Shown here piece by piece: positions 1 through 64,000 of a stretch of 64,000 nt of DNA. The translations under genes and the position numbers were made by a program. This DNA is from Spirochaetaceae bacterium (GTDB lineage: Bacteria; Spirochaetota; Spirochaetia; Treponematales; Rectinemataceae). The DNA is taken from assembly GCA_025358255.1 (NCBI GenBank), contig JANYKC010000060.1:1-64000 (forward strand), given 5' to 3'. Position 1 is the first letter of the stretch. The number at the start of each line of letters is the position of its first letter. The notes beneath the pieces are model-generated. The model was not told the DNA's origin, did no database searches, and saw nothing but the letters and a program-made list of their open reading frames with translations.

Positions 1-144
1 CTCCTTGTCCATGGGGCTTTGCCTCTTGTTGTGGTTAGTGTCGTAACTACCACTCTACAAGAGGTCGAGCCCCTTATTCTTGGACAGGAACCGGCAAGTT
101 CTCGTCGGCGAATTCCGGCATTTTATCATCGGCGCTGACACGCC

Positions 145-450
145 ATGGCCCATGAAGCCCTGAACGGCGTCCTCGAGAGCGACATCGCCCACGGATGGCC
201 CTTGCCCGCGCTCCGCACCGGTCCCGGGGAAGGCCTCTACCCGGTCCAGGTCGACGCCCACATCCTCATCGCCTGGGAGCTCCGCAGGCTCCGAGGCGAC
301 CTGTCCCAGTCCGAGATCGCCGCCCGCCTGGGCCTCAGCTACCAGGCCTACCAGCGCCTCGAGAACCCCGGGAAGGCCAACCCGACGGTGAAAACCCTCG
401 AGAAAGTGGCGAAGGCCTTCGGGAAGGTGCTCGAGATAGGCTTTGTCTGA
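145..450 (+). CDS. HicB-like antitoxin, C-terminal half (probably truncated/frameshifted)
   Basis: The 101-residue ORF ends in an XRE-type helix-turn-helix (about residues 45-95, with LSQSEIAARLGLSYQAYQRLE), as in HicB antitoxins that carry a C-terminal HTH. The short N-terminal piece EALNGVLESDIAHGWPLP resembles the end of a HicB fold. The rest of that fold is not in this frame because a TGA lies just upstream (136-138). Frame 2 upstream reads EFRHFIIGADTPW, which looks like the missing HicB core (a GDT-type motif), so one or more frameshifts probably broke the gene. No HicA toxin is visible; it could lie left of the window. In a working pair, HicB would neutralise a HicA RNase and repress its own promoter. 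The HTH is clear; the HicB assignment is moderate. Confidence 0.55.
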   Translation: MAHEALNGVLESDIAHGWPLPALRTGPGEGLYPVQVDAHILIAWELRRLRGDLSQSEIAARLGLSYQAYQRLENPGKANPTVKTLEKVAKAFGKVLEIGFV

Positions 451-480
451 GCCTGCGGAGCGCATCGCGCAGGGCGGCAT

Positions 481-1631
481 TCAGGTCCCGGCGATCCCGG
501 CGCGGTCCGCTTTTTTCCTCTCCTTGTCTTCGTACATGAGGGCGTCGAGGCGCGCGATGAAGGAGGTGGCGTCGGCCGAAAGCCGCGGATCGAAGATTCC
601 TGAGCCGATGCTCAGGGCCAAGGTGTAGGGCCGGCCCGAGCCCTGATTGAAGGTATCGATCTGGCGCTTGAGCCGCTCAACCACCTCGGAAAGCCGTTGC
701 GTGTCGCCGAGCCCGACCACGATCACGAATTCATCACCTCCAAGACGAGCCACCATGTCATCGGACCGGACCACCGCTCCCAGGACCGTGGAGGCGTCCT
801 CGAGCGCCCGGTCGCCCATCTCGTGCCCGAATCTGTCGTTGATGCACTTGAACTCATCCAGGTCGACCAGGATTGCGCCGAAGCGCTGACCGCGTCGCGA
901 CGCCGCTATCCTTGCCTCAAGCTCCTCGTCCAGGCTCCGCCGATTGGCCGTGCCCGTGAGGTGGTCAGTGGAAGCCTGCGCCCGTTGGATATTGAAGGAG
1001 GCGATGAGGAGGAAGAGCGACATGGCAGGCCAGACCAGGACAAGGCCATAAAAAAGGCCTGGAAACCACCGGCGACCATGACGGGGATAGGGTAGAAAAG
1101 GAGGGAGAAGAAGGCCCTTCGGCTGACGAGGTGCCGGTTTGCCACGATGAGGATGACGGAGAGCAAGGCGAGCGCCAAGGCGACTGCCGCAAAGGCCGGG
1201 AAGCCAGGACCGCGAACGTAGCGGTTGCCGCCGTCGATCGTGAAAAGGAAGCCGGTGAAGGGCGAAACCAAGGCCGCGACGGCCATGAGCACAAAGGGAA
1301 TGGCGAGCCAAGGGCGGAGCTTCGCGCTGCGGACGGGATCACGGAAAAGCTGGAAATCGGCGTATTGAAGGAAGAGCAGCAGGGGAAGGGAATGGAAAAA
1401 ATAATAGGCGCCATTGGCGACGAAGAGGACAATTCGGGCGAGGTTCCCCGGTCTCCCGTCGAACAGCCAAGTCACCGAGTCGAAGACTATCATCGCCGCG
1501 GTGGCCAGGATGAGGCCGATGAAAACCGATACGCCGACGCTGTCCCGTTTTCTTCTCCTCTCCCCGTAGGCCACCATGGCCACGATGCAGAGGCACAGCA
1601 TGTTGATTTCCACGCGAAGGAGCTGTTCCAT
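481..1631 (-). pseudogene. Membrane diguanylate cyclase (GGDEF), interrupted by a -1 frameshift
   Basis: Two overlapping minus-strand ORFs make one protein. The N-terminal part (MEQLLRVEIN start, 1631) has about six membrane segments (MLCLCIVAMVAYG, VFIGLILATAAMIVF, LARIVLFVANGAYYFF and others). The C-terminal part in another frame has a complete GGDEF domain with DHLTGTANRRSLDEEL, the ARLGGDEF active-site loop and LDEFKCINDRFGHEMGD. The frames meet at a homopolymer (six A on the + strand, about 1050-1056). Adding one base restores GGFQAFFYGLVLVWPAMS and makes 481-1631 an exact multiple of three (383 aa). An intact form would make c-di-GMP at the inner membrane. The start is uncertain; MNRPSDERRLFF at 1712 is an alternative. 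The break may be a real mutation or a homopolymer sequencing error. Confidence 0.85.
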
Positions 1632-1723
1632 GATGAAGCAGAGAGCATATCCCTTGCGCTCGGGGAATGAAAGGGCAAAAAACAAGCGTCTTTCGTCGGA
1701 AGGGCGGTTCATGGGCGGCTTTT

Positions 1724-1821
1724 CTGACCCGGCAGCCCAAAAGCGGCGTCTGCCCGTAATTCCGGCCGGGAGCGAGGACCGGAACCAGGGGAGGGCAGCC
1801 ATTGTCCTGTTGCCGGGTCAG
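1724..1821. repeat. ~100-bp structured repeat, copy 1 (diverged)
   Basis: Bounded by inverted ends CTGACCCGGCA and TGCCGGGTCAG, with an internal hairpin (ttccgg...ccggaa). The same ends, size and central hairpin recur at 12064-12162 and 12752-12851. It lies between the 5' end of the diguanylate cyclase gene and the 3' end of the nitroreductase gene. The interior is diverged from the other two copies. Confidence 0.65.
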
Positions 1822-1828
1822 CACTGCC

Positions 1829-2428
1829 TCAGCGCAGGACCTTGAACCGTCCGTCCAGGGGCAGGAATTCCTTGGGTCCGGCGGCGGCGGTGGACTTGCC
1901 GAAGGGCATCTGTCCGGTGAGCTTCCAGCTCTCGGGAAGGCCTGCCTTCGCGCGCGCCCAGGAATCCACGAGGGGATTGTAGTGCTGGAGGCTTGCGCCC
2001 AATCCCTCGACCGCCAGGCTCGTCCAGACCATGTTCTGGAGCATGCCGGTCGCGTTGCCCGACCACACGGGGAAGTAGTCCTTGTAGGCGGCGTATTTCG
2101 CCATGAGGTCCTGGACAATGGCCTGGTCCTCGAAAAAGAGGACAGTGCCGTAGCCGCCCTTGAAAGCCGCGAGTTTTTGCTCGGTCTGGGGGAAAGCCTC
2201 GGCGGGCACCAGGGGGCGGAGGATCTCCAAGGTCGCGTCCCAGAACTGGTCATGGTTCTTCCCCAGGAGGAGCACTATGCGTCCGGCCTGGCTATTGAAA
2301 GGCGTAGGGCTGTGCTTAATGGCCTCGCCGAGGATCTCCTCGAGGCGCTTTTCGGAAATGGTCGATTCCTTGCTCAGGCTGTAGATGGTCCTGCGTGATT
2401 TGATTGCCTCGTAATAGTCATGTGCCAT
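1829..2428 (-). CDS. Nitroreductase-family oxidoreductase (Frm2/HBN1-like)
   Basis: A 199-residue FMN-type nitroreductase. YYEAIKSRRTIYSLSKES at the N-terminus and SPTPFNSQAGRIVLLLG match the subfamily that includes yeast Frm2/Hbn1 and bacterial relatives, which are usually about 200 aa. The start at 2428 (MAHDYYEA) has AAGGAG eight bases upstream; the longer ORF start at 2476 lies inside the promoter region and was rejected. It is divergent from the ArsR gene and shares its operator region, so it is probably repressed by that ArsR protein. The family reduces nitro or quinone compounds with NAD(P)H; the substrate here is unknown. Confidence 0.88.
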   Translation of the reverse strand: MAHDYYEAIKSRRTIYSLSKESTISEKRLEEILGEAIKHSPTPFNSQAGRIVLLLGKNHDQFWDATLEILRPLVPAEAFPQTEQKLAAFKGGYGTVLFFEDQAIVQDLMAKYAAYKDYFPVWSGNATGMLQNMVWTSLAVEGLGASLQHYNPLVDSWARAKAGLPESWKLTGQMPFGKSTAAAGPKEFLPLDGRFKVLR

Positions 2429-2446
2429 GATGTTCTCCTTGATTTT

Positions 2447-2521
2447 AATATAGTAATATTCTAATACAATAGTCAAATGATTATTTGACTATTTGACCAA
2501 ATACTGGATTCTCGCTATGCT
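2447..2521. promoter_or_regulatory. Divergent promoter with inverted-repeat ArsR operator
   Basis: A perfect inverted repeat AGTCAAAT-GATT-ATTTGACT (2471-2490) is followed by a third half-site (ATTTGAC, 2491-2497). On the minus strand, TTGACT (2476-2471) and TATATT (2452-2447), spaced 18 bp, would drive the nitroreductase, with the -35 box inside the operator. On the plus strand, TTGACC (2493-2498) and TATGCT (2516-2521), spaced 17 bp, would drive arsR. Repressor binding at the repeat should block both promoters. Inferred from sequence only. Confidence 0.7.
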
Positions 2522-2527
2522 AGTAGT

Positions 2528-2830
2528 ATGGACCTTCCAGAGCGAGCGAGAATTTTTGCGGCCTTGGCCGATCCCCTTCGCCTCCGCATTGTCGACCACC
2601 TTCGGGACAAGGAAGAGGCCTGTGGCAAGGAACTGGCCGCGATGCTCGGGGTAAGCGTCGCCCTCGTGAGCCACCACACCAGGCTTCTCGAGGATGCCGG
2701 ACTCATCACAAGGAGGAGGGAAGGCCAGTTCAGCCGATTTTCCCTTGTCCCAGAAAGGCTGGAAAGCCTCCTGCAAAGTCATGCGGCTCCAGTGGCCGAG
2801 GCCGGCGACACAATTATAATGGAAGGATGA
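2528..2830 (+). CDS. ArsR-family transcriptional regulator
   Basis: A 100-residue winged helix-turn-helix protein typical of ArsR/SmtB. ARIFAALADPLRLRIVDHL forms the first helices and MLGVSVALVSHHTRLLEDAGL the recognition helix. There is one Cys (EEACGKEL), at the position where the CxCxxC of ArsR would lie, but no full alpha3 metal site, so the signal may not be a metal. The -10 element ends six bases before the ATG, so the transcript may be leaderless; there is no convincing Shine-Dalgarno. The stop overlaps the start of the next ORF (ATGA, 2827-2830), which may couple their translation. Confidence 0.88.
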   Translation: MDLPERARIFAALADPLRLRIVDHLRDKEEACGKELAAMLGVSVALVSHHTRLLEDAGLITRRREGQFSRFSLVPERLESLLQSHAAPVAEAGDTIIMEG

Positions 2831-3237
2831 ACCAGCGAAATCTCCGCGCCTCGTCCTTCCTCGTCGGGATACTGTCCTCGGCTGTCCTGCTGGCGGCCCA
2901 AGTACAGATCCAGGGCCCTGCCGCGAACCAAGGGCAGGCAAAGGCCCTGCCCACCCTCGTCATCATCGAGCCCTACTGGGCCGGCATTGAAGGTCAAGCC
3001 GCCGGCATCGAAGGTCAAGCCGCCGGCATTGAAGGTCAAGCCGCCGGCATCGAAGGTCAAGCCGCCGGCATCGAGGATCAAGCCGCCGGCATTGAAGGTC
3101 AAGCCGCCGGCATTGAAGGTCAAGCCGCCGGCATCGAAGGTCAAGCCGCCGGCATCGAAGGTCAAGCCGCCGGCATCGAAGGTCAAGCCGCCGGCATCGA
3201 AGGTCAAGCCGCCGTCGCCGCCCTGAAAAAAGTCTAG
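2827..3237 (+). pseudogene. Amber-interrupted propeller/transglutaminase protein, N-terminal segment with 24-bp repeats
   Basis: Starts with a signal peptide (FLVGILSSAVLLAAQ), then a short unique piece (LPTLVIIEPYWAG), then about ten copies of an eight-residue repeat (AGIEGQAA), then VAALKKV and a TAG (3235-3237). The frame stays open after the TAG and continues through 3786 and then 6357 in the same phase, so this looks like the N-terminus of one long protein of about 1175 residues cut by two nonsense codons. Its start overlaps the arsR stop by four bases. It may be an independent short secreted repeat protein, but the phase and continuity favour the broken-gene reading. Confidence 0.6.
2981..3213. 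repeat. 24-bp in-frame tandem repeat (about 10 units)
   Basis: Units of gccggcatygaaggtcaa plus gcc encode AGIEGQAA. The copies are nearly identical; differences are mostly the third base of Ile (att/atc) and one GAG-GAT (ED) variant. The unit is a multiple of three, so copy-number change would lengthen the protein without shifting the frame. Confidence 0.9.
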
Positions 3238-3786
3238 CGCGCCAGCCTCGACCTGGTCTCCCAGGATCTTTTGGGACGACAGCGCATTGTCCTCACCGAT
3301 GTCATGAAGGCAGGGAGCCTGGAAGGTCCGAAGCTGCGCGCATCCTTGAGCGGAAGCGCCGGGACATGGTCGGCAGTCTTCAACCTTGAGGGCGCGAACC
3401 CGGCCGTCCAGGGCGGCGCCGCGGCCATGCGCTACCTGTCCTTCCCGGCCATCGAGGACAGCCTCTTCTTCGAATTCGCCAGGGCCATGGAATCAATCGC
3501 CCGTCAACTCCTGCCGGCCGCGGCCACCTTCCCTTCGCCCAGCCTCGTGGATTCCTTCTCCCCTGGCGACCTCCTGGGAGCCGACCTGCCGATCCCGGCG
3601 TCCAGCCTCTCGCCCTTCGCCTTGGCCGGACGGGCCGAGGGCAGCCTCGTCGTGGCCTGCGGTCCCGCGGTCATCGAGCTGGACCGGCGCTGGCTCGTCT
3701 CCGCCATGCCGGGGAAACGGCTCACCGAAGAGAACAACTACAGCTATGCCTACGGTCTGGCCATCACGCCCGCTGGAACCCTCTAG
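3238..3786 (+). pseudogene. Amber-interrupted propeller/transglutaminase protein, middle segment
   Basis: An open stretch in the same frame as the ORFs on both sides, between TAG 3235-3237 and TAG 3784-3786. It encodes RASLDLVSQDLLGRQRIV, then a mixed alpha/beta region with FSFPAIEDSLFFEF-like strands, and ends in YGLAITPAGTL. After the stop, the sequence resumes at once with VRSADGSSIVSFTEG, which is what one would expect inside a beta-propeller blade. The first Met in the segment is at 3274-3306, but no Shine-Dalgarno supports independent translation. Confidence 0.6.
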
Positions 3787-6357
3787 GTGCGCAGCGCCGA
3801 CGGATCGAGCATCGTCTCCTTCACCGAAGGCTCGAGCGACTACCAGCGTCTACGCGTGGAGGCTCCGCCGGGCAGCGTCTTCGGCGTCATGGGCGATGGT
3901 TCGCCCTTTGTGATCTCGTCCCAGCCCAAGCTCGCCAAGGTCTACCGCGGCAGGACCGCGACGGACCTGGCCCTGCCAGCTGACGCTTTGGTCCTTGCCG
4001 CCTCCTCTGGCCCGGACGACAGCCTTTGGCTTGCGGACGCCGTACGGGGCAACATCCGCATCGTCACCGCATCGGGACTCCTGCGCGACCTCGTCTACCC
4101 CGAGCTGCCCCCAGGACAGCCCATCATGAAGCTCAAGGTCCTTCCCGACGGCTCCTTCCTCGCGGCCACGAATCAGTCGCCCGGGAAATTCGACCGCCTG
4201 GGTCGCCTCCTCTGGTCCTGGGACGGCAAGGCCGACGGCCTCGCGATCGCGTTCTCGACCTTCACCGATTTCGTGACGGCGCCAGGAGGGATCCTGTACG
4301 TCAGTGATTGGACCGGCAAGCGGATCTTCCGCCTCGCCGAGCCCGGAGCCATTCTCTCCCCCGACCTTGCCCGAGTCGCGACGTCAACCCGCGCCATCGC
4401 CGCTTCCAGCGCAGCTGCCGCCGCTAGCGCAGCTGCCGCCGGTAGCGCAGCTGCCCGCCTCGCCCTGGCCGATGCCTACGAAGCGATGGGCGCGACCGAG
4501 GCCGCGAGGGCGGCGCTCGCGCGCTACCTCGAGGAAAAGCCCGCGGACGCCCGCGCCGCCGACCGGGAGCTATCGCTGGGATCCGCCCTTCTCAAGACCA
4601 GCGCCGCGGCCGCCTCGGATGACGCGAAATCCCTCCTTTCGCGTTTCGGCCCCGAGACCGCACGGGCCGCATACAGCCGCGCGATGCGCTCCCTCGAATC
4701 GCTCCGGTCGCACCTTCCCTACGACCGCGACGTCCAGACCCGCATCAGCTCCCTCCGCAAGCTCTTCAGGGACGCCGAAGGCGCCTTCGATGCGGGCGGA
4801 GCCTCGGCAGCCCCCGCCCCCCTGGTCCTTCGCACCGAGCTTGCCGCCCTCTTCCCCTCCATGCTCCAGGCTTACAGGAGCAAGCCCGCCGGCGCGGTCT
4901 TCGTCAAGAACATCCTGCCGGAGCCCCTCAGGGACCTGCGCGTCGACCTCTTCATCCCGAAGTACATGGACTTCCCCTCGCCAGGACCGGTGCTCCAGCG
5001 CCTGGAGGCCGGCGCAGAGGCGAGGCTCGACCTCAACGCATTCCTTTCGGACAAGGTCCTGGACATCGAGGAGGACCTGCCCCTCCAGGCCCTCGTGACA
5101 CTCCGCTTCACCGACTCGCGCGGGCAGCGCACGGTGGAGTACACGAGGCCGGTCACCCTCTACCGGCGGACAGCCCTGACCTGGGTGGAGACCGGCAGGC
5201 TCGCGAGCTTCGTGACGCCCAATGAGGAGACGATCGGCCGCGCGGCCTTCTCGATGCTCCAGGGCCTCGACGCCGAGGCCCTCCTCTCTCCGGCCTTCCA
5301 GCGGGCCGCCGCGATATGCGATTCCCTCGGCAGCCTGCCCCTCCGCTACGTGCCCGATCCGCAATCGGCCTTCCAGACTGCCTCCGGCGACGCCACCGTC
5401 GTGGACACCGTGCGCTTCCCGCGCACCACCCTGGCCTACCGCGCCGGCGATTGCGACGACTCGACGGCCCTGCTGTGCTCCCTCCTTGAGGCCGCCGGCT
5501 TGCCGACGGCCATCCTCACGAGCCCCGGGCACGTCTTCCTGGCGTTTGATTCGGGGGAAAAGCTGGAATCCGCCTGGCTCTTCGCCAGCCCCGGATACGA
5601 GACCATCGCCGAAGGGGAAAAGCTCTGGATACCCATCGAATCCACCGCCCTTTCCGGCGGCTTCGCGAAATCCTGGAAGTCGGCCTCGGAGCTCGTGCAA
5701 CGCTGGCGGGGAGGAAAGGATTTCGAGTTCCTGCCCCTGCAGCGGCTGCGCGCGACCTACCCCGCCCTGCCCCTGCCGCCCTCGACCTTGCCGATAGCCT
5801 TGCCCGACAGGGAATCGCGCGATGCCCTCCTCGCCCTGTCGACGGCCGACCTGGGGAAAGGCCTCTACGCGCCGGCGATGGCAAGGCTCGAGACCTCACG
5901 AAAGACCGCGACGGGAAAGGACTGGAACCGGGAATCCAATCGCCTTGCCCAGCTCCACGCCCGCTTCGGGCGGAGCGACCTGGCCACGCTGACCTTGAAG
6001 GAGATCCTCAAGAAAGATCCGCAGTATGTCGCTGCCTGGCTCAACCTGGCCGCGATGAGCATCCTTGCCGAACAGCGCGACGAAGCGCTCGGCCTCCTCA
6101 GGCAGGCGGCCGCCGCCATCCCCGGCTCGACCGTCCTCGGTGACTTCGCCCTGACGGCAGGCCTGGCCGATGCCCTGGCGGCCAGCGGCGTCAAGCTTGC
6201 CAGCTCAGGCGGGGCAAGCGGCGGCGCGGCGGCAACAGCCCCTAGCCCTAGTGGCGGAAGCGGCGGCCAGGCCACGGCAGTCGCCGGCGCATCGAGCCCG
6301 GCCACTGATTCGACCCGCGCCTCGGGCGGCAAGGAGCTCATCTGGATCGAACCTTGA
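3787..6357 (+). CDS. Beta-propeller + transglutaminase-like + TPR protein (largest intact segment)
   Basis: An 856-residue ORF opening directly after the second TAG. Residues 1-190 are repeated beta-propeller/NHL-like blades (VLPDGSFLAATNQSPGKFDRLGRLLWSW). Residues 200-300 are Ala-rich helices with a TPR-like stretch and the repeat at 4408-4455. Residues 350-470 form a beta-sandwich (LRDLRVDLFIPKYMDF). Residues 490-640 are transglutaminase-like, with Cys in YRAGDCDDSTALLCSLLEAAG and His in SPGHVFLAFDSG. TPR helices and a Ser/Gly/Ala tail follow. It aligns end to end over its second half with 61440-63530, a paralogue. Without the upstream segments it has no signal peptide, so the whole protein is probably secreted or periplasmic only if the stops are read through. 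Bond specificity of the transglutaminase-like domain is unknown. Confidence 0.8.
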   Translation: MRSADGSSIVSFTEGSSDYQRLRVEAPPGSVFGVMGDGSPFVISSQPKLAKVYRGRTATDLALPADALVLAASSGPDDSLWLADAVRGNIRIVTASGLLRDLVYPELPPGQPIMKLKVLPDGSFLAATNQSPGKFDRLGRLLWSWDGKADGLAIAFSTFTDFVTAPGGILYVSDWTGKRIFRLAEPGAILSPDLARVATSTRAIAASSAAAAASAAAAGSAAARLALADAYEAMGATEAARAALARYLEEKPADARAADRELSLGSALLKTSAAAASDDAKSLLSRFGPETARAAYSRAMRSLESLRSHLPYDRDVQTRISSLRKLFRDAEGAFDAGGASAAPAPLVLRTELAALFPSMLQAYRSKPAGAVFVKNILPEPLRDLRVDLFIPKYMDFPSPGPVLQRLEAGAEARLDLNAFLSDKVLDIEEDLPLQALVTLRFTDSRGQRTVEYTRPVTLYRRTALTWVETGRLASFVTPNEETIGRAAFSMLQGLDAEALLSPAFQRAAAICDSLGSLPLRYVPDPQSAFQTASGDATVVDTVRFPRTTLAYRAGDCDDSTALLCSLLEAAGLPTAILTSPGHVFLAFDSGEKLESAWLFASPGYETIAEGEKLWIPIESTALSGGFAKSWKSASELVQRWRGGKDFEFLPLQRLRATYPALPLPPSTLPIALPDRESRDALLALSTADLGKGLYAPAMARLETSRKTATGKDWNRESNRLAQLHARFGRSDLATLTLKEILKKDPQYVAAWLNLAAMSILAEQRDEALGLLRQAAAAIPGSTVLGDFALTAGLADALAASGVKLASSGGASGGAAATAPSPSGGSGGQATAVAGASSPATDSTRASGGKELIWIEP
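4408..4455. repeat. 18-bp in-frame tandem repeat
   Basis: Two full copies and a partial copy of agcgcagctgccgccgct, encoding SAAAAA/G runs in the propeller/transglutaminase gene. Confidence 0.8.
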
Positions 6358-6405
6358 AAGTGCCTGTTCAAACGCTCACTGCCGCTCGCTGGTGAGCAGG
6401 GGAAT

Positions 6406-6846
6406 TTATTGTACATGGCGACTGGAAGTCGCCTGTTCGTCCATAAAGCGGAGGCGGCGGGAGAGGTCGCGGGCGAGGTTCATCATGAGGATGGCGAAGA
6501 TACGGGCATCCATGTGGAAAATCCCGTGGATGCCGCGGTTGGAGATCGTGACCAGCCGGGCCGGGCTGATGGCACGGATGGTGGCGGCCGAGGGCATGAC
6601 GTCGAGGATCTCCATCTCGCCGAAGGTCTCGCCTTCGCCGATCTCCAGCAGTCGGACGCCCGATTTCCAGACCTCGAAGCGCCCTTCGAGGACAAAGAAT
6701 ATGCGGTCGTTGGGCTTTCCTTCCTCGATGACGACAGCACCCGCATCGAACTCGATATGGCCCATGAAGGGCGTCACTTTCTCGATCTCCGCCGGCTGAA
6801 GGGCTCCGAAAAGCGAGTATTTCTGAAGCGAAGCCGTATCCACCAT
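6406..6846 (-). CDS. Cyclic nucleotide-binding domain protein
   Basis: A 146-residue stand-alone cNMP-binding fold: KYSLFGALQPAEIEKV at the start, then the beta-roll (IEFDAGAVVIEEGKPNDRIFFVLEGRFEVWK) and the phosphate-binding-cassette region (IGEGETFGEMEILDVMPSAATIRA). There is no DNA-binding HTH, so it is not a CRP-type activator; it resembles the small cNMP/PatA-type sensors common in spirochaetes. The start at 6846 (MVDTASLQ) has GGAGGG upstream and fits the domain boundary better than the longer ORF from 6945. It probably binds cAMP, cGMP or a similar ligand and passes the signal to a partner. Confidence 0.82.
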   Translation of the reverse strand: MVDTASLQKYSLFGALQPAEIEKVTPFMGHIEFDAGAVVIEEGKPNDRIFFVLEGRFEVWKSGVRLLEIGEGETFGEMEILDVMPSAATIRAISPARLVTISNRGIHGIFHMDARIFAILMMNLARDLSRRLRFMDEQATSSRHVQ

Positions 6847-6981
6847 GCCCAATCCCTCCGGGTCGGCCGAAAAGGCCACAAAGGCCAAATTAGCACAAGG
6901 GCAGGCCGGCCTGCAAGTATTTTTCGCCCTTGAGGCGGCGCGCAAAGGTGGGAAGGATTATGATAATGGCCGGAGGTCCAT

Positions 6982-7935
6982 ATGCTCGAAGCTTTTGGCA
7001 TAGAGAACGGCTGCATCCTGCCCATGGCGCCCGACGCCGCGCCGATCCTCGTCTTTTCCTCCCCTGACGCGGTGGAGCGCCGCGCGATCATCGACGAATG
7101 GGGCATCGAAACGCATGACCTGGCTTCGGCCCTGGATCCGGATGAGCTTGGTCGCTTCGAGATGAAGGACAAGCACGCCGACATGATCCTCAAACGTCCC
7201 CGGAATTTCACGGGGGAGGACCAGCTCCTCTTCACCGTCACGTCGCTGGGCATCTTCAGGTCGAAGGACCGCCTGATCATCGTGACAAGCGACGGCCTGG
7301 GCCTTTTCGAGGACCGGGCGGTGCGCAAGGTCAAGGACAGCCACGATGTCGTCCTCAAGATCCTCTACGGCACCATCGCCCACTTCCTCGGGCACCTCAA
7401 GGTCATCAACATGCTCTCCGAGTCGCTCGAGAAGCGCATAACGGCCTCCATGGAAAACCGCTACCTCCTGGACATGTTCACCCTCGAGAAGAGCCTGGTC
7501 TATTTCGTGAACGGGATCGACTCGAACCAGGCGGTGCTTGAGAAGATGCGCGCCAGCGGCGCCAAGCTGGGCTTCTCGGAGGCGCAACTCGACATCCTCG
7601 ACGAGATCCTCATCGAGAACCGCCAATGCTCCAAGCAGGCCGAGATCTACTCGAACATCCTCACCGGCCTCATGGACGCGCGTTTCTCCGTGGTCAACAA
7701 CAACCTTTCGGTCCTGATGAAGCGCCTGACCGTCATCTCCATCATCTTCATGCCGATGAACCTCCTGGCCGGGATCGGCGGCATGTCGGAGTTCTCGACC
7801 TGGACGCGGGGTGCGCCATGGTGGCTGGCCTATCCCCTCTTCATCATGGCCCTCGTACCCTTGGGCCTCGTGACCTTCGTGATCCTCGAGAAGACGGGCA
7901 TGGACAAGGGAGGCCGCAAGCGCCGCGACCTGTGA
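6982..7935 (+). CDS. CorA-family divalent cation transporter (GMS variant)
   Basis: 317 residues with the CorA plan: an N-terminal alpha/beta domain, a long helix (EKSLVYFVNGIDSNQ...), and two C-terminal membrane segments (LTVISIIFMPMNLLAGI and WLAYPLFIMALVPLGLVTFVI). The signature after TM1 reads GGMSEF, so the canonical G-M-N is G-M-S. The selectivity loop is therefore changed, and Mg2+ transport cannot be assumed. The start has GGAGGT at ideal spacing. It is divergent from the cNMP-binding gene. A second CorA relative lies at 48994-49986. Confidence 0.85.
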   Translation: MLEAFGIENGCILPMAPDAAPILVFSSPDAVERRAIIDEWGIETHDLASALDPDELGRFEMKDKHADMILKRPRNFTGEDQLLFTVTSLGIFRSKDRLIIVTSDGLGLFEDRAVRKVKDSHDVVLKILYGTIAHFLGHLKVINMLSESLEKRITASMENRYLLDMFTLEKSLVYFVNGIDSNQAVLEKMRASGAKLGFSEAQLDILDEILIENRQCSKQAEIYSNILTGLMDARFSVVNNNLSVLMKRLTVISIIFMPMNLLAGIGGMSEFSTWTRGAPWWLAYPLFIMALVPLGLVTFVILEKTGMDKGGRKRRDL

Positions 7936-8021
7936 GCCGGCCCCCGTGGGCCGGGCGCCTTCCTGGGCCAAGGCCCGCCGGCCCAGGCAAGGTTACTTCC
8001 AACAGTAACAATTAAACCCTC

Positions 8022-8051
8022 TTGACGCGGTATGCGCCTCCCCGCTAGGAT
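8022..8051 (+). promoter_or_regulatory. Sigma70-type promoter of the riboswitch-ABC operon
   Basis: TTGACG (8022-8027) and TAGGAT (8046-8051) are spaced 18 bp. Transcription would start near 8058, just before the conserved 5' part of the ykkC-class leader. Confidence 0.75.
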
Positions 8052-8057
8052 TTTGGC

Positions 8058-8203
8058 ACGAGAGGGTGCCTAGGGTTCCTCGCCAAGCGAAGCGCGATCC
8101 GCGCCATCGCTTCGCGGACGGTCCGAGCGGCGCCAGCGGACAACATGACCCGTTTCGCGGGTCATGTCCGATACACCCACGGGAAAAAAGCCCGAGGAAG
8201 GAG
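8058..8203 (+). promoter_or_regulatory. ykkC-class riboswitch (probably guanidine-I)
   Basis: The leader carries the conserved ykkC blocks in order: CTAGGGTTCC (8070-8079), a helix, GGACGGTCCGAG (about 8115-8126), a long hairpin (GGACAACATGACCCG...CGGGTCATGTCC) and ACACCCACGGGAAAAAAGCCCG near the 3' end. The last block resembles the guanidine-I (subtype 1) consensus rather than my recollection of the ppGpp/PRPP subtypes, but the subtype was judged by eye. It is followed immediately by an intrinsic terminator and then an ABC exporter operon, so ligand binding probably prevents termination and turns on export. Confidence 0.8.
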
Positions 8204-8228
8204 TCTCGACAACCCGAGGCTCCTTTTT
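8200..8228 (+). terminator. Riboswitch-controlled intrinsic terminator
   Basis: GGAGTCTCG-acaacc-CGAGGCTCC followed by TTTTT and, after cg, a second run of T. The 5' arm abuts the conserved 3' end of the riboswitch, as expected for a transcriptional on-switch. Confidence 0.8.
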
Positions 8229-8310
8229 CGTTTTTAAATCCGTAGGGGTTTTAAATTCGTGCGGCCGTTAAATGCGCAGGAGGGAGCCCGAGGCATAGCC
8301 GGAGGCTGCG

Positions 8311-9450
8311 ATGAACGTGATCGAAGCGGAAGGTCTCGAGAAGACCTTCACCACCCGTGTCAAACCCGAAGGACTGAAGGCGTCATTCGCCTCCCTCGTC
8401 AAGCCAAGGATGCGCGAGGTCGCGGCCGTGAAAGGCGTGTCCTTCGAGGTCGAGTCCGGCGAGGTCCTCGCCTTCCTTGGCCCCAACGGCGCCGGTAAAT
8501 CCACGACGATCAAGATGCTCACGGGCATCCTCGCGCCCAGCGCGGGAAAGGCCAGGGTGCTCGGCCTTGACCCTGCGAAGGAGCGGCTGGAGCTCTCCCG
8601 CTATATCGGCGCGGTTTTCGGCCAGCGGAGCCAGCTCTGGTTCCACCTCCCCCCAGCGGATTCCTTCCGCCTCATCGGCGCCATCTACGAGATCGACGAA
8701 AGCGACCGCATCTGGCGCCAGGCCGAGCTTGTCGAGCGATTCGGCCTCGCCCCCTACATGGACGTCCCCGTGCGCAAGCTATCCCTTGGTGAGCGCATCC
8801 GTTGCGAGATCGCGGCCAGCCTCCTCCCCTGTCCTCAGGTCCTCTTCCTGGACGAGCCCACCATCGGCCTGGACGTGATCGCCAAGCGCGAGATCCGCCT
8901 CCTCCTGGCCGAGGCCGCGGAGGTCGACGACGTCACGGTCTTCCTCACGAGCCATGACATCGGCGACATCGAGAAGCTCTGCAAGCGCGCCATCATCATC
9001 CACCACGGCGAGGTGGTCGTGGACGAGTCGATGAAGGACCTCCGCCATCGAGCGCTCGCGCGCAAGCTCGTCGGGGTCAAGTACGCCGAACCCGTGCGCT
9101 TCCAGATCGACGGCCTTTCCCCCGTCAAGGTGAAGGCCGCGGACGTCGCCGGCGCCGCCGGCATCGCCGGCGCCGCCGGCGTCGCCGGCGCCGGCGACGG
9201 CGCCTGGACAGCCGCGAGCTTCGAGGTGGACACGAGGTGCCACCAGCTTCCCGACCTCATCCGCGCCCTCGCCGAAAAAGGCGAGATTCTCGACCTCACC
9301 GTTGAGGACGAGCCCCTTGAAAACATCATCGCCGGCATCTACGGTGCCCAAAGCGGCGCCGAGGCGGCGGCGGCGGCCCGTCCCCGCACGGCCTCCGCGC
9401 CGGCTGCGCCACAGACCACGGCTCCTGCCGGGGAGAAGGCCTTCTCATGA
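8311..9450 (+). CDS. ABC-2 type exporter, ATP-binding subunit (COG4586-like)
   Basis: 379 residues. Walker A is GPNGAGKSTTIK (about 57-68), the signature is LSLGERIRCEIAASLL (about 156), Walker B is VLFLDEPTIGLD (about 176), and the switch His is in LTSHDIGDIE. The C-terminal 110 residues form the accessory domain typical of NatA/DrrA-like ATPases, here with an inserted Ala/Gly/Ile repeat and a Pro/Ala-rich tail. The start has GGAGG seven bases upstream. The stop overlaps the next start (ATGA). The gene follows the ykkC riboswitch and should power the two permeases downstream. Guanidine or another guanidinium-like compound is a plausible substrate by context only. Confidence 0.93.
   Translation: MNVIEAEGLEKTFTTRVKPEGLKASFASLVKPRMREVAAVKGVSFEVESGEVLAFLGPNGAGKSTTIKMLTGILAPSAGKARVLGLDPAKERLELSRYIGAVFGQRSQLWFHLPPADSFRLIGAIYEIDESDRIWRQAELVERFGLAPYMDVPVRKLSLGERIRCEIAASLLPCPQVLFLDEPTIGLDVIAKREIRLLLAEAAEVDDVTVFLTSHDIGDIEKLCKRAIIIHHGEVVVDESMKDLRHRALARKLVGVKYAEPVRFQIDGLSPVKVKAADVAGAAGIAGAAGVAGAGDGAWTAASFEVDTRCHQLPDLIRALAEKGEILDLTVEDEPLENIIAGIYGAQSGAEAAAAARPRTASAPAAPQTTAPAGEKAFS
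9145..9198. repeat. 18-bp in-frame tandem repeat in the ABC ATPase
   Basis: Three copies of rtcgccggcgccgccggc encode VAGAAG-IAGAAG-VAGAGD near residues 279-296, inside the C-terminal accessory domain. Confidence 0.9.
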
Positions 9451-10256
9451 CAGCCTCGGCCGCCGTCAGGCGCCTCGGGAAATACCGCGAGGTGGCCCGC
9501 ATGAGCGCGCGCAACAAGCTCCGCTACCGGGGCAACTTCGCCGGCTCCATGCTCACCTACGGCCTCTTTGTCTACGTCTTCTCAAGGATATGGGCCGCCG
9601 CCTACGCGGGAAAGGCGGGCATAGCCGGCTATGACTACTCGATGTCGGTCTGGTACTTCATCATCGCCGAAGTCTCGGTCTTCGGCTTCGGCCGGTTCTT
9701 CTGGAACCTTGCGGAGGACCTGAAGAGCGGCCAGGTCGCCTACCTCCTGGCCAAGCCCTATGGCTTCATCGGCTACCACTTCGCCCAGGCGATGGGCCAA
9801 GGCCTCCTCGACGCGGGAGTGATCTTCCTCGAAGGCCTGGCCGCCGGCCTCATCCTCGCCGGCCTTCCACCCAATTTCATGCTGTGGCGCCTCGCACTTG
9901 TCATGGTCTCCCTTCTCATCGCGGGCTGCCTGCAATTTTTCCTCCAGATGTCCATCGCGATGACAGCCTTCTGGGTCGAGGAGAATGCGGCCTTTTTCTG
10001 GATCTTCCAGAAGCTCGCCCTCGTGGTCGGGACCCTCCTTCCCCTTGAGTTCCTGCCCCTCTGGGCGCAGACGGCGGCTGTCTGGACGCCCCTGCCCTCC
10101 CTGTCCTATGCGCCTGGCCGCATCGCGGTGGCGGCCTCGCCCGGGGAAAGCCTGGTGCTCATGGGCCTCCAGCTGGCCTGGCTTGCCGCGGCGACACTCC
10201 TCTCTCGCCTTGTCTTCATGGCAGGCCACCGGAAAATCAGCATCCAAGGAGGCTGA
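9447..10256 (+). CDS. ABC-2 type permease (COG4587-like)
   Basis: 269 residues with six predicted membrane helices (MLTYGLFVYVFSRIWAA, FIIAEVSVFGFGRFFW, MVSLLIAGCLQFFL and others) and an amphipathic N-terminal helix RYREVARMSARNKLRYRGN-like, as in two-permease ABC-2 exporters. It overlaps the ATPase stop by four bases and is followed after two bases by the second permease, so the three genes form one translationally coupled operon under the ykkC riboswitch. It probably pairs with the next gene as a heterodimer. Confidence 0.88.
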   Translation: MTASAAVRRLGKYREVARMSARNKLRYRGNFAGSMLTYGLFVYVFSRIWAAAYAGKAGIAGYDYSMSVWYFIIAEVSVFGFGRFFWNLAEDLKSGQVAYLLAKPYGFIGYHFAQAMGQGLLDAGVIFLEGLAAGLILAGLPPNFMLWRLALVMVSLLIAGCLQFFLQMSIAMTAFWVEENAAFFWIFQKLALVVGTLLPLEFLPLWAQTAAVWTPLPSLSYAPGRIAVAASPGESLVLMGLQLAWLAAATLLSRLVFMAGHRKISIQGG

Positions 10257-10258
10257 TC

Positions 10259-11062
10259 ATGAATAGGAACACGTGGATATCCGCCTATGCGCGCTTTCTC
10301 GGGACGACCTTCTCGGTGAACCTCCAGGCCGTCATGGAGTACCGCGTCAACTTCCTCATCCAGGCCTTCGGCATGATGCTGAACAACGCCGCCTTCGCGC
10401 TTTTCTGGGGCGTCCTCATCGAACGGACGGGCGGCATAGGGGGCTACGGCTTTTCGGACATCATGTTCATCTGGGCCCTCGTTTCCAGCTCCTTCGGCCT
10501 GGCCCACATCCTCTTCGGGAACATCAGGAGCCTCGGGCGCATCGTGCAGAAAGGCGAGCTCGACCTCTACCTCCTCCAGCCCAAGGACGTCTTCCTGAAC
10601 CTCCTGGCCTCGAGGACCATCGTGTCCGCCTGGGGCGACTTCATCTACGGCTTCATCGTCCTGTGCTTCCTGCCAGGTCTCAGCCTTGGGCGCCTTGCCA
10701 TCTTCTCGTCCTTTGTCTGCTCGGGAGGACTCATCTTCGCCGCGACCTTCGCCGCCGCGGAGAGCCTCACCTTCTTCATGGGCAATTCCTCGGCGATATC
10801 CTCGGCGATCGCTGAGTTCATGCTTTCCTTCTCCCTCTATCCTGAGACGGTATTCGACCGAGGGATGCGCTGGGTCTTCTACAGCATCCTCCCCTCGGGA
10901 TTCATCGCCTTCGTGCCCCTGGCAGTCTTCAAGGGACTCAACTGGGCAATGATGCCCCTTGTCTGGATCGTTGCCTTGGCCTATGTCGCGGCAAGCTATT
11001 CCCTTTTCCGCCTCGGGCTCAAGCGCTATGAGTCGGGAAACCAGATAGGGGCGCGTCTATAG
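10259..11062 (+). CDS. ABC-2 type permease (COG3694-like)
   Basis: 267 residues, six membrane helices, with the N-terminal VNLQAVMEYRVNFLIQAFG region characteristic of this permease family and ELDLYLLQPKD in the first cytoplasmic loop. AAGGAG (10246-10251) lies upstream, just before the stop of the preceding permease gene. It is the last gene of the riboswitch-controlled exporter operon. The family is widespread but its substrates are mostly unknown. Confidence 0.88.
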   Translation: MNRNTWISAYARFLGTTFSVNLQAVMEYRVNFLIQAFGMMLNNAAFALFWGVLIERTGGIGGYGFSDIMFIWALVSSSFGLAHILFGNIRSLGRIVQKGELDLYLLQPKDVFLNLLASRTIVSAWGDFIYGFIVLCFLPGLSLGRLAIFSSFVCSGGLIFAATFAAAESLTFFMGNSSAISSAIAEFMLSFSLYPETVFDRGMRWVFYSILPSGFIAFVPLAVFKGLNWAMMPLVWIVALAYVAASYSLFRLGLKRYESGNQIGARL

Positions 11063-11179
11063 CCGCGCACGCATGCTTGAGGGGACAGGAATTCGGTCCA
11101 CGTGGACTTAAATGTGCCCGTGTAGGTGACTGTCTACATCTTTCAGGGAGAAACGCGGCTTGACCTCCATTTGCCTCGG

Positions 11180-11854
11180 ATGGATAGTCAGCACATGAAA
11201 GAAAAATCCCTTAACATGTTTCGAAAGGACCGGGTGCCTCGCAAGGGCGCCTTGTCCTATCACTTCCGCCTTGGCAGGAAAAGCCTCAGGGCCAGCGGTT
11301 TTGACCGCCTGCCGGATCCCGCCTTCCTCATCAACGCCAAGGGTGCCCTCATGGACGTCAATGCCGAAGGGGCCCACCTCATGGCCAATCTCCCTGCGGA
11401 AGGAAACCACGGTTCCGTGGGCCGGCGCGAGCTGGTCGAGCTGTTTTCCCGCGCCGCGGTCCGTGACGTCGCGCCCGCCCCCCTGTGCATCGATACCCTG
11501 GAAGGAGCGCATCATTACGAAGCCCGCTTTGCCCCGAAAGGCAAGGACGGTATGAAGGCCATCGTGTTTTCCGACGTGACGATCTGGAAGCGCGCACTCA
11601 GCGAAAAGGACGCGATCCTCCACGCCATCAGGACGGGCAACGAGCGCCCCATATCGGTCTGCGCCCGCTGTGGCGCGATCAAGAGCCCCTCCGGCGACTG
11701 GACTGCCATCGGGGATGGCGCGAGCTCCGCGGTTCCCCGTGAGCGCATGAGCCACGGCCTTTGCCCCGATTGCCTCACGCGGGAACTCGGCCAGCTCGGC
11801 ATGTCCACGGCGGAAGCCAGGTCCGCCGCCACCCAGGCCAAGCAAAGCCAATAG
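11180..11854 (+). CDS. PAS-like sensor with C-terminal zinc-ribbon motif
   Basis: About 224 residues. The N-terminal half (FDRLPDPAFLINAKGALMDVN...) is a PAS-type sensor fold. The C-terminal module VCARCGAIKSPSGDWTAI...SHGLCPDCL matches the four-Cys motif (CxxC...CxxC) often found after PAS or receiver domains in signalling proteins. There is no kinase, GGDEF or HTH domain, so it may act as a regulatory partner. The ORF-track start (GTG 11126) lacks a Shine-Dalgarno; MDSQHMKEKS at 11180 or Met at 11216 are more likely, but neither has a strong site. A strong terminator follows. Confidence 0.65.
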   Translation: MDSQHMKEKSLNMFRKDRVPRKGALSYHFRLGRKSLRASGFDRLPDPAFLINAKGALMDVNAEGAHLMANLPAEGNHGSVGRRELVELFSRAAVRDVAPAPLCIDTLEGAHHYEARFAPKGKDGMKAIVFSDVTIWKRALSEKDAILHAIRTGNERPISVCARCGAIKSPSGDWTAIGDGASSAVPRERMSHGLCPDCLTRELGQLGMSTAEARSAATQAKQSQ

Positions 11855-11880
11855 CATCTCCTGATTCCCAAGCGCTCACC

Positions 11881-11923
11881 CACGCAAGCCGTCATGCTCC
11901 CCACGGCTTGCGTGGCTTTTTTT
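11881..11923 (+). terminator. Intrinsic terminator after the PAS protein gene
   Basis: ACGCAAGCCGT-catgctccc-ACGGCTTGCGT followed by ggcTTTTTTT. It has an eleven-base perfect stem and a T-run. Confidence 0.9.
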
Positions 11924-11974
11924 CCGATGTCCTCCTCGGCCATGCCGAAGGAAGCGCCTGTCCAGTTTAAAAAG

Positions 11975-12004
11975 AATCAGGCGCCCCCACCGGAGCGCCT
12001 GATT
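11975..12004. other. Perfect hairpin in intergenic region
   Basis: AATCAGGCGC-cccaccgga-GCGCCTGATT forms a ten-base perfect stem. It is not followed by a T-run. GCGCCTG also occurs just upstream (11954-11960). Function unknown. Confidence 0.6.
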
Positions 12005-12063
12005 CCGCGAACGATTTTTACCTCCCCGGAAATTTTCGTCCTCTTTTTACCTTCCGGTCTTTG

Positions 12064-12162
12064 CTGACCCGGCAACATAACATCGGATGCTCTCTTATGA
12101 TTCTGGTCCGTCGCTACGGGTCGGAATCATGGACCCAAACCAATGTTTGGTTGCCGGGTCAG
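12064..12162. repeat. ~100-bp structured repeat, copy 2
   Basis: Ends CTGACCCGGCAAC and GTTGCCGGGTCAG are inverted repeats. The centre ATGATTCTGGTCCG-tcgcta-CGGGTCGGAATCAT folds into a 14-base hairpin. Copy 3 has the same hairpin with paired changes (C-G versus T-G, T-A versus T-G), which suggests selection on structure. Confidence 0.85.
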
Positions 12163-12451
12163 TAAGCCGGCCTGTTTTTACTTTGCGCGCCCGAAGGCGC
12201 TTTTTACATGGAGCGACCTGCGCCGGATCGCGTCACGGCCTGACACAACCCGACAAAACAACCATACCCCTCAGCTTTTGGATACACAAGCGAATAGTCC
12301 AAAATGGGACGTAGACAATCATCTACAACACCTGAATTGGCTTTTCAAGACATGGGTTTGTTGGTTTTTATTAGCATATTGCCCTGATTCCAAGGCGTCC
12401 TATCATCTACCATGAAATGAGGTTCAACCTTGCGGGCTGCAAGCCTTTCCG
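12163..12451. other. AT-richer non-coding stretch
   Basis: No gene recognised. A small hairpin GCGCC-cgaa-GGCGC with TTTTT (12186-12204) may be a weak terminator. Composition is lower in GC than the neighbourhood, and no ORF here resembles a known protein. It precedes a decayed LuxR gene and may be remnant sequence. Confidence 0.5.
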
Positions 12452-12751
12452 ATGCGCAGTGGAAGGAACTTCCTTCTTGCCATGCTCTATTTTGCCTTCG
12501 AGGGCAGGCTCATGGTCTGCCCCAAGGAACCGAAATCCCAGCCCTCGCTGGGCGCCAAGGGACTATCCCCGGTGCGGAGCAGCGCCTATGTCCTTGCGAC
12601 CTGCGAGGGCGACAGCCCCAAGGAAATTGCTTCGGCTAGGAGTGAGCGAGTCTACCGTTCGGAAGACCATGGCGAGGGCCTACCACAAGCTCGGCGGTGC
12701 TGACCGGTCAGGCCTCCAGACCCTCGCCTCGGAGGACGAGCTGACAGCCTA
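12452..12751 (+). pseudogene. LuxR-type HTH regulator remnant, frameshifted
   Basis: Frame 2 from 12452 encodes MRSGRNFLLAMLYFAFEG... then LSPVRSSAYVLATCEGDSPKEIAS, the first part of a LuxR/GerE DNA-binding domain. One base later in another frame it continues LGVSESTVRKTMARAYHKLG..DRSGLQTLA, which completes the domain. A single-base loss near 12638 explains this. No receiver or ligand domain remains. The C-terminal end runs into structured repeat copy 3 at 12752, so the insertion may have removed the natural end. Confidence 0.75.
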
Positions 12752-12851
12752 CTGGCCCGGCAACATGGCATCGTGCGCTCTCCGATGATTCTGGCCCGCC
12801 GCTACGGGTCAGAATCATGGGCTTGAAGCCAATGCTTGGTTGCCGGGTCAG
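12752..12851. repeat. ~100-bp structured repeat, copy 3
   Basis: Ends CTGGCCCGGCAAC and GTTGCCGGGTCAG, with the internal 14-base hairpin ATGATTCTGGCCCG-ccgcta-CGGGTCAGAATCAT. It lies between the LuxR remnant and mazG, about 690 bp from copy 2. Confidence 0.85.
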
Positions 12852-12914
12852 CAAGCGGCTTTTCCCGAGCCACCGCCCCATGCTATACAGGCCCCACGAC
12901 GAGGGGGGGGGCAC

Positions 12915-13739
12915 ATGGCAGGGAGCGGGACGGCAGGGAGCGGGACGGCAGGGGAGATTGGCGCGCAGGGGCGGGCATTCCAGGCCCTCTATGACATCGT
13001 GGTGCGGCTCCGCGCCCCTGACGGCTGCCCTTGGGACCGCGAGCAGACGCCATCGACCATGCGCGGCGCCATCGTGGAAGAGGCCTACGAACTCGTGGAA
13101 GCCATCGATGAGGGTGATGCCGGGCACGCAGGCGAGGAAGCGGGGGACCTGGTCCTCAATACCACCATGGTCACCTACATGTTCGAACAGGAAGGCAAGG
13201 GCTCAGTGGCCAAGAGCCTGGACGAGACCTGCGAAAAACTCATCAGGCGCCATCCCCATGTCTTCGGCGACTCGAAGGCCGATACCTCGGAAAAGGTCCT
13301 TGCCCAGTGGGCCGACATCAAGGAGAACCTGGAAGGAAGGCGGAGGAAGGACTCCCTGCTGGACGGCGTCTCCAAGGCCATGCCCACCCTCGAGCGGGCC
13401 TTCAAGCTCCAGAAAAAAGCGGCCAAGGTGGGCTTTGACTGGAAGGAGATGCGCGATGTCTGGGCCAAGGCCCGCGAGGAGCTCGACGAGGCAGAGGAAG
13501 CCCTGGCCGAGGGATCGGATGCCCACTTCGAGGAGGAGCTCGGCGACCTCATCTTCTCCGTCGTCAACCTGGCCAGGAGCCACCATGTGGACCCGAGCCT
13601 GGCCCTGGCCCGCGCCAACGAGAAGTTCGTCCGGCGCTTCCACCATGTGGAGAAGCGCATGGCCGAGACAGGGCAGGCCATGACGCCTGAGAACCTCGGG
13701 ATCATGGATGGATTCTGGAACGAAGCCAAGGGCCATTGA
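12915..13739 (+). CDS. mazG: Nucleoside triphosphate pyrophosphohydrolase MazG
   Basis: 274 residues with the tandem MazG architecture. The first domain is LRAPDGCPWDREQTPSTMRGAIVEEAYELVEAI, with the metal-binding EEAYE and EEAGD acidic motifs; the second is FEEELGDLIFSVVNLARSHHVDPSLALARANEKF. It hydrolyses non-canonical or excess NTPs to NMP and pyrophosphate. The start at 12915 follows a G-rich Shine-Dalgarno; the first residues MAGSGTAGSGTAG are an added 15-bp repeat absent from ordinary MazG. It converges on the TIM-barrel gene. Confidence 0.95.
   Translation: MAGSGTAGSGTAGEIGAQGRAFQALYDIVVRLRAPDGCPWDREQTPSTMRGAIVEEAYELVEAIDEGDAGHAGEEAGDLVLNTTMVTYMFEQEGKGSVAKSLDETCEKLIRRHPHVFGDSKADTSEKVLAQWADIKENLEGRRRKDSLLDGVSKAMPTLERAFKLQKKAAKVGFDWKEMRDVWAKAREELDEAEEALAEGSDAHFEEELGDLIFSVVNLARSHHVDPSLALARANEKFVRRFHHVEKRMAETGQAMTPENLGIMDGFWNEAKGH
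12918..12953. repeat. 15-bp in-frame tandem repeat at the mazG start
   Basis: Two exact copies of gcagggagcgggacg plus a partial one, encoding AGSGT twice directly after the start codon. Confidence 0.85.
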
Positions 13740-13764
13740 GGCCCCGCCAACAATCTTCGACGCA

Positions 13765-14556
13765 CTAGGGTTTCTTCGCGTTCTTTTCCTTGGCCAAGGC
13801 GCGGAGGAAGGTGGCGTCATCCCGAAGCCGGGTCTCGTCCTCTTCCCCGATACGCCCCAGGAGGATGAAGCGGCTCATTTTCGGCGCGGTTTCCCCGGCG
13901 CGGAAGGCGTCCATCCGGCGGCTCCAGCAAGCGGCTTCCTCCGAGAGGAGGCCGGCACGCCCCAGGCTGTCCGACTTCCTTGCGAGGAGGAGGGCCGTGC
14001 GGGCGGTGAGGGATTCCACGGCCAAGGTCGCTTCCTCCGCCTTGCGGCCGGGAATGGGTTCCCAGGCCAGGCGCACGAAGGCATGGTCGAGGTCGGCGAA
14101 AAGGGCAGCGGCCGCCTCATAGGCCTCAAGGCAGGTCCCGCGCCCGAAGGAAAGGCAGATGGTTATGCCGCGCTCGCCCGAGCGGTCGCCAAGGCGCCTT
14201 AATTCCTCGAGCAGGCTTGCGCGGCCTTCCGCGCTTTCCTTGGCGTAGGGCAGCTGGCCGGCGAAAATCCTCAGTATTGGCGCCTGAAGCATGGCCGCGG
14301 TATCAAGGATGGTATCGAAGGCAAGCCCCGACTCGTGGCCAGGGCGGACACGGTAGAGGGCTGCATAGGAAACGATCGAAAGCCTGGCCAGCAAGGTCTC
14401 CATCATGAGGGACTGGGCGACAGCCTTGTCGCCCGGACGGAGGTGCGACTCCGCTGCCCACTCGACTCCCTCAAGACCGGCATCCAATGCAAGCTTCATG
14501 ATCTCTTGAGGGCTCTTCGCGGGAAATGCGGACGAGGCCAAGCCTAGGCGGATCAT
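13765..14556 (-). CDS. TIM-barrel sugar phosphate isomerase/epimerase family protein
   Basis: 263 residues beginning MIRLGLASSAFPAKSPQEIMKLALDAGLEGVEW, the typical start of AP-endonuclease-type TIM-barrel proteins (xylose isomerase-like superfamily). Later strands include ILRIFAGQLPYA and ITICLSFGRGTCL. The usual metal-ligand Glu/His set is not obvious, so catalysis is uncertain. The start at 14556 has GGAG upstream (longer ORF rejected). It is divergent from the TetR gene and lies apart from the sugar catabolic island. Confidence 0.7.
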   Translation of the reverse strand: MIRLGLASSAFPAKSPQEIMKLALDAGLEGVEWAAESHLRPGDKAVAQSLMMETLLARLSIVSYAALYRVRPGHESGLAFDTILDTAAMLQAPILRIFAGQLPYAKESAEGRASLLEELRRLGDRSGERGITICLSFGRGTCLEAYEAAAALFADLDHAFVRLAWEPIPGRKAEEATLAVESLTARTALLLARKSDSLGRAGLLSEEAACWSRRMDAFRAGETAPKMSRFILLGRIGEEDETRLRDDATFLRALAKEKNAKKP

Positions 14557-14668
14557 GGGTACTCCAGATGCGAAGCCGCACATGCTGACGGCGGATTTGA
14601 ACTTGTATTCTGGAAATCAGTCTAATGGAGGGCAGTGACTTTTCACAAGCGCTTCCGAAATCCTTTTA

Positions 14669-14712
14669 TTGACGGTTATGTCGGGGATGGTTATACTTGA
14701 CATCCGGTCAGT
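14669..14712 (+). promoter_or_regulatory. Promoter and candidate operator of the TetR-MFS pair
   Basis: TTGACG (14669-14674) and TATACT (14692-14697) are spaced 17 bp. A short inverted repeat TGAC-atccg-GTCA follows at once, near the expected transcription start, where a TetR protein could repress its own gene. Confidence 0.7.
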
Positions 14713-14726
14713 TTGAGGAGACAAAA

Positions 14727-15323
14727 ATGCCAAAAATTGTCGACTATGAGCTTCGAAGGAAAGAAATTGCGGCCCAGGCCGTCTCGGTCTTCGTGAAGTA
14801 TGGGCTTGCTGAATCCAATCTCACCAAGGTCGCCGCGCTCTGCGGTTTTGGCCGCACGACCATCTACAAGTACTTCAAGAACAAGGAAGAGATTTTCCTT
14901 TTCGCCCTGGAGGAGATCTTTGCCAGGGTCGAAGGTGCGGTCGCGAAGGTCGCGGGCGACAGGGGCCTCAGCGCGGTGGACAAGCTCTCGGGTCTCCTCG
15001 AGGTTTTCGTGCGTGCCTCCCTCGAGGACAAGGAACGCATGACCCTGGTCATGGACCTCATCCTGGATCGCCACGCCGAAGGACTTGAAGTGGCCACCAG
15101 GGAACGAGTCATGCGCCTCCGCGGCGTCTTCGAGCATATCCTGCGCGAGGGCAGCGCGTCGGGAGACCTCAAGGACGTCAAGTCAGGGCCCATGGCCTTC
15201 GCCCTCTTCTCCCTCGTCGAGGCCTATGTCATCCAGAACTCCCTTTTCACGGGGTACTCCTACAGCGACGCGATGGAGGCCACGCGCATCCTCCTCGACG
15301 GCCTCCGGGCTCCGAACCGCTAG
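14727..15323 (+). CDS. TetR-family transcriptional regulator
   Basis: 198 residues. The N-terminal HTH reads RRKEIAAQAVSVFVKYGLAESNLTKVAALCGFGRTTIYKYFKNKEEIF, an excellent TetR match. The C-terminal helices form the ligand domain. The start at 14727 follows GAGGAG; the TTG at 14697 falls inside the -10 element and was rejected. The MFS gene begins 78 bp downstream on the same strand and is the likely target along with autoregulation. Confidence 0.92.
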   Translation: MPKIVDYELRRKEIAAQAVSVFVKYGLAESNLTKVAALCGFGRTTIYKYFKNKEEIFLFALEEIFARVEGAVAKVAGDRGLSAVDKLSGLLEVFVRASLEDKERMTLVMDLILDRHAEGLEVATRERVMRLRGVFEHILREGSASGDLKDVKSGPMAFALFSLVEAYVIQNSLFTGYSYSDAMEATRILLDGLRAPNR

Positions 15324-15400
15324 CGGCAACCGGCTTTGTCCCCAGGCTGACCGGCGGGAGCCGTCGCAGACAACGGCCTTCCTGGGGTATACTGCCGTTC

Positions 15401-17578
15401 ATGGGAACTGGACTTTCGCCCGCGAGGCTCAAGCGCGCCCGCGGTGGCTTTTACCTCTTCAACTGTTTCAACGCCGTCTCCTTCGTTCTCTTGTCGGGGA
15501 GCTTCATCACCCTCTTTGCCCTCCGCCTGGGCGCTTCCAACGGCCTCGTGGGACTTCTCAATTCCTTCGGCTATGTCACCTTCTTCTTCCTGCCCCTCGG
15601 GAAACGACTTGTGCGGCGCAGGCCCATCGTCGAGGTTTTCGGATGGGGCTGGATGTTCCGCTACTTCTCCATGGTTCCCGTCCTAGCGGCGCCGATCTTC
15701 GCCGCCAAGGGCAACATCGGCCTGGCCTTCGGCTGCATCGCGCTGGGCGTGGCCCTCTTCAACATGTTCCGAGGCATCGCCCTCATCGGCAACAACCCCG
15801 TCCTGGCCTCCCTCGCCGAGGGCAGGGACCGCGGTGCCTTCCTTGTCAATGTCCAGATCGTGAACAACCTGGCGGGCATGGGCATGAGCCTTGTCGTGGC
15901 CCTGGTCCTCGGGAAGGCGGCGGCGACCGGCCTTTACGGCGCCTTCATCGCCCTGGGCATCGCGACAGGCATAGTTGGCTCCATCCTCCTCCTCCGCACG
16001 CCGGAGCCCGAGGCCTATCGGCCCACCTCGGGGGTGGGCCTGTGGACGACGACACGCCAGGCCCTGAAGGAAAAGCCCTTCCGCTCGTTCTTCGCCGTCC
16101 TCATGTCCATATCCTTCATCGCAGGGATGGCCCGCTCCTTCCTCCCCGTCTACGCCAAGGAAGTCTACGCCCAGGGTGACGACCTCGTGATGGCCTATTC
16201 CCTCATCGCAAGCCTCGGCGCCGTGGTCATGGGCCTCCTCACCCGGCTCCTCGTGGACAGGCTCGGCGCCAAGCCCCTGTACTTCATCTTCACGGCCGTC
16301 GCGGCCCTTTCCCTCATCCCCGCCATCGTCACCCCTGCCCTCGCCTCCGCCGCCGCTGTGATCGGCTTCCTCGGTGCCTTCAACTTCCTCACCTCCTTCG
16401 GCCTGGCGGGCGAGGAGAATGCGGGGCAGACCTACTATTTCGCCCTTGTGCCAAAAGAGCGGAACATGGACCTCTCGGTGGTCTACTACCTGGTGTTCGG
16501 CATCGGCGGCGCCGCGGGATCGGGCGCCGCGGGCGTCGTCCTCGAGTTCCTCCATGGGGCCGGCTTCGGGATCGCCATGTCCTGGCGGATATTCTTCGGG
16601 GCGCTTTTTGTCGGCCTTGTCCTGGCCCTCCTCGGGATCGGACGCCTCGTGCGCCTCGGCTCCGCGAGCGTGAGGGAATCCCTCGGCGTCATCTTCTCGT
16701 TGCGCGACCTGCGGGTCTTCGACCTTCTCCAGCAGCTGGACCGCAGCGCGAGCTCTGACGAGGAGGTGCGCCTCATCCATGCGATCGGCAGCTCCGCCTC
16801 GCCGCGGAGCCAGCGCGGGCTCCTGGGCTACCTGGCTTCACCCCGTTTCGAGGTCAGGGTGGAGGCCCTCCTGGCCCTCGAGAACATCGACAGCCTGAAG
16901 CCGGAGATCCTGGCGGCCCTGGCGATGGAGGTCGAGCGCAACCCCTTCACGACCGCCTATCTTGCCGCCCGCATCCTTGGGAAGCAGGGCGCGAGCGAAT
17001 ACCTCCCGGTCCTCAGGGCAGCCCTCCCCGCGCAGGACTACATGCTCCAGGGAGCGGCCATGGTCGCGCTGGCGCGCCTCGGGGACAAGTCCGCCCTTCG
17101 CGACATCGAGGATATCCTCGTGGATACGAAGATCCCCCGCGTGCGCATCCAGGCGGCCTTCTCCCTCGAGCTCCTCGGGGACAGGGATTCGGTGCCCGCC
17201 CTCGTGTCCTGCCTGCGCCGCGAAGACCCGCCGGCCTTTGTCTCCGACGAGCTCGTCCTGGCCGTGGCCGACATCCTCGGTCTCATGGATTCCTTCTATC
17301 CCCTCTACGCGGCCTTCCTCAGGAGCGAAACCGAGGGCATAGCGATGCTGGAGGACCTTGCGCTGGCAAGGAAACTAGACGACGGGTACCGCTCTGCCCT
17401 CGAGGGCATCCTCGCGGAACCGCCCCAGGGGGCGGAGATGGGGAGACTCGTCATGGCGACGGGTGCCGATCCGGGGGTGGAAATCGTCCTGGCCGAGGCG
17501 GCTCTGGACGGAAGCCTTGGCTACCGCGGCTTCCGCTTTTTCATAGCCGCCTACGCGGCCCTGGCCGGCAAGGCCTAG
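15401..17578 (+). CDS. MFS transporter fused to C-terminal HEAT-like repeats
   Basis: 725 residues. Residues 1-425 hold about twelve membrane helices of an MFS transporter (FNCFNAVSFVLLSGSFITLFAL, GLYGAFIALGIATGIVGSILL and others). From about residue 440 the protein is soluble and made of helical HEAT/PBS-lyase-like repeats (YLPVLRAALPAQDYMLQGAAMVALARLGDKSAL; VRIQAAFSLELLGDRDSVPALVSCL). This cytoplasmic repeat tail is not part of a normal MFS carrier (about 400 aa) and may bind a partner or regulate transport. The TAG stop lies at the left tip of the small inverted-repeat element. Substrate unknown. Confidence 0.88.
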   Translation: MGTGLSPARLKRARGGFYLFNCFNAVSFVLLSGSFITLFALRLGASNGLVGLLNSFGYVTFFFLPLGKRLVRRRPIVEVFGWGWMFRYFSMVPVLAAPIFAAKGNIGLAFGCIALGVALFNMFRGIALIGNNPVLASLAEGRDRGAFLVNVQIVNNLAGMGMSLVVALVLGKAAATGLYGAFIALGIATGIVGSILLLRTPEPEAYRPTSGVGLWTTTRQALKEKPFRSFFAVLMSISFIAGMARSFLPVYAKEVYAQGDDLVMAYSLIASLGAVVMGLLTRLLVDRLGAKPLYFIFTAVAALSLIPAIVTPALASAAAVIGFLGAFNFLTSFGLAGEENAGQTYYFALVPKERNMDLSVVYYLVFGIGGAAGSGAAGVVLEFLHGAGFGIAMSWRIFFGALFVGLVLALLGIGRLVRLGSASVRESLGVIFSLRDLRVFDLLQQLDRSASSDEEVRLIHAIGSSASPRSQRGLLGYLASPRFEVRVEALLALENIDSLKPEILAALAMEVERNPFTTAYLAARILGKQGASEYLPVLRAALPAQDYMLQGAAMVALARLGDKSALRDIEDILVDTKIPRVRIQAAFSLELLGDRDSVPALVSCLRREDPPAFVSDELVLAVADILGLMDSFYPLYAAFLRSETEGIAMLEDLALARKLDDGYRSALEGILAEPPQGAEMGRLVMATGADPGVEIVLAEAALDGSLGYRGFRFFIAAYAALAGKA

Positions 17579-17800
17579 GAGTCTGTCGGACCTTGGATTT
17601 TGCCAAGGCGAAGGCGATGCGCGAGGGAGAAACCGGCGAGGATTGAGGGCCATGCTACTCGTATGGCCCGGTTGACGAACCGGTATTGCGCCACGGAGCG
17701 CCGAGCCTGGGCAAAAAGCGCGTGCCTTGATTCCACTAAAAACGCTATCTCCGCGCTTTCGTCGGCCTTTCCCGGTGCGCTCCAAGGTTCGACAGACCCT
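17578..17800. mobile_element. 223-bp MITE-like element at a shared stop-codon site
   Basis: Terminal inverted repeats GGAGTCTGTCGGACCTTGG (17578-17596) and, reading inward from the right, AGGGTCTGTCGAACCTTGG (17800-17782), match at 16 of 19 bases. A TA dinucleotide lies outside each end (17576-17577, 17801-17802), as for IS630/Tc1-type insertion. The interior has two adjacent hairpins (GGGCCAT...ATGGCCC; CCGGTT-gacg-AACCGG) and no transposase. Removing the element and one TA gives ggccTAgtc, where both convergent genes would end in overlapping TAG codons. Confidence 0.7.
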
Positions 17801-18096
17801 TAGTCTTCCAGGTCGATCCTGCGCTTTTCCGGGCTGTGGCTGCGGCGCCAGAGCACGGCCACGTTCCCTATCACGCGGACAAGGTCGGCGCCAGTGCGCT
17901 CGGCCAGCTGGCTCGCCAGTTCGTGGCGCGATTCCTTGAAGTCGACGAAGCGCAGTTTCACGAGTTCGTGGTCGGTGAGGAGCTTGTCGAGCTGGGCTTC
18001 GATCCCCTCGCTCGCCCCGCCGCGGCCGAGATGGATCTGCGGTTCAAGATCCTGGGCAAGCCCGGCGAGCTTGCTCCTTTGTCGAGATGAAAGCAT
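17800..18096 (-). CDS. yhbY: YhbY family RNA-binding protein (CRM domain)
   Basis: 98 residues covering one CRS1/YhbY (CRM) domain: LSSRQRSKLAGLAQDLEPQIHLGRGGASEGIEAQL, then HELVKLRFVDFKESR and ERTGADLVRVIGNVAVLWR. The family binds the 50S precursor and helps ribosome assembly. The start MLSSRQ at 18096 has GGAG at good spacing; the ORF start at 18108 is less likely. Its TAA stop is formed at the right tip of the inverted-repeat element. Confidence 0.92.
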   Translation of the reverse strand: MLSSRQRSKLAGLAQDLEPQIHLGRGGASEGIEAQLDKLLTDHELVKLRFVDFKESRHELASQLAERTGADLVRVIGNVAVLWRRSHSPEKRRIDLED

Positions 18097-18116
18097 TCTG
18101 GTCTCCAAAAGCCCGG

Positions 18117-18710
18117 TTAGAAGGGCAACCTGTCGAGGAGGCCCACGATAAGGCCCACAAGTGATCCGCCGGCCACCCTGACGAGGATGAGCACGACGAA
18201 GCCCGTAACGAGGCTCTGCAGGTAATGTACGATCCTATTCCTGTAAAACAGGCGGTTTATCCTGAAAAGAAGGGGATTCAGCATTGAATCCACGAGCATC
18301 CAAAGGGGATGGAGGCTGTTCCAATGGGCAGCCGCCACGATGATCCGGACAAGGATGATCACGGCGAAAAAGGAGATTACAAAGCCGATGGCCGACCAGA
18401 AGGCCGCCAGAAGCAGGCCGAGGACGAGGCCCAAGGTGATGATGCCGGTGCTGGCCAGGGTCATGAGGGCGGAGTTGAGGACGGTGAGGACGGCGAGGGC
18501 CGCTATGGGCGAGAAGTCGAAACCGCCCGACCGGAGAAAGGGAATCCTGGAAAAAAGGCGGAGGTAGGGGTCGGTCGCTTTCCTGAGGACTACACCGGCC
18601 CGCCCCAAGTCCGCGGCAGGCAACCAGGTCGAAAGGACCCTGAGGAAGCAGAGGACCATATAGACAGTCGCGACCGCGCCCAGCACGCGCGCTATGTTGG
18701 ACAGCACCAT
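18117..18710 (-). CDS. YggT family membrane protein
   Basis: 197 residues with two YggT units. The first is ARVLGAVATVYMVLCFLRVLSTWLP...ATDPYLRLFSRIP with the typical DPYL-P motif; the second is IILVRIIVAAAHWNSLHPLWMLVDSMLNPLLFRINRLF. Four or more membrane segments. YggT proteins are linked to osmotic stress and to membrane or division factors. It lies just upstream of yhbY in the same direction with a short gap. Confidence 0.88.
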   Translation of the reverse strand: MVLSNIARVLGAVATVYMVLCFLRVLSTWLPAADLGRAGVVLRKATDPYLRLFSRIPFLRSGGFDFSPIAALAVLTVLNSALMTLASTGIITLGLVLGLLLAAFWSAIGFVISFFAVIILVRIIVAAAHWNSLHPLWMLVDSMLNPLLFRINRLFYRNRIVHYLQSLVTGFVVLILVRVAGGSLVGLIVGLLDRLPF

Positions 18711-18728
18711 GGTGGCTCTTTCCCCTTC

Positions 18729-20000
18729 CTATTTCAGTTTCTGCAGCTCTTCGATGTTCTTGAGCAACTCTTGGGTGCCCGCAAGGGCCTTCAGGCTTTC
18801 GATCGCGGGATCGAAACGCGGATCGAGCTTGAGCGCCTGCTGCCAGTCTGCCGCCGCTGCCGCCGAGTCGCCGCGGGCAAAGGCCTCGAGTCCGCTAATA
18901 TACAGGTTATCGACCTTTCTCGCAAGGTCCGCGCGCCCGAGGTCACCCAAGGAGAAGGAGGCTTCGACGGAAATCCGGTTGAGGACGGAGATCTGGGTGG
19001 TGAGGTCGAGGGTGTAGTTCACCGAGAGCCGGATGAGGTCGACCATGAAGGACGTGCCGATGGAAAACCGCGGCTTGCCGCGTTTCAGGAGGAAGCCCGC
19101 GTCCAATTTGAAGAAGTTGGTGAGGTTGCCCTCCACGCCGATAGCCCAGGTCAGGGCCTCCGATTGCGCGATGTCCACCAGGTTGACGGGCTGGGAGAGG
19201 TCGAAGGAGAAGACGAAGGGCCGGATCGGCGAGTAGGCAAGGCCGGCCGAAATGATGGTCGGGAGGGGCTCATCGATGACCTTGGGGCCAAGGTTCTTGA
19301 TCGCGAGGCCCACGCTGAAGTTCTTGCTCCGGGAGGAGTAGAATTTGAGGAAATTGAAACGGACGAGGGAGCCTAAGTCCACCATGATCGCGCCTGCGGA
19401 GTTGCCCACGGCCAGGGGGCTGCCCACGGAGTCGACGATCCCCGAAGGCATCGAGCGGTAGGCTCCCTTGAGACTTGCGCCGAGGCAAAGACCCGCGAAG
19501 TTGTACCCCTGAAAAAAATTATACGATATGTTTACCCCGGCGATCGCTTCGGAGTAGAGGCCGGTGGAAACCTCGTTGCTCATGCTGTCGATCTGCTCGA
19601 AGGGGAGACGGAGCCATTTGCCCAGGAGGCCAAAGCCGAAGTTCCCTTTCCTGATCGTATAGACCGTGCCGTCTATCTGGGTGTCGGCTATCCAGTTGTT
19701 GTGATAGACGGCCAACTCGGTCTGGTCCAGTATGCTCGAGGCCGCCGGGTTGGACTCGAAATAGGAAGAATCGCGGGAGACGGCCGTGTAGGCCTGTCCC
19801 ATGCCCTCCGCGAGGCCTCCCATGGGGATGAGGAGGGATCGGAAAGCGGTGAGGCCGGCGTTGGGGTCTAGGTTGGGGGAGAAATACTGGGTCAGGAGGA
19901 GGTAGGAGTCGGGCAAGAGCTGCGCATGCCCCCCTGCCGAGGGAAGAAGGGCGAGGATGGCAAGGCAAAGGAGAGGAGCCCGCTTCATAAGCAGATTCAT
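18729..20000 (-). CDS. UPF0164-family outer membrane beta-barrel protein
   Basis: 423 residues with a signal peptide (LLCLAILALLPSAGGHA), then the UPF0164 signature region SLLIPMGGLAEGMGQAYTAVSRDSSYFESNPAAS, followed by barrel-like strands. The last 50 residues form a TPR-like helix pair (ALKLDPRFDPAIESLKALAG). The family is typical of treponemes and is related to FadL/PorV-type outer-membrane proteins. The start has AGGAGG at ideal spacing. It is divergent from the TPR/SpoIIE operon. Cargo unknown. Confidence 0.85.
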   Translation of the reverse strand: MNLLMKRAPLLCLAILALLPSAGGHAQLLPDSYLLLTQYFSPNLDPNAGLTAFRSLLIPMGGLAEGMGQAYTAVSRDSSYFESNPAASSILDQTELAVYHNNWIADTQIDGTVYTIRKGNFGFGLLGKWLRLPFEQIDSMSNEVSTGLYSEAIAGVNISYNFFQGYNFAGLCLGASLKGAYRSMPSGIVDSVGSPLAVGNSAGAIMVDLGSLVRFNFLKFYSSRSKNFSVGLAIKNLGPKVIDEPLPTIISAGLAYSPIRPFVFSFDLSQPVNLVDIAQSEALTWAIGVEGNLTNFFKLDAGFLLKRGKPRFSIGTSFMVDLIRLSVNYTLDLTTQISVLNRISVEASFSLGDLGRADLARKVDNLYISGLEAFARGDSAAAAADWQQALKLDPRFDPAIESLKALAGTQELLKNIEELQKLK

Positions 20001-20039
20001 TATACCCTCCTACCCCTCATAATTCTACTCGGCGCGTTC

Positions 20040-20057
20040 TTCCTTCAATTGAAGGAA
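20040..20057. promoter_or_regulatory. Perfect 18-bp palindrome in divergent intergenic region
   Basis: TTCCTTCAATTGAAGGAA is fully palindromic and lies 40 bp upstream of the UPF0164 start in the 144-bp region shared with the divergent TPR gene. It could be an operator for both genes. It is too AT-rich and lacks a T-run for a terminator. Confidence 0.55.
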
Positions 20058-20144
20058 TTACCGACCGAAAATAAAACGTGGAACTCCGCCCGCTGCAGGC
20101 GCTCGGGGTATATTTAGCCCGGAAAGGTGTATTTCCCAGCCTTG

Positions 20145-23100
20145 ATGTATTCGTTCCCACCCAGGCGCGGCCCCGCGCGCCTTTTCCGGAAGGCCCTGCG
20201 TGCCTTCGCCCTCCTCGCGCTTTCTGCCACCTTCCTGGTGGCCATGCCCCCGGCATACGCGCAAAGCGGCAAGCAGGACCCCATAAAAGAGGCTGACCGG
20301 CTCATCCAGGCCAAGGATTTCAACGGCGCCGTCCTCTTCCTCTCCGACTTCATCAAGAAGTACCCCGATCGCTTCGACGAGGCCCAGAACCGGCTCAAGG
20401 TCATCGTGGCGGCGCGCGAGGCCTACAACAAGGTCGCCACCGAGCTCCTCTGGGTCCTCAAGAACGAACCGGAAAACGAGGCAAGGAAACTCGACCTCAT
20501 CCAGAAACTCGGGGACATCGGCGGAACGCCCAACGCCGAAATGAAGAACTTCATCACCACGGTCAAGACCGCTTCCCAGTTTGTCTACTACGCCAAGCAG
20601 CTGAACGACATCTTCGCGGTCGGCCGCGCCTATATCGACCAAGGCAGGTTCGCCGAAGCGGCCACGAACTACGCGACGGGCTTCACCCTCTACCGGCAGG
20701 AATTCGACGAAGGTCCCTACAGCGACATCACCAAGAAGTCCGTCGCCACCATGGTCGACCGCATCAATGCAGAAACCGCCTATTTCGCCTCCTCGCAGGC
20801 GAGCCTGACCCAGGCCGTGGCCGCCTTCCGCGCCGCGCTAGCCGCAGGAAGCCCGGAGGACACGGTGGCGGCCTGGCCGGCGGCAAAGGCAGCCCTCGAG
20901 GACAGGGCCAGGCGCAGGGACGCCGTGGTCCAGGCGGGACGCGCCATGGCCCTCCAGTTCGAGGCCATCAAGCGCCAGGACAAGACATCGACGGACTCCT
21001 CCTTCCTCCCCTTCGCCACGCGCTTCACCACGGGAAACAGCTCAGCCACCCTGCCGGAAGGCATTGTCGGCGCCATGGATACCCAGTGGGTCGGCCTCAT
21101 GGGCGGATTGGAGACGGCCTTCACAAAGCAGCTGGAAGTCCTGTATGCCCAAGCCGAGGCATCCTACGACAAGGGGAACTGGGAAGAGGCGACCCTCAAC
21201 TTCAGCGACACCCTGGCCTACGCCGAGCCCGGCATGGCCGCCCTGGCGCTGTGGAGCCTTGTCGCCGTCACCGAGATGCTCCCGGCAGTCAGCGCCTATG
21301 GCAAGTCAATCCTTCAAGCCAAGCCCCTCCTCTACGAGCGCGCCCGCCAGCTGGCCCTGAGCGCCGGCTCCGAGGCCAACCTGGCCCGCCTGGCGCTGGC
21401 CGAAGCGGGAACCCTGGCCTCTGCCAAGGGCCTCGTCGCTTCCCTTACCAGCGCGAGCGACCTTGCCACCACCCTGGCGAACCTCGCAGGATCCCGGAAA
21501 CAGGTCCAGGACATTGCCGCCTCGATCACGGCGGAAGCCAAGGCCGCGACCGCGGTCGGAGCCGAGCTGGCGCGCTGGAAGGACCAGGGCATGGAGGCCG
21601 CGGACGCCGCCCGCACCCAGCAATCCTGGCTGGCCCGCCTTGACCAGGCAGGCGCCAAGACCATGGCGGACGAAGTCGCCATCGTGAACCTCGCCCTGGG
21701 TTTCGAATACGGCAGGCTTGAGGCCGAGCAGCGCCTTCGGAGCGCCGAGCTCGACCAGGGCACGCTCCTCCTGGACGGCGTCACCGAGGCCAACGGCTCG
21801 GGCACGGTCGCCAAATACCCGAGCAAGGGCATCCCGGCCTTCACCGCGCAAGCCCAGACCCTGTCCGCGTTCAAGCTCCGATTGGGCGACTACCTTGGCC
21901 GCATCGGCAGGGAGAGCGCCTTGGTGACGGCCGATACCGGCGTCCAGTCCTGGGCTGCCAAGGTCCGCGACCTCGTCGCAAAGACCGAAGCCCTCGAGAC
22001 AGAGCGCGTCGCCCTCCTGGCCCGGGCCAGGGAGCAGAAGCGGCAGGCGGACTCGGCCAAGACGGAAGCGGACCTGCGGATGCAGCAAGCCAGGACGGCG
22101 CTCACCATAGAGGACTTCGAGACCGCGCAGAGCCGGCTCGACATGGCGAAAAGCAAGTATATCGCCTCGCTCTCCTTCGAGGCGAACGGGGACCTCGAAG
22201 CCTCTTCCGACGCAGCGACCGACAAACTTGGCAAGGACATCGTGGCCGCGCTGGACGCCAAAGTCGTCCGGGATGTGCGCGCCCTGGTCACGACGGGCAA
22301 GACGGCCTACTTCCAGGGAACCTTCACGAAGGCGGAGGATGCCCTCCTCCAGGCGAAAGCGCGCTGGAAGACGACCCGCGGCAATGATCCGAACCCGGAA
22401 GTCGAATACTTCCTCCGCCTGGCCCAGGCGGCACTCTCGGTCAACACCGGCCGAGCCATCGCCCCCACCGCTCCCCTCTACGCCGAGATGAGCCAGCTCC
22501 TTTCCCTGGCCCGCAACGACTATGAAAAGGGCCGGCTGAACCTGACCTTGGGGAAGCGGAGCGACGCCACTGCTTCCCTCGCCTCGGCCCGGGAAAGGAT
22601 CAACCAGGTCAAGGTCATATTCCCCTTGAACCAGGAGGCGGGAGTCCTCTCCCTGCGCATCGACCAGCTCCAGGACCCCGCCGCCTTCAGGCAGCAGTTC
22701 GCCTCGAAGTTCGCGGAGGCCAGGGCCGGCCTCAAGTCGGTGACGAACGAGATCTACGCCAACCTCCAGGACCTGTCCAAGATCGATCCCAATTACGCCG
22801 GCCTGAAGGACGCCATCTACCAGGCCGAGATCGGCCTCGGGATCAGGCTCCCGCCACCCGACCCGGCCAAGGCCCGGCGCGCGAACGACCTCGTGGCGGC
22901 GGCCAGGACGATCGTCGACTCCGGCGACACGGGGCGCTTCTCCATAGCCCTCGACCAGATCAACGAGGCCATCCAGCTGGACCCGAACAACGACCGCGCC
23001 GCCGCGATCAAGGACCGCATCCTCACCTTCCAGGGCGGCACCGCCCAGATCGTCCTCTCGAGCGCCTCCGAGGAGCAGTACCGCCTCGCGGTCCAGCAGT

Positions 23101-23219
23101 TCCAGAACGGCGACTACCTCCAGGCCAACGCCATCGTGGCGCGCCTCCTCCAGGACCCCAAGAACGCGAAGTCCCAGAAGGTCATCGACCTATCCAAGAA
23201 AATCAAGGCCAGGCTATGA
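20145..23219 (+). CDS. Large periplasmic TPR/coiled-coil protein
   Basis: About 1024 residues with a signal peptide (FALLALSATFLVAMPPAYA). The mature protein is almost entirely helical: an N-terminal TPR (ADRLIQAKDFNGAVLFLSDFIKKYPDR), long Ala-rich coiled-coil stretches (QKRQADSAKTEADLRMQQ) and a C-terminal TPR pair (AVQQFQNGDYLQANAIVARLL). The GTG at 20127 is possible but Met at 20145 fits the signal peptide. Its stop overlaps the start of the SpoIIE receptor (ATGA), so the two are translated together. It probably acts as a scaffold in the periplasm. No enzyme motif seen. Confidence 0.75.
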   Translation: MYSFPPRRGPARLFRKALRAFALLALSATFLVAMPPAYAQSGKQDPIKEADRLIQAKDFNGAVLFLSDFIKKYPDRFDEAQNRLKVIVAAREAYNKVATELLWVLKNEPENEARKLDLIQKLGDIGGTPNAEMKNFITTVKTASQFVYYAKQLNDIFAVGRAYIDQGRFAEAATNYATGFTLYRQEFDEGPYSDITKKSVATMVDRINAETAYFASSQASLTQAVAAFRAALAAGSPEDTVAAWPAAKAALEDRARRRDAVVQAGRAMALQFEAIKRQDKTSTDSSFLPFATRFTTGNSSATLPEGIVGAMDTQWVGLMGGLETAFTKQLEVLYAQAEASYDKGNWEEATLNFSDTLAYAEPGMAALALWSLVAVTEMLPAVSAYGKSILQAKPLLYERARQLALSAGSEANLARLALAEAGTLASAKGLVASLTSASDLATTLANLAGSRKQVQDIAASITAEAKAATAVGAELARWKDQGMEAADAARTQQSWLARLDQAGAKTMADEVAIVNLALGFEYGRLEAEQRLRSAELDQGTLLLDGVTEANGSGTVAKYPSKGIPAFTAQAQTLSAFKLRLGDYLGRIGRESALVTADTGVQSWAAKVRDLVAKTEALETERVALLARAREQKRQADSAKTEADLRMQQARTALTIEDFETAQSRLDMAKSKYIASLSFEANGDLEASSDAATDKLGKDIVAALDAKVVRDVRALVTTGKTAYFQGTFTKAEDALLQAKARWKTTRGNDPNPEVEYFLRLAQAALSVNTGRAIAPTAPLYAEMSQLLSLARNDYEKGRLNLTLGKRSDATASLASARERINQVKVIFPLNQEAGVLSLRIDQLQDPAAFRQQFASKFAEARAGLKSVTNEIYANLQDLSKIDPNYAGLKDAIYQAEIGLGIRLPPPDPAKARRANDLVAAARTIVDSGDTGRFSIALDQINEAIQLDPNNDRAAAIKDRILTFQGGTAQIVLSSASEEQYRLAVQQFQNGDYLQANAIVARLLQDPKNAKSQKVIDLSKKIKARL

Positions 23220-26200
23220 TGGGGGACAACGGGGGCCATGGCGGAACGATGCGAAGGGCTGCGCGATACGCGACACTCATAATTCCCATCATCATCCTCG
23301 CCCTTGCGCCATCGCTTCGGGCGGCGGCCCAGGACCTCTACTGGGAGACCTCCCGTTCCCTGGCCGAGGGCCAGGGCCGCTTCCCTTCCCTCCTCCAGCT
23401 CAAGTCCGACATCCTGGCCATCTGGCAGGAGTCGGAGACCGTGGGCAGCTCCTCCACCGGCGACACCGGCAACGCATGGCTTTCCTTGGCGCGCTTCTCA
23501 GGCGGCCGCTGGGAGATCGGCAGGCGCTTCGCCGGACCCTACAGCTTCCGCGGCGCCGAACCCCTCCTCTTCTCGGCGACGTCCGAAGGCGACGAGGTGG
23601 CCATCGCGGCCTCGTCGGGCGACGGGCAGATAGAGGTGCTGGTCTCCAAGGACGGAGGCAGGAAATTCGAGACCGCGGCCCGGCAGGCCCCGGGCGCGGC
23701 CGCCGTTGCCCCGCGGATATTCCGCTCCGCCCAGGGCGGCTACCTCCTTTTCGTCACCCAGGGCTCGGCGGAGACCCTTAACCTTTCCTACTCGACGAGC
23801 GCGGACGGCCTCCAATGGAAGGCCTTCCTGCCCTTCATTGGCAGCGACGAGCCCCTGAGCCTCAACTTCCTCCCCACCGCCGCGCACCTGGGCGAGGCCC
23901 GCCCTGGAGGGAATGCGGTGAAGCGGGACGTGGTCGTCTTCCAGTCCCTCCTTGCCTCGTCCCGCCCAACATTCCAGCTCTACGCGAAGACCTCGGCCGA
24001 CGGCGGCCTCACCTGGACCAAGGCCCAAAGGATCACTACCTTCCAGGATCCCGTGCAGCGGGACATTGGCTCGGCGGACAATTTCGACAACCAGAGGCCC
24101 TGGCTTTCGGCAGCCGCAGGCAAGCTCTGGCTATCCTGGGAACGCCGCCCCCTGGGCAGCCAGGCCCAGATCTATGCCGCGCCGATCTCGTCCTTTGCGC
24201 CTGCGGCAGGCGCCGCTGGCGCTGCAGGCGCAACTGGCACCGCAGGCGCAACTGGCACCGCAGGCGCAACTGGCGCCGCCGGCGCAACTGGCACCGCAGG
24301 CGCAACTGGCACCGCAGGCGTGGCGATCTCCCCCCTCGATGTGGAAATGGTCTCGTCTGGCTCCGGCCTGTGCAGCGCTCCGCAGGTTTTCGAATCCGGC
24401 GGGCTTCCGGCCATCACCTGGTTCGACAACCGCCGGGGTGGAAACCGCGTCTACCTTGCCATCCGCCGTGGGCTGGACTGGGCGGAATCCGACCTCTCAG
24501 GCTCCCGCGCCGAGGCTTCCTTCGGCAGGGGCGCCATGGCGGCCGGCAGGGCCTATGCCGTCTGGCAATCGAACCAGGGCGGACGCGACCACATCGTCGT
24601 CCTCGAGCCCGATACCACTGTCTCTCCGCCCGTCCTCGCGGCCCTCGACTTCACGCCCGGAAAGCGAAGCCGACAGGACACGGCCACGGTCCGCGTGGAC
24701 ATGCCCTCCGACTCCTCGGGCATCGAGGGCTGGTCCTGGCTGTGGAGCCGCGATCCCGCCGCGCGGCCACCCAAGACCCTCATGGCCCAGCCAAGCCTGC
24801 GCAGCCTCCAGCAAAAGGCCGATGCCGACGGCGCCTGGTACCTGGCCGCTTCCACCCTCGATTTTGCGGGCAATTGGTCGGAACCTTCGCGCATCCGCTT
24901 CGAGCGCGACCGGACTCCTCCGCCGCCGCCCCTCATCGCCCAGGGAAGCCTCGACGCGGAAGGCTTCCTCCCGGCGAGCAGTTTCAGCATCGACTGGACA
25001 GTCCCGGACAACGCCGACGGCAGCCCCGTGGACGATGTGGCGGGCTACACCTGGCAGCTGACCTTCGTGGACGGCCTGCGCAAAGGCAGGCCGGCGCCGG
25101 CCATGCCCCCCGTCACGAACCCACCGCCGGCGATCCTCGGCACCGGGCCCTCGGTCTCCTTCCGCAACGTGGACGACGGATACTACGTCTTCACGGTGGC
25201 CGCGATCGACTCCACCGGCAATATAGGAAAGCCCACGGCCGTCCTCCTCGGGTCCAACAAGTACATACCCTACACGACCGTCACCTATGCTGATTCCACC
25301 CGTGACGACTTTGGCCGCACGAGCGTACGGATCGCCGGACGCGGCTTCACCGCCGAGGGCGAGGTCGAGCGCATCGTCCTGGACCGGAACGGCCGCGAGC
25401 CCTACGACCTGGACAGGACAAGGGCCGCTGGGGAATTCCGCATCCTCTCGGACCGGGAAGTGGACGGGCTCGCCTTCGAGGACTTGCCGGCGGGCGATTA
25501 CCGCATCGGCATATTCCACCCGAAGCGTGGCTGGTACTGGACTGGCCCGAACCTCGCCATCGATGTCTCGGGAACCCTCAAGTTCGGCGGCGTGGCGGAA
25601 GCCTACACGCCGTCCTGGACCCTCGCTGCGACAAAACTCCATCGTTATTCGATCTACGACGCCATAGTCCTCTTCGCCGTCCTTTTCGCGGGGCTCGGCC
25701 TCGTGCTCGCGGGCAGGCAGGCATTCGCCGCCTTCCGCGACATGGCGGCGATACGTCTCGAAGTCCTCGCCCTCGTCTCAGGAGGTCCCATGCCGGCGGA
25801 AGAAAAAGCCAAGAAGGCCCGCAGCCTAAAGCGGCGCGGAATGGGCCTGCGGGCGAAGTTCACCCTCACGATCACGAGCCTGGTCGTCTTCGTGGTCATC
25901 CTCGTCTCGGTGCCCCTGGGTGTGTTCATGACAGGGTCCGAGTCCTCCACCCTCGCGAACGGCTTGCGGCAGAGGGCCTATGTCCTCCTCGAAAGCGTGG
26001 CCCAGGGCGGACGATCCTACCTGCCCTCGCAGGACCTCCTCCAGCTCGGCTTCCTGCCCCAGCAAGCCCTGGCCATGGACGACGCGGTCTATATCACCGT
26101 CACCGGCTACGGCGCGGACTCCACCACCTACGCCGACGTGGTCTGGGCCACCAATGATCCCGACATCCTCAAGAAGATAGACAGCCCCACCCTCCAGCCC

Positions 26201-27991
26201 GGCATCTCGAGGCTCAAGGACGACCTGGCCGAAAGACTGCCGGCCGCGATGAGCGACATCAATGCCCACGCCACGGTCGATGTCGGGGATGTGGCCAAGG
26301 CCCTCGCCGCCCTGAGCCAGGAAGGCCAGACCCTCGCCACTCGGCTCGACGCCGCATCCCAGCGCCGCCTGACCGAGATAGGCTCGACGAGCAGGAGCTA
26401 CGAGAAGACGATATCCGAGAAGCTCTTCGTCCTGGCCAACGAGTCCATCGGCTCCTTCCCGGCCTTCGACCCCGCCTTGGCCGCGGCCAAGAAGGGGCAT
26501 TACCTCTTCTACAAGCCCATCCTCTACCGCCGCGGCCAGGATGGCCTTTATTACCGTGGCATGGTGCGCCTCGATGTCAGCACCGAGAAGATCGTGGCGA
26601 GCGTCCAGTCCGAGACCGCCAAGCTCGTGCGCACGGCCCTCATCATCGCTGCTGCCGCCCTCGTCCTCGGCTTCGCGGGAGCCCTCCTCCTCTCGTCGAT
26701 CATCGTCGTCCCGATACGGAAACTCGTGAAGCACATCGAGACCATACGCGACGAGACGGACAAGGAGAAGCTCGAAGACTTCGCCCTCGAGCTCAACTCG
26801 CGGGACGAGATCTATACCCTGGCCGACACGGTCAACCAGATGACCTCCGGGCTGGCCAAGGCAGCCAAGGCCAGCAAGGAGCTCCTCGTCGGCAAGGGCA
26901 TCCAGAAGATGTTCATCCCCCTCGATGCCGTCCCAGGCGCCGGCGCGAACGCCAAGCTCTCCACGGGGCACAAGGACGAGAAGGACTTCGAGTTCTTCGG
27001 CTACTACGAAGGCGCGGACGAGGTCTCCGGCGACTACTGGGACTTCCATTCCATCAATGAGCGCTACCATTACTTCATAAAGTGCGACGTCTCCGGACAC
27101 GGCGTCTCGGCGGCCCTCATCATGGTCCAGGTGGCGACCATGGTGATCAACTACTTCAACGGCTGGAAGATCGTCATGCCCAAGAAGATCGATCTCACGG
27201 ACCTCGCCTACAAGATCAACGACTTCCTCTACGACAGGCAGTTCAAGGGAAGGTTCGCGGCCTTCACCCTCGGGATATGGGACTCGGTGCAGGGCCTCGC
27301 CTATCTCACCCATGCCGGCGACAAGACCCTCCACGTCTGGATCGAGAGGGATGGAAGGCTGGTGGAGGAGACGCTGAACGAATCCCCGGCGGCCGGCCCC
27401 CTGGACAGTTTCATGATCCAGATGAAGAAAGAGGCCGCCTTCAGCCAGGTGACGCGGCAGCTCGATAAAGGCGACATCCTCTTCCTCTACACGGACGGCA
27501 TCGACGAGGCGAACCACCATTTCCACGACGCGGAGGGCAACACCATCGGCGGGGACTCGGACAGGGAGGATTTCGGCTATCCAAGGATCTGCGCCATCCT
27601 CGAGGCCCTCCATGAGAAGAAGGTTTTCCACCTTGACAGGGTGCAGATCCCCGACGAGTCCCTGACCTTCGACTTCAGCCATGCCGAGGACAGCCTCGAG
27701 GAAAAGATCCTGGCCCTCGTGGCCGTGGAGAAGGTCTTCCGCATGTACCGCGCCTCCACGGCGACAAAGAGCGACTTCATCGTGGTGGACGGGAAGGTGG
27801 ACGAGTTCCTGCGGAAGAAGAAGTACTTCGACCAGGTCAGGCTTTTCCTCGGCGCGGACGACGCGGAGGGCAACAACCCCAATGTGGAACCGGAGGACAG
27901 CGCCCAGAATCCGGGCTACGTCATCTACAAGGGAATCCGCGAGGATCCCCAGGATGACGACCTCACCTTCCTCGGCATCAGGCGGAAGTAG
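23216..27991 (+). CDS. Giant SpoIIE-type phosphatase receptor (propeller, HAMP, PP2C)
   Basis: 1591 residues. Signal/membrane segment at about 15-38; an extracytoplasmic sialidase-like beta-propeller and Ig/FN3-like region to about 800, with the AGATGT repeat at about 337-368; membrane helices near 811-836 and 877-906; a second sensor loop to about 1138; a helix near 1140-1165; HAMP to about 1215; then a SpoIIE/PP2C domain with EVSGDYWDF (about 1263), CDVSGHG (about 1289) and LYTDGID (about 1423). It should dephosphorylate an anti-sigma-factor antagonist or similar protein in response to an outside signal. No partner anti-sigma genes lie in the window. Translation is coupled to the TPR gene upstream. 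Confidence 0.88.
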   Translation: MMGDNGGHGGTMRRAARYATLIIPIIILALAPSLRAAAQDLYWETSRSLAEGQGRFPSLLQLKSDILAIWQESETVGSSSTGDTGNAWLSLARFSGGRWEIGRRFAGPYSFRGAEPLLFSATSEGDEVAIAASSGDGQIEVLVSKDGGRKFETAARQAPGAAAVAPRIFRSAQGGYLLFVTQGSAETLNLSYSTSADGLQWKAFLPFIGSDEPLSLNFLPTAAHLGEARPGGNAVKRDVVVFQSLLASSRPTFQLYAKTSADGGLTWTKAQRITTFQDPVQRDIGSADNFDNQRPWLSAAAGKLWLSWERRPLGSQAQIYAAPISSFAPAAGAAGAAGATGTAGATGTAGATGAAGATGTAGATGTAGVAISPLDVEMVSSGSGLCSAPQVFESGGLPAITWFDNRRGGNRVYLAIRRGLDWAESDLSGSRAEASFGRGAMAAGRAYAVWQSNQGGRDHIVVLEPDTTVSPPVLAALDFTPGKRSRQDTATVRVDMPSDSSGIEGWSWLWSRDPAARPPKTLMAQPSLRSLQQKADADGAWYLAASTLDFAGNWSEPSRIRFERDRTPPPPPLIAQGSLDAEGFLPASSFSIDWTVPDNADGSPVDDVAGYTWQLTFVDGLRKGRPAPAMPPVTNPPPAILGTGPSVSFRNVDDGYYVFTVAAIDSTGNIGKPTAVLLGSNKYIPYTTVTYADSTRDDFGRTSVRIAGRGFTAEGEVERIVLDRNGREPYDLDRTRAAGEFRILSDREVDGLAFEDLPAGDYRIGIFHPKRGWYWTGPNLAIDVSGTLKFGGVAEAYTPSWTLAATKLHRYSIYDAIVLFAVLFAGLGLVLAGRQAFAAFRDMAAIRLEVLALVSGGPMPAEEKAKKARSLKRRGMGLRAKFTLTITSLVVFVVILVSVPLGVFMTGSESSTLANGLRQRAYVLLESVAQGGRSYLPSQDLLQLGFLPQQALAMDDAVYITVTGYGADSTTYADVVWATNDPDILKKIDSPTLQPGISRLKDDLAERLPAAMSDINAHATVDVGDVAKALAALSQEGQTLATRLDAASQRRLTEIGSTSRSYEKTISEKLFVLANESIGSFPAFDPALAAAKKGHYLFYKPILYRRGQDGLYYRGMVRLDVSTEKIVASVQSETAKLVRTALIIAAAALVLGFAGALLLSSIIVVPIRKLVKHIETIRDETDKEKLEDFALELNSRDEIYTLADTVNQMTSGLAKAAKASKELLVGKGIQKMFIPLDAVPGAGANAKLSTGHKDEKDFEFFGYYEGADEVSGDYWDFHSINERYHYFIKCDVSGHGVSAALIMVQVATMVINYFNGWKIVMPKKIDLTDLAYKINDFLYDRQFKGRFAAFTLGIWDSVQGLAYLTHAGDKTLHVWIERDGRLVEETLNESPAAGPLDSFMIQMKKEAAFSQVTRQLDKGDILFLYTDGIDEANHHFHDAEGNTIGGDSDREDFGYPRICAILEALHEKKVFHLDRVQIPDESLTFDFSHAEDSLEEKILALVAVEKVFRMYRASTATKSDFIVVDGKVDEFLRKKKYFDQVRLFLGADDAEGNNPNVEPEDSAQNPGYVIYKGIREDPQDDDLTFLGIRRK
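24224..24320. repeat. 18-bp in-frame tandem repeat in the SpoIIE receptor
   Basis: Five near-identical copies of gcaggcgcaactggcacc encode AGATGT, preceded by AGAAGAAGA, within the extracytoplasmic propeller at about residues 330-368. It probably forms a flexible linker or loop. Confidence 0.9.
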
Positions 27992-27997
27992 GACCGG

Positions 27998-28381
27998 CTA
28001 GAGATGATGGGGCTCCAGCTTGCCGTCCGGCCCCAGGTCGCTCGCCTTGCACAGTGAGTAGCCCTCCTCGCACATGGACATGACGAGGACGCTCGACCAG
28101 GCTGGGCGGTTGGCCGTCAGGAGCCGCTCGACCCGGGCCATAACCGAGGGATCGGCGCGGTCGGGGACGAGGAGCTCGACGTAGCCTTCGTCGTAGCAGG
28201 TCACTGAGATCCATCTCTTCCCAAGGACGACCTCACAGACATTGGCCGCGCCATCCAGGAGGCCTGCGTGCTCGCGGATCCAATCCTCATGGAAGCCCGG
28301 AACCGCCCAGACGGTCCCGTCCTCGGTGAGCCAGCTGGCGCCATGGATGAGGCTCCACGGGCGGATATCGGTGGCGGTCAT
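27998..28381 (-). CDS. Conserved hypothetical protein next to the pseudouridine synthase
   Basis: 127 residues starting MTATDIRPWSLIHGASWLTEDGTVW, with a mixed alpha/beta pattern and Cys in ANVCEVV, VTCYDEGY and SMCEEGYSLC. No signal peptide or membrane helix. Its start overlaps the stop of the RluA gene (ATGA on the minus strand), so it is translated with it, but I do not recognise the family. WLTEDGTVW followed by PGFHEDWIREH is reminiscent of small proteins found beside RNA-modification genes, without an assigned function. Confidence 0.65.
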   Translation of the reverse strand: MTATDIRPWSLIHGASWLTEDGTVWAVPGFHEDWIREHAGLLDGAANVCEVVLGKRWISVTCYDEGYVELLVPDRADPSVMARVERLLTANRPAWSSVLVMSMCEEGYSLCKASDLGPDGKLEPHHL

Positions 28382-29100
28382 GGCGCCTCCGGGTCTGGCG
28401 CGTCGGGAAAGGCGGCGAAGAAGGCCAGGAAATGCCCGGGCGTGGGAGCGGTCACCACGGTGCCGTCGGGGAGGACAAGGCGCCTGGCATGGAGGAGGAG
28501 GCGCTTGAGGCCGAAGGCCTTTTTCACCGCTCGGTTCAGGGCGAAATCGCCGTGGCGGTCGTCCCCCAGGATGGGCATGCCTGCCCCCGCAAGGTGGAGG
28601 CGGATCTGGTGGGTCCTCCCTGTGCCGAGCTCCAGCTCGAAGTAGGAAAAACCGCCCTCCTTGCCGGCGACCTGCGCGCCGACCCCGCCGAAGCGGCACA
28701 GGAGGCGCCATCTCGTCTCCGCGGAGAAAGCCCCGCCGCGCATTTTTATCGGCTCCGTGAAACTCCCCGAGGAGCCGGTTGCCGCGTCGGCCCTTCCGGA
28801 GGCTCCGCCGTCGGCAAGGATGGAAGCAGGTCCCGCGGCGCAGACCGCACGATAGTACTTGCCGACCTCCCGCGAGCCGATGGCCGCCGTCCATTTCGCG
28901 GCGCTCCGCGAATCCCTGGCGACAATGATGAGGCCGCTCGTTTCCTTGTCGAGGCGATGGACGAGGAAGGGCCTGAAACCGAAATCCCGTTCCACGGCGT
29001 CCACAAGGGAAATGCGGACACCTTCGCCCGGTTGAGCGGCCAGGCCGGCCGGCTTGTCCAGGACAAGGATTTCCCCGTCCTCATAAAGGCTCTGGATCAT
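28378..29100 (-). CDS. RluA-family pseudouridine synthase
   Basis: 240 residues with DKPAGLAAQPGEG at the N-terminus and the catalytic motif HRLDKETSGLIIVARDS, where the Asp starts the uridine isomerisation. TGRTHQIRLHLAGAGMPILGDDRHG is the second conserved block. No S4 domain, so it is the short RluA/TruC/YlyB-like form. An Ala/Gly/Ser-rich insert sits near residues 95-115. It modifies rRNA or tRNA; the exact target cannot be told. Confidence 0.92.
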   Translation of the reverse strand: MIQSLYEDGEILVLDKPAGLAAQPGEGVRISLVDAVERDFGFRPFLVHRLDKETSGLIIVARDSRSAAKWTAAIGSREVGKYYRAVCAAGPASILADGGASGRADAATGSSGSFTEPIKMRGGAFSAETRWRLLCRFGGVGAQVAGKEGGFSYFELELGTGRTHQIRLHLAGAGMPILGDDRHGDFALNRAVKKAFGLKRLLLHARRLVLPDGTVVTAPTPGHFLAFFAAFPDAPDPEAP

Positions 29101-29255
29101 CGGGACGAACTATAGTGGAGCCGCCGACCGGCATGCAAGCGTGCAAAAGAGGTCCAGGGCCCTGAGTTAGGCCCATCTAGCTTTTTCCCGCCCTTCGTTG
29201 AGGCTTCCGGTGGCCTTGTGCTAAGGTTTCCCGCATACCGTTTCCGGAGGGACTC

Positions 29256-30185
29256 GTGGAAAACCGTTCTGCCCTGCTGCGCCAGGCCTCGATCATCGCC
29301 CTCGTGGGCAACGCCGTCCTGGCTGTGAGCAAGCTCGTCATCGGTTCCATCGCGGGAAGCCTCGCGGTCGTCTCCGACGGAGTCGATTCCTCGACGGATG
29401 TCGCCATAGCGATCATGACCCTGGTCATCGCGGCCGTCGTCGACAAGCCAGGGGACAAGGAACATCCCTACGGCCACGCGAGGGCGGAGACCATGGCCAC
29501 GACAGCCCTCGCCTTCATCGTCTTCTTCGCCGGCGCCCAGCTCCTCCTCCGGGCGGCGGGCGCCCTCATCGAAGGCGAGACACCCGCCATGCCGGGCATG
29601 CTCGCCATCTGGGTGACGGTCGCCTCCGTGATCGGAAAGCTCCTCCTAGCCTGGTCCCAGTTCGCCTTCGGCAAGCGCACGGGCTCGGCGATGCTCATAG
29701 CGAACGGAAAGAACATGCGCGGGGACGTGGTCACCTCGGTATCGGTCCTTGTGGGCCTCGCCATCACCTTCATCCTTGGCATCCCTGTCCTGGACAGGAT
29801 ACTTGCCCTCCTTGTCTCCCTCTGGATCATCAAGAACGCCTTGGGGATCTTCATGGAAGCCAACACGGAGCTCATGGACGGGACTTCCGACCGGGGGCCC
29901 TACGCCGCCGTCTTCACGGCTGTCGCCTCGATCGAGGGCGCGGGAAACCCGCATCGCACCCGGATCCGCAAGCTCGGCGCGCGTTTCATGATCGACCTGG
30001 ACATCGAGGTGGATCCGGACATGAAGGTCAGCGAAGCCCACGAGATCGCCCGAGGGGTCGAGTCCGCCATCAAGACCAACCTCCTCGAGGTCTACGACGT
30101 GATAGTCCACGTGGAACCCAGGGGCAACGACGAGGCCGAGGAGCGCTACGGCCTCAAGCCGGGGGACCACGAGGAGAAGGCCTAG
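29256..30185 (+). CDS. Cation diffusion facilitator (CDF) metal transporter
   Basis: 309 residues with six membrane helices and the CDF markers SLAVVSDGVDSSTDV in TM2, HPYGHARAETMA between TM2 and TM3, and NMRGDVVTS in TM5. A C-terminal cytoplasmic dimer domain follows (ARFMIDLDIEVDPDMKVSEAHEIA). It exports divalent metals (Zn2+, Fe2+, Mn2+ or similar) in exchange for protons. The GTG start has GGAGGG upstream. The TAG stop sits in sequence matching the tip of the 17.6-kb inverted-repeat element. Confidence 0.93.
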   Translation: MENRSALLRQASIIALVGNAVLAVSKLVIGSIAGSLAVVSDGVDSSTDVAIAIMTLVIAAVVDKPGDKEHPYGHARAETMATTALAFIVFFAGAQLLLRAAGALIEGETPAMPGMLAIWVTVASVIGKLLLAWSQFAFGKRTGSAMLIANGKNMRGDVVTSVSVLVGLAITFILGIPVLDRILALLVSLWIIKNALGIFMEANTELMDGTSDRGPYAAVFTAVASIEGAGNPHRTRIRKLGARFMIDLDIEVDPDMKVSEAHEIARGVESAIKTNLLEVYDVIVHVEPRGNDEAEERYGLKPGDHEEKA

Positions 30186-30352
30186 GAGTCTGTCGGACTT
30201 TGGACCGCAAAGGGAAAAAAGCTGTTGATCGGGCGAAATCGGGCATAAATGGAGCTAAATAGGCGCTTTTCGCCTGTTCTCGGCCCGCCGCGGCCATCCG
30301 CGGCCGCCGCCGCGGCCAGAGCCGCGGCCAGAGCCGCGGCGGCGGCGGCTCC
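30185..30352. repeat. Partial copy of the stop-codon MITE plus GC hairpin
   Basis: The left end GGAGTCTGTCGGACTTTGG matches 18 of 19 bases of the 17578 element and is also preceded by ggccTA. The matching right end is not clear; the minus-strand pgk gene ends TAGGAG, which fits only the outermost bases. The interior near pgk holds a very strong hairpin (GCCGCCGCCGCGGC...GCCGCGGCGGCGGC, 30303-30346) that may end transcription from both sides. Confidence 0.55.
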
Positions 30353-31638
30353 TACCGCAGGTCCCTCCCGAAGGCCTTTTCCATCGCCTCGATCAAGGGC
30401 AGCTTCTTGCCCGCGAGGAAGCGCACCATGGCCCCGCCTCCCGTGCAGACGTAGTCATACTTGGCAAGATCCGTGAACTTGGCCGCCGCGCTGATGGTGT
30501 CTCCACCACCCACGACCGTGTATCCCGGGGCATCCGCAATGGCCCTCCAGATCTCGCGGGTGCCCAGTTCCCAACGGGGATCCTCGTACATCCCCGCGGG
30601 GCCGTTCACGAAGACCGACCCTGCCTTCCCGATGCTCGCCTTGAAGCGGGCTATCGTCTTGGTGCCCACGTCCGGAAACAGGCAATCCCCTGCGATGGCC
30701 GTCCCGGCCACGGCCGCTCCGGCCACGGCCGCTCCGGACATCCCGGGCAGGTCCAGTTCGGCGCGCCGGCCGCCATCGTCCCATGCAAGGTCGAGCGGGA
30801 GGACGAACTTCGATCCCCAGGAATCAAGCAAGGCCTTGGCCTCGGGGATGAATCCCTCGAGCCCTCTGTCCTTGAGGAATTTCCTCGTGGAGGCGCCCAA
30901 CTCCACACCGCGGGCCAGGTGCATCACGAGGCCTGTGACGCCCGCCGTCAGGATCTCGTCAGCGGCCCCGTCCTCAAGGACCTTGCGCATCATGTCAAAG
31001 GCGTCCGAGATCTTGGCGCCGCCCAGGACATAGACGCAGGGCCGCTTGGGGTTGTCCATCACGGTCTTGAGGGCTGTGTACTCTTCCATGAGCTGGAAGC
31101 CGCCGGCCGTGGGCAGTACTTCCTGGAAGGCGACCATGGACGGCGCGTTGCGGTGCGCCGCGGCGAAGGCGTCGTTCACATAGAGGTCGAAGAGGGGCGC
31201 CAGGCTCCGCACGAGCCAGGTGCCGAGCATCTCTCCGGGCTTGAGCTTGACCGCGCCCTCGAAGCAGGAAATCTCCTCGGCAAGGTAGCGGAGGTTGCCA
31301 AGAATGACCGCCTCGCCCTCCTTCAGCGCCTTGACCGCCGCCTGTGCCGCTGGGCCGCAGACATCGTCGATGTAGGCCACCTTGCGGCCACAGAGCGTGG
31401 CCAGCCTTTCGGCGTGCTCGGCCAGGGGGATGAGGTTCTGGTAGTCGAGGGTATCGCCCTGGTGGGCGATGATGGCCACCTTGGCCCCGCCATCGAGGAG
31501 CCTCAGCAGGGTCGGTATGGTCTTCTCGATCCTGTTGGTGTTGACGATCCTCTTCGTCGCCGGGTCGATCGGGGAGTTGATGTCCGGCCGGAAGAGCACG
31601 GTCCTTCCGGTCAGGGCGAACTCGGCGATCGGCCGCAT
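30352..31638 (-). CDS. pgk: Phosphoglycerate kinase, archaeal type
   Basis: About 428 residues. Archaeal PGK features: RTVLFRPDINSPIDPATKRI, IIAHQGDTLDYQNLIPLAEHAERL, YIDDVCGPAAQAAVKALKEGEAVIL and the nucleotide loop GGGDTISAAAKF near the C-terminus. Bacterial PGKs instead have RVDFNVP and GDAFG-type blocks. An insert GAAVAGAAVAGTAIAG interrupts the C-terminal domain (repeat at 30694-30738). It starts just after the GAPDH stop (TAAggATG), so the pair should be coupled. It makes ATP and 3-phosphoglycerate from the GAPDH product. Confidence 0.92.
   Translation of the reverse strand: MRPIAEFALTGRTVLFRPDINSPIDPATKRIVNTNRIEKTIPTLLRLLDGGAKVAIIAHQGDTLDYQNLIPLAEHAERLATLCGRKVAYIDDVCGPAAQAAVKALKEGEAVILGNLRYLAEEISCFEGAVKLKPGEMLGTWLVRSLAPLFDLYVNDAFAAAHRNAPSMVAFQEVLPTAGGFQLMEEYTALKTVMDNPKRPCVYVLGGAKISDAFDMMRKVLEDGAADEILTAGVTGLVMHLARGVELGASTRKFLKDRGLEGFIPEAKALLDSWGSKFVLPLDLAWDDGGRRAELDLPGMSGAAVAGAAVAGTAIAGDCLFPDVGTKTIARFKASIGKAGSVFVNGPAGMYEDPRWELGTREIWRAIADAPGYTVVGGGDTISAAAKFTDLAKYDYVCTGGGAMVRFLAGKKLPLIEAMEKAFGRDLR
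30694..30738. repeat. 15-bp in-frame tandem repeat in pgk
   Basis: Units of ggccacggccgctcc (plus strand) encode GAAVA-GAAVA-GTAIA in the PGK C-terminal domain. Confidence 0.85.
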
Positions 31639-31640
31639 CC

Positions 31641-32678
31641 TTAGGACTGGGCCTTCCATTTCCCTATCCCCAGATACCCGTTGGTCGCGCCCGTGCCCTT
31701 GATGCGGTCTTCCTGCATCCTCATGGAGGCCCGGATGGCATCCATCGTCTCAGGGATCGTCACCGATTCCTGGGGGATGTTGATCGCGAACATCACGTCC
31801 TTCCCGCTCATCACGATGGAGTCCTCCCATGCCGCGATCTCGTACATGTCCCCGCGCGGGTTGCCCAGGTCGCGGGCGTAGCGGAAGAGGCTCGCGTTGC
31901 CGAGGAAGCCTTCCTCGATGGACACCATCCTGATGCGTGGGTGGTCGCCGAGGAATTCGCGCACGTTCTCGGGCGTGATGCCCTTTTTCGGCGTGGCCAG
32001 GACGGTGATGATGTGCCCATGCGTGACGGGCGTGTGCACGAGGATGCCGGTCGCCTCCACATGGGGCATGATGGTCATGAGGTCGAGTGCCTGGTGGCTG
32101 GGGGCGTGGTCGATCTGGAGGGCGTTCGTCAGTCCCCGGTGGTAATCGCCCGGGTCGGCGACGCGCCGGATGATCGTAATTGCAACTTTCTCGACCCCGA
32201 CGGCCCTGTCCAGGCAATCGACCGCCCTGATGAGGCCCGTCGTGTTGCAGCTGGTGAGCTTGAGGAACTGCGCTCCCAGGCCCTTCTCGTAGTTCGCGTA
32301 GCCATGGAAGAAGACATCGGCGACCGAGTTCTTCTCGCCGCCCTGGAAGATGCCCTTCTTGCCGTACTTGGCGTAGAGCTCCTTGTTCTTGGCTCCCACC
32401 CCGGCGTTGGTCGCGTCGAGCATGACGTCCACCTGCTGCACGAGGTCCTCGAGGCTGCCCGAGACCGGGATGCCGGCCTTGTCCAGGTCCGCGCGCTTTT
32501 CGGCGGCGGCGCAGTAGAGCTTGTAGGGCATGCCCTTCTCCTTGAGCGCCCGCACCGACAGGGTCGGCGCGACGTCGGCCACGCCCACAAGCTCCATATC
32601 CTTCTGCAACGCCACGCCGTCGGCAAGCCGCTGCCCTATCACGCCGTATCCGGCCACTCCCACCCGTACCTTTGCCAT
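31641..32678 (-). CDS. Type II (archaeal-type) glyceraldehyde-3-phosphate dehydrogenase
   Basis: 345 residues. The N-terminal Rossmann motif is VRVGVAGYGVIGQRLADGV and the catalytic Cys lies in TSCNTTGLIRAVDCL, the archaeal type II form rather than the bacterial SCTTN. It continues ADPGDYHRGLTNALQIDHAPSHQALD, also typical of archaeal enzymes. It oxidises glyceraldehyde-3-phosphate with NAD(P)+ to 1,3-bisphosphoglycerate. It sits between the AOR-family gene (14-bp gap) and archaeal-type pgk, so this is probably a transferred lower-glycolysis unit serving the sugar island. Confidence 0.93.
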   Translation of the reverse strand: MAKVRVGVAGYGVIGQRLADGVALQKDMELVGVADVAPTLSVRALKEKGMPYKLYCAAAEKRADLDKAGIPVSGSLEDLVQQVDVMLDATNAGVGAKNKELYAKYGKKGIFQGGEKNSVADVFFHGYANYEKGLGAQFLKLTSCNTTGLIRAVDCLDRAVGVEKVAITIIRRVADPGDYHRGLTNALQIDHAPSHQALDLMTIMPHVEATGILVHTPVTHGHIITVLATPKKGITPENVREFLGDHPRIRMVSIEEGFLGNASLFRYARDLGNPRGDMYEIAAWEDSIVMSGKDVMFAINIPQESVTIPETMDAIRASMRMQEDRIKGTGATNGYLGIGKWKAQS

Positions 32679-32691
32679 GATCGATTCTCCT

Positions 32692-34593
32692 TTACGCTTT
32701 TTCGGTCACAAGCCAGCCAAGGCCCAGTTCTCGGTATTTCGTGTCGGTCGGGTTTCCGCTCGCCGGATCCCAGCCCGAAAGTCGGTAATACTCCTCGCGC
32801 ATCCTCATGAAGTTCGCGCGGTCCACCTTGCGCCCCTTGCCCCTGCCCTCGTTCACGAGGGCGTCCTCGAAGAGCCTTTCGGGCAGGATGTCGTCCTTTG
32901 AATCGAAGCCCTCGCGCGCGTTGAAGGCCTTCATCATGTTGATCCTCCGTTCGCCGAGGAGCATGAACTCGTAGAGGGAGTAGTTCCAGCCGGTGGCCGC
33001 GTTCACCGCGTCCAGGAGCTCCTCGAAGCTGTAGATGGTCCAGGTGTGGAAGGTGAACTGGCAGACCGACATCGTATCGATGCCGCTCACGAAGCGCTGC
33101 GAATAGCACATGAGCTTCGTCTTCTCGTAGTCGAGGGTCTCGGGCAAGGGGACGGAATCGTAGAAGCCGAAATTCTTGAGGGCCTCCGAAGGCGCCACGA
33201 GGCAGCCGTCGTGCTCGGTGGACACGTGGTCGGGGCCGAAGGGGTTGACCGCGTAGGCAAGGGCCATGATGCCCTTGGAGGTGGGCATGTGGGCGGGGAA
33301 TTCCTTGTCCTTCACGGTGACGCAGATCCGCAGGGCGGCAGGGCCCAGGCTCCGCGCGAGGCGGGCCGTGCCTTCGGCCATCGCGTCGCCGAAGCCTGTC
33401 CGCGTGACCGTCATCTCTGCCAGCCTCACAAGGGCATCCCCCGAGCCGAAGCGCGCCTCGACGCCCCCGAGGTCCTCCGTCGTGATTATCCCCTTCTCCC
33501 AGCATTCCATCACGAATCCGATGACGCCGCCCAGGGCTATGGTGTCGACGCAATGCTTGCTCGCCAGCTCGTTGGCCTTGGCTATCGCGTTCATGTCGTC
33601 GACCATGCAGTTCGGCCCCAGCATGCCCAGGCTCTCGTACTCGGGCCCGCCGTAACGTGCTTCGATCCTCCAGGGGACCTCGATGCCCGGCTTGATGTCG
33701 CGCTTGCAGGACTGCGCGCAGGCCCAGCAGGTCCCTGGCTTATCCTCCATCATCGTCTCGTTGTAGACCTCGGCCGTCAGCTTGTCCACGCCGTCGAACT
33801 GGCCCATGGTCCAGTTGCGGGTCGGGAGGCCCCCGATCATCGAGTTCCAGGCCACGTTGAGGTTGGTGCCGTATCTCCTCCAGGCGGCGGCGCCTTCGTT
33901 CTCGAGGACCCTCTTGGCCCCCAGCTTGCCCAGCTCGGCGATGCGGCCGGGGTCGACGAAGTCAGGCTTGCCGGTGCCGCGCACCGCGATGGCCTTCAGG
34001 TTCTTCGAGCCCATCACGGCGCCCACGCCCGAGCGGCCGTTGAAGTGCTTGAGCTCGTTGACGATGCCGGCGTAGCGAACGAGCTTTTCCCCGGCAGGCC
34101 CGATGAGGGCCACGCGGATGCGGTCGTCCTTGAGCTCCGCCCGGATCGCGTCCTGGGCCTCGCCTGTCACCTTGCCCCAGATCGCCGCGGCGTCGCGCAA
34201 CTCGTACTTTCCGTCCTTGATCCAGAGGTAGACGGGCTTGGCGGCCTTCCCCGTGATCACGATGCCGTCAAAGCCCGCGAAGCGCAGCTCGGGGGCCCAG
34301 AAGCCGCCGGACTCCCCCGTGGCGAAGCCGCCGGTCTGGGGCGACTTGGTCGTCACGCAGTGGCGCGCGCTTCCGCTGACCGCGGCGCCGGTGATGGGGC
34401 CGAGGGTGAACACGAGCATGTTCCCGGGCGAGAGGGCGTCCACCCCGGGTCTCATGCCCTTGAGGAGGTACCAGGCGCCCATGCAACCGCCGCCGACATA
34501 CTTCCGGTAGAAGTCCTCGCCGGGCCTCTCCTCCTCGAACTTCCCCGACGTCAGGTCGACGTGGAGCATGACACCTGAATATCCTTTCATCAT
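32692..34593 (-). CDS. Aldehyde:ferredoxin oxidoreductase family protein (tungsten/molybdopterin)
   Basis: 633 residues matching the AOR family: GYSGVMLHVDLTSGKFEEE at the start, TKSPQTGGFATGESGGFWAPELRFAGFDGIVITGKA in the pterin domain, the iron-sulphur motif CWACAQSCKRDI and the fourth Cys in DTMSVCQF. The family uses a tungsten or molybdenum bis-pterin to oxidise aldehydes and reduce ferredoxin. Beside GAPDH and PGK it might act on glyceraldehyde-3-phosphate (GAPOR-like) or on another aldehyde from the pathway; this cannot be decided by eye. The start has GAGGAGG. No tungstate transport or pterin genes occur here. Confidence 0.92.
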   Translation of the reverse strand: MMKGYSGVMLHVDLTSGKFEEERPGEDFYRKYVGGGCMGAWYLLKGMRPGVDALSPGNMLVFTLGPITGAAVSGSARHCVTTKSPQTGGFATGESGGFWAPELRFAGFDGIVITGKAAKPVYLWIKDGKYELRDAAAIWGKVTGEAQDAIRAELKDDRIRVALIGPAGEKLVRYAGIVNELKHFNGRSGVGAVMGSKNLKAIAVRGTGKPDFVDPGRIAELGKLGAKRVLENEGAAAWRRYGTNLNVAWNSMIGGLPTRNWTMGQFDGVDKLTAEVYNETMMEDKPGTCWACAQSCKRDIKPGIEVPWRIEARYGGPEYESLGMLGPNCMVDDMNAIAKANELASKHCVDTIALGGVIGFVMECWEKGIITTEDLGGVEARFGSGDALVRLAEMTVTRTGFGDAMAEGTARLARSLGPAALRICVTVKDKEFPAHMPTSKGIMALAYAVNPFGPDHVSTEHDGCLVAPSEALKNFGFYDSVPLPETLDYEKTKLMCYSQRFVSGIDTMSVCQFTFHTWTIYSFEELLDAVNAATGWNYSLYEFMLLGERRINMMKAFNAREGFDSKDDILPERLFEDALVNEGRGKGRKVDRANFMRMREEYYRLSGWDPASGNPTDTKYRELGLGWLVTEKA

Positions 34594-34633
34594 CGAACCT
34601 CCTCGAGACCCGGGAACGCCTGGCGCATCGGGC

Positions 34634-35656
34634 TCATCGTGCTTTCCTATGGGAGAGGAAATCTATGGATACGGCAAGAAGGAGGACGAGGCCGGTGACC
34701 AGGGACTGCCAATAGGGACCCACGTCAAGGAGGTTGAGCGAAGTCTGGATCAAGGCGAGGAGGGCGATGCCGAGGACGGCCCCGAAGATCGTCCCTTCCC
34801 CGCCGTTGAGGCTGGCGCCCCCGATGACTGCCGCCGATATCGCGTCCATGTTGACGGTCTCCGCCAAGGTGTTCGTAGCCGAGTTGAAGCGCGCGATCGA
34901 GAGTATCCCCGCGAAGGCAGCCAGGACGCCGACGAGCATGTAGACGCCCATGCGCACCTTGTTCACATCGATGCCGGAGAAGCGGGCCGCTTTTTCGTTT
35001 GAGCCGACATAGTAGATCTTCCGGATGATCGTCGACCTCCGCGAAAGGAAATCGAAAGCCACTGCCACCACGAGGAAGAGGACGATGACGAATGGGATGC
35101 CCGTGGACCCGATGATGCCCCGGCCGATGAACTTGAACTCCACTGGCATGCTCTGCAGGGGCAATGGCATGCCCTGGGAGACGACGTTGGCGATGCCGCG
35201 CGCCACCTGCATCATCCCGAGTGTCGTGATGAAGGGGGACAAGCCTATCTTCGTGATGAAGAGGCCGTTGATGGTGCCGATGACGAGGCCCAGGAGGAGC
35301 CCGACAAGGGATGCCAGCCAGATGTTCATGTGGAAGTTCAGGAAGAGGGTGCCGACCACGACACCCACGAGGGCCATGACGGAACCGACGCCCAGGTCTA
35401 TGCCTCCGGAGATGAGGGCAAGGGTCATCGCTATGACAACCATCCCGTTTATCGCGAAGCTCATGAACATGGTCCGGAAGTTGGCCGAAGTGAGGAAGTA
35501 GGGAGACAGGATGCCCATCATGATGCTCAGCCCGATGATGACAAGGATCGTCGTCCCTTCCCTGAAACTGCCCGGTTTCCGGAAAACCCTCTTAATCGCC
35601 GGCGATTGCGGATCGGCGATGCTTTCGACGTCCGCGGCTTTTCCCTTACGCATCAC
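34634..35656 (-). CDS. Sugar ABC transporter permease (RbsC-like, CUT2)
   Basis: 340 residues with about ten membrane helices and the RbsC-type signatures ISGGIDLGVGSVMALVGVVVG and NTLAETVNMDAISAAVIGGASLNGGEGTIFGAVLG. Its start overlaps the ATPase stop (35653-35656). It forms the membrane channel with the RbsA-like ATPase and the substrate-binding protein. CUT2 importers take up pentoses, other monosaccharides and some polyols; the substrate is not clear from sequence. Confidence 0.93.
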   Translation of the reverse strand: MMRKGKAADVESIADPQSPAIKRVFRKPGSFREGTTILVIIGLSIMMGILSPYFLTSANFRTMFMSFAINGMVVIAMTLALISGGIDLGVGSVMALVGVVVGTLFLNFHMNIWLASLVGLLLGLVIGTINGLFITKIGLSPFITTLGMMQVARGIANVVSQGMPLPLQSMPVEFKFIGRGIIGSTGIPFVIVLFLVVAVAFDFLSRRSTIIRKIYYVGSNEKAARFSGIDVNKVRMGVYMLVGVLAAFAGILSIARFNSATNTLAETVNMDAISAAVIGGASLNGGEGTIFGAVLGIALLALIQTSLNLLDVGPYWQSLVTGLVLLLAVSIDFLSHRKAR

Positions 35657-37182
35657 GCAACTCCTCTTCCATGGTTTTCCTGCTCTTCCGAGCTCAGGCA
35701 GGCCATCTGGACGATCGACCTCTCGTTGACCCCTCCGCCTTCCAGGACACCGCAGACGCTCCCCTCGTACATGACCGCGACCCGGTCGCAGACCCCGATG
35801 ACCTCGGGCAGTTCCGACGAGATCATGATCACGCCGATCCCCTCGGACGCGAGCCTCCGGAGGAGGTGGTAGATCTGGGCCTTTGCCCCGATGTCGATGC
35901 CCCGCGTCGGCTCATCCATGATGATTACCTTGGGCGCGACCGACAGGAGCTTGGATATGAGGACCTTCTGCTGGTTGCCGCCGGAAAGGCTGTTGACCTT
36001 CTGGCCCACGCTCGCGATCTTGATGAGCATCTCTCCCACGTAGCGTTGTGCGAGCCCGTTCTCGGCCTTCGCCTGGATGAGGGAGAGTTTTGCGACCTTG
36101 CCCAAGTCCATCACCGAGATGTTTTTCGAGATGCTCAGGTCCAGGAAAAGGCCTTCCAGGGCCCTGTTTTCCGTCAGGTACACGATGCCTTCCCGTATCG
36201 CGTCCCGGTAGTCGCGGATATGCAGTTCCTTTCCGCCCAGGCTCACCGTCCCTCCAGTCCTGCGCATGAGGCCGCAGATCGTCCTTGCGGTCTCGGTCCT
36301 TCCCGAGCCCACAAGGCCGGCGAAACCGAGGATCTCCCCCTGCTTGAGCGTGAAGGAGACATCCTTGAAGACACCCTTGCAGGCTAGCCCCTTCACCGTG
36401 AGGATGGCATCGCCGATCGTGCCCGGCGCGGCCTTGGCGGGATATATGTCCGTCAGGTCCCTGCCGACCATGCGGTTCACGAGGGCAACCTGGTCGAGGG
36501 CGGAGACCGCGTTGGTTTCTATGAGGTTGCCGTCACGGAGGATGGTGACCGTGTCGGCGATGCGGTAGATCTCGGCAAGGCGGTGGCTGATATAGAGGAT
36601 GCCGATCCCTTTCGCCTTGAGGGTTCCAATGATGCGGAACAGGACTTCGGTCTCGGACTCCGTCAGGGCCGCGGTCGGCTCGTCGAAAATGATGACCTTG
36701 CAGTTCACGGAAAGGGCCTTCACGATCTCTATGACCTGCTGCTGCGAGACGCCAAGCTCCCTTACTTTCTGCCGTGGATCGATATGGGCATGCCCCTCGA
36801 AATCGGCCAGGAGGCGCTTTGTCTCCTTGTAGATGTCCTGGAAATCCACGAAGCCGGGCCGGTTCAGGGCGGGCATGAATATGTTCTCCGCCACGCTGAT
36901 GTGCTGGCAGAGGGCGATCTCCTGGTGGACAAAGCCGATGCCCCTGCCCAAGGCGTCGCTGGGCGAGCGAAAGCTGACCTTCGTGCCCTCGAGGATGATG
37001 TCGCCCTCGTCGGGCTCGTATACGCCGCCGATCACGTTCATCAGGGTGGACTTGCCCGCCCCGTTCTCGCCGACCACCGCATGGACAGAACCGGGCGCCA
37101 AGGAGATGGTCACTCCATCGAGGGCCTGGGTCGCGAAAAACCTCTTGCGGATGCCCCGCACTTCCAGAATCGGTTGCGCCAT
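35653..37182 (-). CDS. Sugar ABC transporter ATPase (RbsA-like, two ABC domains)
   Basis: 509 residues with two ATPase domains. The first has a normal Walker A (GENGAGKST) and the Walker B region VIIFDEPTAALTESE. The second has the degenerate nucleotide loop GLVGSGRTETARTI usual for CUT2 ATPases, then LSGGNQQKVLISKLL and VIIMDEPTRGIDIG. The start has GGGAGG upstream. A terminator hairpin lies between the upstream substrate-binding gene and this one, which should lower its expression relative to that gene. Confidence 0.95.
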   Translation of the reverse strand: MAQPILEVRGIRKRFFATQALDGVTISLAPGSVHAVVGENGAGKSTLMNVIGGVYEPDEGDIILEGTKVSFRSPSDALGRGIGFVHQEIALCQHISVAENIFMPALNRPGFVDFQDIYKETKRLLADFEGHAHIDPRQKVRELGVSQQQVIEIVKALSVNCKVIIFDEPTAALTESETEVLFRIIGTLKAKGIGILYISHRLAEIYRIADTVTILRDGNLIETNAVSALDQVALVNRMVGRDLTDIYPAKAAPGTIGDAILTVKGLACKGVFKDVSFTLKQGEILGFAGLVGSGRTETARTICGLMRRTGGTVSLGGKELHIRDYRDAIREGIVYLTENRALEGLFLDLSISKNISVMDLGKVAKLSLIQAKAENGLAQRYVGEMLIKIASVGQKVNSLSGGNQQKVLISKLLSVAPKVIIMDEPTRGIDIGAKAQIYHLLRRLASEGIGVIMISSELPEVIGVCDRVAVMYEGSVCGVLEGGGVNERSIVQMACLSSEEQENHGRGVA

Positions 37183-37198
37183 GATTGCCTCCCGGCGA

Positions 37199-37232
37199 GA
37201 AAAAAAGGCAGGGCCACGATCGACCCTGCCTT
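37199..37232 (-). terminator. Intercistronic attenuator within the sugar ABC operon
   Basis: On the minus strand, AAGGCAGGG-tcgatcgtgg-CCCTGCCTTTTTTT forms a GC stem with a seven-base T-run, 84 bp after the binding-protein gene and before the ATPase gene. Partial termination here would give more binding protein than transporter. Confidence 0.85.
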
Positions 37233-37265
37233 CCCTTTCGCCATTCTAGTTCGGGCCTGCCCGCA

Positions 37266-38291
37266 TTACCAGCCGACGAAGGCCTTGGACGAGCGGCGCT
37301 TGAGCCAGTCGTTCGTGTTGAAGTACTTGGTGCTTCCCTTGGTGATCAGGTCGAGGCCGTTGTCCACGTAGGGAAGGGAGAGGAGATAGTCGCCCTTCGC
37401 GGCCGCGGCGTTGAGGGGATCGACCATCTGGTTCTTGGTGAGGTAGAGGATCATGAAGGAGAGGTAGCCCTGCATGTAGGCGTTCGGCTGGATGGCGCCG
37501 AGCATCTGGTCCTTCTCGATCATCTCAAGGATGGCAGCGTCGAAGTCGCAGCAGATCACCTTGATCTTCCCGCCGAGCTCGGTCGCGGCCTGGGCCGCGG
37601 CTCGGCCAGAGGGGCCTTCGGGGCTGAAGATGCCGGCGAGGTCGGGGTTCTTCTGGGCTATGGCCATGATGCCGGCATAGGTCTTGTTGGAGTCCTGCTG
37701 GGAGAGGAGCTCGGCGACCACCGTGATGTTCGGGAACTCTTCCTTGATGACCTTGATGAAGGTGTTGACACGGATCTGGTGGTTGGTCTGGGTGTTGCGG
37801 GTTACCATGACCTTGCCCTTGCCGCCGATCGCCTTGGCGAGGGAACGGGCGGCGAAGGCGCCTTCCTTCTCGTTCGAGGAGGTCACGAAGCCGACCTTGG
37901 CCGTGCTGGTGTCGCTGGCGAAGGTGACGACGGGAATCTTCTTGCCCATGGCGGCGTTGACCGGTTCGATGAAGACCGCGTCATCGATGGGGCTCAAGGC
38001 TATGCCGGCCGGGTTCTTGGCCATGATCTGCTCGAAGGCCGTGACCTGTTTGGGACCGTCGTATTCGGTCGTGCCCTGGTAGACGGCCTTCACGCCCATC
38101 TGCTTGGCGGCGTCCTTGAAGCCCTCGAATGCGGCGACCCAGTACTCGACTCCCGACACGAAAGTGCACATGTAATAGGTCTGGTCGGCAGGTCCTGAGA
38201 ACTTCTTGTTCTGGACCTGGGCTGCAAGGGTCCCCGCAGCGAGTAGGCAGAGCACGAGAAGGATCGAAATGATCTTCGTTCGCTTGAGCAC
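37266..38291 (-). CDS. Sugar ABC transporter substrate-binding protein (CUT2)
   Basis: About 341 residues with a signal peptide (KIISILLVLCLLAAGTLAA; the GTG start at 38291 has AGGAGG). The mature protein is a type I periplasmic-binding protein: YYMCTFVSGVEYWVAAFEGFKDAAKQMGVK, then IALSPIDDAVFIEPVNAAM and VVTFASDTSTAKVGFVTSSNEKEG. It is the first gene of the importer operon; the intergenic terminator downstream suggests it is made in excess. The ligand is unknown; the close relatives I recognise bind monosaccharides. Confidence 0.92.
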   Translation of the reverse strand: MLKRTKIISILLVLCLLAAGTLAAQVQNKKFSGPADQTYYMCTFVSGVEYWVAAFEGFKDAAKQMGVKAVYQGTTEYDGPKQVTAFEQIMAKNPAGIALSPIDDAVFIEPVNAAMGKKIPVVTFASDTSTAKVGFVTSSNEKEGAFAARSLAKAIGGKGKVMVTRNTQTNHQIRVNTFIKVIKEEFPNITVVAELLSQQDSNKTYAGIMAIAQKNPDLAGIFSPEGPSGRAAAQAATELGGKIKVICCDFDAAILEMIEKDQMLGAIQPNAYMQGYLSFMILYLTKNQMVDPLNAAAAKGDYLLSLPYVDNGLDLITKGSTKYFNTNDWLKRRSSKAFVGW

Positions 38292-38419
38292 AATAGGCCT
38301 CCTGAAGATTACCGGCGCACTATCGGCGTCAGTTCTTGGATGCAGTGTGCAACAGCTATCAGGATCTGTCAATGTTTATTTTACATATAGATATTGATTT
38401 TGATATAACGAATGCTAGA

Positions 38420-38447
38420 TTGACTCTTTGACCAAACGTGGTATCAT
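38420..38447 (+). promoter_or_regulatory. Candidate promoter upstream of the UroD-like gene
   Basis: TTGACT (38420-38425) and TATCAT (38442-38447) are spaced 16 bp in an AT-rich 250-bp region between the divergent importer and UroD-like genes. It lies about 95 bp before the start codon. The minus-strand promoter for the importer was not placed with confidence. Confidence 0.5.
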
Positions 38448-38542
38448 TTCCCGGGGTTATGGCGAGATCTGGCGACATTTTCGGGAAAAAAGGCGCAGAA
38501 TATGCTGCCAATGGTATATAGCTACTTTTTATGGAGGCGATC

Positions 38543-39802
38543 ATGAACGGAAAAGAACGGATCAGGCTCGCTCTGGCTCACAAGGAAGCCGACCGGGTTC
38601 CGGTGGATTTTGGCGGCTGCGCCCAGACGACGATCCAGGTCGGCGTAATTGCCGCACTTAGGGACCATTTTGGCCTGGAAAAACGAAAGGTCATCGTCGA
38701 AGAACCCTACACCATGATGGGAAGGATGGACGAAGACCTCAAACAGGCCATGGGATGCGATGTCGATGCCCTCAACCTCCTCCACACCTTCTTTGGCAAC
38801 AGCCGGAAGGACTGGAAGGAATTCCGCATGGAGGATGGCCTGGAAGTCCTCGTCCCCGGCGATTTCAATGTCACCCGGGATGAAAGAGGTGACATCCTCA
38901 CCTATCCCGTGGGCGACACCACCTGCCCGCCGAGCGCCAGGATGCCCAAGGGCGGCTATTACTTCGATGCCATACTCCGCCAGCACCCCATCGATGACGA
39001 GAAACTGAGGGCGGAAGACAACCTGGAGGAGTTCGGGGCCTTGAGTGGGCCGGAACTGGATTTCCTGGTCGAAGGCCTCAAGGAGCAGGCTAAAACCGGG
39101 CGTGCCGCCTTCGGCGTCGTCCCCGGAGCCGGCCTCGGCGACATTGCCTGTGTCCCGGCACCATGGATGAAGGACCCCAAGGGCATCCGCGACATCGAGG
39201 AATGGTACGTCTCGACCGCCATCAGGAGGCCCCTCCTCCACGAGATATTCGATCGCCAGACCGATATCGCGATCCTGAACCTGGAAAGAATCAACCAGGC
39301 TGTGGGCAAGGACATGGATATCGCGTGGATCTGCGGAACGGACTTCGGGACCCAGACCTCAACCTTCTGCTCCCTGGCCACCTACAAGGAGCTTTACGAG
39401 CCCTATTATAGGAAGGTCAACGGCTGGATCCACCAGAACACCTCCTGGAAAACCTTCAAGCATTGCTGCGGGGCCGTAGAGACTTTTATGGAAGCCTTCA
39501 TCGAGTCGGGTTTCGACATCATCAATCCCGTCCAGTGGACCGCGAGCGGCATGGACCCCTTGCTCCTGAAAAAGCGTTACGGGGACGCCTTGGTGTTCTG
39601 GGGCGGCGGCGTGGATACCCAAAAAACCCTCCCCTTCGGCAGCCCCGCGGAAGTCCGGGCGGAAGTCTTGCGGATCTGCGAAATTTTCGCCCCAGGCGGT
39701 GGCTTTGTATTCAATACGGTCCACAACATCCAGGCAAATACGCCTGTGGCCAACATCGTCGCCATGCTGGAAGCCCTGGATGAATTCAATGGCCGAACCT
39801 GA
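38543..39802 (+). CDS. Uroporphyrinogen decarboxylase superfamily protein (UroD-like)
   Basis: 419 residues beginning NGKERIRLALAHKEADRVPVDFGG, the usual opening of UroD-superfamily proteins, with later blocks KHCCGAVETFMEAFIESGFDIINPVQ and ALVFWGGGVDTQKTLPFGSP. True HemE is about 340-360 aa and lies with haem genes; this longer form is more like corrinoid-type methyltransferases (MtaA/CmuA-like), and such proteins often sit in sugar or polyol operons without a proven role. The ATG at 38543 has GGAGG, making the ORF start at 38531 unlikely. It overlaps the IclR gene. Confidence 0.85.
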   Translation: MNGKERIRLALAHKEADRVPVDFGGCAQTTIQVGVIAALRDHFGLEKRKVIVEEPYTMMGRMDEDLKQAMGCDVDALNLLHTFFGNSRKDWKEFRMEDGLEVLVPGDFNVTRDERGDILTYPVGDTTCPPSARMPKGGYYFDAILRQHPIDDEKLRAEDNLEEFGALSGPELDFLVEGLKEQAKTGRAAFGVVPGAGLGDIACVPAPWMKDPKGIRDIEEWYVSTAIRRPLLHEIFDRQTDIAILNLERINQAVGKDMDIAWICGTDFGTQTSTFCSLATYKELYEPYYRKVNGWIHQNTSWKTFKHCCGAVETFMEAFIESGFDIINPVQWTASGMDPLLLKKRYGDALVFWGGGVDTQKTLPFGSPAEVRAEVLRICEIFAPGGGFVFNTVHNIQANTPVANIVAMLEALDEFNGRT

Positions 39803-40736
39803 GAACCACTCTCCTCTTGACCTCAGCGAAGACGATGGAGTAGCCTTATTTCCATACTCCATAAAGAACCAACCTGAGGAGCCCAACCTGGCAAAGAATG
39901 ACACATCCAAGAAGGAACAGCGGGAATACTCGGCTCCGGCCGTGGATAGGACCCTGGACATCTTCGAATTCATGGCCAGGAACCCCCGCCCCTACGGGGC
40001 CACCGAGCTGTCCCGGGCGCTCAATGTGCCGCTGAACTCCATCTTTCGCATCCTCAAGCGCCTCACGGAGCGGGAGTACACGGTCCAGGATCCCGCATCC
40101 GGCGGATACCAGCTCTCCACGCGGGTCTTCACCCTCGGGATGAGCCTATATACCCGCTATGAGCTGCGGCAACGCGCCCGCCCCCACCTTGAATGGCTTT
40201 GCCGAGAGACGGAGGAGACCTGCCAGATCCAAGTGGCAAGGGGCGAAAAGCTCCTTGTCCTGGACACGATCAGCCCCGAAGTGGAGTTCTATCTCCGGGT
40301 CGTGCCCGGAAGCCTTGTCTACTATCATCCGAGCGCCTTCGGCAAGGCCATCCTCGCTTTTGAGGATGAGGATCGGGTCAAGGAAATGCTGCCGCCCCGC
40401 CTCCCCGTGCTCACCCCGAAAACCATCCAGCTCAGGGCCGAGTTCATCGAGAGCCTTGCGGCGACTCGGGCTACCGGCCTTGCCTATGACGACGAGGAAT
40501 ACACGACCGGCATCCTCTGCATTGGAGCACCGGTCTTTGACGTGACCGGCAAGGTGGTCGCCGGGATCGGCATAACCGGCCTCATCGGCACCTACGGCAA
40601 TGGAAAGAAGCCTATTTTCGAGCGGCTCGTCCTGGAATGCGCAATGCGGCTTTCCAAGGACATCGGGTATCCAGGGGACTTCTTCAACGACAAGCTCAGC
40701 TCGACCATGGAAAGCCTCCCCAGAAAGCCTTCCTGA
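39789..40736 (+). CDS. IclR-family transcriptional regulator
   Basis: 315 residues. After a 45-residue extension comes the HTH (VDRTLDIFEFMARN..YGATELSRALNVPLNSIFRILKRLTE), then the effector domain RPHLEWLCRETEETCQIQVARGEKLLVLDTIS...HPSAFGKAILAF...TGILCIGAPVFDVTGKVVAGIGITG. IclR proteins bind small acids or sugar derivatives and control catabolic operons. The chosen start overlaps the UroD-like gene by 14 bp. A candidate IclR operator lies 64 bp downstream, before the dehydrogenase operon promoter. Confidence 0.93.
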   Translation: MAEPENHSPLDLSEDDGVALFPYSIKNQPEEPNLAKNDTSKKEQREYSAPAVDRTLDIFEFMARNPRPYGATELSRALNVPLNSIFRILKRLTEREYTVQDPASGGYQLSTRVFTLGMSLYTRYELRQRARPHLEWLCRETEETCQIQVARGEKLLVLDTISPEVEFYLRVVPGSLVYYHPSAFGKAILAFEDEDRVKEMLPPRLPVLTPKTIQLRAEFIESLAATRATGLAYDDEEYTTGILCIGAPVFDVTGKVVAGIGITGLIGTYGNGKKPIFERLVLECAMRLSKDIGYPGDFFNDKLSSTMESLPRKPS

Positions 40737-40762
40737 ACGAGGACCACCTCGGAAATTCAAAC

Positions 40763-40784
40763 CCCTCCTCACGGAGGGTTTTTT
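40763..40784 (+). terminator. Intrinsic terminator after the IclR gene
   Basis: CCCTCC-tcac-GGAGGG followed by TTTTTT. It separates the UroD-IclR unit from the dehydrogenase operon. Confidence 0.85.
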
Positions 40785-40799
40785 ATTTATAAAATAAGT

Positions 40800-40851
40800 G
40801 TTCCACCTATAGAACAATATGATTGACATTCTACATATCACATGTTAATAC
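40800..40851 (+). promoter_or_regulatory. Strong promoter with upstream IclR-type inverted repeat
   Basis: TTGACA (40823-40828) and TAATAC (40846-40851), 17 bp apart, are close to consensus. GTTC-cacctata-GAAC (40800-40815) lies just upstream of the -35 box, a position suited to an activator or repressor of the IclR type. It should drive the dehydrogenase-to-transketolase operon. Confidence 0.7.
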
Positions 40852-40977
40852 TACCTGTAAAATAGCTGCTGATACAGTTTGCATGGAGCAGTGAGCGACC
40901 TCGATGACGCGGCGTCGCCGTTTTCCTCGAGGGAGAAAGCGACCCGACATGGGTCCATGACTACAGGAGGGCGCATA

Positions 40978-42144
40978 ATGATCAGGGACTTCAGCTTCTT
41001 TATTCCCGTAAAACTCGTTTTCGGCGAAGGCAAGCTTGCGGCCGCCGGCGAAGAGGTCAGGGTCCTGGGGAAAAAGGCCCTCATCGTCACGACCGGCGAC
41101 CTTTTCAAGAAAACCGGCCTTGTGGACCGCCTCGTCGCCAACCTCACCGCGAGCGGCGTCCAATCCGCCTATTTCTCCGACCTCTCCCCCAATCCCCTCC
41201 ACACCGAGATCGACGCCGCCGCGGCCTTCGGCAAGAAGAACGGCTGCGACGTCATGATAGGCCTCGGCGGCGGCAGCGCGATCGACGCGGCCAAAGGCGC
41301 GGCCATCGCTATCGGCCATGACCGGCCCATCTGGGATTTCTGCATGGGACCTGACCAGGCTGCCATCACCGCCAAGACCCTCCCCGTCGTCGCGATAACC
41401 ACGACCGCAGGCACCGGGAGCGAAGGGACCCAATGGGCAGTGATCACCAACAAGGCGACCCTGGAAAAACCCGGCATCGGTTCGGACTATACCTTCGCCC
41501 GGGTAGCCATCGTCGATCCCGAGCTCATGGCCTCCATGCCGCAGAAGATCACGGCCTCCACGGGCTTTGACGCCCTGGCCCATTCCATTGAAGCCTACAC
41601 ATCAACCCTCGCCACGCCCATCACCGACATGTACTGCGAAAAGGCCATCCGCCTCATCGGCAAATACCTGCGCAGGGCGGTCAAGGACGGCAACGACAAG
41701 GAAGCTCGCAACGGCATGGCCCTGGCGAACACCTTGGGCGGCTTCTCCATCGCGGTGGCCATCGTCACCGTCTGCCACGGCCTGGCCCATTCGGTGGGAG
41801 GCGTAGCGAACACGACCCACGGCGAGAGCCTGGCGGCCATGACGCCCCAGACGATGCGTTTCTCCATGCGGGGAAACCCCGACAAGTTCAAGAACATCGG
41901 GATGTTCCTCCGGGACGAAGTCGTCAATGTCGGACAGGATCGCCTCGAGGATTCCGTGCGCGAAGTCGAGCGACTCATCGCGGACGTCGGGCTAGCCAAC
42001 GGCCTTGCCAAGCAGGGCGTCAAGGTGACCGACATCGAGAGGATAGCCGAGGGTGTCATACGCTACATGGGTGGATCGATCACCATAGACCCGATGAACC
42101 CGGGACGTGACGACCTCATCGGGATCCTCAAAAAATCCATGTGA
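40978..42144 (+). CDS. Iron-containing (group III) alcohol dehydrogenase
   Basis: 388 residues with the family pattern: FFIPVKLVFGEGKL at the start, the NAD-binding GLGGGSAIDAAKG (about residue 95), TTTAGTGSEGTQWAVITN, and metal ligands in TGFDALAHSIEAYTS and VCHGLAHSVGGV. It interconverts an alcohol and an aldehyde or ketone. The start has AGGAGG at good spacing. It is the first gene of the operon controlled by the IclR-type site; its natural substrate is presumably a sugar-derived alcohol or aldehyde. Confidence 0.93.
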   Translation: MIRDFSFFIPVKLVFGEGKLAAAGEEVRVLGKKALIVTTGDLFKKTGLVDRLVANLTASGVQSAYFSDLSPNPLHTEIDAAAAFGKKNGCDVMIGLGGGSAIDAAKGAAIAIGHDRPIWDFCMGPDQAAITAKTLPVVAITTTAGTGSEGTQWAVITNKATLEKPGIGSDYTFARVAIVDPELMASMPQKITASTGFDALAHSIEAYTSTLATPITDMYCEKAIRLIGKYLRRAVKDGNDKEARNGMALANTLGGFSIAVAIVTVCHGLAHSVGGVANTTHGESLAAMTPQTMRFSMRGNPDKFKNIGMFLRDEVVNVGQDRLEDSVREVERLIADVGLANGLAKQGVKVTDIERIAEGVIRYMGGSITIDPMNPGRDDLIGILKKSM

Positions 42145-42149
42145 CGGCC

Positions 42150-43034
42150 ATGAACGACGCCTGGGCATTCGAGCATGTGCTTTCGGCGGGGAACCAGATC
42201 GGCGAGGCGCCGATCTGGGTTCCCGAGGAAGCCCGGCTGTATTGGGTGGATACCGAGGCTTCCGCGGCCTACTCCTTCCGGCCCCGCGACCGGGAATCCA
42301 GGAGCTGGCCGTTGTCGATGCCGGCGACCGCCATGTTGCGGCGTCGAGGCGGAGGCTGGGTCCTGGTCACCAAGAAGGGCCTTGCCTTCTGGGACCAGGT
42401 TTCCGGCGCCTGCGAATTCATCGTCGATCCCGTGGCGGAGAATCCCGACCTCTGTTTCAACGATGGCGCCGTGGACCGCCGTGGCGCGATCGTCGCGGGC
42501 ACCATGAACTTCAGGGAACACAGGAGGCCCGACGGCCAGGTCTTCCGCCTGGGGACTGGGCTCGGCCTTTCCTGCCTGGCGGGCGGACTCTCGGTGGCCA
42601 ATGGCATCGGTTTCAGCCTGGACGGCAGGACCATCTACGTCTCCGAGCAATTCGCGGGCCGGATCCTCGCCTGGGACTATGACCAGGAGGATGGCAGCCT
42701 CGGGAACAAGCGAGTCTTCGCGACGGTCCCCGACGACGAAGGCCTGCCTGACGGCATCATCGTCGACGCCGAGGGCTTTGTCTGGAACGGCCGCTGGGGC
42801 GGAGGCCGCATCGTCCGCTATGCGCCTGACGGCAGCGTCGACCAGGGCTGGCGCCTTCCGGTCGATACGGGGACCTCCATGGCTTTCGGCGGCGAGGACC
42901 TGGGCGACCTCTATGTCACCACCGCGTGGTACGGCCTGGACGAGGCGGGCAGGAAGTCCAGACCCCAATCCGGCGACCTTTTCAGGTTGAGGCCGGGCGT
43001 CAAGGGAACCGTGGAACCCAGGTTCGCGGGCTAA
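42150..43034 (+). CDS. SMP-30/gluconolactonase family protein
   Basis: About 294 residues forming a six-bladed beta-propeller. GEAPIWVPEEARLYWVD carries the first metal-ligand Glu, CFNDGAVDRRGAIVAGTMN the Asn region, LSVANGIGFSLDGRTIYVSE and DGIIVDAEGFVWNGRWGGGRIVRY the later ligands. The family opens sugar lactones with a divalent metal. In this operon it would hydrolyse the lactone made by one of the SDRs. GTG 42141 is an alternative start overlapping the alcohol dehydrogenase stop. Confidence 0.92.
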   Translation: MNDAWAFEHVLSAGNQIGEAPIWVPEEARLYWVDTEASAAYSFRPRDRESRSWPLSMPATAMLRRRGGGWVLVTKKGLAFWDQVSGACEFIVDPVAENPDLCFNDGAVDRRGAIVAGTMNFREHRRPDGQVFRLGTGLGLSCLAGGLSVANGIGFSLDGRTIYVSEQFAGRILAWDYDQEDGSLGNKRVFATVPDDEGLPDGIIVDAEGFVWNGRWGGGRIVRYAPDGSVDQGWRLPVDTGTSMAFGGEDLGDLYVTTAWYGLDEAGRKSRPQSGDLFRLRPGVKGTVEPRFAG

Positions 43035-43051
43035 AGAGGCAGGAGCAAAGC

Positions 43052-43831
43052 ATGAAGGGAAAAAGCGACCTGACTTTCGACTTCAGCGGCAGGACCGCCA
43101 TTGTCACCGGGGCCACGAAGGGCATCGGGAGGGACATAGCCCTCGCCCTTGCCGCGGCAGGCGCGACCGTAGCCGCCACGGGGAGGAACGCGGAGGAACT
43201 GGCCTCCCTCGCGCGGGAGATACAGGCCTCGGGCGGAGCGTGCATCGTGTACCCGGCTGACCTGGCGAAGGCCGGGGACGCCGTGGCGATGGCCGAGCAC
43301 TTTTGCGCCGCCCTGGGCAGGGTGGACATACTGGTCAACAACGCAGGCATCAGTTTCCCTGAACTCCTCGTCGACCTCGACATCGACCATTGGGACACGA
43401 CCCTGAACGTAAACCTCCGCGCGCCGGCCCTCGTCACCAAGGTGGTCGCCCGGGGCATGATCTCGGCAATGAAAGGCATAATTATCAATATTTCAAGCAA
43501 CGCCTGCATGGCAGGCATCGACGCCCACGCCGCCTATTGCGCGAGCAAGTTCGGCCTCGATGGCCTGACCAAGGTCATGGCCTGCGAGCTTGGGCCGCAC
43601 GGCATCCGGGTGAACGCGGTCGCGCCCACCGTCGTGCTGACGCCGATGGGCACCCAGGTCTGGGGCGACCCGGCCAAGGCCGCCCCCGTCAAGGCGCGCA
43701 TCCCCCTCGGGCGCTTCGCCTTGCCCTCCGAGATCACGGGCGCCGTGCTTTTCCTGGCTTCCGACGCCGCATCGATGATACACGGCGAAACACTGCTCAT
43801 AGATGGGGGAGTCAATGCCAAGCTCTACTGA
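43052..43831 (+). CDS. Short-chain dehydrogenase/reductase (SDR) 1
   Basis: 259 residues. The cofactor motif is TGATKGIG, the NNAG motif is ILVNNAGIS, the catalytic Ser is in INISSNA, and YCASK holds the Tyr and Lys. The C-terminal GETLLIDGGVNAKLY is typical of classical SDRs. No acidic residue after beta2 is evident (TGRNAEEL), so NADP may be used. The start has AGGAG. It overlaps the second SDR by 17 bp. It is a candidate sugar dehydrogenase of the pathway. Confidence 0.93.
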   Translation: MKGKSDLTFDFSGRTAIVTGATKGIGRDIALALAAAGATVAATGRNAEELASLAREIQASGGACIVYPADLAKAGDAVAMAEHFCAALGRVDILVNNAGISFPELLVDLDIDHWDTTLNVNLRAPALVTKVVARGMISAMKGIIINISSNACMAGIDAHAAYCASKFGLDGLTKVMACELGPHGIRVNAVAPTVVLTPMGTQVWGDPAKAAPVKARIPLGRFALPSEITGAVLFLASDAASMIHGETLLIDGGVNAKLY

Positions 43832-44561
43832 AAAAAAGACCGCCCTGGTCACCGGCGCCGCCGGGACCCTGGGCCTGACCGTCACCAAGGCCCTCCTTGG
43901 CAAAGGCCACCGCGTGGTGATGGCCGACATCGACCAGGCAAGGCTGGACGAGCTGGCTGCGGGCCTCGGACCCGACGCCTTCCCCATCGCCTTCAACCTG
44001 GGCGACGCGGCAGACGTGGCGCGGGCCTGGAAGACCATCGAGGATAAGTTCGGCGGAGTCGACATACTCGTGAACAACGCCGGCATCCTCACGAACAACA
44101 AGGTCGAGTCGACGAGCCCGGAGGAATGGCAGCGGGTGATGAACATCAACGTCAACGGCGTGTTCTACCTGACCCAGCTGGCCGTTCCGGGGATGAAACG
44201 CAAGAGATGGGGGAGAATCGTCAACACGTCATCGCTGGCGGCCAAGTCCGGCGGCATCACGGCGGGGACCGCCTATTCCACATCCAAGGGCGCCATCATC
44301 TCCTTCACCTTCTCCCTCGCCGCGGAGCTGGCCGCCTTCGGGATCACCGCCAACGGGATAGCGCCCGCATATGTCCGGACACCCATGGTGACCGCCCAGC
44401 TCAATGACCAGCAACGCGCCGACGTGATCGCCAAGATCCCCGTGGGGCGCTTTTGCGAACCGGAGGAATTCGCCCATGTCGTGCTTTTCCTCGTGGATGA
44501 GCTTGCGGGATTCATCACCGGAGAGATAATCGACCAGAATGGCGGCCTGCATTTCGACTGA
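43815..44561 (+). CDS. Short-chain dehydrogenase/reductase (SDR) 2
   Basis: 248 residues with TGAAGTLG as the cofactor loop, ADIDQARL after beta2 (an Asp that favours NAD), ILVNNAGILTNN, VNTSSLAAKSGG and AYSTSKG as the Ser-Tyr-Lys set. It overlaps SDR 1, and its stop meets the transketolase region. The different cofactor preference of the two SDRs suggests they act at different steps or in opposite directions, for example oxidation then reduction. Confidence 0.92.
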   Translation: MPSSTEKKTALVTGAAGTLGLTVTKALLGKGHRVVMADIDQARLDELAAGLGPDAFPIAFNLGDAADVARAWKTIEDKFGGVDILVNNAGILTNNKVESTSPEEWQRVMNINVNGVFYLTQLAVPGMKRKRWGRIVNTSSLAAKSGGITAGTAYSTSKGAIISFTFSLAAELAAFGITANGIAPAYVRTPMVTAQLNDQQRADVIAKIPVGRFCEPEEFAHVVLFLVDELAGFITGEIIDQNGGLHFD

Positions 44562-44581
44562 TGACGGGGAGAATGAGACAC

Positions 44582-45478
44582 ATGAAAGCGGAAAGAATAG
44601 CCGAGCTTGAGAGGATCGCGAAGGAAATCCGGAAACTGACCATCGACGAGATCGGCTACCTCGGAGTGGGCCACATCGGGGGCGCCATGTCAGTCGTGGA
44701 AGTCCTGACCCTCCTCTACCACGAGACCATGCGCGTGGATCCAGGCTATCCCCGGGATCCAGACAGGGACTGGCTTGTCCTCTCCAAGGGACACGCGGGA
44801 CCGACCCTCTATGCCACCCTGGCACTCAAGGGCTTCTTTCCCAAGGACTGGCTCCACAGCCTCAACAAGGGCGGAACCAAGCTCCCGAGCCATTGTGACC
44901 GCAACCTGACCCCGGGCATCGACATGACCACGGGTTCCCTCGGCCAGGGCTTCTCCGCGGCCATGGGCATAGCCTTGGGCCTGTCGATGGAAGGCCGGAA
45001 ATCCACGGTCTACGCCATCATCGGGGACGGCGAATCGGATGAGGGACAGGTCTGGGAGGCGGCGATGTTCGCCGCGCACCGCAAGCTCTCCAACCTCATC
45101 GCCTTCACCGACTTCAACAAGCAGCAGCTGGACGGCACCACCAAGGACATCCTCGACCTTGAATCGCTGGACGACAAATGGCGCGCCTTTGGCTGGTTCA
45201 CCCAGCGCGTCGACGGCCACGACATGGCCGCCCTGGACAAGGCCATCCAGGCAGCCAAGGCCCAGGCGGGGCGCCCTTCGATGATCGTCATGGACACCAT
45301 CAAGGGAAAGGGCTGCAACTTCGCGGAAGCCCTCCTGTCCAACCACAACATGAGCTTCGGCATGGACGAGGCAAGGGCGGCCATCGCCGCCCTCGGCGGC
45401 GCCGCCCTCGGCGGCGATGCCCTCGGCGGCGATGCCCTCGGCGGCGATGCCCTCGGCGGCGATGCCCTCGGCGATTGA
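44582..45478 (+). CDS. Transketolase N-terminal (thiamine-pyrophosphate) subunit
   Basis: 298 residues: GVGHIGGAMSVVEVLTLLYHETMRVDPGYP, LVLSKGHAGPTLYATLALKGF, TGSLGQGFSAAMGIALG and the ThDP/Mg motif GDGESDEGQVWEAAMFAAHRKLSNLIAFTDFNKQQLDG. It is the N-terminal half of transketolase, as in split bacterial enzymes. The last 29 residues are a GGDAL repeat with no counterpart in the family. It pairs with the next gene to transfer two-carbon units between sugars. The most likely start is Met at 44582; ATGs at 44561 and 44573 are possible. Confidence 0.93.
   Translation: MKAERIAELERIAKEIRKLTIDEIGYLGVGHIGGAMSVVEVLTLLYHETMRVDPGYPRDPDRDWLVLSKGHAGPTLYATLALKGFFPKDWLHSLNKGGTKLPSHCDRNLTPGIDMTTGSLGQGFSAAMGIALGLSMEGRKSTVYAIIGDGESDEGQVWEAAMFAAHRKLSNLIAFTDFNKQQLDGTTKDILDLESLDDKWRAFGWFTQRVDGHDMAALDKAIQAAKAQAGRPSMIVMDTIKGKGCNFAEALLSNHNMSFGMDEARAAIAALGGAALGGDALGGDALGGDALGGDALGD
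45389..45476. repeat. 15-bp in-frame tandem repeat at the transketolase N-subunit end
   Basis: About five copies of ggcggcgatgccctc (GGDAL), the first with a GCC in place of GAT, run up to the stop codon and form the whole C-terminal tail. Confidence 0.9.
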
Positions 45479-45491
45479 AGGAAGGGAAAAC

Positions 45492-46433
45492 ATGGAAAGC
45501 AAGGAAATGCGAGCCGCGTACGCGGATACCCTCATCGAGCTGGCCACCACCAACCGCGACATCGTCGTCCTCGAGGCCGACCTGATGCGCGCCACCGGAA
45601 CGGGATCCTTCCAGAAGCTCTTCCCGGACCGCCTCGTCAATGTCGGCGTCGCCGAGGCCAACATGGTCGGCGTTGCCTCCGGATTGTCGGCCACGGGCAA
45701 GATACCCTTCGCCTCGACCTTCGCCTGCTTCGCGTCCCGCCGCGTCTTCGACCAGTTCTTCCTATCGGCGAATTACGCGCGCCTCAACGTGAAGCTTGTG
45801 GGCACGGATCCCGGCGTCACGGCCGCCTACAACGGCGGCACCCACATGCCCTTCGAGGACCTTGGACTCATGCGCACGATCCCGGGCCTCACCATCGTGG
45901 AGCCCTCCGACCCCGCCTCATGCGCGGCCTTTGTCCGCCTCGCCGCGGCGATGTACGGCTGCGTCTACCTTCGCCTGCCCAGGAAGGCCGCGGCCTTCCT
46001 CTACCCCGCCGGCGAGAAGTTCGAGTTCGGCCGCGCCAAGCGCCTCAAGGAGGGGAAGGACCTTGTGTTCGCCGCCCTCGGCTCCCTCATGGTCGGGGAA
46101 TGCCTCAAGGCGGCGCAGGTCCTCGCCGGCGAGGGCGTGGAGGCAGGTGTGGTCGATGTCCTGTGCCTCAAGCCCCTGGACGAAGTGACGATACTCACCG
46201 CGGCCAAGGCCACCGGCAGGATCATCAGCGCCGAGAACCACCAGGTGATGGGCGGACTCGGCAGCGCCATCGCGGAACTCCTCGCGGAGCATCGCTTCGG
46301 TGGCGGCTTCAAGCGCATCGGCATACGGGACGAGTTCGGCGAGGTCGGCACCCAGGACTACCTCGTGAAGCGATTCGGCCTCGGCGCCCCGGACCTCGCC
46401 GATGCGGCAAGGAAGCTCATGAAGGAAAGCTGA
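45492..46433 (+). CDS. Transketolase C-terminal (pyrimidine-binding) subunit
   Basis: 313 residues: MRAAYADTLIELATTNRDIVVLEADLMRATGTGSF, NVGVAEANMVGVASGLSATGKIPFASTFACFASRR, GTDPGVTAAYNGGTHMPFEDLGLMRTIPGLTI, then the C-terminal domain ISAENHQVMGGLGSAIAELLAEH. It completes the split transketolase with the preceding gene, 13 bp away. GGAAGGG precedes the start. Last gene of the catabolic operon; it converges on the Nramp gene with only 7 bp between. Confidence 0.95.
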   Translation: MESKEMRAAYADTLIELATTNRDIVVLEADLMRATGTGSFQKLFPDRLVNVGVAEANMVGVASGLSATGKIPFASTFACFASRRVFDQFFLSANYARLNVKLVGTDPGVTAAYNGGTHMPFEDLGLMRTIPGLTIVEPSDPASCAAFVRLAAAMYGCVYLRLPRKAAAFLYPAGEKFEFGRAKRLKEGKDLVFAALGSLMVGECLKAAQVLAGEGVEAGVVDVLCLKPLDEVTILTAAKATGRIISAENHQVMGGLGSAIAELLAEHRFGGGFKRIGIRDEFGEVGTQDYLVKRFGLGAPDLADAARKLMKES

Positions 46434-46440
46434 GCCCGGC

Positions 46441-47700
46441 TCAGGCGCGCAGGAAGGGCATCACGAAGAACAGCAGGTTCATCCCGAGGAGGACGGCTGC
46501 CGTCGTCCACCCTATGATGTTCTCGGATCTCCGGTTGACGTGCTCTCCCATCACTTCCTTCTTGTTCACGATGAGGAGCATCGAGATGAGGACGACGGGG
46601 AGGAGGATGCCGTTGATGACCTGGGACCAGATCGTGATCTTGATGAGGGGCGCATCCGGCAGGAGGATGATCCCGACCGACACGGCCAGGATTATCGTGA
46701 ACAAGGTGTAGAACTGCGGCGCTTCCTTCCACTTCTTGTCTATCCCCGCCTCGAAGCCGAAGGCCTCGCAGACATAGAAGGCCGTGGCTAGCGGCAGGAT
46801 GGTCGCCGAGAAGACCGAGGCCACGAAGAGGCCGGCGGCGAAGATGATCGAGGCGGCGCTGCCCGCAAGCGGCCGCAGCGCGACGGCGGCGTCCTTGGCC
46901 TCCTCTATCCTGATGCCGTTCACGTGCAGGGTCGCCGCGCAGGCAACGATGATGAAGAAGGCGACCACGACCGTGATGCAGGCGCCGATGACGACATCCC
47001 ACAGGGTATAGCGGTAATCCTTCATCTGCAGCCCTTTCTCGATGACGGCCGACTGCATGTAGAACTGCATCCATGGCGCGATCGTCGTGCCGACTATGCC
47101 TATCACCATCGTGAGGTAGGGGAAGTCGAACCTCACGTCGGGATGGACCATCGCGTGGCCTATCTGGCTCCAGTCGGGCTTCCCGAGGATGGCCGAGACG
47201 ACATAGGAGAGGAGGAAGAAGGAGAAGACGAGGAAGATCCTCTCCGAGGACTTGTAGGTGCCCTTCACGACGAGGAGCCATACCGCGACGGCCGAGATCG
47301 GCACGGCGATGTACTTGCTCACCCCGAGCGCCTGCATGGAACCGGCGACGCCGGCGAACTCCGTGGTTGTGTTGCCGATGTCCGCGAGGATGAGGCCGAT
47401 GAAGATGAAGAAGGTCACCTTGACGCCCGCGTTCTCCCGGATGAGGTCCGCGAGGCCCTTGCCCGTCACGATGCCCATGCGGGCGTTCATCTCCTGGATG
47501 ACGATGAGGACGACGAGGGCGGGGACAAGGGTCCACAGGATGTGGTAGCCGTAGGTGGCGCCCGCGACCGAGTAGGTCGTGATGCCCCCCGCGTCATTGT
47601 CGACGGAGCCCGTCACGATACCCGGACCGAGGACGGCCAGGAAGACGGCCACGTTCCTGAACCAGGCTGATTCCCTGAGCTTCTTGAGCATTGTGTACAC
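46441..47700 (-). CDS. Nramp-related metal transporter with non-canonical metal site
   Basis: 419 residues and about eleven membrane helices. TM1 reads GPGIVTGSVDNDAGGITTYSVAGA, so the DPGN metal motif of Mn2+/Fe2+ Nramps is DNDAG. TM6 reads TTIAPWMQFYMQSAV, lacking the MPH motif whose Met favours transition metals. Such changes occur in Nramp-related Mg2+ transporters. It follows a soluble MgtE-N/CBS gene by 7 bp and a CorA-like gene, which supports Mg2+ or another hard cation. Transport remains to be shown. Confidence 0.88.
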   Translation of the reverse strand: MYTMLKKLRESAWFRNVAVFLAVLGPGIVTGSVDNDAGGITTYSVAGATYGYHILWTLVPALVVLIVIQEMNARMGIVTGKGLADLIRENAGVKVTFFIFIGLILADIGNTTTEFAGVAGSMQALGVSKYIAVPISAVAVWLLVVKGTYKSSERIFLVFSFFLLSYVVSAILGKPDWSQIGHAMVHPDVRFDFPYLTMVIGIVGTTIAPWMQFYMQSAVIEKGLQMKDYRYTLWDVVIGACITVVVAFFIIVACAATLHVNGIRIEEAKDAAVALRPLAGSAASIIFAAGLFVASVFSATILPLATAFYVCEAFGFEAGIDKKWKEAPQFYTLFTIILAVSVGIILLPDAPLIKITIWSQVINGILLPVVLISMLLIVNKKEVMGEHVNRRSENIIGWTTAAVLLGMNLLFFVMPFLRA

Positions 47701-47707
47701 CTGCGCC

Positions 47708-48946
47708 TTAGCGCTTCTTCATGACATGCCCGAGCACATCCTCTATGACGATGGTCCCGACCATGCGGGCCTCGTCGTTGACGACGGGGACGGCGTGGAG
47801 CTTGTACTTGAGGAGGAGGTCGGCGATCGAGTAGATGTCCTCCCGGTCCTTGAGGGGGGCCACTCCGGAGTTCATGATCTCCCCGAGCCTCGTGCCGAGG
47901 TCTGAGACGACGATGTCCCGCAGCGACACGGTGGCGACATAGCGCCCCCTCCCGTCGAGCACGTAGACATAGTAGATCGTCTCCGCCTCGGGCTTGAGCT
48001 TCCTGAGCTCGAGGAGGGCGTCGCCCACCGTCATGGACTGGTTGAAGAAGATGTAGTCGGTGGACATGAGGGAACCGACCGCCGTGTCCGGATAGAGCAT
48101 GAGGTTGCGGACCTCGGCGGAGGAGGTGGTCTCCATCTCGGCCAGGAGGCGCTCGGCCTTTTCGCGCTTGAGCTCGTCGAGGATGTCGGCGACCTCGTCC
48201 GCGGGCATCTTCTCGAGGACGTCCGCCGCCTTCTCCTCGGAGAGGCCCTCGAGGAGGCCGACCTGGGCCTCGGGCTCGAGCTCCTCCATGACGTCGGCCT
48301 GGCGCTCCTCGTCGAGGGAGCTGAAGAGGGCGATCTGCGAATTGCGGTCCAGGTCCTCCAGGATGTCCGCGAGCTCCGAGGGGTGGAAGGTCGCGAGCCT
48401 CGAATAGGCGCGGGAGAGCTTGATCTGGGAGCGGGAGAAGTCAACGGCCTCGACCTCGTTCCAGAGGATGAGCTTGGAAGGCAGGCCTTTCCCGAAAAGC
48501 GACAGGACCGCGGCGAAGAAGCCCGCGACGTCCAGGCGGCGGAGGAGGCCCTCCGTGCCTACATCGACCGCCACGAGGAAGGCGCCTCTGGAGGCCACAT
48601 CGATCACGAGGTCATTGACCCGGACGAGCTTTCGCCCGTCCACGTCGACGATCTGGCGGTCCAGGAGATTGCGCCTGAGGGAGAGGTGGTTCTCCATCGG
48701 GATGGCGATATCGGCGGCCTCAGGGACGAAGAGCACCTCCTTCCGTCCCATGCGCGAGAGCCGGCAGGAATGGAAATCTATGGTGCGCTGCCGCTTGCCC
48801 TTGCCGACAATGGCCGCGACGATGCGGGGGTTCATCATGCCCACGTCGGCGACGAGGTCCTGGACCCTGCCGATGGACGACCCGCCCTCCTCGAACACGC
48901 GCGCTCCGAGGAGATCGCTGAAATACAATGCCTTCTTGCCGTTCAT
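47708..48946 (-). CDS. Soluble PRC-barrel/MgtE-N/CBS protein (no membrane domain)
   Basis: 412 residues. Residues 1-155 hold two PRC-barrel-like beta units (SDLLGARVFEEGGSSIGRVQDLVADV). About 180-285 is the MgtE N-terminal helical superhelix (FHPSELADILEDLD...MPADEVADILDEL). About 290-410 is a CBS pair (SLMSTDYIFFNQSMTVGDALLELR; HAVPVVNDEARMVGTIVIEDVL). The MgtE channel domain (five TM) is missing. In MgtE the N and CBS domains bind Mg2+ and gate the pore, so this may sense Mg2+ for the Nramp-related partner encoded 7 bp downstream. The start at 48946 has GGAGGG. Confidence 0.88.
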   Translation of the reverse strand: MNGKKALYFSDLLGARVFEEGGSSIGRVQDLVADVGMMNPRIVAAIVGKGKRQRTIDFHSCRLSRMGRKEVLFVPEAADIAIPMENHLSLRRNLLDRQIVDVDGRKLVRVNDLVIDVASRGAFLVAVDVGTEGLLRRLDVAGFFAAVLSLFGKGLPSKLILWNEVEAVDFSRSQIKLSRAYSRLATFHPSELADILEDLDRNSQIALFSSLDEERQADVMEELEPEAQVGLLEGLSEEKAADVLEKMPADEVADILDELKREKAERLLAEMETTSSAEVRNLMLYPDTAVGSLMSTDYIFFNQSMTVGDALLELRKLKPEAETIYYVYVLDGRGRYVATVSLRDIVVSDLGTRLGEIMNSGVAPLKDREDIYSIADLLLKYKLHAVPVVNDEARMVGTIVIEDVLGHVMKKR

Positions 48947-48993
48947 GGCTCCCTCCACATGGCGAGGGAAGCGGCAGCCAGGGGCACCATGGC

Positions 48994-49986
48994 TCAGCGG
49001 CCCTTCCTGGCCGAGGGAAGGACCATGGCGCTCGCCGCGCTCCGCGCGAGCGGGAGACGGCCCGAGACCCTGCCCCGTATCAGCAAGGCGCCGATGAGGC
49101 TGGCCGTGAGGGAAATGCCGACGATGGCCCAGAAGGCGTTGCGCATGCCCGAAAGCGGGGAATCGACGTTCATGCTGAAGGCGCTCACGATGAGGTTGGA
49201 GAGCATGAGTATCACCGAGATGCTCGTCAGGCGCTTCATCTGGATGTTGAGGTTGTTCGAGATGACCGAGGCGAAGGCGTCCATCATGCCGGAGAGGATG
49301 TCCGAGTAGATGTTGGACATCTCGATGGCCTGCTTGTTGTCCGTGAGGACATCCTCGAGGAGCTCCTCCTCGTCCTCCTTGATGCGGAAGGACTTGGTGA
49401 CCTTGAATTTCTCGAGGACGATCTCGTTGGACTTGAGGCTCGTCGTGAAGAAGACGAGGGACTTCTCGAGGGAGAGCAGCTGGGTGAGCTCGTGGTTCTT
49501 GATCGACCGCTGGAGGTCATGCTCGATGGTCGCCGTCCGGCGGTTGATGTCCTTCAGGTTGCGCAGGTAGGCGATGGCGGCGCGCCCGAGAAGGTGGAGG
49601 ACGAAGGCGCTCTTGTTGGCCAGGTCGAGCTGCTTGACCCGGCCGTTGCGGAGCTCCTCGAGGACCTCGCAGTCCTTCTGGCAGATCGTGATGATGCGGT
49701 CGGAAAAGAGGAGTATGCCGCAGGGAAGGGTGTAATAGGGTATTTCGCTGGTGGGGTCGAATACAGGGAGCCGGGCGATGACGAGGGTATACTCGTCCTC
49801 TTTCTCGATGCGCGCCTGCTCGTCGATGTCCATTATGTCGGCCAGGTGCTCGGGGTTGATCCCGTAGTCCTTCTCGAGGCTGTCGAGCTCGGAGCGGGTC
49901 GGATCGACGACATCCACCCAGGAGCGGCGTTCCGCCCTGGCGATGGTGGCCATCGAATGGTCGGTCTTGATGCGAAAGGTGATCAT
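48994..49986 (-). CDS. CorA-like Mg2+ transporter family protein (SMN signature)
   Basis: 330 residues starting MITFRIKTDHSM, with the N-terminal domain (WVDVVDPTRSELDSLEKDYGINPEHLADIMD), the long stalk helix (LLSLEKSLVFFTTSLKSNEIVLEKF...) and two C-terminal helices (LTSISVILMLSNLIVSAF, AFWAIVGISLTASLIGALLI). The G-M-N signature is AFSMNVDSPL, so Gly is Ser. The 3' end extends as a basic tail. AGGAGG precedes the start. First gene of the metal operon that continues with MgtE-N/CBS and the Nramp-related protein. Confidence 0.9.
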   Translation of the reverse strand: MITFRIKTDHSMATIARAERRSWVDVVDPTRSELDSLEKDYGINPEHLADIMDIDEQARIEKEDEYTLVIARLPVFDPTSEIPYYTLPCGILLFSDRIITICQKDCEVLEELRNGRVKQLDLANKSAFVLHLLGRAAIAYLRNLKDINRRTATIEHDLQRSIKNHELTQLLSLEKSLVFFTTSLKSNEIVLEKFKVTKSFRIKEDEEELLEDVLTDNKQAIEMSNIYSDILSGMMDAFASVISNNLNIQMKRLTSISVILMLSNLIVSAFSMNVDSPLSGMRNAFWAIVGISLTASLIGALLIRGRVSGRLPLARSAASAMVLPSARKGR

Positions 49987-50329
49987 GCGCGTCCTCCTTT
50001 TCTTGCCTCGCAAGGCGGACGGACGGCGCAGACGGGCGCTAGTGGCCCGAGGCGTCGAAGGTAAGTCCGCGGCGAGGCATACGTATAAATGGGGAGAGCG
50101 GTTCCTGACTATGACTGTCGGGATCCGGCATGGATGCCTCCAACTGCTGGACCTTCCCTTCCAAAAGGGAGGGAGACGAGAGAGAGCGCGGAACGCTCGA
50201 CTCGTCCCTGATAATATACCTTTTATTGAAAATTGTTGCAAGCGAAGGAAAAGGACAGATTTCAGCGCACCGGAAGGCTGGGCTTGAGGGCCGGGGGCAA
50301 GAAGCCGATCCTGTAAGGAAGGAGTCCCA

Positions 50330-51553
50330 ATGCCCCGACGAAGTCCCTCCGCCCTCGTCGCCTTCTTTCTCAGCCTCGCGGCCTTCGCGCTGGCGCCGGC
50401 CTTGGTCCACGCCGAGGTCCTGTGGTCGGACGCGGGTTTCTACCTCGATCTTCCCGAAGGCTTCGAGTATGTCGACGGAGACAAGAAGACGCGCTTCGCC
50501 TTCCTTTCACCCGACAAGGGCATGGAAGTCAATCTCTTCTCCTACGGCAAGGAGCGCTATCCGACCGCCGACGCATGCTCCGCCGATGTCCTCAAGAAAC
50601 TGGCCTCCAAGGGAGAGGCCGAGGCCTTCCGCTACCAGGGCCGCGACTGCGTCTTCGCCGAGCTGTCCTTCAGTGTCGGCGGCGCGGCCAAAAAAGGCTA
50701 CGCCTTCTTTTCCGCCCCCGCAGCGCCGCGCGCCGCCCCTCCTTCCGGCGGCGTACCCGGCGGGACCGCCCCTGGCACGCTTCCCGGCGGCTCGGAGCGG
50801 ACCATCGCCCTCCTTGCCTACACCGATGCCCGCAACCTGGTCGCCTACGCCGACTTCATCTTCTCCACCCTCGATTCCTTTTCCGCGGACCGCGCCGCCC
50901 TCCGCGCGCCCGGGCCCGTGAGCCAATACCTCCTTGCCTGGCCCCCGATACGGGGCGAGACAAAGCGCGTGAAATTCGGCGGTTCCGAGTTCGACCTTCC
51001 CTGGAGCGCCGAGGAGGCGAGCCATGAAGAGGAGATCGCCGCCCGCGAATTCAGGGTGCTCCAGGCCTATGGCGACACCCAGGACCTCTGGAAGACGGCC
51101 TGGGCACGGAGCTATCGCATGATCTACCGGGAATCGGCGGCAAGGCTCGACCGCCTTTCCATCGAACTGGACCGCCTCCTCCCCGACGATCCCACCGAAG
51201 TCGCCCGCCGCCTCCTGGCGTGGACCCAAGGCTTCGTCTACGAGCGGAACCTGGAGGGCGCGGACTTCGTGGATCCCCTCTCGGCGGCCTGCGAAGCCAG
51301 GGGCGACTGCGATTCCCGCGCCATGGTCGCGGCCATCATCCTCGAGAGGCGGGGCATAGACGCGATCCTCATGGTCTCCGACGCCTATTCCCACGCCCTC
51401 CTTGGCGTGGACGTGCCGGGAGGAGGCCAGCGCTTCCCCTTCGACGGCAAGAATTGGCTCGTGGGGGAAACCACCGCGAACGTGGGCTTGGGGATGATAG
51501 CGGCCGACCAGAAAGACTGGAGCAAGTGGCTCGGGATCAAGCTCGCGCAGTGA
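50330..51553 (+). CDS. Secreted transglutaminase-like protein
   Basis: 407 residues with a signal peptide (ALVAFFLSLAAFALAPALVHA). The N-terminal half is a beta-rich domain (LWSDAGFYLDLPEGFEYVDG); a Pro/Gly/Ala-rich loop (near residue 125-150) links it on. The C-terminal half is transglutaminase-like: Cys in ACEARGDCDSRAMVAAIILERRG and His-Asp in YSHALLGVDVPG. The third such protein in the window, after the broken 3-6 kb gene and 61440-63530. GGAAGGAG precedes the start. Substrate unknown; a periplasmic or surface role is expected. Confidence 0.85.
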   Translation: MPRRSPSALVAFFLSLAAFALAPALVHAEVLWSDAGFYLDLPEGFEYVDGDKKTRFAFLSPDKGMEVNLFSYGKERYPTADACSADVLKKLASKGEAEAFRYQGRDCVFAELSFSVGGAAKKGYAFFSAPAAPRAAPPSGGVPGGTAPGTLPGGSERTIALLAYTDARNLVAYADFIFSTLDSFSADRAALRAPGPVSQYLLAWPPIRGETKRVKFGGSEFDLPWSAEEASHEEEIAAREFRVLQAYGDTQDLWKTAWARSYRMIYRESAARLDRLSIELDRLLPDDPTEVARRLLAWTQGFVYERNLEGADFVDPLSAACEARGDCDSRAMVAAIILERRGIDAILMVSDAYSHALLGVDVPGGGQRFPFDGKNWLVGETTANVGLGMIAADQKDWSKWLGIKLAQ

Positions 51554-51603
51554 TATCAAGCCGATGTTGACTCGCTGGATGCCCCGCAGATACACTCCGG
51601 CCC

Positions 51604-52512
51604 ATGCACTTCCAAGTCAGGCTTTTATTATCCATCGGATGCCTTGCCCTGGCCCTCGGCGCCAAGGCAGCGGCGGCTCCCGACCTTGGCCAGGCGGCGA
51701 TCCCCCTCGCCTCGAGCGGATCGATCCCACCCACGCCCTTGGCGCCCTCCCTCATCCTCCCCTTTCCGCATCCGCAGGGCACCGACATTCCTGGTCCCCC
51801 GCAGCCCCTTCCCCCCGCCGATGCCGCGACTGTGGTCATCCTCGACTACCATACCTTCCTTGGCAGCAAGAACTCGGGCATAGATTTTTCCCTGTCCGAG
51901 TTCGCCGCCCAGCTCGACGCGATCGCGGCCATGGGATACCGCTTTGTCAACCTGGATGAGGCCCTCTCGGGAAGGTTGACGGGCAACGCCAATATCCTCA
52001 TCACGATCGACGACGGCAACCATTCGATCTGGCAGGCCTATTTCGAGGTCATGAAACCCAGAGGCATCAAGCCCGTCTTCTTCGTCTACCCCGCGATCAT
52101 CCTCGGGGGCATCTCCTATGCGATCACGCCGGATCGCCTCGTGGAGCTCGCGAAGGAAGGCTGCCCCATCGGCGCCCACGGCTACCACCACAATCCCGTC
52201 ACCGACAAGGCTTGGTCGAAGGACCCCAAGGACTTCATGATGGAGATCAAGAAGCCTGGCAAGGCCTTGGCCAGGATCCTTGGCGTGGCGCCGACCTGGT
52301 TCGGCTATCCCTTCGGCGTCTATTCCATCCGGGCCGAGGAAGGGCTAAAGGCCGAGGGCTATGCCTGGGCCTTCGCCGCGGACGAGAAGGTCATTCCGGT
52401 CGATTTCACGGATCCGCGGCTGGACCACTACGCCGTGCCCCGGACCATCATGTACCGCTGGAACAGCAAGCTTGTCCTCGGGTCATTGGCCAATATCCTC
52501 AAGCGCCCTTAG
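51604..52512 (+). CDS. Polysaccharide deacetylase (NodB-type), secreted
   Basis: 302 residues with a signal peptide (LLLSIGCLALALGAKAAAA), a Pro-rich linker, then the deacetylase domain: VVILDYHTFLG, FSLSEFAAQLDAIAAMGYRFVNLDEAL, ITIDDGNHS (metal Asp-Asp), GAHGYHHNPV (metal His pair) and WFGYPFGVYS. It removes N- or O-acetyl groups from a glycan, probably in the envelope. Its 3' end overlaps the convergent DMT gene by 14 bp. Confidence 0.92.
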   Translation: MHFQVRLLLSIGCLALALGAKAAAAPDLGQAAIPLASSGSIPPTPLAPSLILPFPHPQGTDIPGPPQPLPPADAATVVILDYHTFLGSKNSGIDFSLSEFAAQLDAIAAMGYRFVNLDEALSGRLTGNANILITIDDGNHSIWQAYFEVMKPRGIKPVFFVYPAIILGGISYAITPDRLVELAKEGCPIGAHGYHHNPVTDKAWSKDPKDFMMEIKKPGKALARILGVAPTWFGYPFGVYSIRAEEGLKAEGYAWAFAADEKVIPVDFTDPRLDHYAVPRTIMYRWNSKLVLGSLANILKRP

Positions 52513-53392
52513 GGGCCCCCTTGGGGACGGGGACGCTGGTCGCGAGCCAGACTCCCGCCACTGCCGCGGCGCCTCCCAGGAGCTGGAGGGCGCCGAGCCT
52601 TTCGCCAAGGACGAGGAAGGCCGCGATCACCGAGACCACGGGGATAAGGTTGATGTAGGTGCTCGTGGCTGAGGCGCCCAAGACGTCCAGGCAGGTCGTG
52701 TAGAACCAGTAGCCGACCGCCGAGCAGAGGATGCCGAGGTAGAGGAGATTGAGGACCACCGGCATGGACATCGTTGACAGGGTCGGATGCTCGGCGACCG
52801 CGAAGGGTATGAAGCCAACAAGCCCCCAAAAGCTCTGCCAGAAGGTCACAGTGATCCGCCCGTACCGTCCGGATACCCGCCTTGTCGCGAAGGAATAGAC
52901 GACCCAGGCAAGGGCGGCTCCGCCCATGTAGACAAAGCCCAGGGGCGATGACGCCGCGCCCGGCGAACGCGCCGCGATGAGGCCCACACCGGCGAAGGAA
53001 ATGACTGCCCCTATCCAGGAACGGATGCCGAGCTTCGTGCCGAGGAAGGCGCGGTCGGCGAGCATGGTCGCCACGGGGATGACGCCGATCACGAGGGAGG
53101 ATTCCGAAGCCGAAAGGAGCTTCACGCCGTTGTTCTCGCCGAGGAAATACAGGGTCACGCCAAGGAAGCCGCCAACGGCCAGGAGGGGAAGGTCCCGCGC
53201 CTTGACCCGCAGCCTTTCGCCCATGGCCAAGGCGATGAAGGGGAGGATGGCCACCGCGATGACAAAGCGCGCAAGGCCAAGCGACATGGGCGGAAGGACT
53301 TCAAGGGTCACTTTTATCGACAGGAAGGAAAATCCCCAGAGGATGGCCACGGCGAAACCCATGGCCCTCGCGACACCGCGTTCTCGTTTCAT
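52499..53392 (-). CDS. EamA/DMT-family transporter
   Basis: 297 residues with ten membrane helices in two EamA repeats: GFAVAILWGFSFLSIKVTLEVLPPMSLGLARF at the start and GAALAWVVYSFATRRVSG...WFYTTCLDVLGASATSTYINLIPVVSVIAAFLVLGE for the second. The family exports amino acids or other metabolites or sugars; no substrate is evident. It is convergent with the deacetylase gene and divergent from the next hypothetical gene. Confidence 0.93.
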   Translation of the reverse strand: MKRERGVARAMGFAVAILWGFSFLSIKVTLEVLPPMSLGLARFVIAVAILPFIALAMGERLRVKARDLPLLAVGGFLGVTLYFLGENNGVKLLSASESSLVIGVIPVATMLADRAFLGTKLGIRSWIGAVISFAGVGLIAARSPGAASSPLGFVYMGGAALAWVVYSFATRRVSGRYGRITVTFWQSFWGLVGFIPFAVAEHPTLSTMSMPVVLNLLYLGILCSAVGYWFYTTCLDVLGASATSTYINLIPVVSVIAAFLVLGERLGALQLLGGAAAVAGVWLATSVPVPKGAPKGA

Positions 53393-53442
53393 GCGGCCAC
53401 TTTAGACTTTTCGCTCTGCCGTAGTCCAGCAGGCATGCTACT

Positions 53443-54027
53443 ATGTCCTACATGCCGCGCAAAGAACTCGAGGGCATCCTCGACTACATCATGAACCGCG
53501 CCGACGAGGCCGAGTTCGAGGTCATCGTCAAGGCCTGCCAGCGCCGCGCGAAGGACAGGAACTCCTTCGGCAAGATCAACGGCAAGGGTCCGGGCGCTAC
53601 ATCCAGGATGGTGGCGGAGGGGATCCAGGAGCAGATGGGGTTTTCGATGAACGGCATCCGTTCCACCGTCAGGGGCTTGGTCGAGGACATCATCCGCAAG
53701 AACGCCCCCGAGGTGAGCGAGGAGGAGCTGGCCGACCTCATGGAAGCCTACGTCCCCGACCCGGCGGCCGCGAAAGACAAGCCGGCCCCTGCCTCCAAGC
53801 TCCCCCCCGAGGCGCTCCTGAGCATGGTCCGGCAGTTCGTCGAGTTCTCTGAGCAAAGGATGCCCCCGAGCCGCCAGCGGGAGCTCTGGGAGCAGATGCC
53901 CCGCTGGCAGGACGAGTACTGGGCGATCTTCCCTGCCGAAGTCAAGGCCTTGATCAAGGCCTATCTTGATGGAAAACTGAATGGGGACACTTTCGCGACA
54001 GGCATCCTTTCGATTCTCGGACTCTAG
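53443..54027 (+). CDS. Conserved hypothetical protein
   Basis: 194 residues, hydrophilic, no signal peptide, mostly helical: ELEGILDYIMNRADEAEFEVIVKACQRRAKDR at the N-terminus and LLSMVRQFVEFSEQRMPPSRQRELWEQMPRWQDEYW near the C-terminus, linked by a Pro/Ala-rich stretch. I do not recognise a named domain. Base use matches its neighbours. Met at 53452 (MPRKEL) is an alternative start; neither has a clear Shine-Dalgarno. Confidence 0.7.
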   Translation: MSYMPRKELEGILDYIMNRADEAEFEVIVKACQRRAKDRNSFGKINGKGPGATSRMVAEGIQEQMGFSMNGIRSTVRGLVEDIIRKNAPEVSEEELADLMEAYVPDPAAAKDKPAPASKLPPEALLSMVRQFVEFSEQRMPPSRQRELWEQMPRWQDEYWAIFPAEVKALIKAYLDGKLNGDTFATGILSILGL

Positions 54028-54075
54028 CCGAACAGCAGCCAGCCACCAACAATCTCGGTAGCACTGTATTCGGAC

Positions 54076-54104
54076 TTACTGGGGAAGGGAAACCGTGCTA
54101 GAAT
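54076..54104 (+). promoter_or_regulatory. Candidate promoter of the hut operon
   Basis: TTACTG (54076-54081) and TAGAAT (54099-54104) spaced 17 bp, 36 bp before the hutH start. Confidence 0.55.
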
Positions 54105-54140
54105 CGAAATGCCATTTCAACCGGCAGAAAAGGCGGATTC

Positions 54141-55715
54141 ATGGATACAGTAATTCTCGATGGCCACTCCCTCACCCTCAAAAAAGTGGTGATGGCAGCC
54201 CGTTTCAACGCCCAGGCCTTGCTCGCCCCCGAGGCCGAGCGGCGCATGGCAGCCTCCCGCGCCGTCGTCGATGCCTGCGTGGAGAACAACCTCGTCCGCT
54301 ACGGCATCACGACGGGCTTCGGCAAGTTCTGCGACGTCGTGATCTCGAAGGACGAGAACACCGTCCTCCAGCGCAACCTCATCATGAGCCATGCCTGCGG
54401 CGTCGGGGATCCCCTTCCCGCCGAGGCGGTGCGCGCCATGGCGCTCCTGCGGGCCAACGCCCTCACCGTCGGCAACTCTGGGATACGGCCGGCCACCGTG
54501 GTCTCCCTCATCACCATGCTCAACGCCGGGGTCGTCCCCGTCGTGCCGGAAAAGGGCTCCCTCGGCTCCTCGGGCGACCTGGCTCCGCTTTCGCACCTGG
54601 CCCTCGTCCTTTGCGGCATGGGGGAGGCCTTCTATCACGGCCGCAGGATGGGCGGCGCCGAGGCCCTTGCCCTCGCGGGCATCGAGCCCGTGGTCCTCAC
54701 CGCGAAGGAGGGACTCGCCCTCATCAACGGCACCCAGGCCATGACGGCGGTCGGAGCCCTCGCGGCCTACGATGCGCGCAAGCTCGCCCGCCTCGCCGAC
54801 CTTGCCGCGAGCATCACCCACCAGGCCCTCCGCGGCATCACCGACGCCTTCGATCCCCGCATCCACGCCCTCCGTGGCCAGGTCGGCCAGATCACGGTCG
54901 CCGCGAACCTGCTTCGCCTCCTCGACGGCTCCCGCTTCACCACGCGCCAGGGCGAGCTTCGCGTGCAGGATGCCTACGCCCTCCGCTGCGTGCCCCAGGT
55001 CCATGGAGCCAGCCGCGACGCCATCGACTACGTCTGCGCCGTCGTGGAACGGGAGCTCAACGCGGTCACCGACAATCCCCTCATCTTCGCGGACCCGCAG
55101 AGGCCCGGCGAGGGAGACATCCTCTCCGGCGGCAACTTCCACGGACAGCCGGTCGCCATCGCCATGGACTTCCTCGGCATCGCGGTCGCCGAGCTCGCGG
55201 ACATCTCCGAACGGCGCATCGAGCGCCTCGTGAACCCCGCCCTTTCGAACGACTTGCCTGCCTTCCTCACCCGCTCAGGCGGCCTCAACTCCGGCTTCAT
55301 GATCACCCAGTACGCGGCCGCCTCCCTGGTCTCGGAGAACAAGGTCCTCGCCCACCCGGCCAGCGTGGATTCCATCCCCTCGAGCGCCAACCAGGAAGAC
55401 CACGTCTCCATGGGCACGATCGCCGCCAGGAAGGCCAGGTCCATCGTCGAGAACGCGCGCGCCGTGGTAGCCATCGAGTTCCTCGCCGCCTGCCAGGCCG
55501 TGGACCTGCGGGCGGAGGCCATGTGCGGCAAGGCCGAGGACTTCCTTTCCAGGCCCACCTGTGCCGCCTATCGCCTCATCCGCTCGGTGGTGCCCACGCT
55601 CGGCGATGACCGCATCATGTATCCCGACATCGAGGCAATGAAGGCCCTCGTGGCCGACGCCTCGATCCTGAAGGCCGTCGATTCCGAACTCGGCGGGGGA
55701 AAGGACAAGCCATGA
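54141..55715 (+). CDS. hutH: Histidine ammonia-lyase (SSG variant of the MIO motif)
   Basis: 524 residues with the HAL/PAL fold: RYGITTGFGKFCDVVISKDE, GNSGIRP, the catalytic region EKGSLGSSGDLAPLSHLALV, QDAYALRCVPQVHG and NPLIF. The MIO prosthetic group normally forms from Ala-Ser-Gly; here it is Ser-Ser-Gly, which leaves the cyclising Ser-Gly intact. It would convert histidine to urocanate. It overlaps hutU by four bases (55712-55715), which strengthens the assignment over a PAL/TAL-type role. Confidence 0.93.
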   Translation: MDTVILDGHSLTLKKVVMAARFNAQALLAPEAERRMAASRAVVDACVENNLVRYGITTGFGKFCDVVISKDENTVLQRNLIMSHACGVGDPLPAEAVRAMALLRANALTVGNSGIRPATVVSLITMLNAGVVPVVPEKGSLGSSGDLAPLSHLALVLCGMGEAFYHGRRMGGAEALALAGIEPVVLTAKEGLALINGTQAMTAVGALAAYDARKLARLADLAASITHQALRGITDAFDPRIHALRGQVGQITVAANLLRLLDGSRFTTRQGELRVQDAYALRCVPQVHGASRDAIDYVCAVVERELNAVTDNPLIFADPQRPGEGDILSGGNFHGQPVAIAMDFLGIAVAELADISERRIERLVNPALSNDLPAFLTRSGGLNSGFMITQYAAASLVSENKVLAHPASVDSIPSSANQEDHVSMGTIAARKARSIVENARAVVAIEFLAACQAVDLRAEAMCGKAEDFLSRPTCAAYRLIRSVVPTLGDDRIMYPDIEAMKALVADASILKAVDSELGGGKDKP

Positions 55716-57730
55716 CCAACAGCGCCATCGCCAAGGCAATGACCATCAGGCTCGATCTGGACGAGCTTCCGCCCGCTCCGGTCTTCGACGAGGGACACAG
55801 GCGCGCGCCCAAGCGCGACTCGGGCCTCACCCCCGGCCAGGAGGCGCTGGCCCTGCGCAACGCCTTGCGCTACATCCCCGAGCGCTGGCACGAGAAGATG
55901 GCTCCCGAGTTCCTCGAGGAGCTGCGCACGCGGGGCCGCATCTACGGCTACCGCTTCAGGCCCGCGGGGGCCTTGCGTGGCCTCCCCATCGATTCCTACA
56001 AGGGGAAATGCGTCGAGGGCCGCGCGATGCAGGTCATGATCGACAACAACCTGGATTTCGCCGTCGCCCTCTATCCCTATGAATTGGTAACGTATGGGGA
56101 GACCGGCCAGGTCTGCCAGAACTGGATGCAGTACCGCCTCATCAAGACCTACCTCGAGCTCGTCGACGAGGGCACGACCCTCGTGGTCGAGTCCGGCCAC
56201 CCCCTGGGGCTCTTCAAGAGCCATCCCTACGCGCCCCGCGCCATCGTCACGAACGGCCTCATGATCGGGATGTTCGACAACCAGAAGGACTTCAACGTGG
56301 CCGCCGCCCTGGGCGTGGCCAATTACGGCCAGATGACGGCGGGCGGCTGGATGTACATCGGTCCCCAGGGCATCGTCCACGGCACCTACAACACCATCCT
56401 CAACGCCGGGCGCCTCAAGCTGGGCGTGGCTTCGGATGGTGACCTCTCAGGGAAGCTGTTCGTCACCTCGGGCCTCGGCGGGATGTCGGGAGCCCAGGGC
56501 AAGGCCGCCAACATAGCGAACGCCGCCTCCATCATAGCCGAGGTCGACCCCTCGCGCGTGGAGACGCGCAGGAGCCAGGGCTGGGTGGACGTCGTCGCCG
56601 ATAGCCCCGGCCACGCCTTCCAGCTCGCGCGCGCGGCCGCCGACGACGGCAAGCCATTGGCGGTCGCCTTCCTCGGAAACGTGGTCGAGCTCCTCGAATG
56701 GGCCGATGTCCATGGCGCCAGGATAGACCTCCTCTCCGACCAGAGCTCCTGCCACGCCGCCTACGAAGGCGGCTACTGCCCCGCTGGCCTCTCCTTCGAG
56801 GAGCGCACCCGCCTCCTGAAGGAAGACCGCGAGGCCTTCGCCAAGCTCGTGGACAGGAGCCTCGCGCGCCACTTCGAGGTCATCAAGCGGCTCTCGGCCA
56901 AGGGCACCTACTTCTTCGACTACGGAAATTCCTTCCTCAAGGCCGTCTATGACGCGGGGGTCCGCGAGGTCTCGAAGAACGGCATCGACGAGAAGGACGG
57001 CTTTGTCTTCCCGAGCTACGTGGAGGACATCCTGGGGCCTGAGCTTTTCGACTACGGCTACGGCCCCTTCCGCTGGGTCTGCCTTTCCGGCGATCCGGGG
57101 GACCTGCGCAAGACGGACGCCGCGGCCATGGCAGCCATCGATCCCACGCGCCGCGGCCAGGATCGTGACAATTGGATCTGGATACGCGACGCCGAGAAGA
57201 ACCGCCTCGTGGTGGGGACCCAGGCGCGCATCCTCTACCAGGACGCCCTCGGGCGGCGCGACATAGCGCTCAAGTTCAACGACATGGTGCGCAGGGGCGA
57301 GGTCGGGCCCATCATGCTCGGCCGCGACCACCACGACTGCGGCGGCACGGACAGCCCCTTCCGCGAGACGAGCAACATCAAGGACGGCTCCAACGTGATG
57401 GCCGAGATGGCCACCCAGATCTTCGCCGGCAACGCCGCCCGCGGCATGAGCCTCATCGCCCTCCACAACGGCGGCGGCGTGGGCATCGGCAAGTCCATCA
57501 ACGGAGGCTTCGGCCTCGTCCTGGACGGCTCCGCCAAGACGGACGCGGTGATCCACATGGCCATGCCTTGGGACGTGATGGGCGGCGTGGCCCGCCGGGC
57601 CTGGGCCCGCAACGAGCACGCGGTGGAGACCTGCGCCGAGTACAACACCGAGCACGCTGACCTGGGGCAGATAACGCTGCCGTATACCGTGGATGAAGGG
57701 CTTTTGGCGGAATCGCTCAAGCGCGGTTGA
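55712..57730 (+). CDS. hutU: Urocanate hydratase (long form)
   Basis: 672 residues, the long form rather than the about 555-residue proteobacterial form. Blocks: GRIYGYRFRPAG, YKGKCVEGRAMQVMIDNNLDFAVALYPYELVTYGETGQVCQNWMQ, MTAGGWMYIGPQGIVHGTYNTI, VTSGLGGMSGAQGKAANIA, then NRLVVGTQARILYQDALGRRDIAL and HNGGGVGIGKSINGGFG. It hydrates urocanate to 4-imidazolone-5-propionate with tightly bound NAD. The next hut genes are not in the window; a palindrome follows the stop. Confidence 0.96.
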   Translation: MTNSAIAKAMTIRLDLDELPPAPVFDEGHRRAPKRDSGLTPGQEALALRNALRYIPERWHEKMAPEFLEELRTRGRIYGYRFRPAGALRGLPIDSYKGKCVEGRAMQVMIDNNLDFAVALYPYELVTYGETGQVCQNWMQYRLIKTYLELVDEGTTLVVESGHPLGLFKSHPYAPRAIVTNGLMIGMFDNQKDFNVAAALGVANYGQMTAGGWMYIGPQGIVHGTYNTILNAGRLKLGVASDGDLSGKLFVTSGLGGMSGAQGKAANIANAASIIAEVDPSRVETRRSQGWVDVVADSPGHAFQLARAAADDGKPLAVAFLGNVVELLEWADVHGARIDLLSDQSSCHAAYEGGYCPAGLSFEERTRLLKEDREAFAKLVDRSLARHFEVIKRLSAKGTYFFDYGNSFLKAVYDAGVREVSKNGIDEKDGFVFPSYVEDILGPELFDYGYGPFRWVCLSGDPGDLRKTDAAAMAAIDPTRRGQDRDNWIWIRDAEKNRLVVGTQARILYQDALGRRDIALKFNDMVRRGEVGPIMLGRDHHDCGGTDSPFRETSNIKDGSNVMAEMATQIFAGNAARGMSLIALHNGGGVGIGKSINGGFGLVLDGSAKTDAVIHMAMPWDVMGGVARRAWARNEHAVETCAEYNTEHADLGQITLPYTVDEGLLAESLKRG

Positions 57731-57739
57731 TTGGACATC

Positions 57740-57763
57740 CCCGAGGGGTCCGGACCCCTCGGG
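57740..57763. terminator. Perfect 24-bp palindrome after hutU
   Basis: CCCGAGGGGTCC-GGACCCCTCGGG is a complete inverted repeat ten bases after the hutU stop. It lacks a T-run, so it may act as a hairpin barrier or stabilise the mRNA end rather than as a classical terminator. Confidence 0.6.
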
Positions 57764-57838
57764 CAACTTCATGCTGCGTTTTCGCCTTCATTGGCATCGG
57801 CGATCCCATCGCCATAGTGATGCGGCGAAATCCTGGGC

Positions 57839-58345
57839 TCAGTACCCGACCGCGAACCACATGAAAGCTGACGCGTTGTTCTGAGTACTCCAATTCGCCC
57901 GCAGGAATGTAACTGATGTCAGCGAAGACGCGGTGATCGACCAATCATTGACCGTGTTGTTGCCATTGCTGGCAGTCGCGGCGGCAAAAAGAAGGCCGTG
58001 CGCGAAGGCTTTGGGAAAGGTGATCACCTTAGAGCCTTGCGTAGCGACGTCGGTGGCATCCCCCCATTGGAGCACCAGGCCCCCGTGAAGGTTGAGGTAG
58101 CCCGCTGGGGAGGTCACCGAGGCGTCGATCGCCGAGGTTGATTGGAGGGCGGTGATCAAGGCCTCGTCGGCGGCCAGCTTGGTTTGAAGGGCTACGACCG
58201 CCGCGCTCAAGGCGGCGAAGTTGGCGTTGACATCGGCGGAACTGATTGCCGTCCCCGCACTGAAGGATTTCAGGCTGGGAGCCTGGGCGGCCAAGGTACC
58301 AGTCATAATAAATAGGATAAAAACAATCGTCGCTATCTTGGGCAT
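57839..58345 (-). CDS. Secreted protein with phage tail-fibre gp53-like C-terminal domain
   Basis: 168 residues with a signal peptide (IATIVFILFIMTGTLAAQA), the motif FSAGTAISSADVNANFAALSAAV, then a C-terminal region GYLNLHGGLVLQWGDATDVATQGSKVITFPKAFAHGLLF that matches the gp53-like tail-fibre C-terminal domain. No phage genes are near. The shared FSAGTAIS motif links it to the next gene. The start at 58345 has AAGGAG; the GTG at 58351 is possible. Probably a surface-binding protein. Confidence 0.72.
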   Translation of the reverse strand: MPKIATIVFILFIMTGTLAAQAPSLKSFSAGTAISSADVNANFAALSAAVVALQTKLAADEALITALQSTSAIDASVTSPAGYLNLHGGLVLQWGDATDVATQGSKVITFPKAFAHGLLFAAATASNGNNTVNDWSITASSLTSVTFLRANWSTQNNASAFMWFAVGY

Positions 58346-58505
58346 CTCCACTTCTCCTTATCGGTCGATCGTCATTCTCATAGCCCCGGCTGGCTTCTAT
58401 CTTCGCGCGCCGCGCCTGCGGCTGGACGTTCGCGTCCTTCCATTCACCGATGTGGACATCCCCGCGGGGTCGATTTTGCAGTCCATACTGCGAACCCGCG
58501 AAGAC

Positions 58506-59132
58506 TCACTTGACCTTGATATACCAGTAGACGGCCACGTTGGTGGGACGGGTCTCGGATGAAAAGTTGCCGACACCACCTACATCGCCGTAGCCATATT
58601 GAGATACCAAACTAATCGCGAACGCTGTAGCTATGCCGGCAATCGCGCTGCCTCCCGGGACGGACGTGAGAATCTGGTTGTGCTTATGTTGCTGTAGCGC
58701 ATCGTCCTCGAGCGATCCGGCCTTGTTGGAGTCGCCACCAGTTCGGGAAGCCGAGTCAGGATCCTGATAGCCATCGGCGCGGGTCATGTTGACTCCGCGG
58801 ATGAACTGCCCCCGCAAGTCCGGAAATAAACCCGCATACGAGGTGGCGTCCGCCGGCTTGCTGCCATCGGCGAGAGCCCAGATAGTGCTGCCGGTCATGT
58901 AGTTGCCGCTCGCGTCGGGAGCGGTGAAGGACGCGATGACCGTCCCCACCGGGATGCCTGCGTCGACCTGGGCCTGCAAGGCATTGATCGCGGTCACCAA
59001 GCTGCCAAGGTAGGCATTCATGCTCGAGGCGCTGATGGCTGTCCCGGCACTGAAGGTCGGTGCGGCCACCTGGGCACCCAGCCCGAAGGAAATCCCTATC
59101 ATCACAAATACGACTGCAATTGAACGCTTCAC
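58506..59132 (-). CDS. Secreted protein with phage tail-collar-like domain
   Basis: 208 residues. The GTG start at 59132 has AGGAGA and gives a signal peptide (IAVVFVMIGISFGLGAQ). Then FSAGTAISASSMNAYLGSLVTAINALQAQV, as in the neighbouring gene, and a tail-collar fold: IPVGTVIASF, SYAGLFPDLRGQFIRGVN, SLEDDALQQHKHN and the end RPTNVAVYWYIKVK. Collar domains usually bind carbohydrate. It forms a pair with 57839-58345, probably by divergence of the C-terminal domain on a common N-terminal module. Confidence 0.78.
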   Translation of the reverse strand: MKRSIAVVFVMIGISFGLGAQVAAPTFSAGTAISASSMNAYLGSLVTAINALQAQVDAGIPVGTVIASFTAPDASGNYMTGSTIWALADGSKPADATSYAGLFPDLRGQFIRGVNMTRADGYQDPDSASRTGGDSNKAGSLEDDALQQHKHNQILTSVPGGSAIAGIATAFAISLVSQYGYGDVGGVGNFSSETRPTNVAVYWYIKVK

Positions 59133-59188
59133 GGCTCTTCTCCTATCTTGGATTCTGGAAGTTCCCAGAACAGCTGCTGTTTCACCCA

Positions 59189-61396
59189 TCAGGGCTGCCA
59201 TTTCTGAATATCCCAGTAACTTGCCTTCCCCGTTGCCCCACCAATATCGTAATACGCGGCGTCCAGGGACCAGACCGCGTATAGGGTCGTGCTCGCCGCG
59301 CCCATCGTGTAGCTCACCCCATCGGCAAACGAAACGGCACCGGTCGAGCTGGTCGCCCAACCCGTGAAGGTATAGCCGGACTTGACGTAGGCATTGCCCG
59401 TAAGGGCAGCAGCCGCTCCGACTGCGATGCCTTGAGCCGCCATCGTCCCCGTCCCAGGAGCAACAGCCGGCAGGGGATCGTTCAGGTCGAAGGTCACGGT
59501 GGGGATGATGGTGGTGGCATGGACCTGGACGGAAGCGGGAGAGAAACCGGATGCGTTGACTGACTTCACCACGTAATACCAGGTGACTCCCTGCCCCAGG
59601 CCGCTGTGCGTGAACGTGGTAGCGGTGGTGGTGCTACCCAGCTTGTTGGCCTCACTCGCGGTGAAATCGGCGCTGGTCGAGCCATAGACCTCGTAGCCGC
59701 TGATTGTCTCGTTTAAGGGAGCTGTCCAGTCTATCGTCAGTTGCTTTTCGCCCGTGGTGGCATTGGCCCAGGTCGGGGCGTCGGGATTGGCCAGGATGCT
59801 TTTCACGTTGGAGACGACCGATTCACCGCCCGAGTTCAGTGCCGTCACGAGGTAGTAATTGACAACTCCTGCGCTCGGCGAGGCATGGACATAGGTCAAA
59901 TCGGTGATATTCGTGTACTTGTTGGCGCCGCTGGTCTTGGAGATCCCGGCGTCGGTGGATGTGTAGACATTGTAGCTATCTGTCGTGCCGACCGAGGGCA
60001 GTTCCCATGCCAAGGCGACCTTGCCGATGCTCGGGGTCAGCGTAGTCAGGGTTGGCCAGCCAGGCGGACCTTGGGGCGTGACGCCAATCTGGGAAGATGC
60101 CGCCGATTCGACACCGCCGGTGACGCAGGTCACGACATAGTAATAGGTAGTACCATTATTGCCGCTAAAGGTGTAGGTCGTGGAAGTGAGGCCGGCGATC
60201 GCCATGCCGCTCGTCTTGCTGCCGGGGACCGTAGACCAGTAGATATTGTAGCTTGCCGCGCCGCTCACCTCATTCCAGGAAAGCACCACCTTGGCCGGGT
60301 TCGCCACGCCGGAGAGCCCGGTCGGGGCTCCGGGGGCCGGCGCTTCCGGGAAGGCGCTTGTCTTGCCGGAGGCCATCGACTCGCCACCGGAATTGACTGC
60401 CGTGACAATGTAATAATAGGTACTTCCGTTCGCAAGCCCCGCATGCGTGAAACTCAGGCCGCTTATCCCGGCGGCCTTGGTGGCGCTGGCGGTCGAGACC
60501 GAACTGGAAGTGGACCAATACACGGTGTAAGTCGCGGCTGTGGGCGCGGCTTCCCAGGTGACGGTCGCCGTGCCGTCTCCAGCCGAGGCGGAGACGCCGG
60601 TGGGCGCGTTGGGCGCCGCACCAAGGACCGTGGCGGAAGCCTCGGCAGAAGTCGCCGATTCGCCGTCGGCGTTGACCGCGGTCACCACATAGGCATAGGT
60701 CGAACCGATGGTCAGGTTGAGATGGGCATAGGGGTTGACCACGTTGATGATCTTGTTGTTGGCCGTCGTGATGCCCGTATACGTCGCCCAATACAGGTTG
60801 TAGCTCGTCGCGCCGGGCACCGTGGCCCAGGTCAGGGTGGTCTGGCTGATGCCGGCCACCGCGGTGAGTCCCGTCGGCGCGATAGGCGCGGAAGTGACCG
60901 TGGTCTGGCAGGTCAGGCTGAAGGTCGGGACGGCGAAGTCGTTGCTGGTGATGCTCAGCGTGGCGGTCTTCGCGCCAATGGCCAGCGCCGACGCGCTCAC
61001 GGTCATAGTGCTGGACCCGCCGGCAGCGATGCTGGCGCCAGGCTGCTGGGCGATGCTGAATATGGAGGCTTCGGTTCCGCTGCCAGCGACAATGGACACG
61101 GCGCCTGGGGCGATCGTCAGCGCGCTTTTGCCGGTGTTGGCGATGGTAAGCACCAGGCTCCTTGCGTCGCCTATTCCGAGGGTGCCGAAATCGAGGCTTC
61201 CCCCAGTCGTCTTCGCTGTGCCATCGGCGATGCTCAGCACCAGTTTCGGCGAGGCCTTCTCGGTCTGGATGATCTTGGCTTCCTCCGCAAGAGGGTTCTT
61301 GCAGGCAGAAAAGGCCGCTGCCATGGCAAGGAGGAAAGCCAGCGCCCCGAGGAGGGTCGCGGGTCGAAGGCGCTTGGTCGGTTCGGTCATTCGCAT
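59189..61396 (-). CDS. FN3-repeat lipoprotein with choice-of-anchor D and B-repeat-like end
   Basis: 735 residues. The N-terminus has a lipobox (AAAFSAC-KNP), so it is probably a lipoprotein. A choice-of-anchor D/ASPM-like domain follows (LDFGTLGIGDARSLVLTIANTGKS), then five fibronectin type III repeats (APTGLTAVAGISQTTLTWATVPGATSYNLYWAT and later copies). The end TGYAYVKSGYTFTGWATSSTGAVSF-type stretch resembles the Listeria-Bacteroides B-repeat. No enzyme motif. It is likely an adhesin or surface structural protein expressed with the two phage-tail-like proteins downstream. Confidence 0.85.
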   Translation of the reverse strand: MRMTEPTKRLRPATLLGALAFLLAMAAAFSACKNPLAEEAKIIQTEKASPKLVLSIADGTAKTTGGSLDFGTLGIGDARSLVLTIANTGKSALTIAPGAVSIVAGSGTEASIFSIAQQPGASIAAGGSSTMTVSASALAIGAKTATLSITSNDFAVPTFSLTCQTTVTSAPIAPTGLTAVAGISQTTLTWATVPGATSYNLYWATYTGITTANNKIINVVNPYAHLNLTIGSTYAYVVTAVNADGESATSAEASATVLGAAPNAPTGVSASAGDGTATVTWEAAPTAATYTVYWSTSSSVSTASATKAAGISGLSFTHAGLANGSTYYYIVTAVNSGGESMASGKTSAFPEAPAPGAPTGLSGVANPAKVVLSWNEVSGAASYNIYWSTVPGSKTSGMAIAGLTSTTYTFSGNNGTTYYYVVTCVTGGVESAASSQIGVTPQGPPGWPTLTTLTPSIGKVALAWELPSVGTTDSYNVYTSTDAGISKTSGANKYTNITDLTYVHASPSAGVVNYYLVTALNSGGESVVSNVKSILANPDAPTWANATTGEKQLTIDWTAPLNETISGYEVYGSTSADFTASEANKLGSTTTATTFTHSGLGQGVTWYYVVKSVNASGFSPASVQVHATTIIPTVTFDLNDPLPAVAPGTGTMAAQGIAVGAAAALTGNAYVKSGYTFTGWATSSTGAVSFADGVSYTMGAASTTLYAVWSLDAAYYDIGGATGKASYWDIQKWQP

Positions 61397-61439
61397 GATC
61401 TATCCTTTTCCGCGGCAAGCTGCCTGCCGCTCGTTTATG

Positions 61440-63530
61440 TCAGAACCAGATGACCGTCGCGTCGTCTACCTCTGCCGCACGGGTCGTGCCCGGGCCTGCC
61501 TGGATGAGCCCCGCGTACCTTTCGGCAGCAAGGGGATCGAGCTTCTTGAGGCTCTCGAGGGCAGCGGCTGCAACGTCGTTCTTGCCGAGGGCGGCCGCCG
61601 AGCGCGCGAGGTTCGTGTAAAGCCCCGCGTCCCCGGTCATCTTCTTCGCCGCCTGCTGGTAGTAGCCAAGGGCCGTGGCAGGGTCGGACTTGAGCATCGC
61701 CACGTTCCCCAGGTTCACGAGGGCCGGCAGCGAGCCTTCCTTCACCGCGGCCTTGAAGCTCTTTTCCGCGTCGGTGAATAGCCCGAACTTTCCGTAGAGG
61801 ACCCCGCGGTCGTTATAGCCCTTGGCGGCAGGTTCGCCCTTGGCGGCCAGGGGCGCCAGGGCGGCAAGCCTCGCGCCAAGCTCCGCATCGACCGCCTTGG
61901 CCAGCTCCCCGGCGAAGGCCTTGGCCACCTTGTCGCCCGCGGGAAGGGCGACGCTCGTGCCGTCGGCCGGGAGGCCCACGGGGGCGTAGGTCTTCCAGGC
62001 CTCGTGCAGGGGGTAGAGGGCCGCGACGTTGTGGGCCGAGGCCTCGCGCCACTGGGCCGCCGCCTTCTTCCAGACCTCGAGGAAGCCCGAGTCGCGCATC
62101 GTGGTCTCGATCGGGAGCCAGACCTTGCCGGCCACCACCACGAGGTCGGCGGGGTTGATCGCCCTCGCCTTGGCCTGCTCGAGCGTCATGCCCAGGTCGA
62201 TCGCCATGAAGATGTGGCCCGGCACCGTGATGAAGGCCGTCTCGATGCCCGCCGCCTCGAAGCAGGACGCGTAGAGGACCGAGAGGTCGGCGCAGTCGCC
62301 GGCGCGGAAGCCCAGGGTCTGCCTCGGGAACTTGAGGGTGTCGACGATCTCGGGGTCGACCACCTCCTTCGCGAAGGGCCGGTTGGGGCTCAGCACGTAG
62401 CTGATGCCGTAGGCCCGCAGGCCCTCGTGGAAGGCGACGGCCGTCTGGAGGTTCCGGTTGAGCTCGGGGTTGCGCTGGCTTTTCACCGCCGCGAGGATGT
62501 TGCCCGTCAGGTCCATCACCCAGGGGTCCTTGCTGGAGACGAAGGCCGCCGCCTTGCGGTCGTCGCTCCAGGTCAGGGCGTTCCGGTCATAGACCAGGAC
62601 CGTCGCGGAGCGGCTCGCCGCGCCGTCGACGCCGTACTCCACGAAGACCTCGGCGGAGACCTTGGTGGCCTCCGTCACGTCGAGGATCCGGTCGTTGAAC
62701 AGGCCGTACAGGGGCACCTCGATGGAGTTGCCCGGCTCGAGCCGGGCGATGGTCGCGCATTCCTTGGGGGCGTCCATGTACTGCTTGATGATGAAGCTCA
62801 CCCGCAGGTCGGTCGCCGTGGCCTTGCCCGTGTTGGCTATCTTCGCCGTGCCGACGGGGTTCTGGTCGTAGTAGGAGCGGAAGATCGGGAAGATGTTCTT
62901 GACGTCGATCGAGACCAGGTTGAGGAGGCGGAGCTTGGCGGGGAGGCCGGCAGGGGCGGCCTCGGGCAGGCGATAGCCAAGGCCGAGGGTGGCCCCGATC
63001 CCGCCGTAGAGGCCGAACTTGTAGACCGCAGAGGCGTCAAGGCGCGCGGTGAGGCTCCCCGACAGCTTCAGGTCGAGGCCAAGGCCGAGGGCCGCGGCAC
63101 CATAGGCAGCGCTGACGCCTGGCAGGCTTCCCCTCGCGGGCAGGCTTCCGTAGGCTAGCCCCGCATCGAGGAAGCCGCGGAGGGCGAGGCCCGGGGCCAG
63201 CGCTTTCGAGATGCCAAGGCCTGCGGAGAGCTCGCCCTCGTTCAGGCTGCCCTCGACCGCCACTCCACCGGAGGGCAAGAGGCCACCCATCGAATAGCCC
63301 GCGCCCAGGCGGAGCGAGAGGGGGAAGGCCAGGGGAAGGGCATATTCAGCGCTAAGGTTCCCGCCCCATGCGGCGGAGAAGGCGGTGTTGGCAGAACCGT
63401 CGCCCGCCATGAGGGGAAGGGCGAAGCTGGGGGATACCAGCAGGGACCAGGGGGAGGCCGGCCTCGTTTGGGCACTCACGGCGCCGAGGGCCATAGCTGC
63501 GGCGAAAAGTACCAATAGGATGCGCTTCAT
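61440..63530 (-). CDS. Beta-barrel + transglutaminase-like + TPR protein
   Basis: 696 residues with a signal peptide (LLVLFAAAMALGAVSA). Residues 25-205 look like an outer-membrane barrel (LGAGYSMGGLLPSGG...). Residues 215-320 form a beta-sandwich (TDLRVSFIIKQYMDAPKECATIARLEPG). About 325-490 is transglutaminase-like: Cys in GFRAGDCADLSVLYASCFEAAG and His-Asp in VPGHIFMAIDLG. TPR repeats follow. It aligns from the sandwich on with 3787-6357, so the two are paralogues with different N-terminal modules (barrel here, propeller there). Catalytic role unproven. Confidence 0.87.
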   Translation of the reverse strand: MKRILLVLFAAAMALGAVSAQTRPASPWSLLVSPSFALPLMAGDGSANTAFSAAWGGNLSAEYALPLAFPLSLRLGAGYSMGGLLPSGGVAVEGSLNEGELSAGLGISKALAPGLALRGFLDAGLAYGSLPARGSLPGVSAAYGAAALGLGLDLKLSGSLTARLDASAVYKFGLYGGIGATLGLGYRLPEAAPAGLPAKLRLLNLVSIDVKNIFPIFRSYYDQNPVGTAKIANTGKATATDLRVSFIIKQYMDAPKECATIARLEPGNSIEVPLYGLFNDRILDVTEATKVSAEVFVEYGVDGAASRSATVLVYDRNALTWSDDRKAAAFVSSKDPWVMDLTGNILAAVKSQRNPELNRNLQTAVAFHEGLRAYGISYVLSPNRPFAKEVVDPEIVDTLKFPRQTLGFRAGDCADLSVLYASCFEAAGIETAFITVPGHIFMAIDLGMTLEQAKARAINPADLVVVAGKVWLPIETTMRDSGFLEVWKKAAAQWREASAHNVAALYPLHEAWKTYAPVGLPADGTSVALPAGDKVAKAFAGELAKAVDAELGARLAALAPLAAKGEPAAKGYNDRGVLYGKFGLFTDAEKSFKAAVKEGSLPALVNLGNVAMLKSDPATALGYYQQAAKKMTGDAGLYTNLARSAAALGKNDVAAAALESLKKLDPLAAERYAGLIQAGPGTTRAAEVDDATVIWF

Positions 63531-63827
63531 CTTTCCTCCGGTCGCCCTGCCTATCTAAGTAGGCAGGTCATCGCCTGTATTCGCGGAAGGCAGTGTAGCA
63601 TAATTTCCCCGACAATATAGGCCATATTCGCCGCGAGCCCCATGCTTCGAGGTATTTTCGCCGCCTATTAGTGGATTCTATCGGAGCGTTTATACGAAAA
63701 AGACGTCTTGAAACCCAAATTTTTCGTGAATCAAGACACTGGCCGGCTTGGAAACGCCGCCACCACTGGAACAAGGCCTCGGTCATGGATATGCTTGACA
63801 TATCGCAATATCCCAGCGGAGGTTTAC
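63531..63827. other. Intergenic region with two inverted repeats
   Basis: CCTGCCTA-tctaag-TAGGCAGG (63546-63567) lies in the leader of the minus-strand gene. GTCTTGA...TCAAGAC (63714-63736) lies in the middle of the region and may be an operator for the rightward gene. The region is AT-richer than its neighbours and no gene is recognised inside. Confidence 0.5.
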
Positions 63828-64000
63828 ATGCCCGTGAAGCGCGACTTCGGTCTTCATATCGACCGCCTCGATCCGGCTGTCCGCGGCCGCCTCATCGCCT
63901 ACATCAATATCAAACTTGCTGGCCTTGGCTTGCCCATCTATAGCCGCGAAGGGACCACCTTCGTGGAGCTCGCGAGCGACATGCTCGAGAACATGCGCGA
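63828..64000 (+). CDS. Partial CDS, cut by the right window edge
   Basis: Opens with MPVKRDFGLHIDRLDPAVRG and continues RLIAYINIKLAGLGLPIYSREGTTFVELASDMLENM in frame to the last base. GGAGG lies six bases before the ATG. It is absent from the supplied ORF track. No family recognised from 57 residues; it starts like a cytoplasmic protein (no signal peptide). Confidence 0.65.
   Translation, partial: MPVKRDFGLHIDRLDPAVRGRLIAYINIKLAGLGLPIYSREGTTFVELASDMLENMR

Follow-up and report, generated by a model that had tools for sequence, protein, structure and literature searches.

In the genome of this Spirochaetaceae bacterium, an MFS transporter gene and yhbY converge on an inverted-repeat element, and each gene takes the last base of its stop codon from one tip of that element. 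This raises the questions of what the element is, which transposase moved it, and how it came to lie on two stop codons with both preserved. We analysed the window (the 64,000-nucleotide stretch of contig JANYKC010000060.1 that contains the locus) together with related genomes and genomes carrying the same tips. The relevant features are:

15401-17578, plus strand: MFS transporter gene with C-terminal HEAT repeats (MFS_1 domain match; the C-terminus agrees with relatives)
17576-17577: left flanking TA, belonging to the CTAG at 17575-17578 (sequence)
17578-17800: MITE, GGAG..CCCT, 223 bp, very probably IS1182-derived; long imperfect hairpin (sequence, fold, homology)
17578-17596, plus strand: left tip GGAGTCTGTCGGACCTTGG (sequence, recurrence)
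17578-17703: region of homology (74%) with the IS1182 element of G012 (L331, intact ORF), at its right end (alignment)
17782-17800, minus strand: right tip AGGGTCTGTCGAACCTTGG, with A in place of the initial G (sequence, recurrence)
17801-17802: right flanking TA (sequence)
17800-18108, minus strand: yhbY (CRS1_YhbY domain match)
30185-30294, plus strand: second copy, truncated (left 110 bp, 97% identical to the copy on contig C6) (sequence, alignment)

Anatomy of the element and its junctions

The junction reads ggcc-TAG-gagtctgtcggaccttgg ... ccaaggttcgacagaccc-TTA-gtcttcc. The MFS stop codon TAG occupies 17576-17578, and its G is the first base of the element tip. The yhbY stop is at 17802-17800 on the minus strand, where the last base comes from the other element end; it is TAA rather than TAG because the right tip starts with A instead of G. 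The first-pass annotation had described a MITE-like, TA-flanked inverted-repeat element of 223 bp whose tips give the third base of each stop (TAG for MFS, TAA for yhbY) and preserve both codons. From the sequence, this description of 17578-17800 is correct to the base, as is the arithmetic by which deletion of the element and one TA yields ggccTAgtc. An alternative reading is a 4-bp duplication (CTAG + 221 bp + TTAG). The TA reading (223 bp) and the CTAG duplication (221 bp) describe the identical sequence equally well.

Both genes are real, as indicated by their domain matches (MFS_1 plus HEAT repeats; CRS1_YhbY). The inverted-repeat structure is not a product of chance, because the tips recur elsewhere in the same genome and in many other genomes. 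The tips of the 223-bp element are inverted repeats with mismatches, and were missed by the repeat finder, whose seeds are exact matches of 9 bases. The fold of the element strand has an energy of -109 kcal/mol (z = -5.05 vs 200 shuffles). The element is a MITE: it is 223 bp long, has terminal inverted repeats, encodes no transposase and contains chance ORFs only, and many copies are dispersed in the same genome, in the congener and in other genomes.

The MFS-yhbY locus in related genomes

The convergent MFS-yhbY pair is old, given that, of 24 genomes in the family with a yhbY gene, about 20 have it. The element is absent from this site in about 20 relatives, and in several the gene ends are tight or overlapping. 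Overlaps of a few bases between the MFS and yhbY ends occur in the element-free loci L178, L180, L184, L185 and others.

In the sole congener, the spacer between the two genes consists of 544 bp of different sequence. Both congener genes have TAG stops, and yhbY ends in L-E-D-TAG, with L-E-D as in the window. This fits the ancestral TAG predicted for yhbY in the window. The congener spacer (L167) is itself an insertion, edged by long inverted repeats TGGCGGTGGGCCTGG / CCAGGCCCACCGCCA.

Distribution of the element

Further TA-flanked copies, expected from the first-pass annotation, are present in the same genome and in other genomes. Within the genome, the tips appear at window positions 17578 and 30185, and again at ends of contigs C6, C7 and C79. 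These copies were counted by search, and the number is a lower bound because several lie at contig ends. The tip at 30185 supplies the end of the TAG stop in a gene that, judged by its sequence, we take to be a CDF-like (cation-efflux) transporter, and a pgk-like gene converges on this copy from the opposite side. Between the truncated copy and the end of the pgk-like gene (30295-30351) are CCGCGGC-rich palindromic repeats. The congener has two intact copies of the element.

The family tip GGAGTCTGTCGGACTTTGG occurs in Spirochaetota, Zetaproteobacteria, Beta- and Gammaproteobacteria and Nitrospirota. A scan with the tip GAGTCTGTCGGACYTTGG, using one genome per species, returned Mariprofundaceae, Rhodanobacter, Extensimonas, Polaromonas, Nitrosomonas, Hydrogenophilales, Nitrospirota and other spirochaetes among the matches listed. 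The highest tip count (223) is in Extensimonas perlucida, and about 110 element copies are present in one Extensimonas genome. The median identity of the Extensimonas copies is 95%, indicating that they are recent. Element sizes are mostly 150-170 or 210-235 bp, and nearly all form long hairpins. Neither element nor tip had a match in plasmid and viral collections, and the family tip sequence is absent from the relevant literature in the library searched.

The stability of the hairpin (z = -5) and the position of the second window copy, likewise between convergent genes, could indicate that the element is retained as a bidirectional terminator or RNA-processing hairpin and that its placement on stop codons was selected. 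We consider this unlikely, as the U-tract pattern of a terminator was found on neither strand of the element, the relatives noted above manage without it at this site, and copies elsewhere are often away from gene ends.

The transposase partner

The partner suggested by the first-pass annotation was an IS630/Tc1-type transposase, which would mobilise the MITE with duplication of TA. TA flanks and a preference for CTAG are known for IS630 elements, and two DDE_3 matches are present in the window's genome. However, DDE_3 genes are missing from several MITE-rich genomes (G030, G031, G033, G041, G042 and G046), and none of the DDE_3 loci found is bordered by these tips. No element with an IS630 transposase and these tips was found, whereas IS1182 elements bearing them exist. 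An IS630/Tc1 origin is largely refuted, and we assign it a very low probability.

Instead, a search for DDE_Tnp_1 identified three tip-bordered elements in two Extensimonas genomes: L306 and L312 (1528 bp) and L316 (1570 bp). These have ends GCAGCCTGTCGGACTT / GGAGCCTGTCGGACTT and CTA on both sides. The Extensimonas transposases match the IS1182 model NF033551 at 384 and 370 bits (NCBIfam cutoff 270). Also identified, in the family to which the window belongs, were an IS1182 element with an intact ORF and tip CTAGGAGCCTGTCGG (G012) and a broken IS1182 copy with CTAG at both ends (G028). The window's own genome (G000) contains a 716-bp IS1182 relic on contig C36 (L334, 1294-2009) that has the same tips but is internally deleted, with a broken frame. 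The relic is 84% identical to the IS1182 of G012 and is likely kin of the element from which the MITE arose. Only relics were found in this assembly (94.98% complete), and no intact IS1182 transposase with these tips.

The tips are common to the MITEs and to autonomous IS1182 elements (L306, L312, L316, L331 and L332), and the similarity extends inward. Across positions 1-126, the window element is 74% identical to the right end of the IS1182 in G012 (E 3e-18), and other spirochaete MITEs match that IS1182 at 77-84% over 90-129 bp, so that subterminal homology to the IS1182 of the host group spans 74-84%. Because both tips and subterminal sequence match IS1182, we interpret the window MITE as an internally deleted IS1182 derivative.

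This agreement with IS1182 also bears on the idea of a REP/BIME-type repeat spread by a RAYT (Y1) transposase. The repeats are palindromic and extragenic, and Y1_Tnp genes are present in seven of eight MITE-bearing genomes. Yet among 20 Y1 loci scanned, a tip was nearby in only two, neither of which is bracketed by tips, and the sole Extensimonas Y1 gene has no tip within 1.5 kb. As no RAYT gene flanked by the repeat was found among them, we regard this origin as very improbable.

The target site

Joined flanks of Extensimonas perlucida elements were compared with sister Extensimonas species, and one element of a sister genome was compared in reverse. Thirteen empty sites align through the junction, with a net gain of the element plus 2 bp (TA). 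This bears out the proposed mode of insertion, in which element and TA are added to a CTAG-like target. The first-pass annotation had also predicted the empty site of the window copy. Clean empty sites do occur for the same tip family, in Extensimonas; the sequence ggccTAgtc itself is supported but was not seen directly at MFS-yhbY, because the spacer of the only congener is filled by other sequence.

None of the 13 empty sites reads CTAG. At nine of nine sites that keep C..G and have lost TA, exactly one base of the TA is changed (p = 1.5e-4). CTAG words outside elements are conserved between sister Extensimonas species in just 2 of 19 cases (from 26 raw, after 7 at element edges were left out by hand), compared with 58-86% for other 4-mers. 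The window contains 30 CTAG words vs 93 expected, a three-fold depletion. Given these three observations, the target of insertion is most simply CTAG, with CTAG decaying fast. The lack of CTAG at the empty sites themselves counts against our explanation and is probably a result of this fast turnover.

Because CTAG was absent from the empty sites, we also considered an element that carries its own TA and takes the place of two bases of the target. This was rejected, as each of the dinucleotides differs from TA at one base and CTAG words outside elements are just as poorly conserved. Flanks of the tips (n = 172) are CTA in 100 cases, CCA in 30 and CTG in 15; 42% are not CTA. Between the Extensimonas genomes G037 and G048 (L220-L269), CTAG turnover is striking, with about a tenth of sites conserved.

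One member of the IS1182 family is described as inserting differently. IS1272 / TnSha1 of staphylococci replace stem-loops, without duplication and without sequence preference (PMC5678879, PMC4923244). They share the transposase family and palindromic targets with the present elements but differ in lacking clean insertion into CTAG, and their replacement model counts against our explanation. By analogy, the window element may have replaced a target palindrome, perhaps an intergenic terminator of the kind often present at convergent gene ends, and the TA or CTAG would be part of the element's own ends. We think this improbable, since no stem-loop has been lost at any of the 13 empty sites, and an element-borne TA predicts arbitrary target bases, whereas all nine informative sites retain exactly one TA base. 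Thus, we favor clean insertion into CTAG, a mode that IS1182-type elements can evidently use, unlike the stem-loop replacement of IS1272.

Stop codons

Because the tips start with G and end with C, an insertion at C^TA^G leaves a CTAG on each side of the element. Therefore, TAG stops are preserved on both strands and each insertion makes two new targets. At L043, L085, L144 and L312, neighbouring elements meet at a TA that they share. Of 172 TA-flanked tips, 22 serve as the stop of a coding-like frame, vs 13 of 455 control CTAG sites (p = 7e-6). The enrichment is uneven, being strongest in spirochaetes and Nitrospirota; in the Mariprofundaceae set the tip is a stop in 1 of 50 cases, although GC3 discriminates coding frames only weakly there. 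The excess of tips as stops is probably a matter of survivorship. Landing on stop codons is best explained by the rarity of CTAG in genes and the loss of gene-breaking insertions, not by recognition of stop codons. The preservation of stops at MFS/yhbY is neat, yet follows from ordinary transposon behaviour: restoration of the target word by the tips is a simple reason for a harmless seat on stop codons.

More speculatively, this branch of IS1182 and its MITEs may use a self-renewing CTAG target, with a stop-codon niche as a strategy of mobile DNA in several phyla. We hold this as a tentative proposal that is rather more doubtful than not. If true, stops would be kept on either strand, and elements could stack and spread at gene ends at little cost.

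Proposed history and comparison with known elements

We are highly confident that the element is a MITE from an internally deleted IS1182 that moved in trans and landed on the CTAG of the overlapping MFS and yhbY TAG stops. This rests on direct observation of the anatomy, the copies, a partner with matching ends, homology to the IS1182 end and clean target sites in another genus. The MITE would have arisen from an IS1182-family insertion sequence through internal deletion, and we infer that an IS1182 transposase mobilised it in trans. The predicted target was a CTAG made by the overlapping TAG stops of the two convergent genes. Insertion would have added the element plus TA (or, equally, a 4-bp CTAG duplication), restoring CTAG at both junctions and, at an unchanged codon position, the TAG of each gene. 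The TAA of yhbY would then stem from a subsequent G-to-A mutation of the right tip.

The window element is a real, tidy example of an already known kind of element, and a widespread family of short repeats is now tied to an IS1182 partner. The Correia elements of Neisseria are IS630-type MITEs that are short and TA-flanked, with inverted repeats and strong hairpins; they resemble the window MITE in flanks and hairpin but differ in tips and transposase family. ISMac2-related IS1182 MITEs of Methanosarcina acetivorans are 160-169 bp long with IRs of 25-26 bp, one with 4-bp repeats (PMC3852290). They are likewise assigned to an IS1182 partner and are close in size to the 160-bp class of the present family; their host is archaeal, and the likeness is one of partner, size and repeats. 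ISPse1 of Paracoccus (IS1182 family; 1653 bp, 16-bp IRs, a reported 4-bp duplication; PMC3281130) is similar in size to the partner elements but, unlike the MITE, is autonomous. MITEPsy1 of Pseudomonas syringae, a short IS5-type MITE with CTAG or YTAA targets, has been shown to move (PMC3189936). Its CTAG target is like that of the window MITE, but the ends differ and its partner (ISPsy2) is of the IS5 family.

Long tip pairs (L067, L119) were considered as possible transposase carriers and rejected, as the L119 pair holds a different gene and no transposase; clustering of ORFs inside unpaired tips also revealed no transposase. In L119 (Mariprofundaceae), the two tips are 1.5 kb apart (1464-3003) and surround a Ca2+ exchanger-like gene, which looks as though it had split a MITE or been captured by one.
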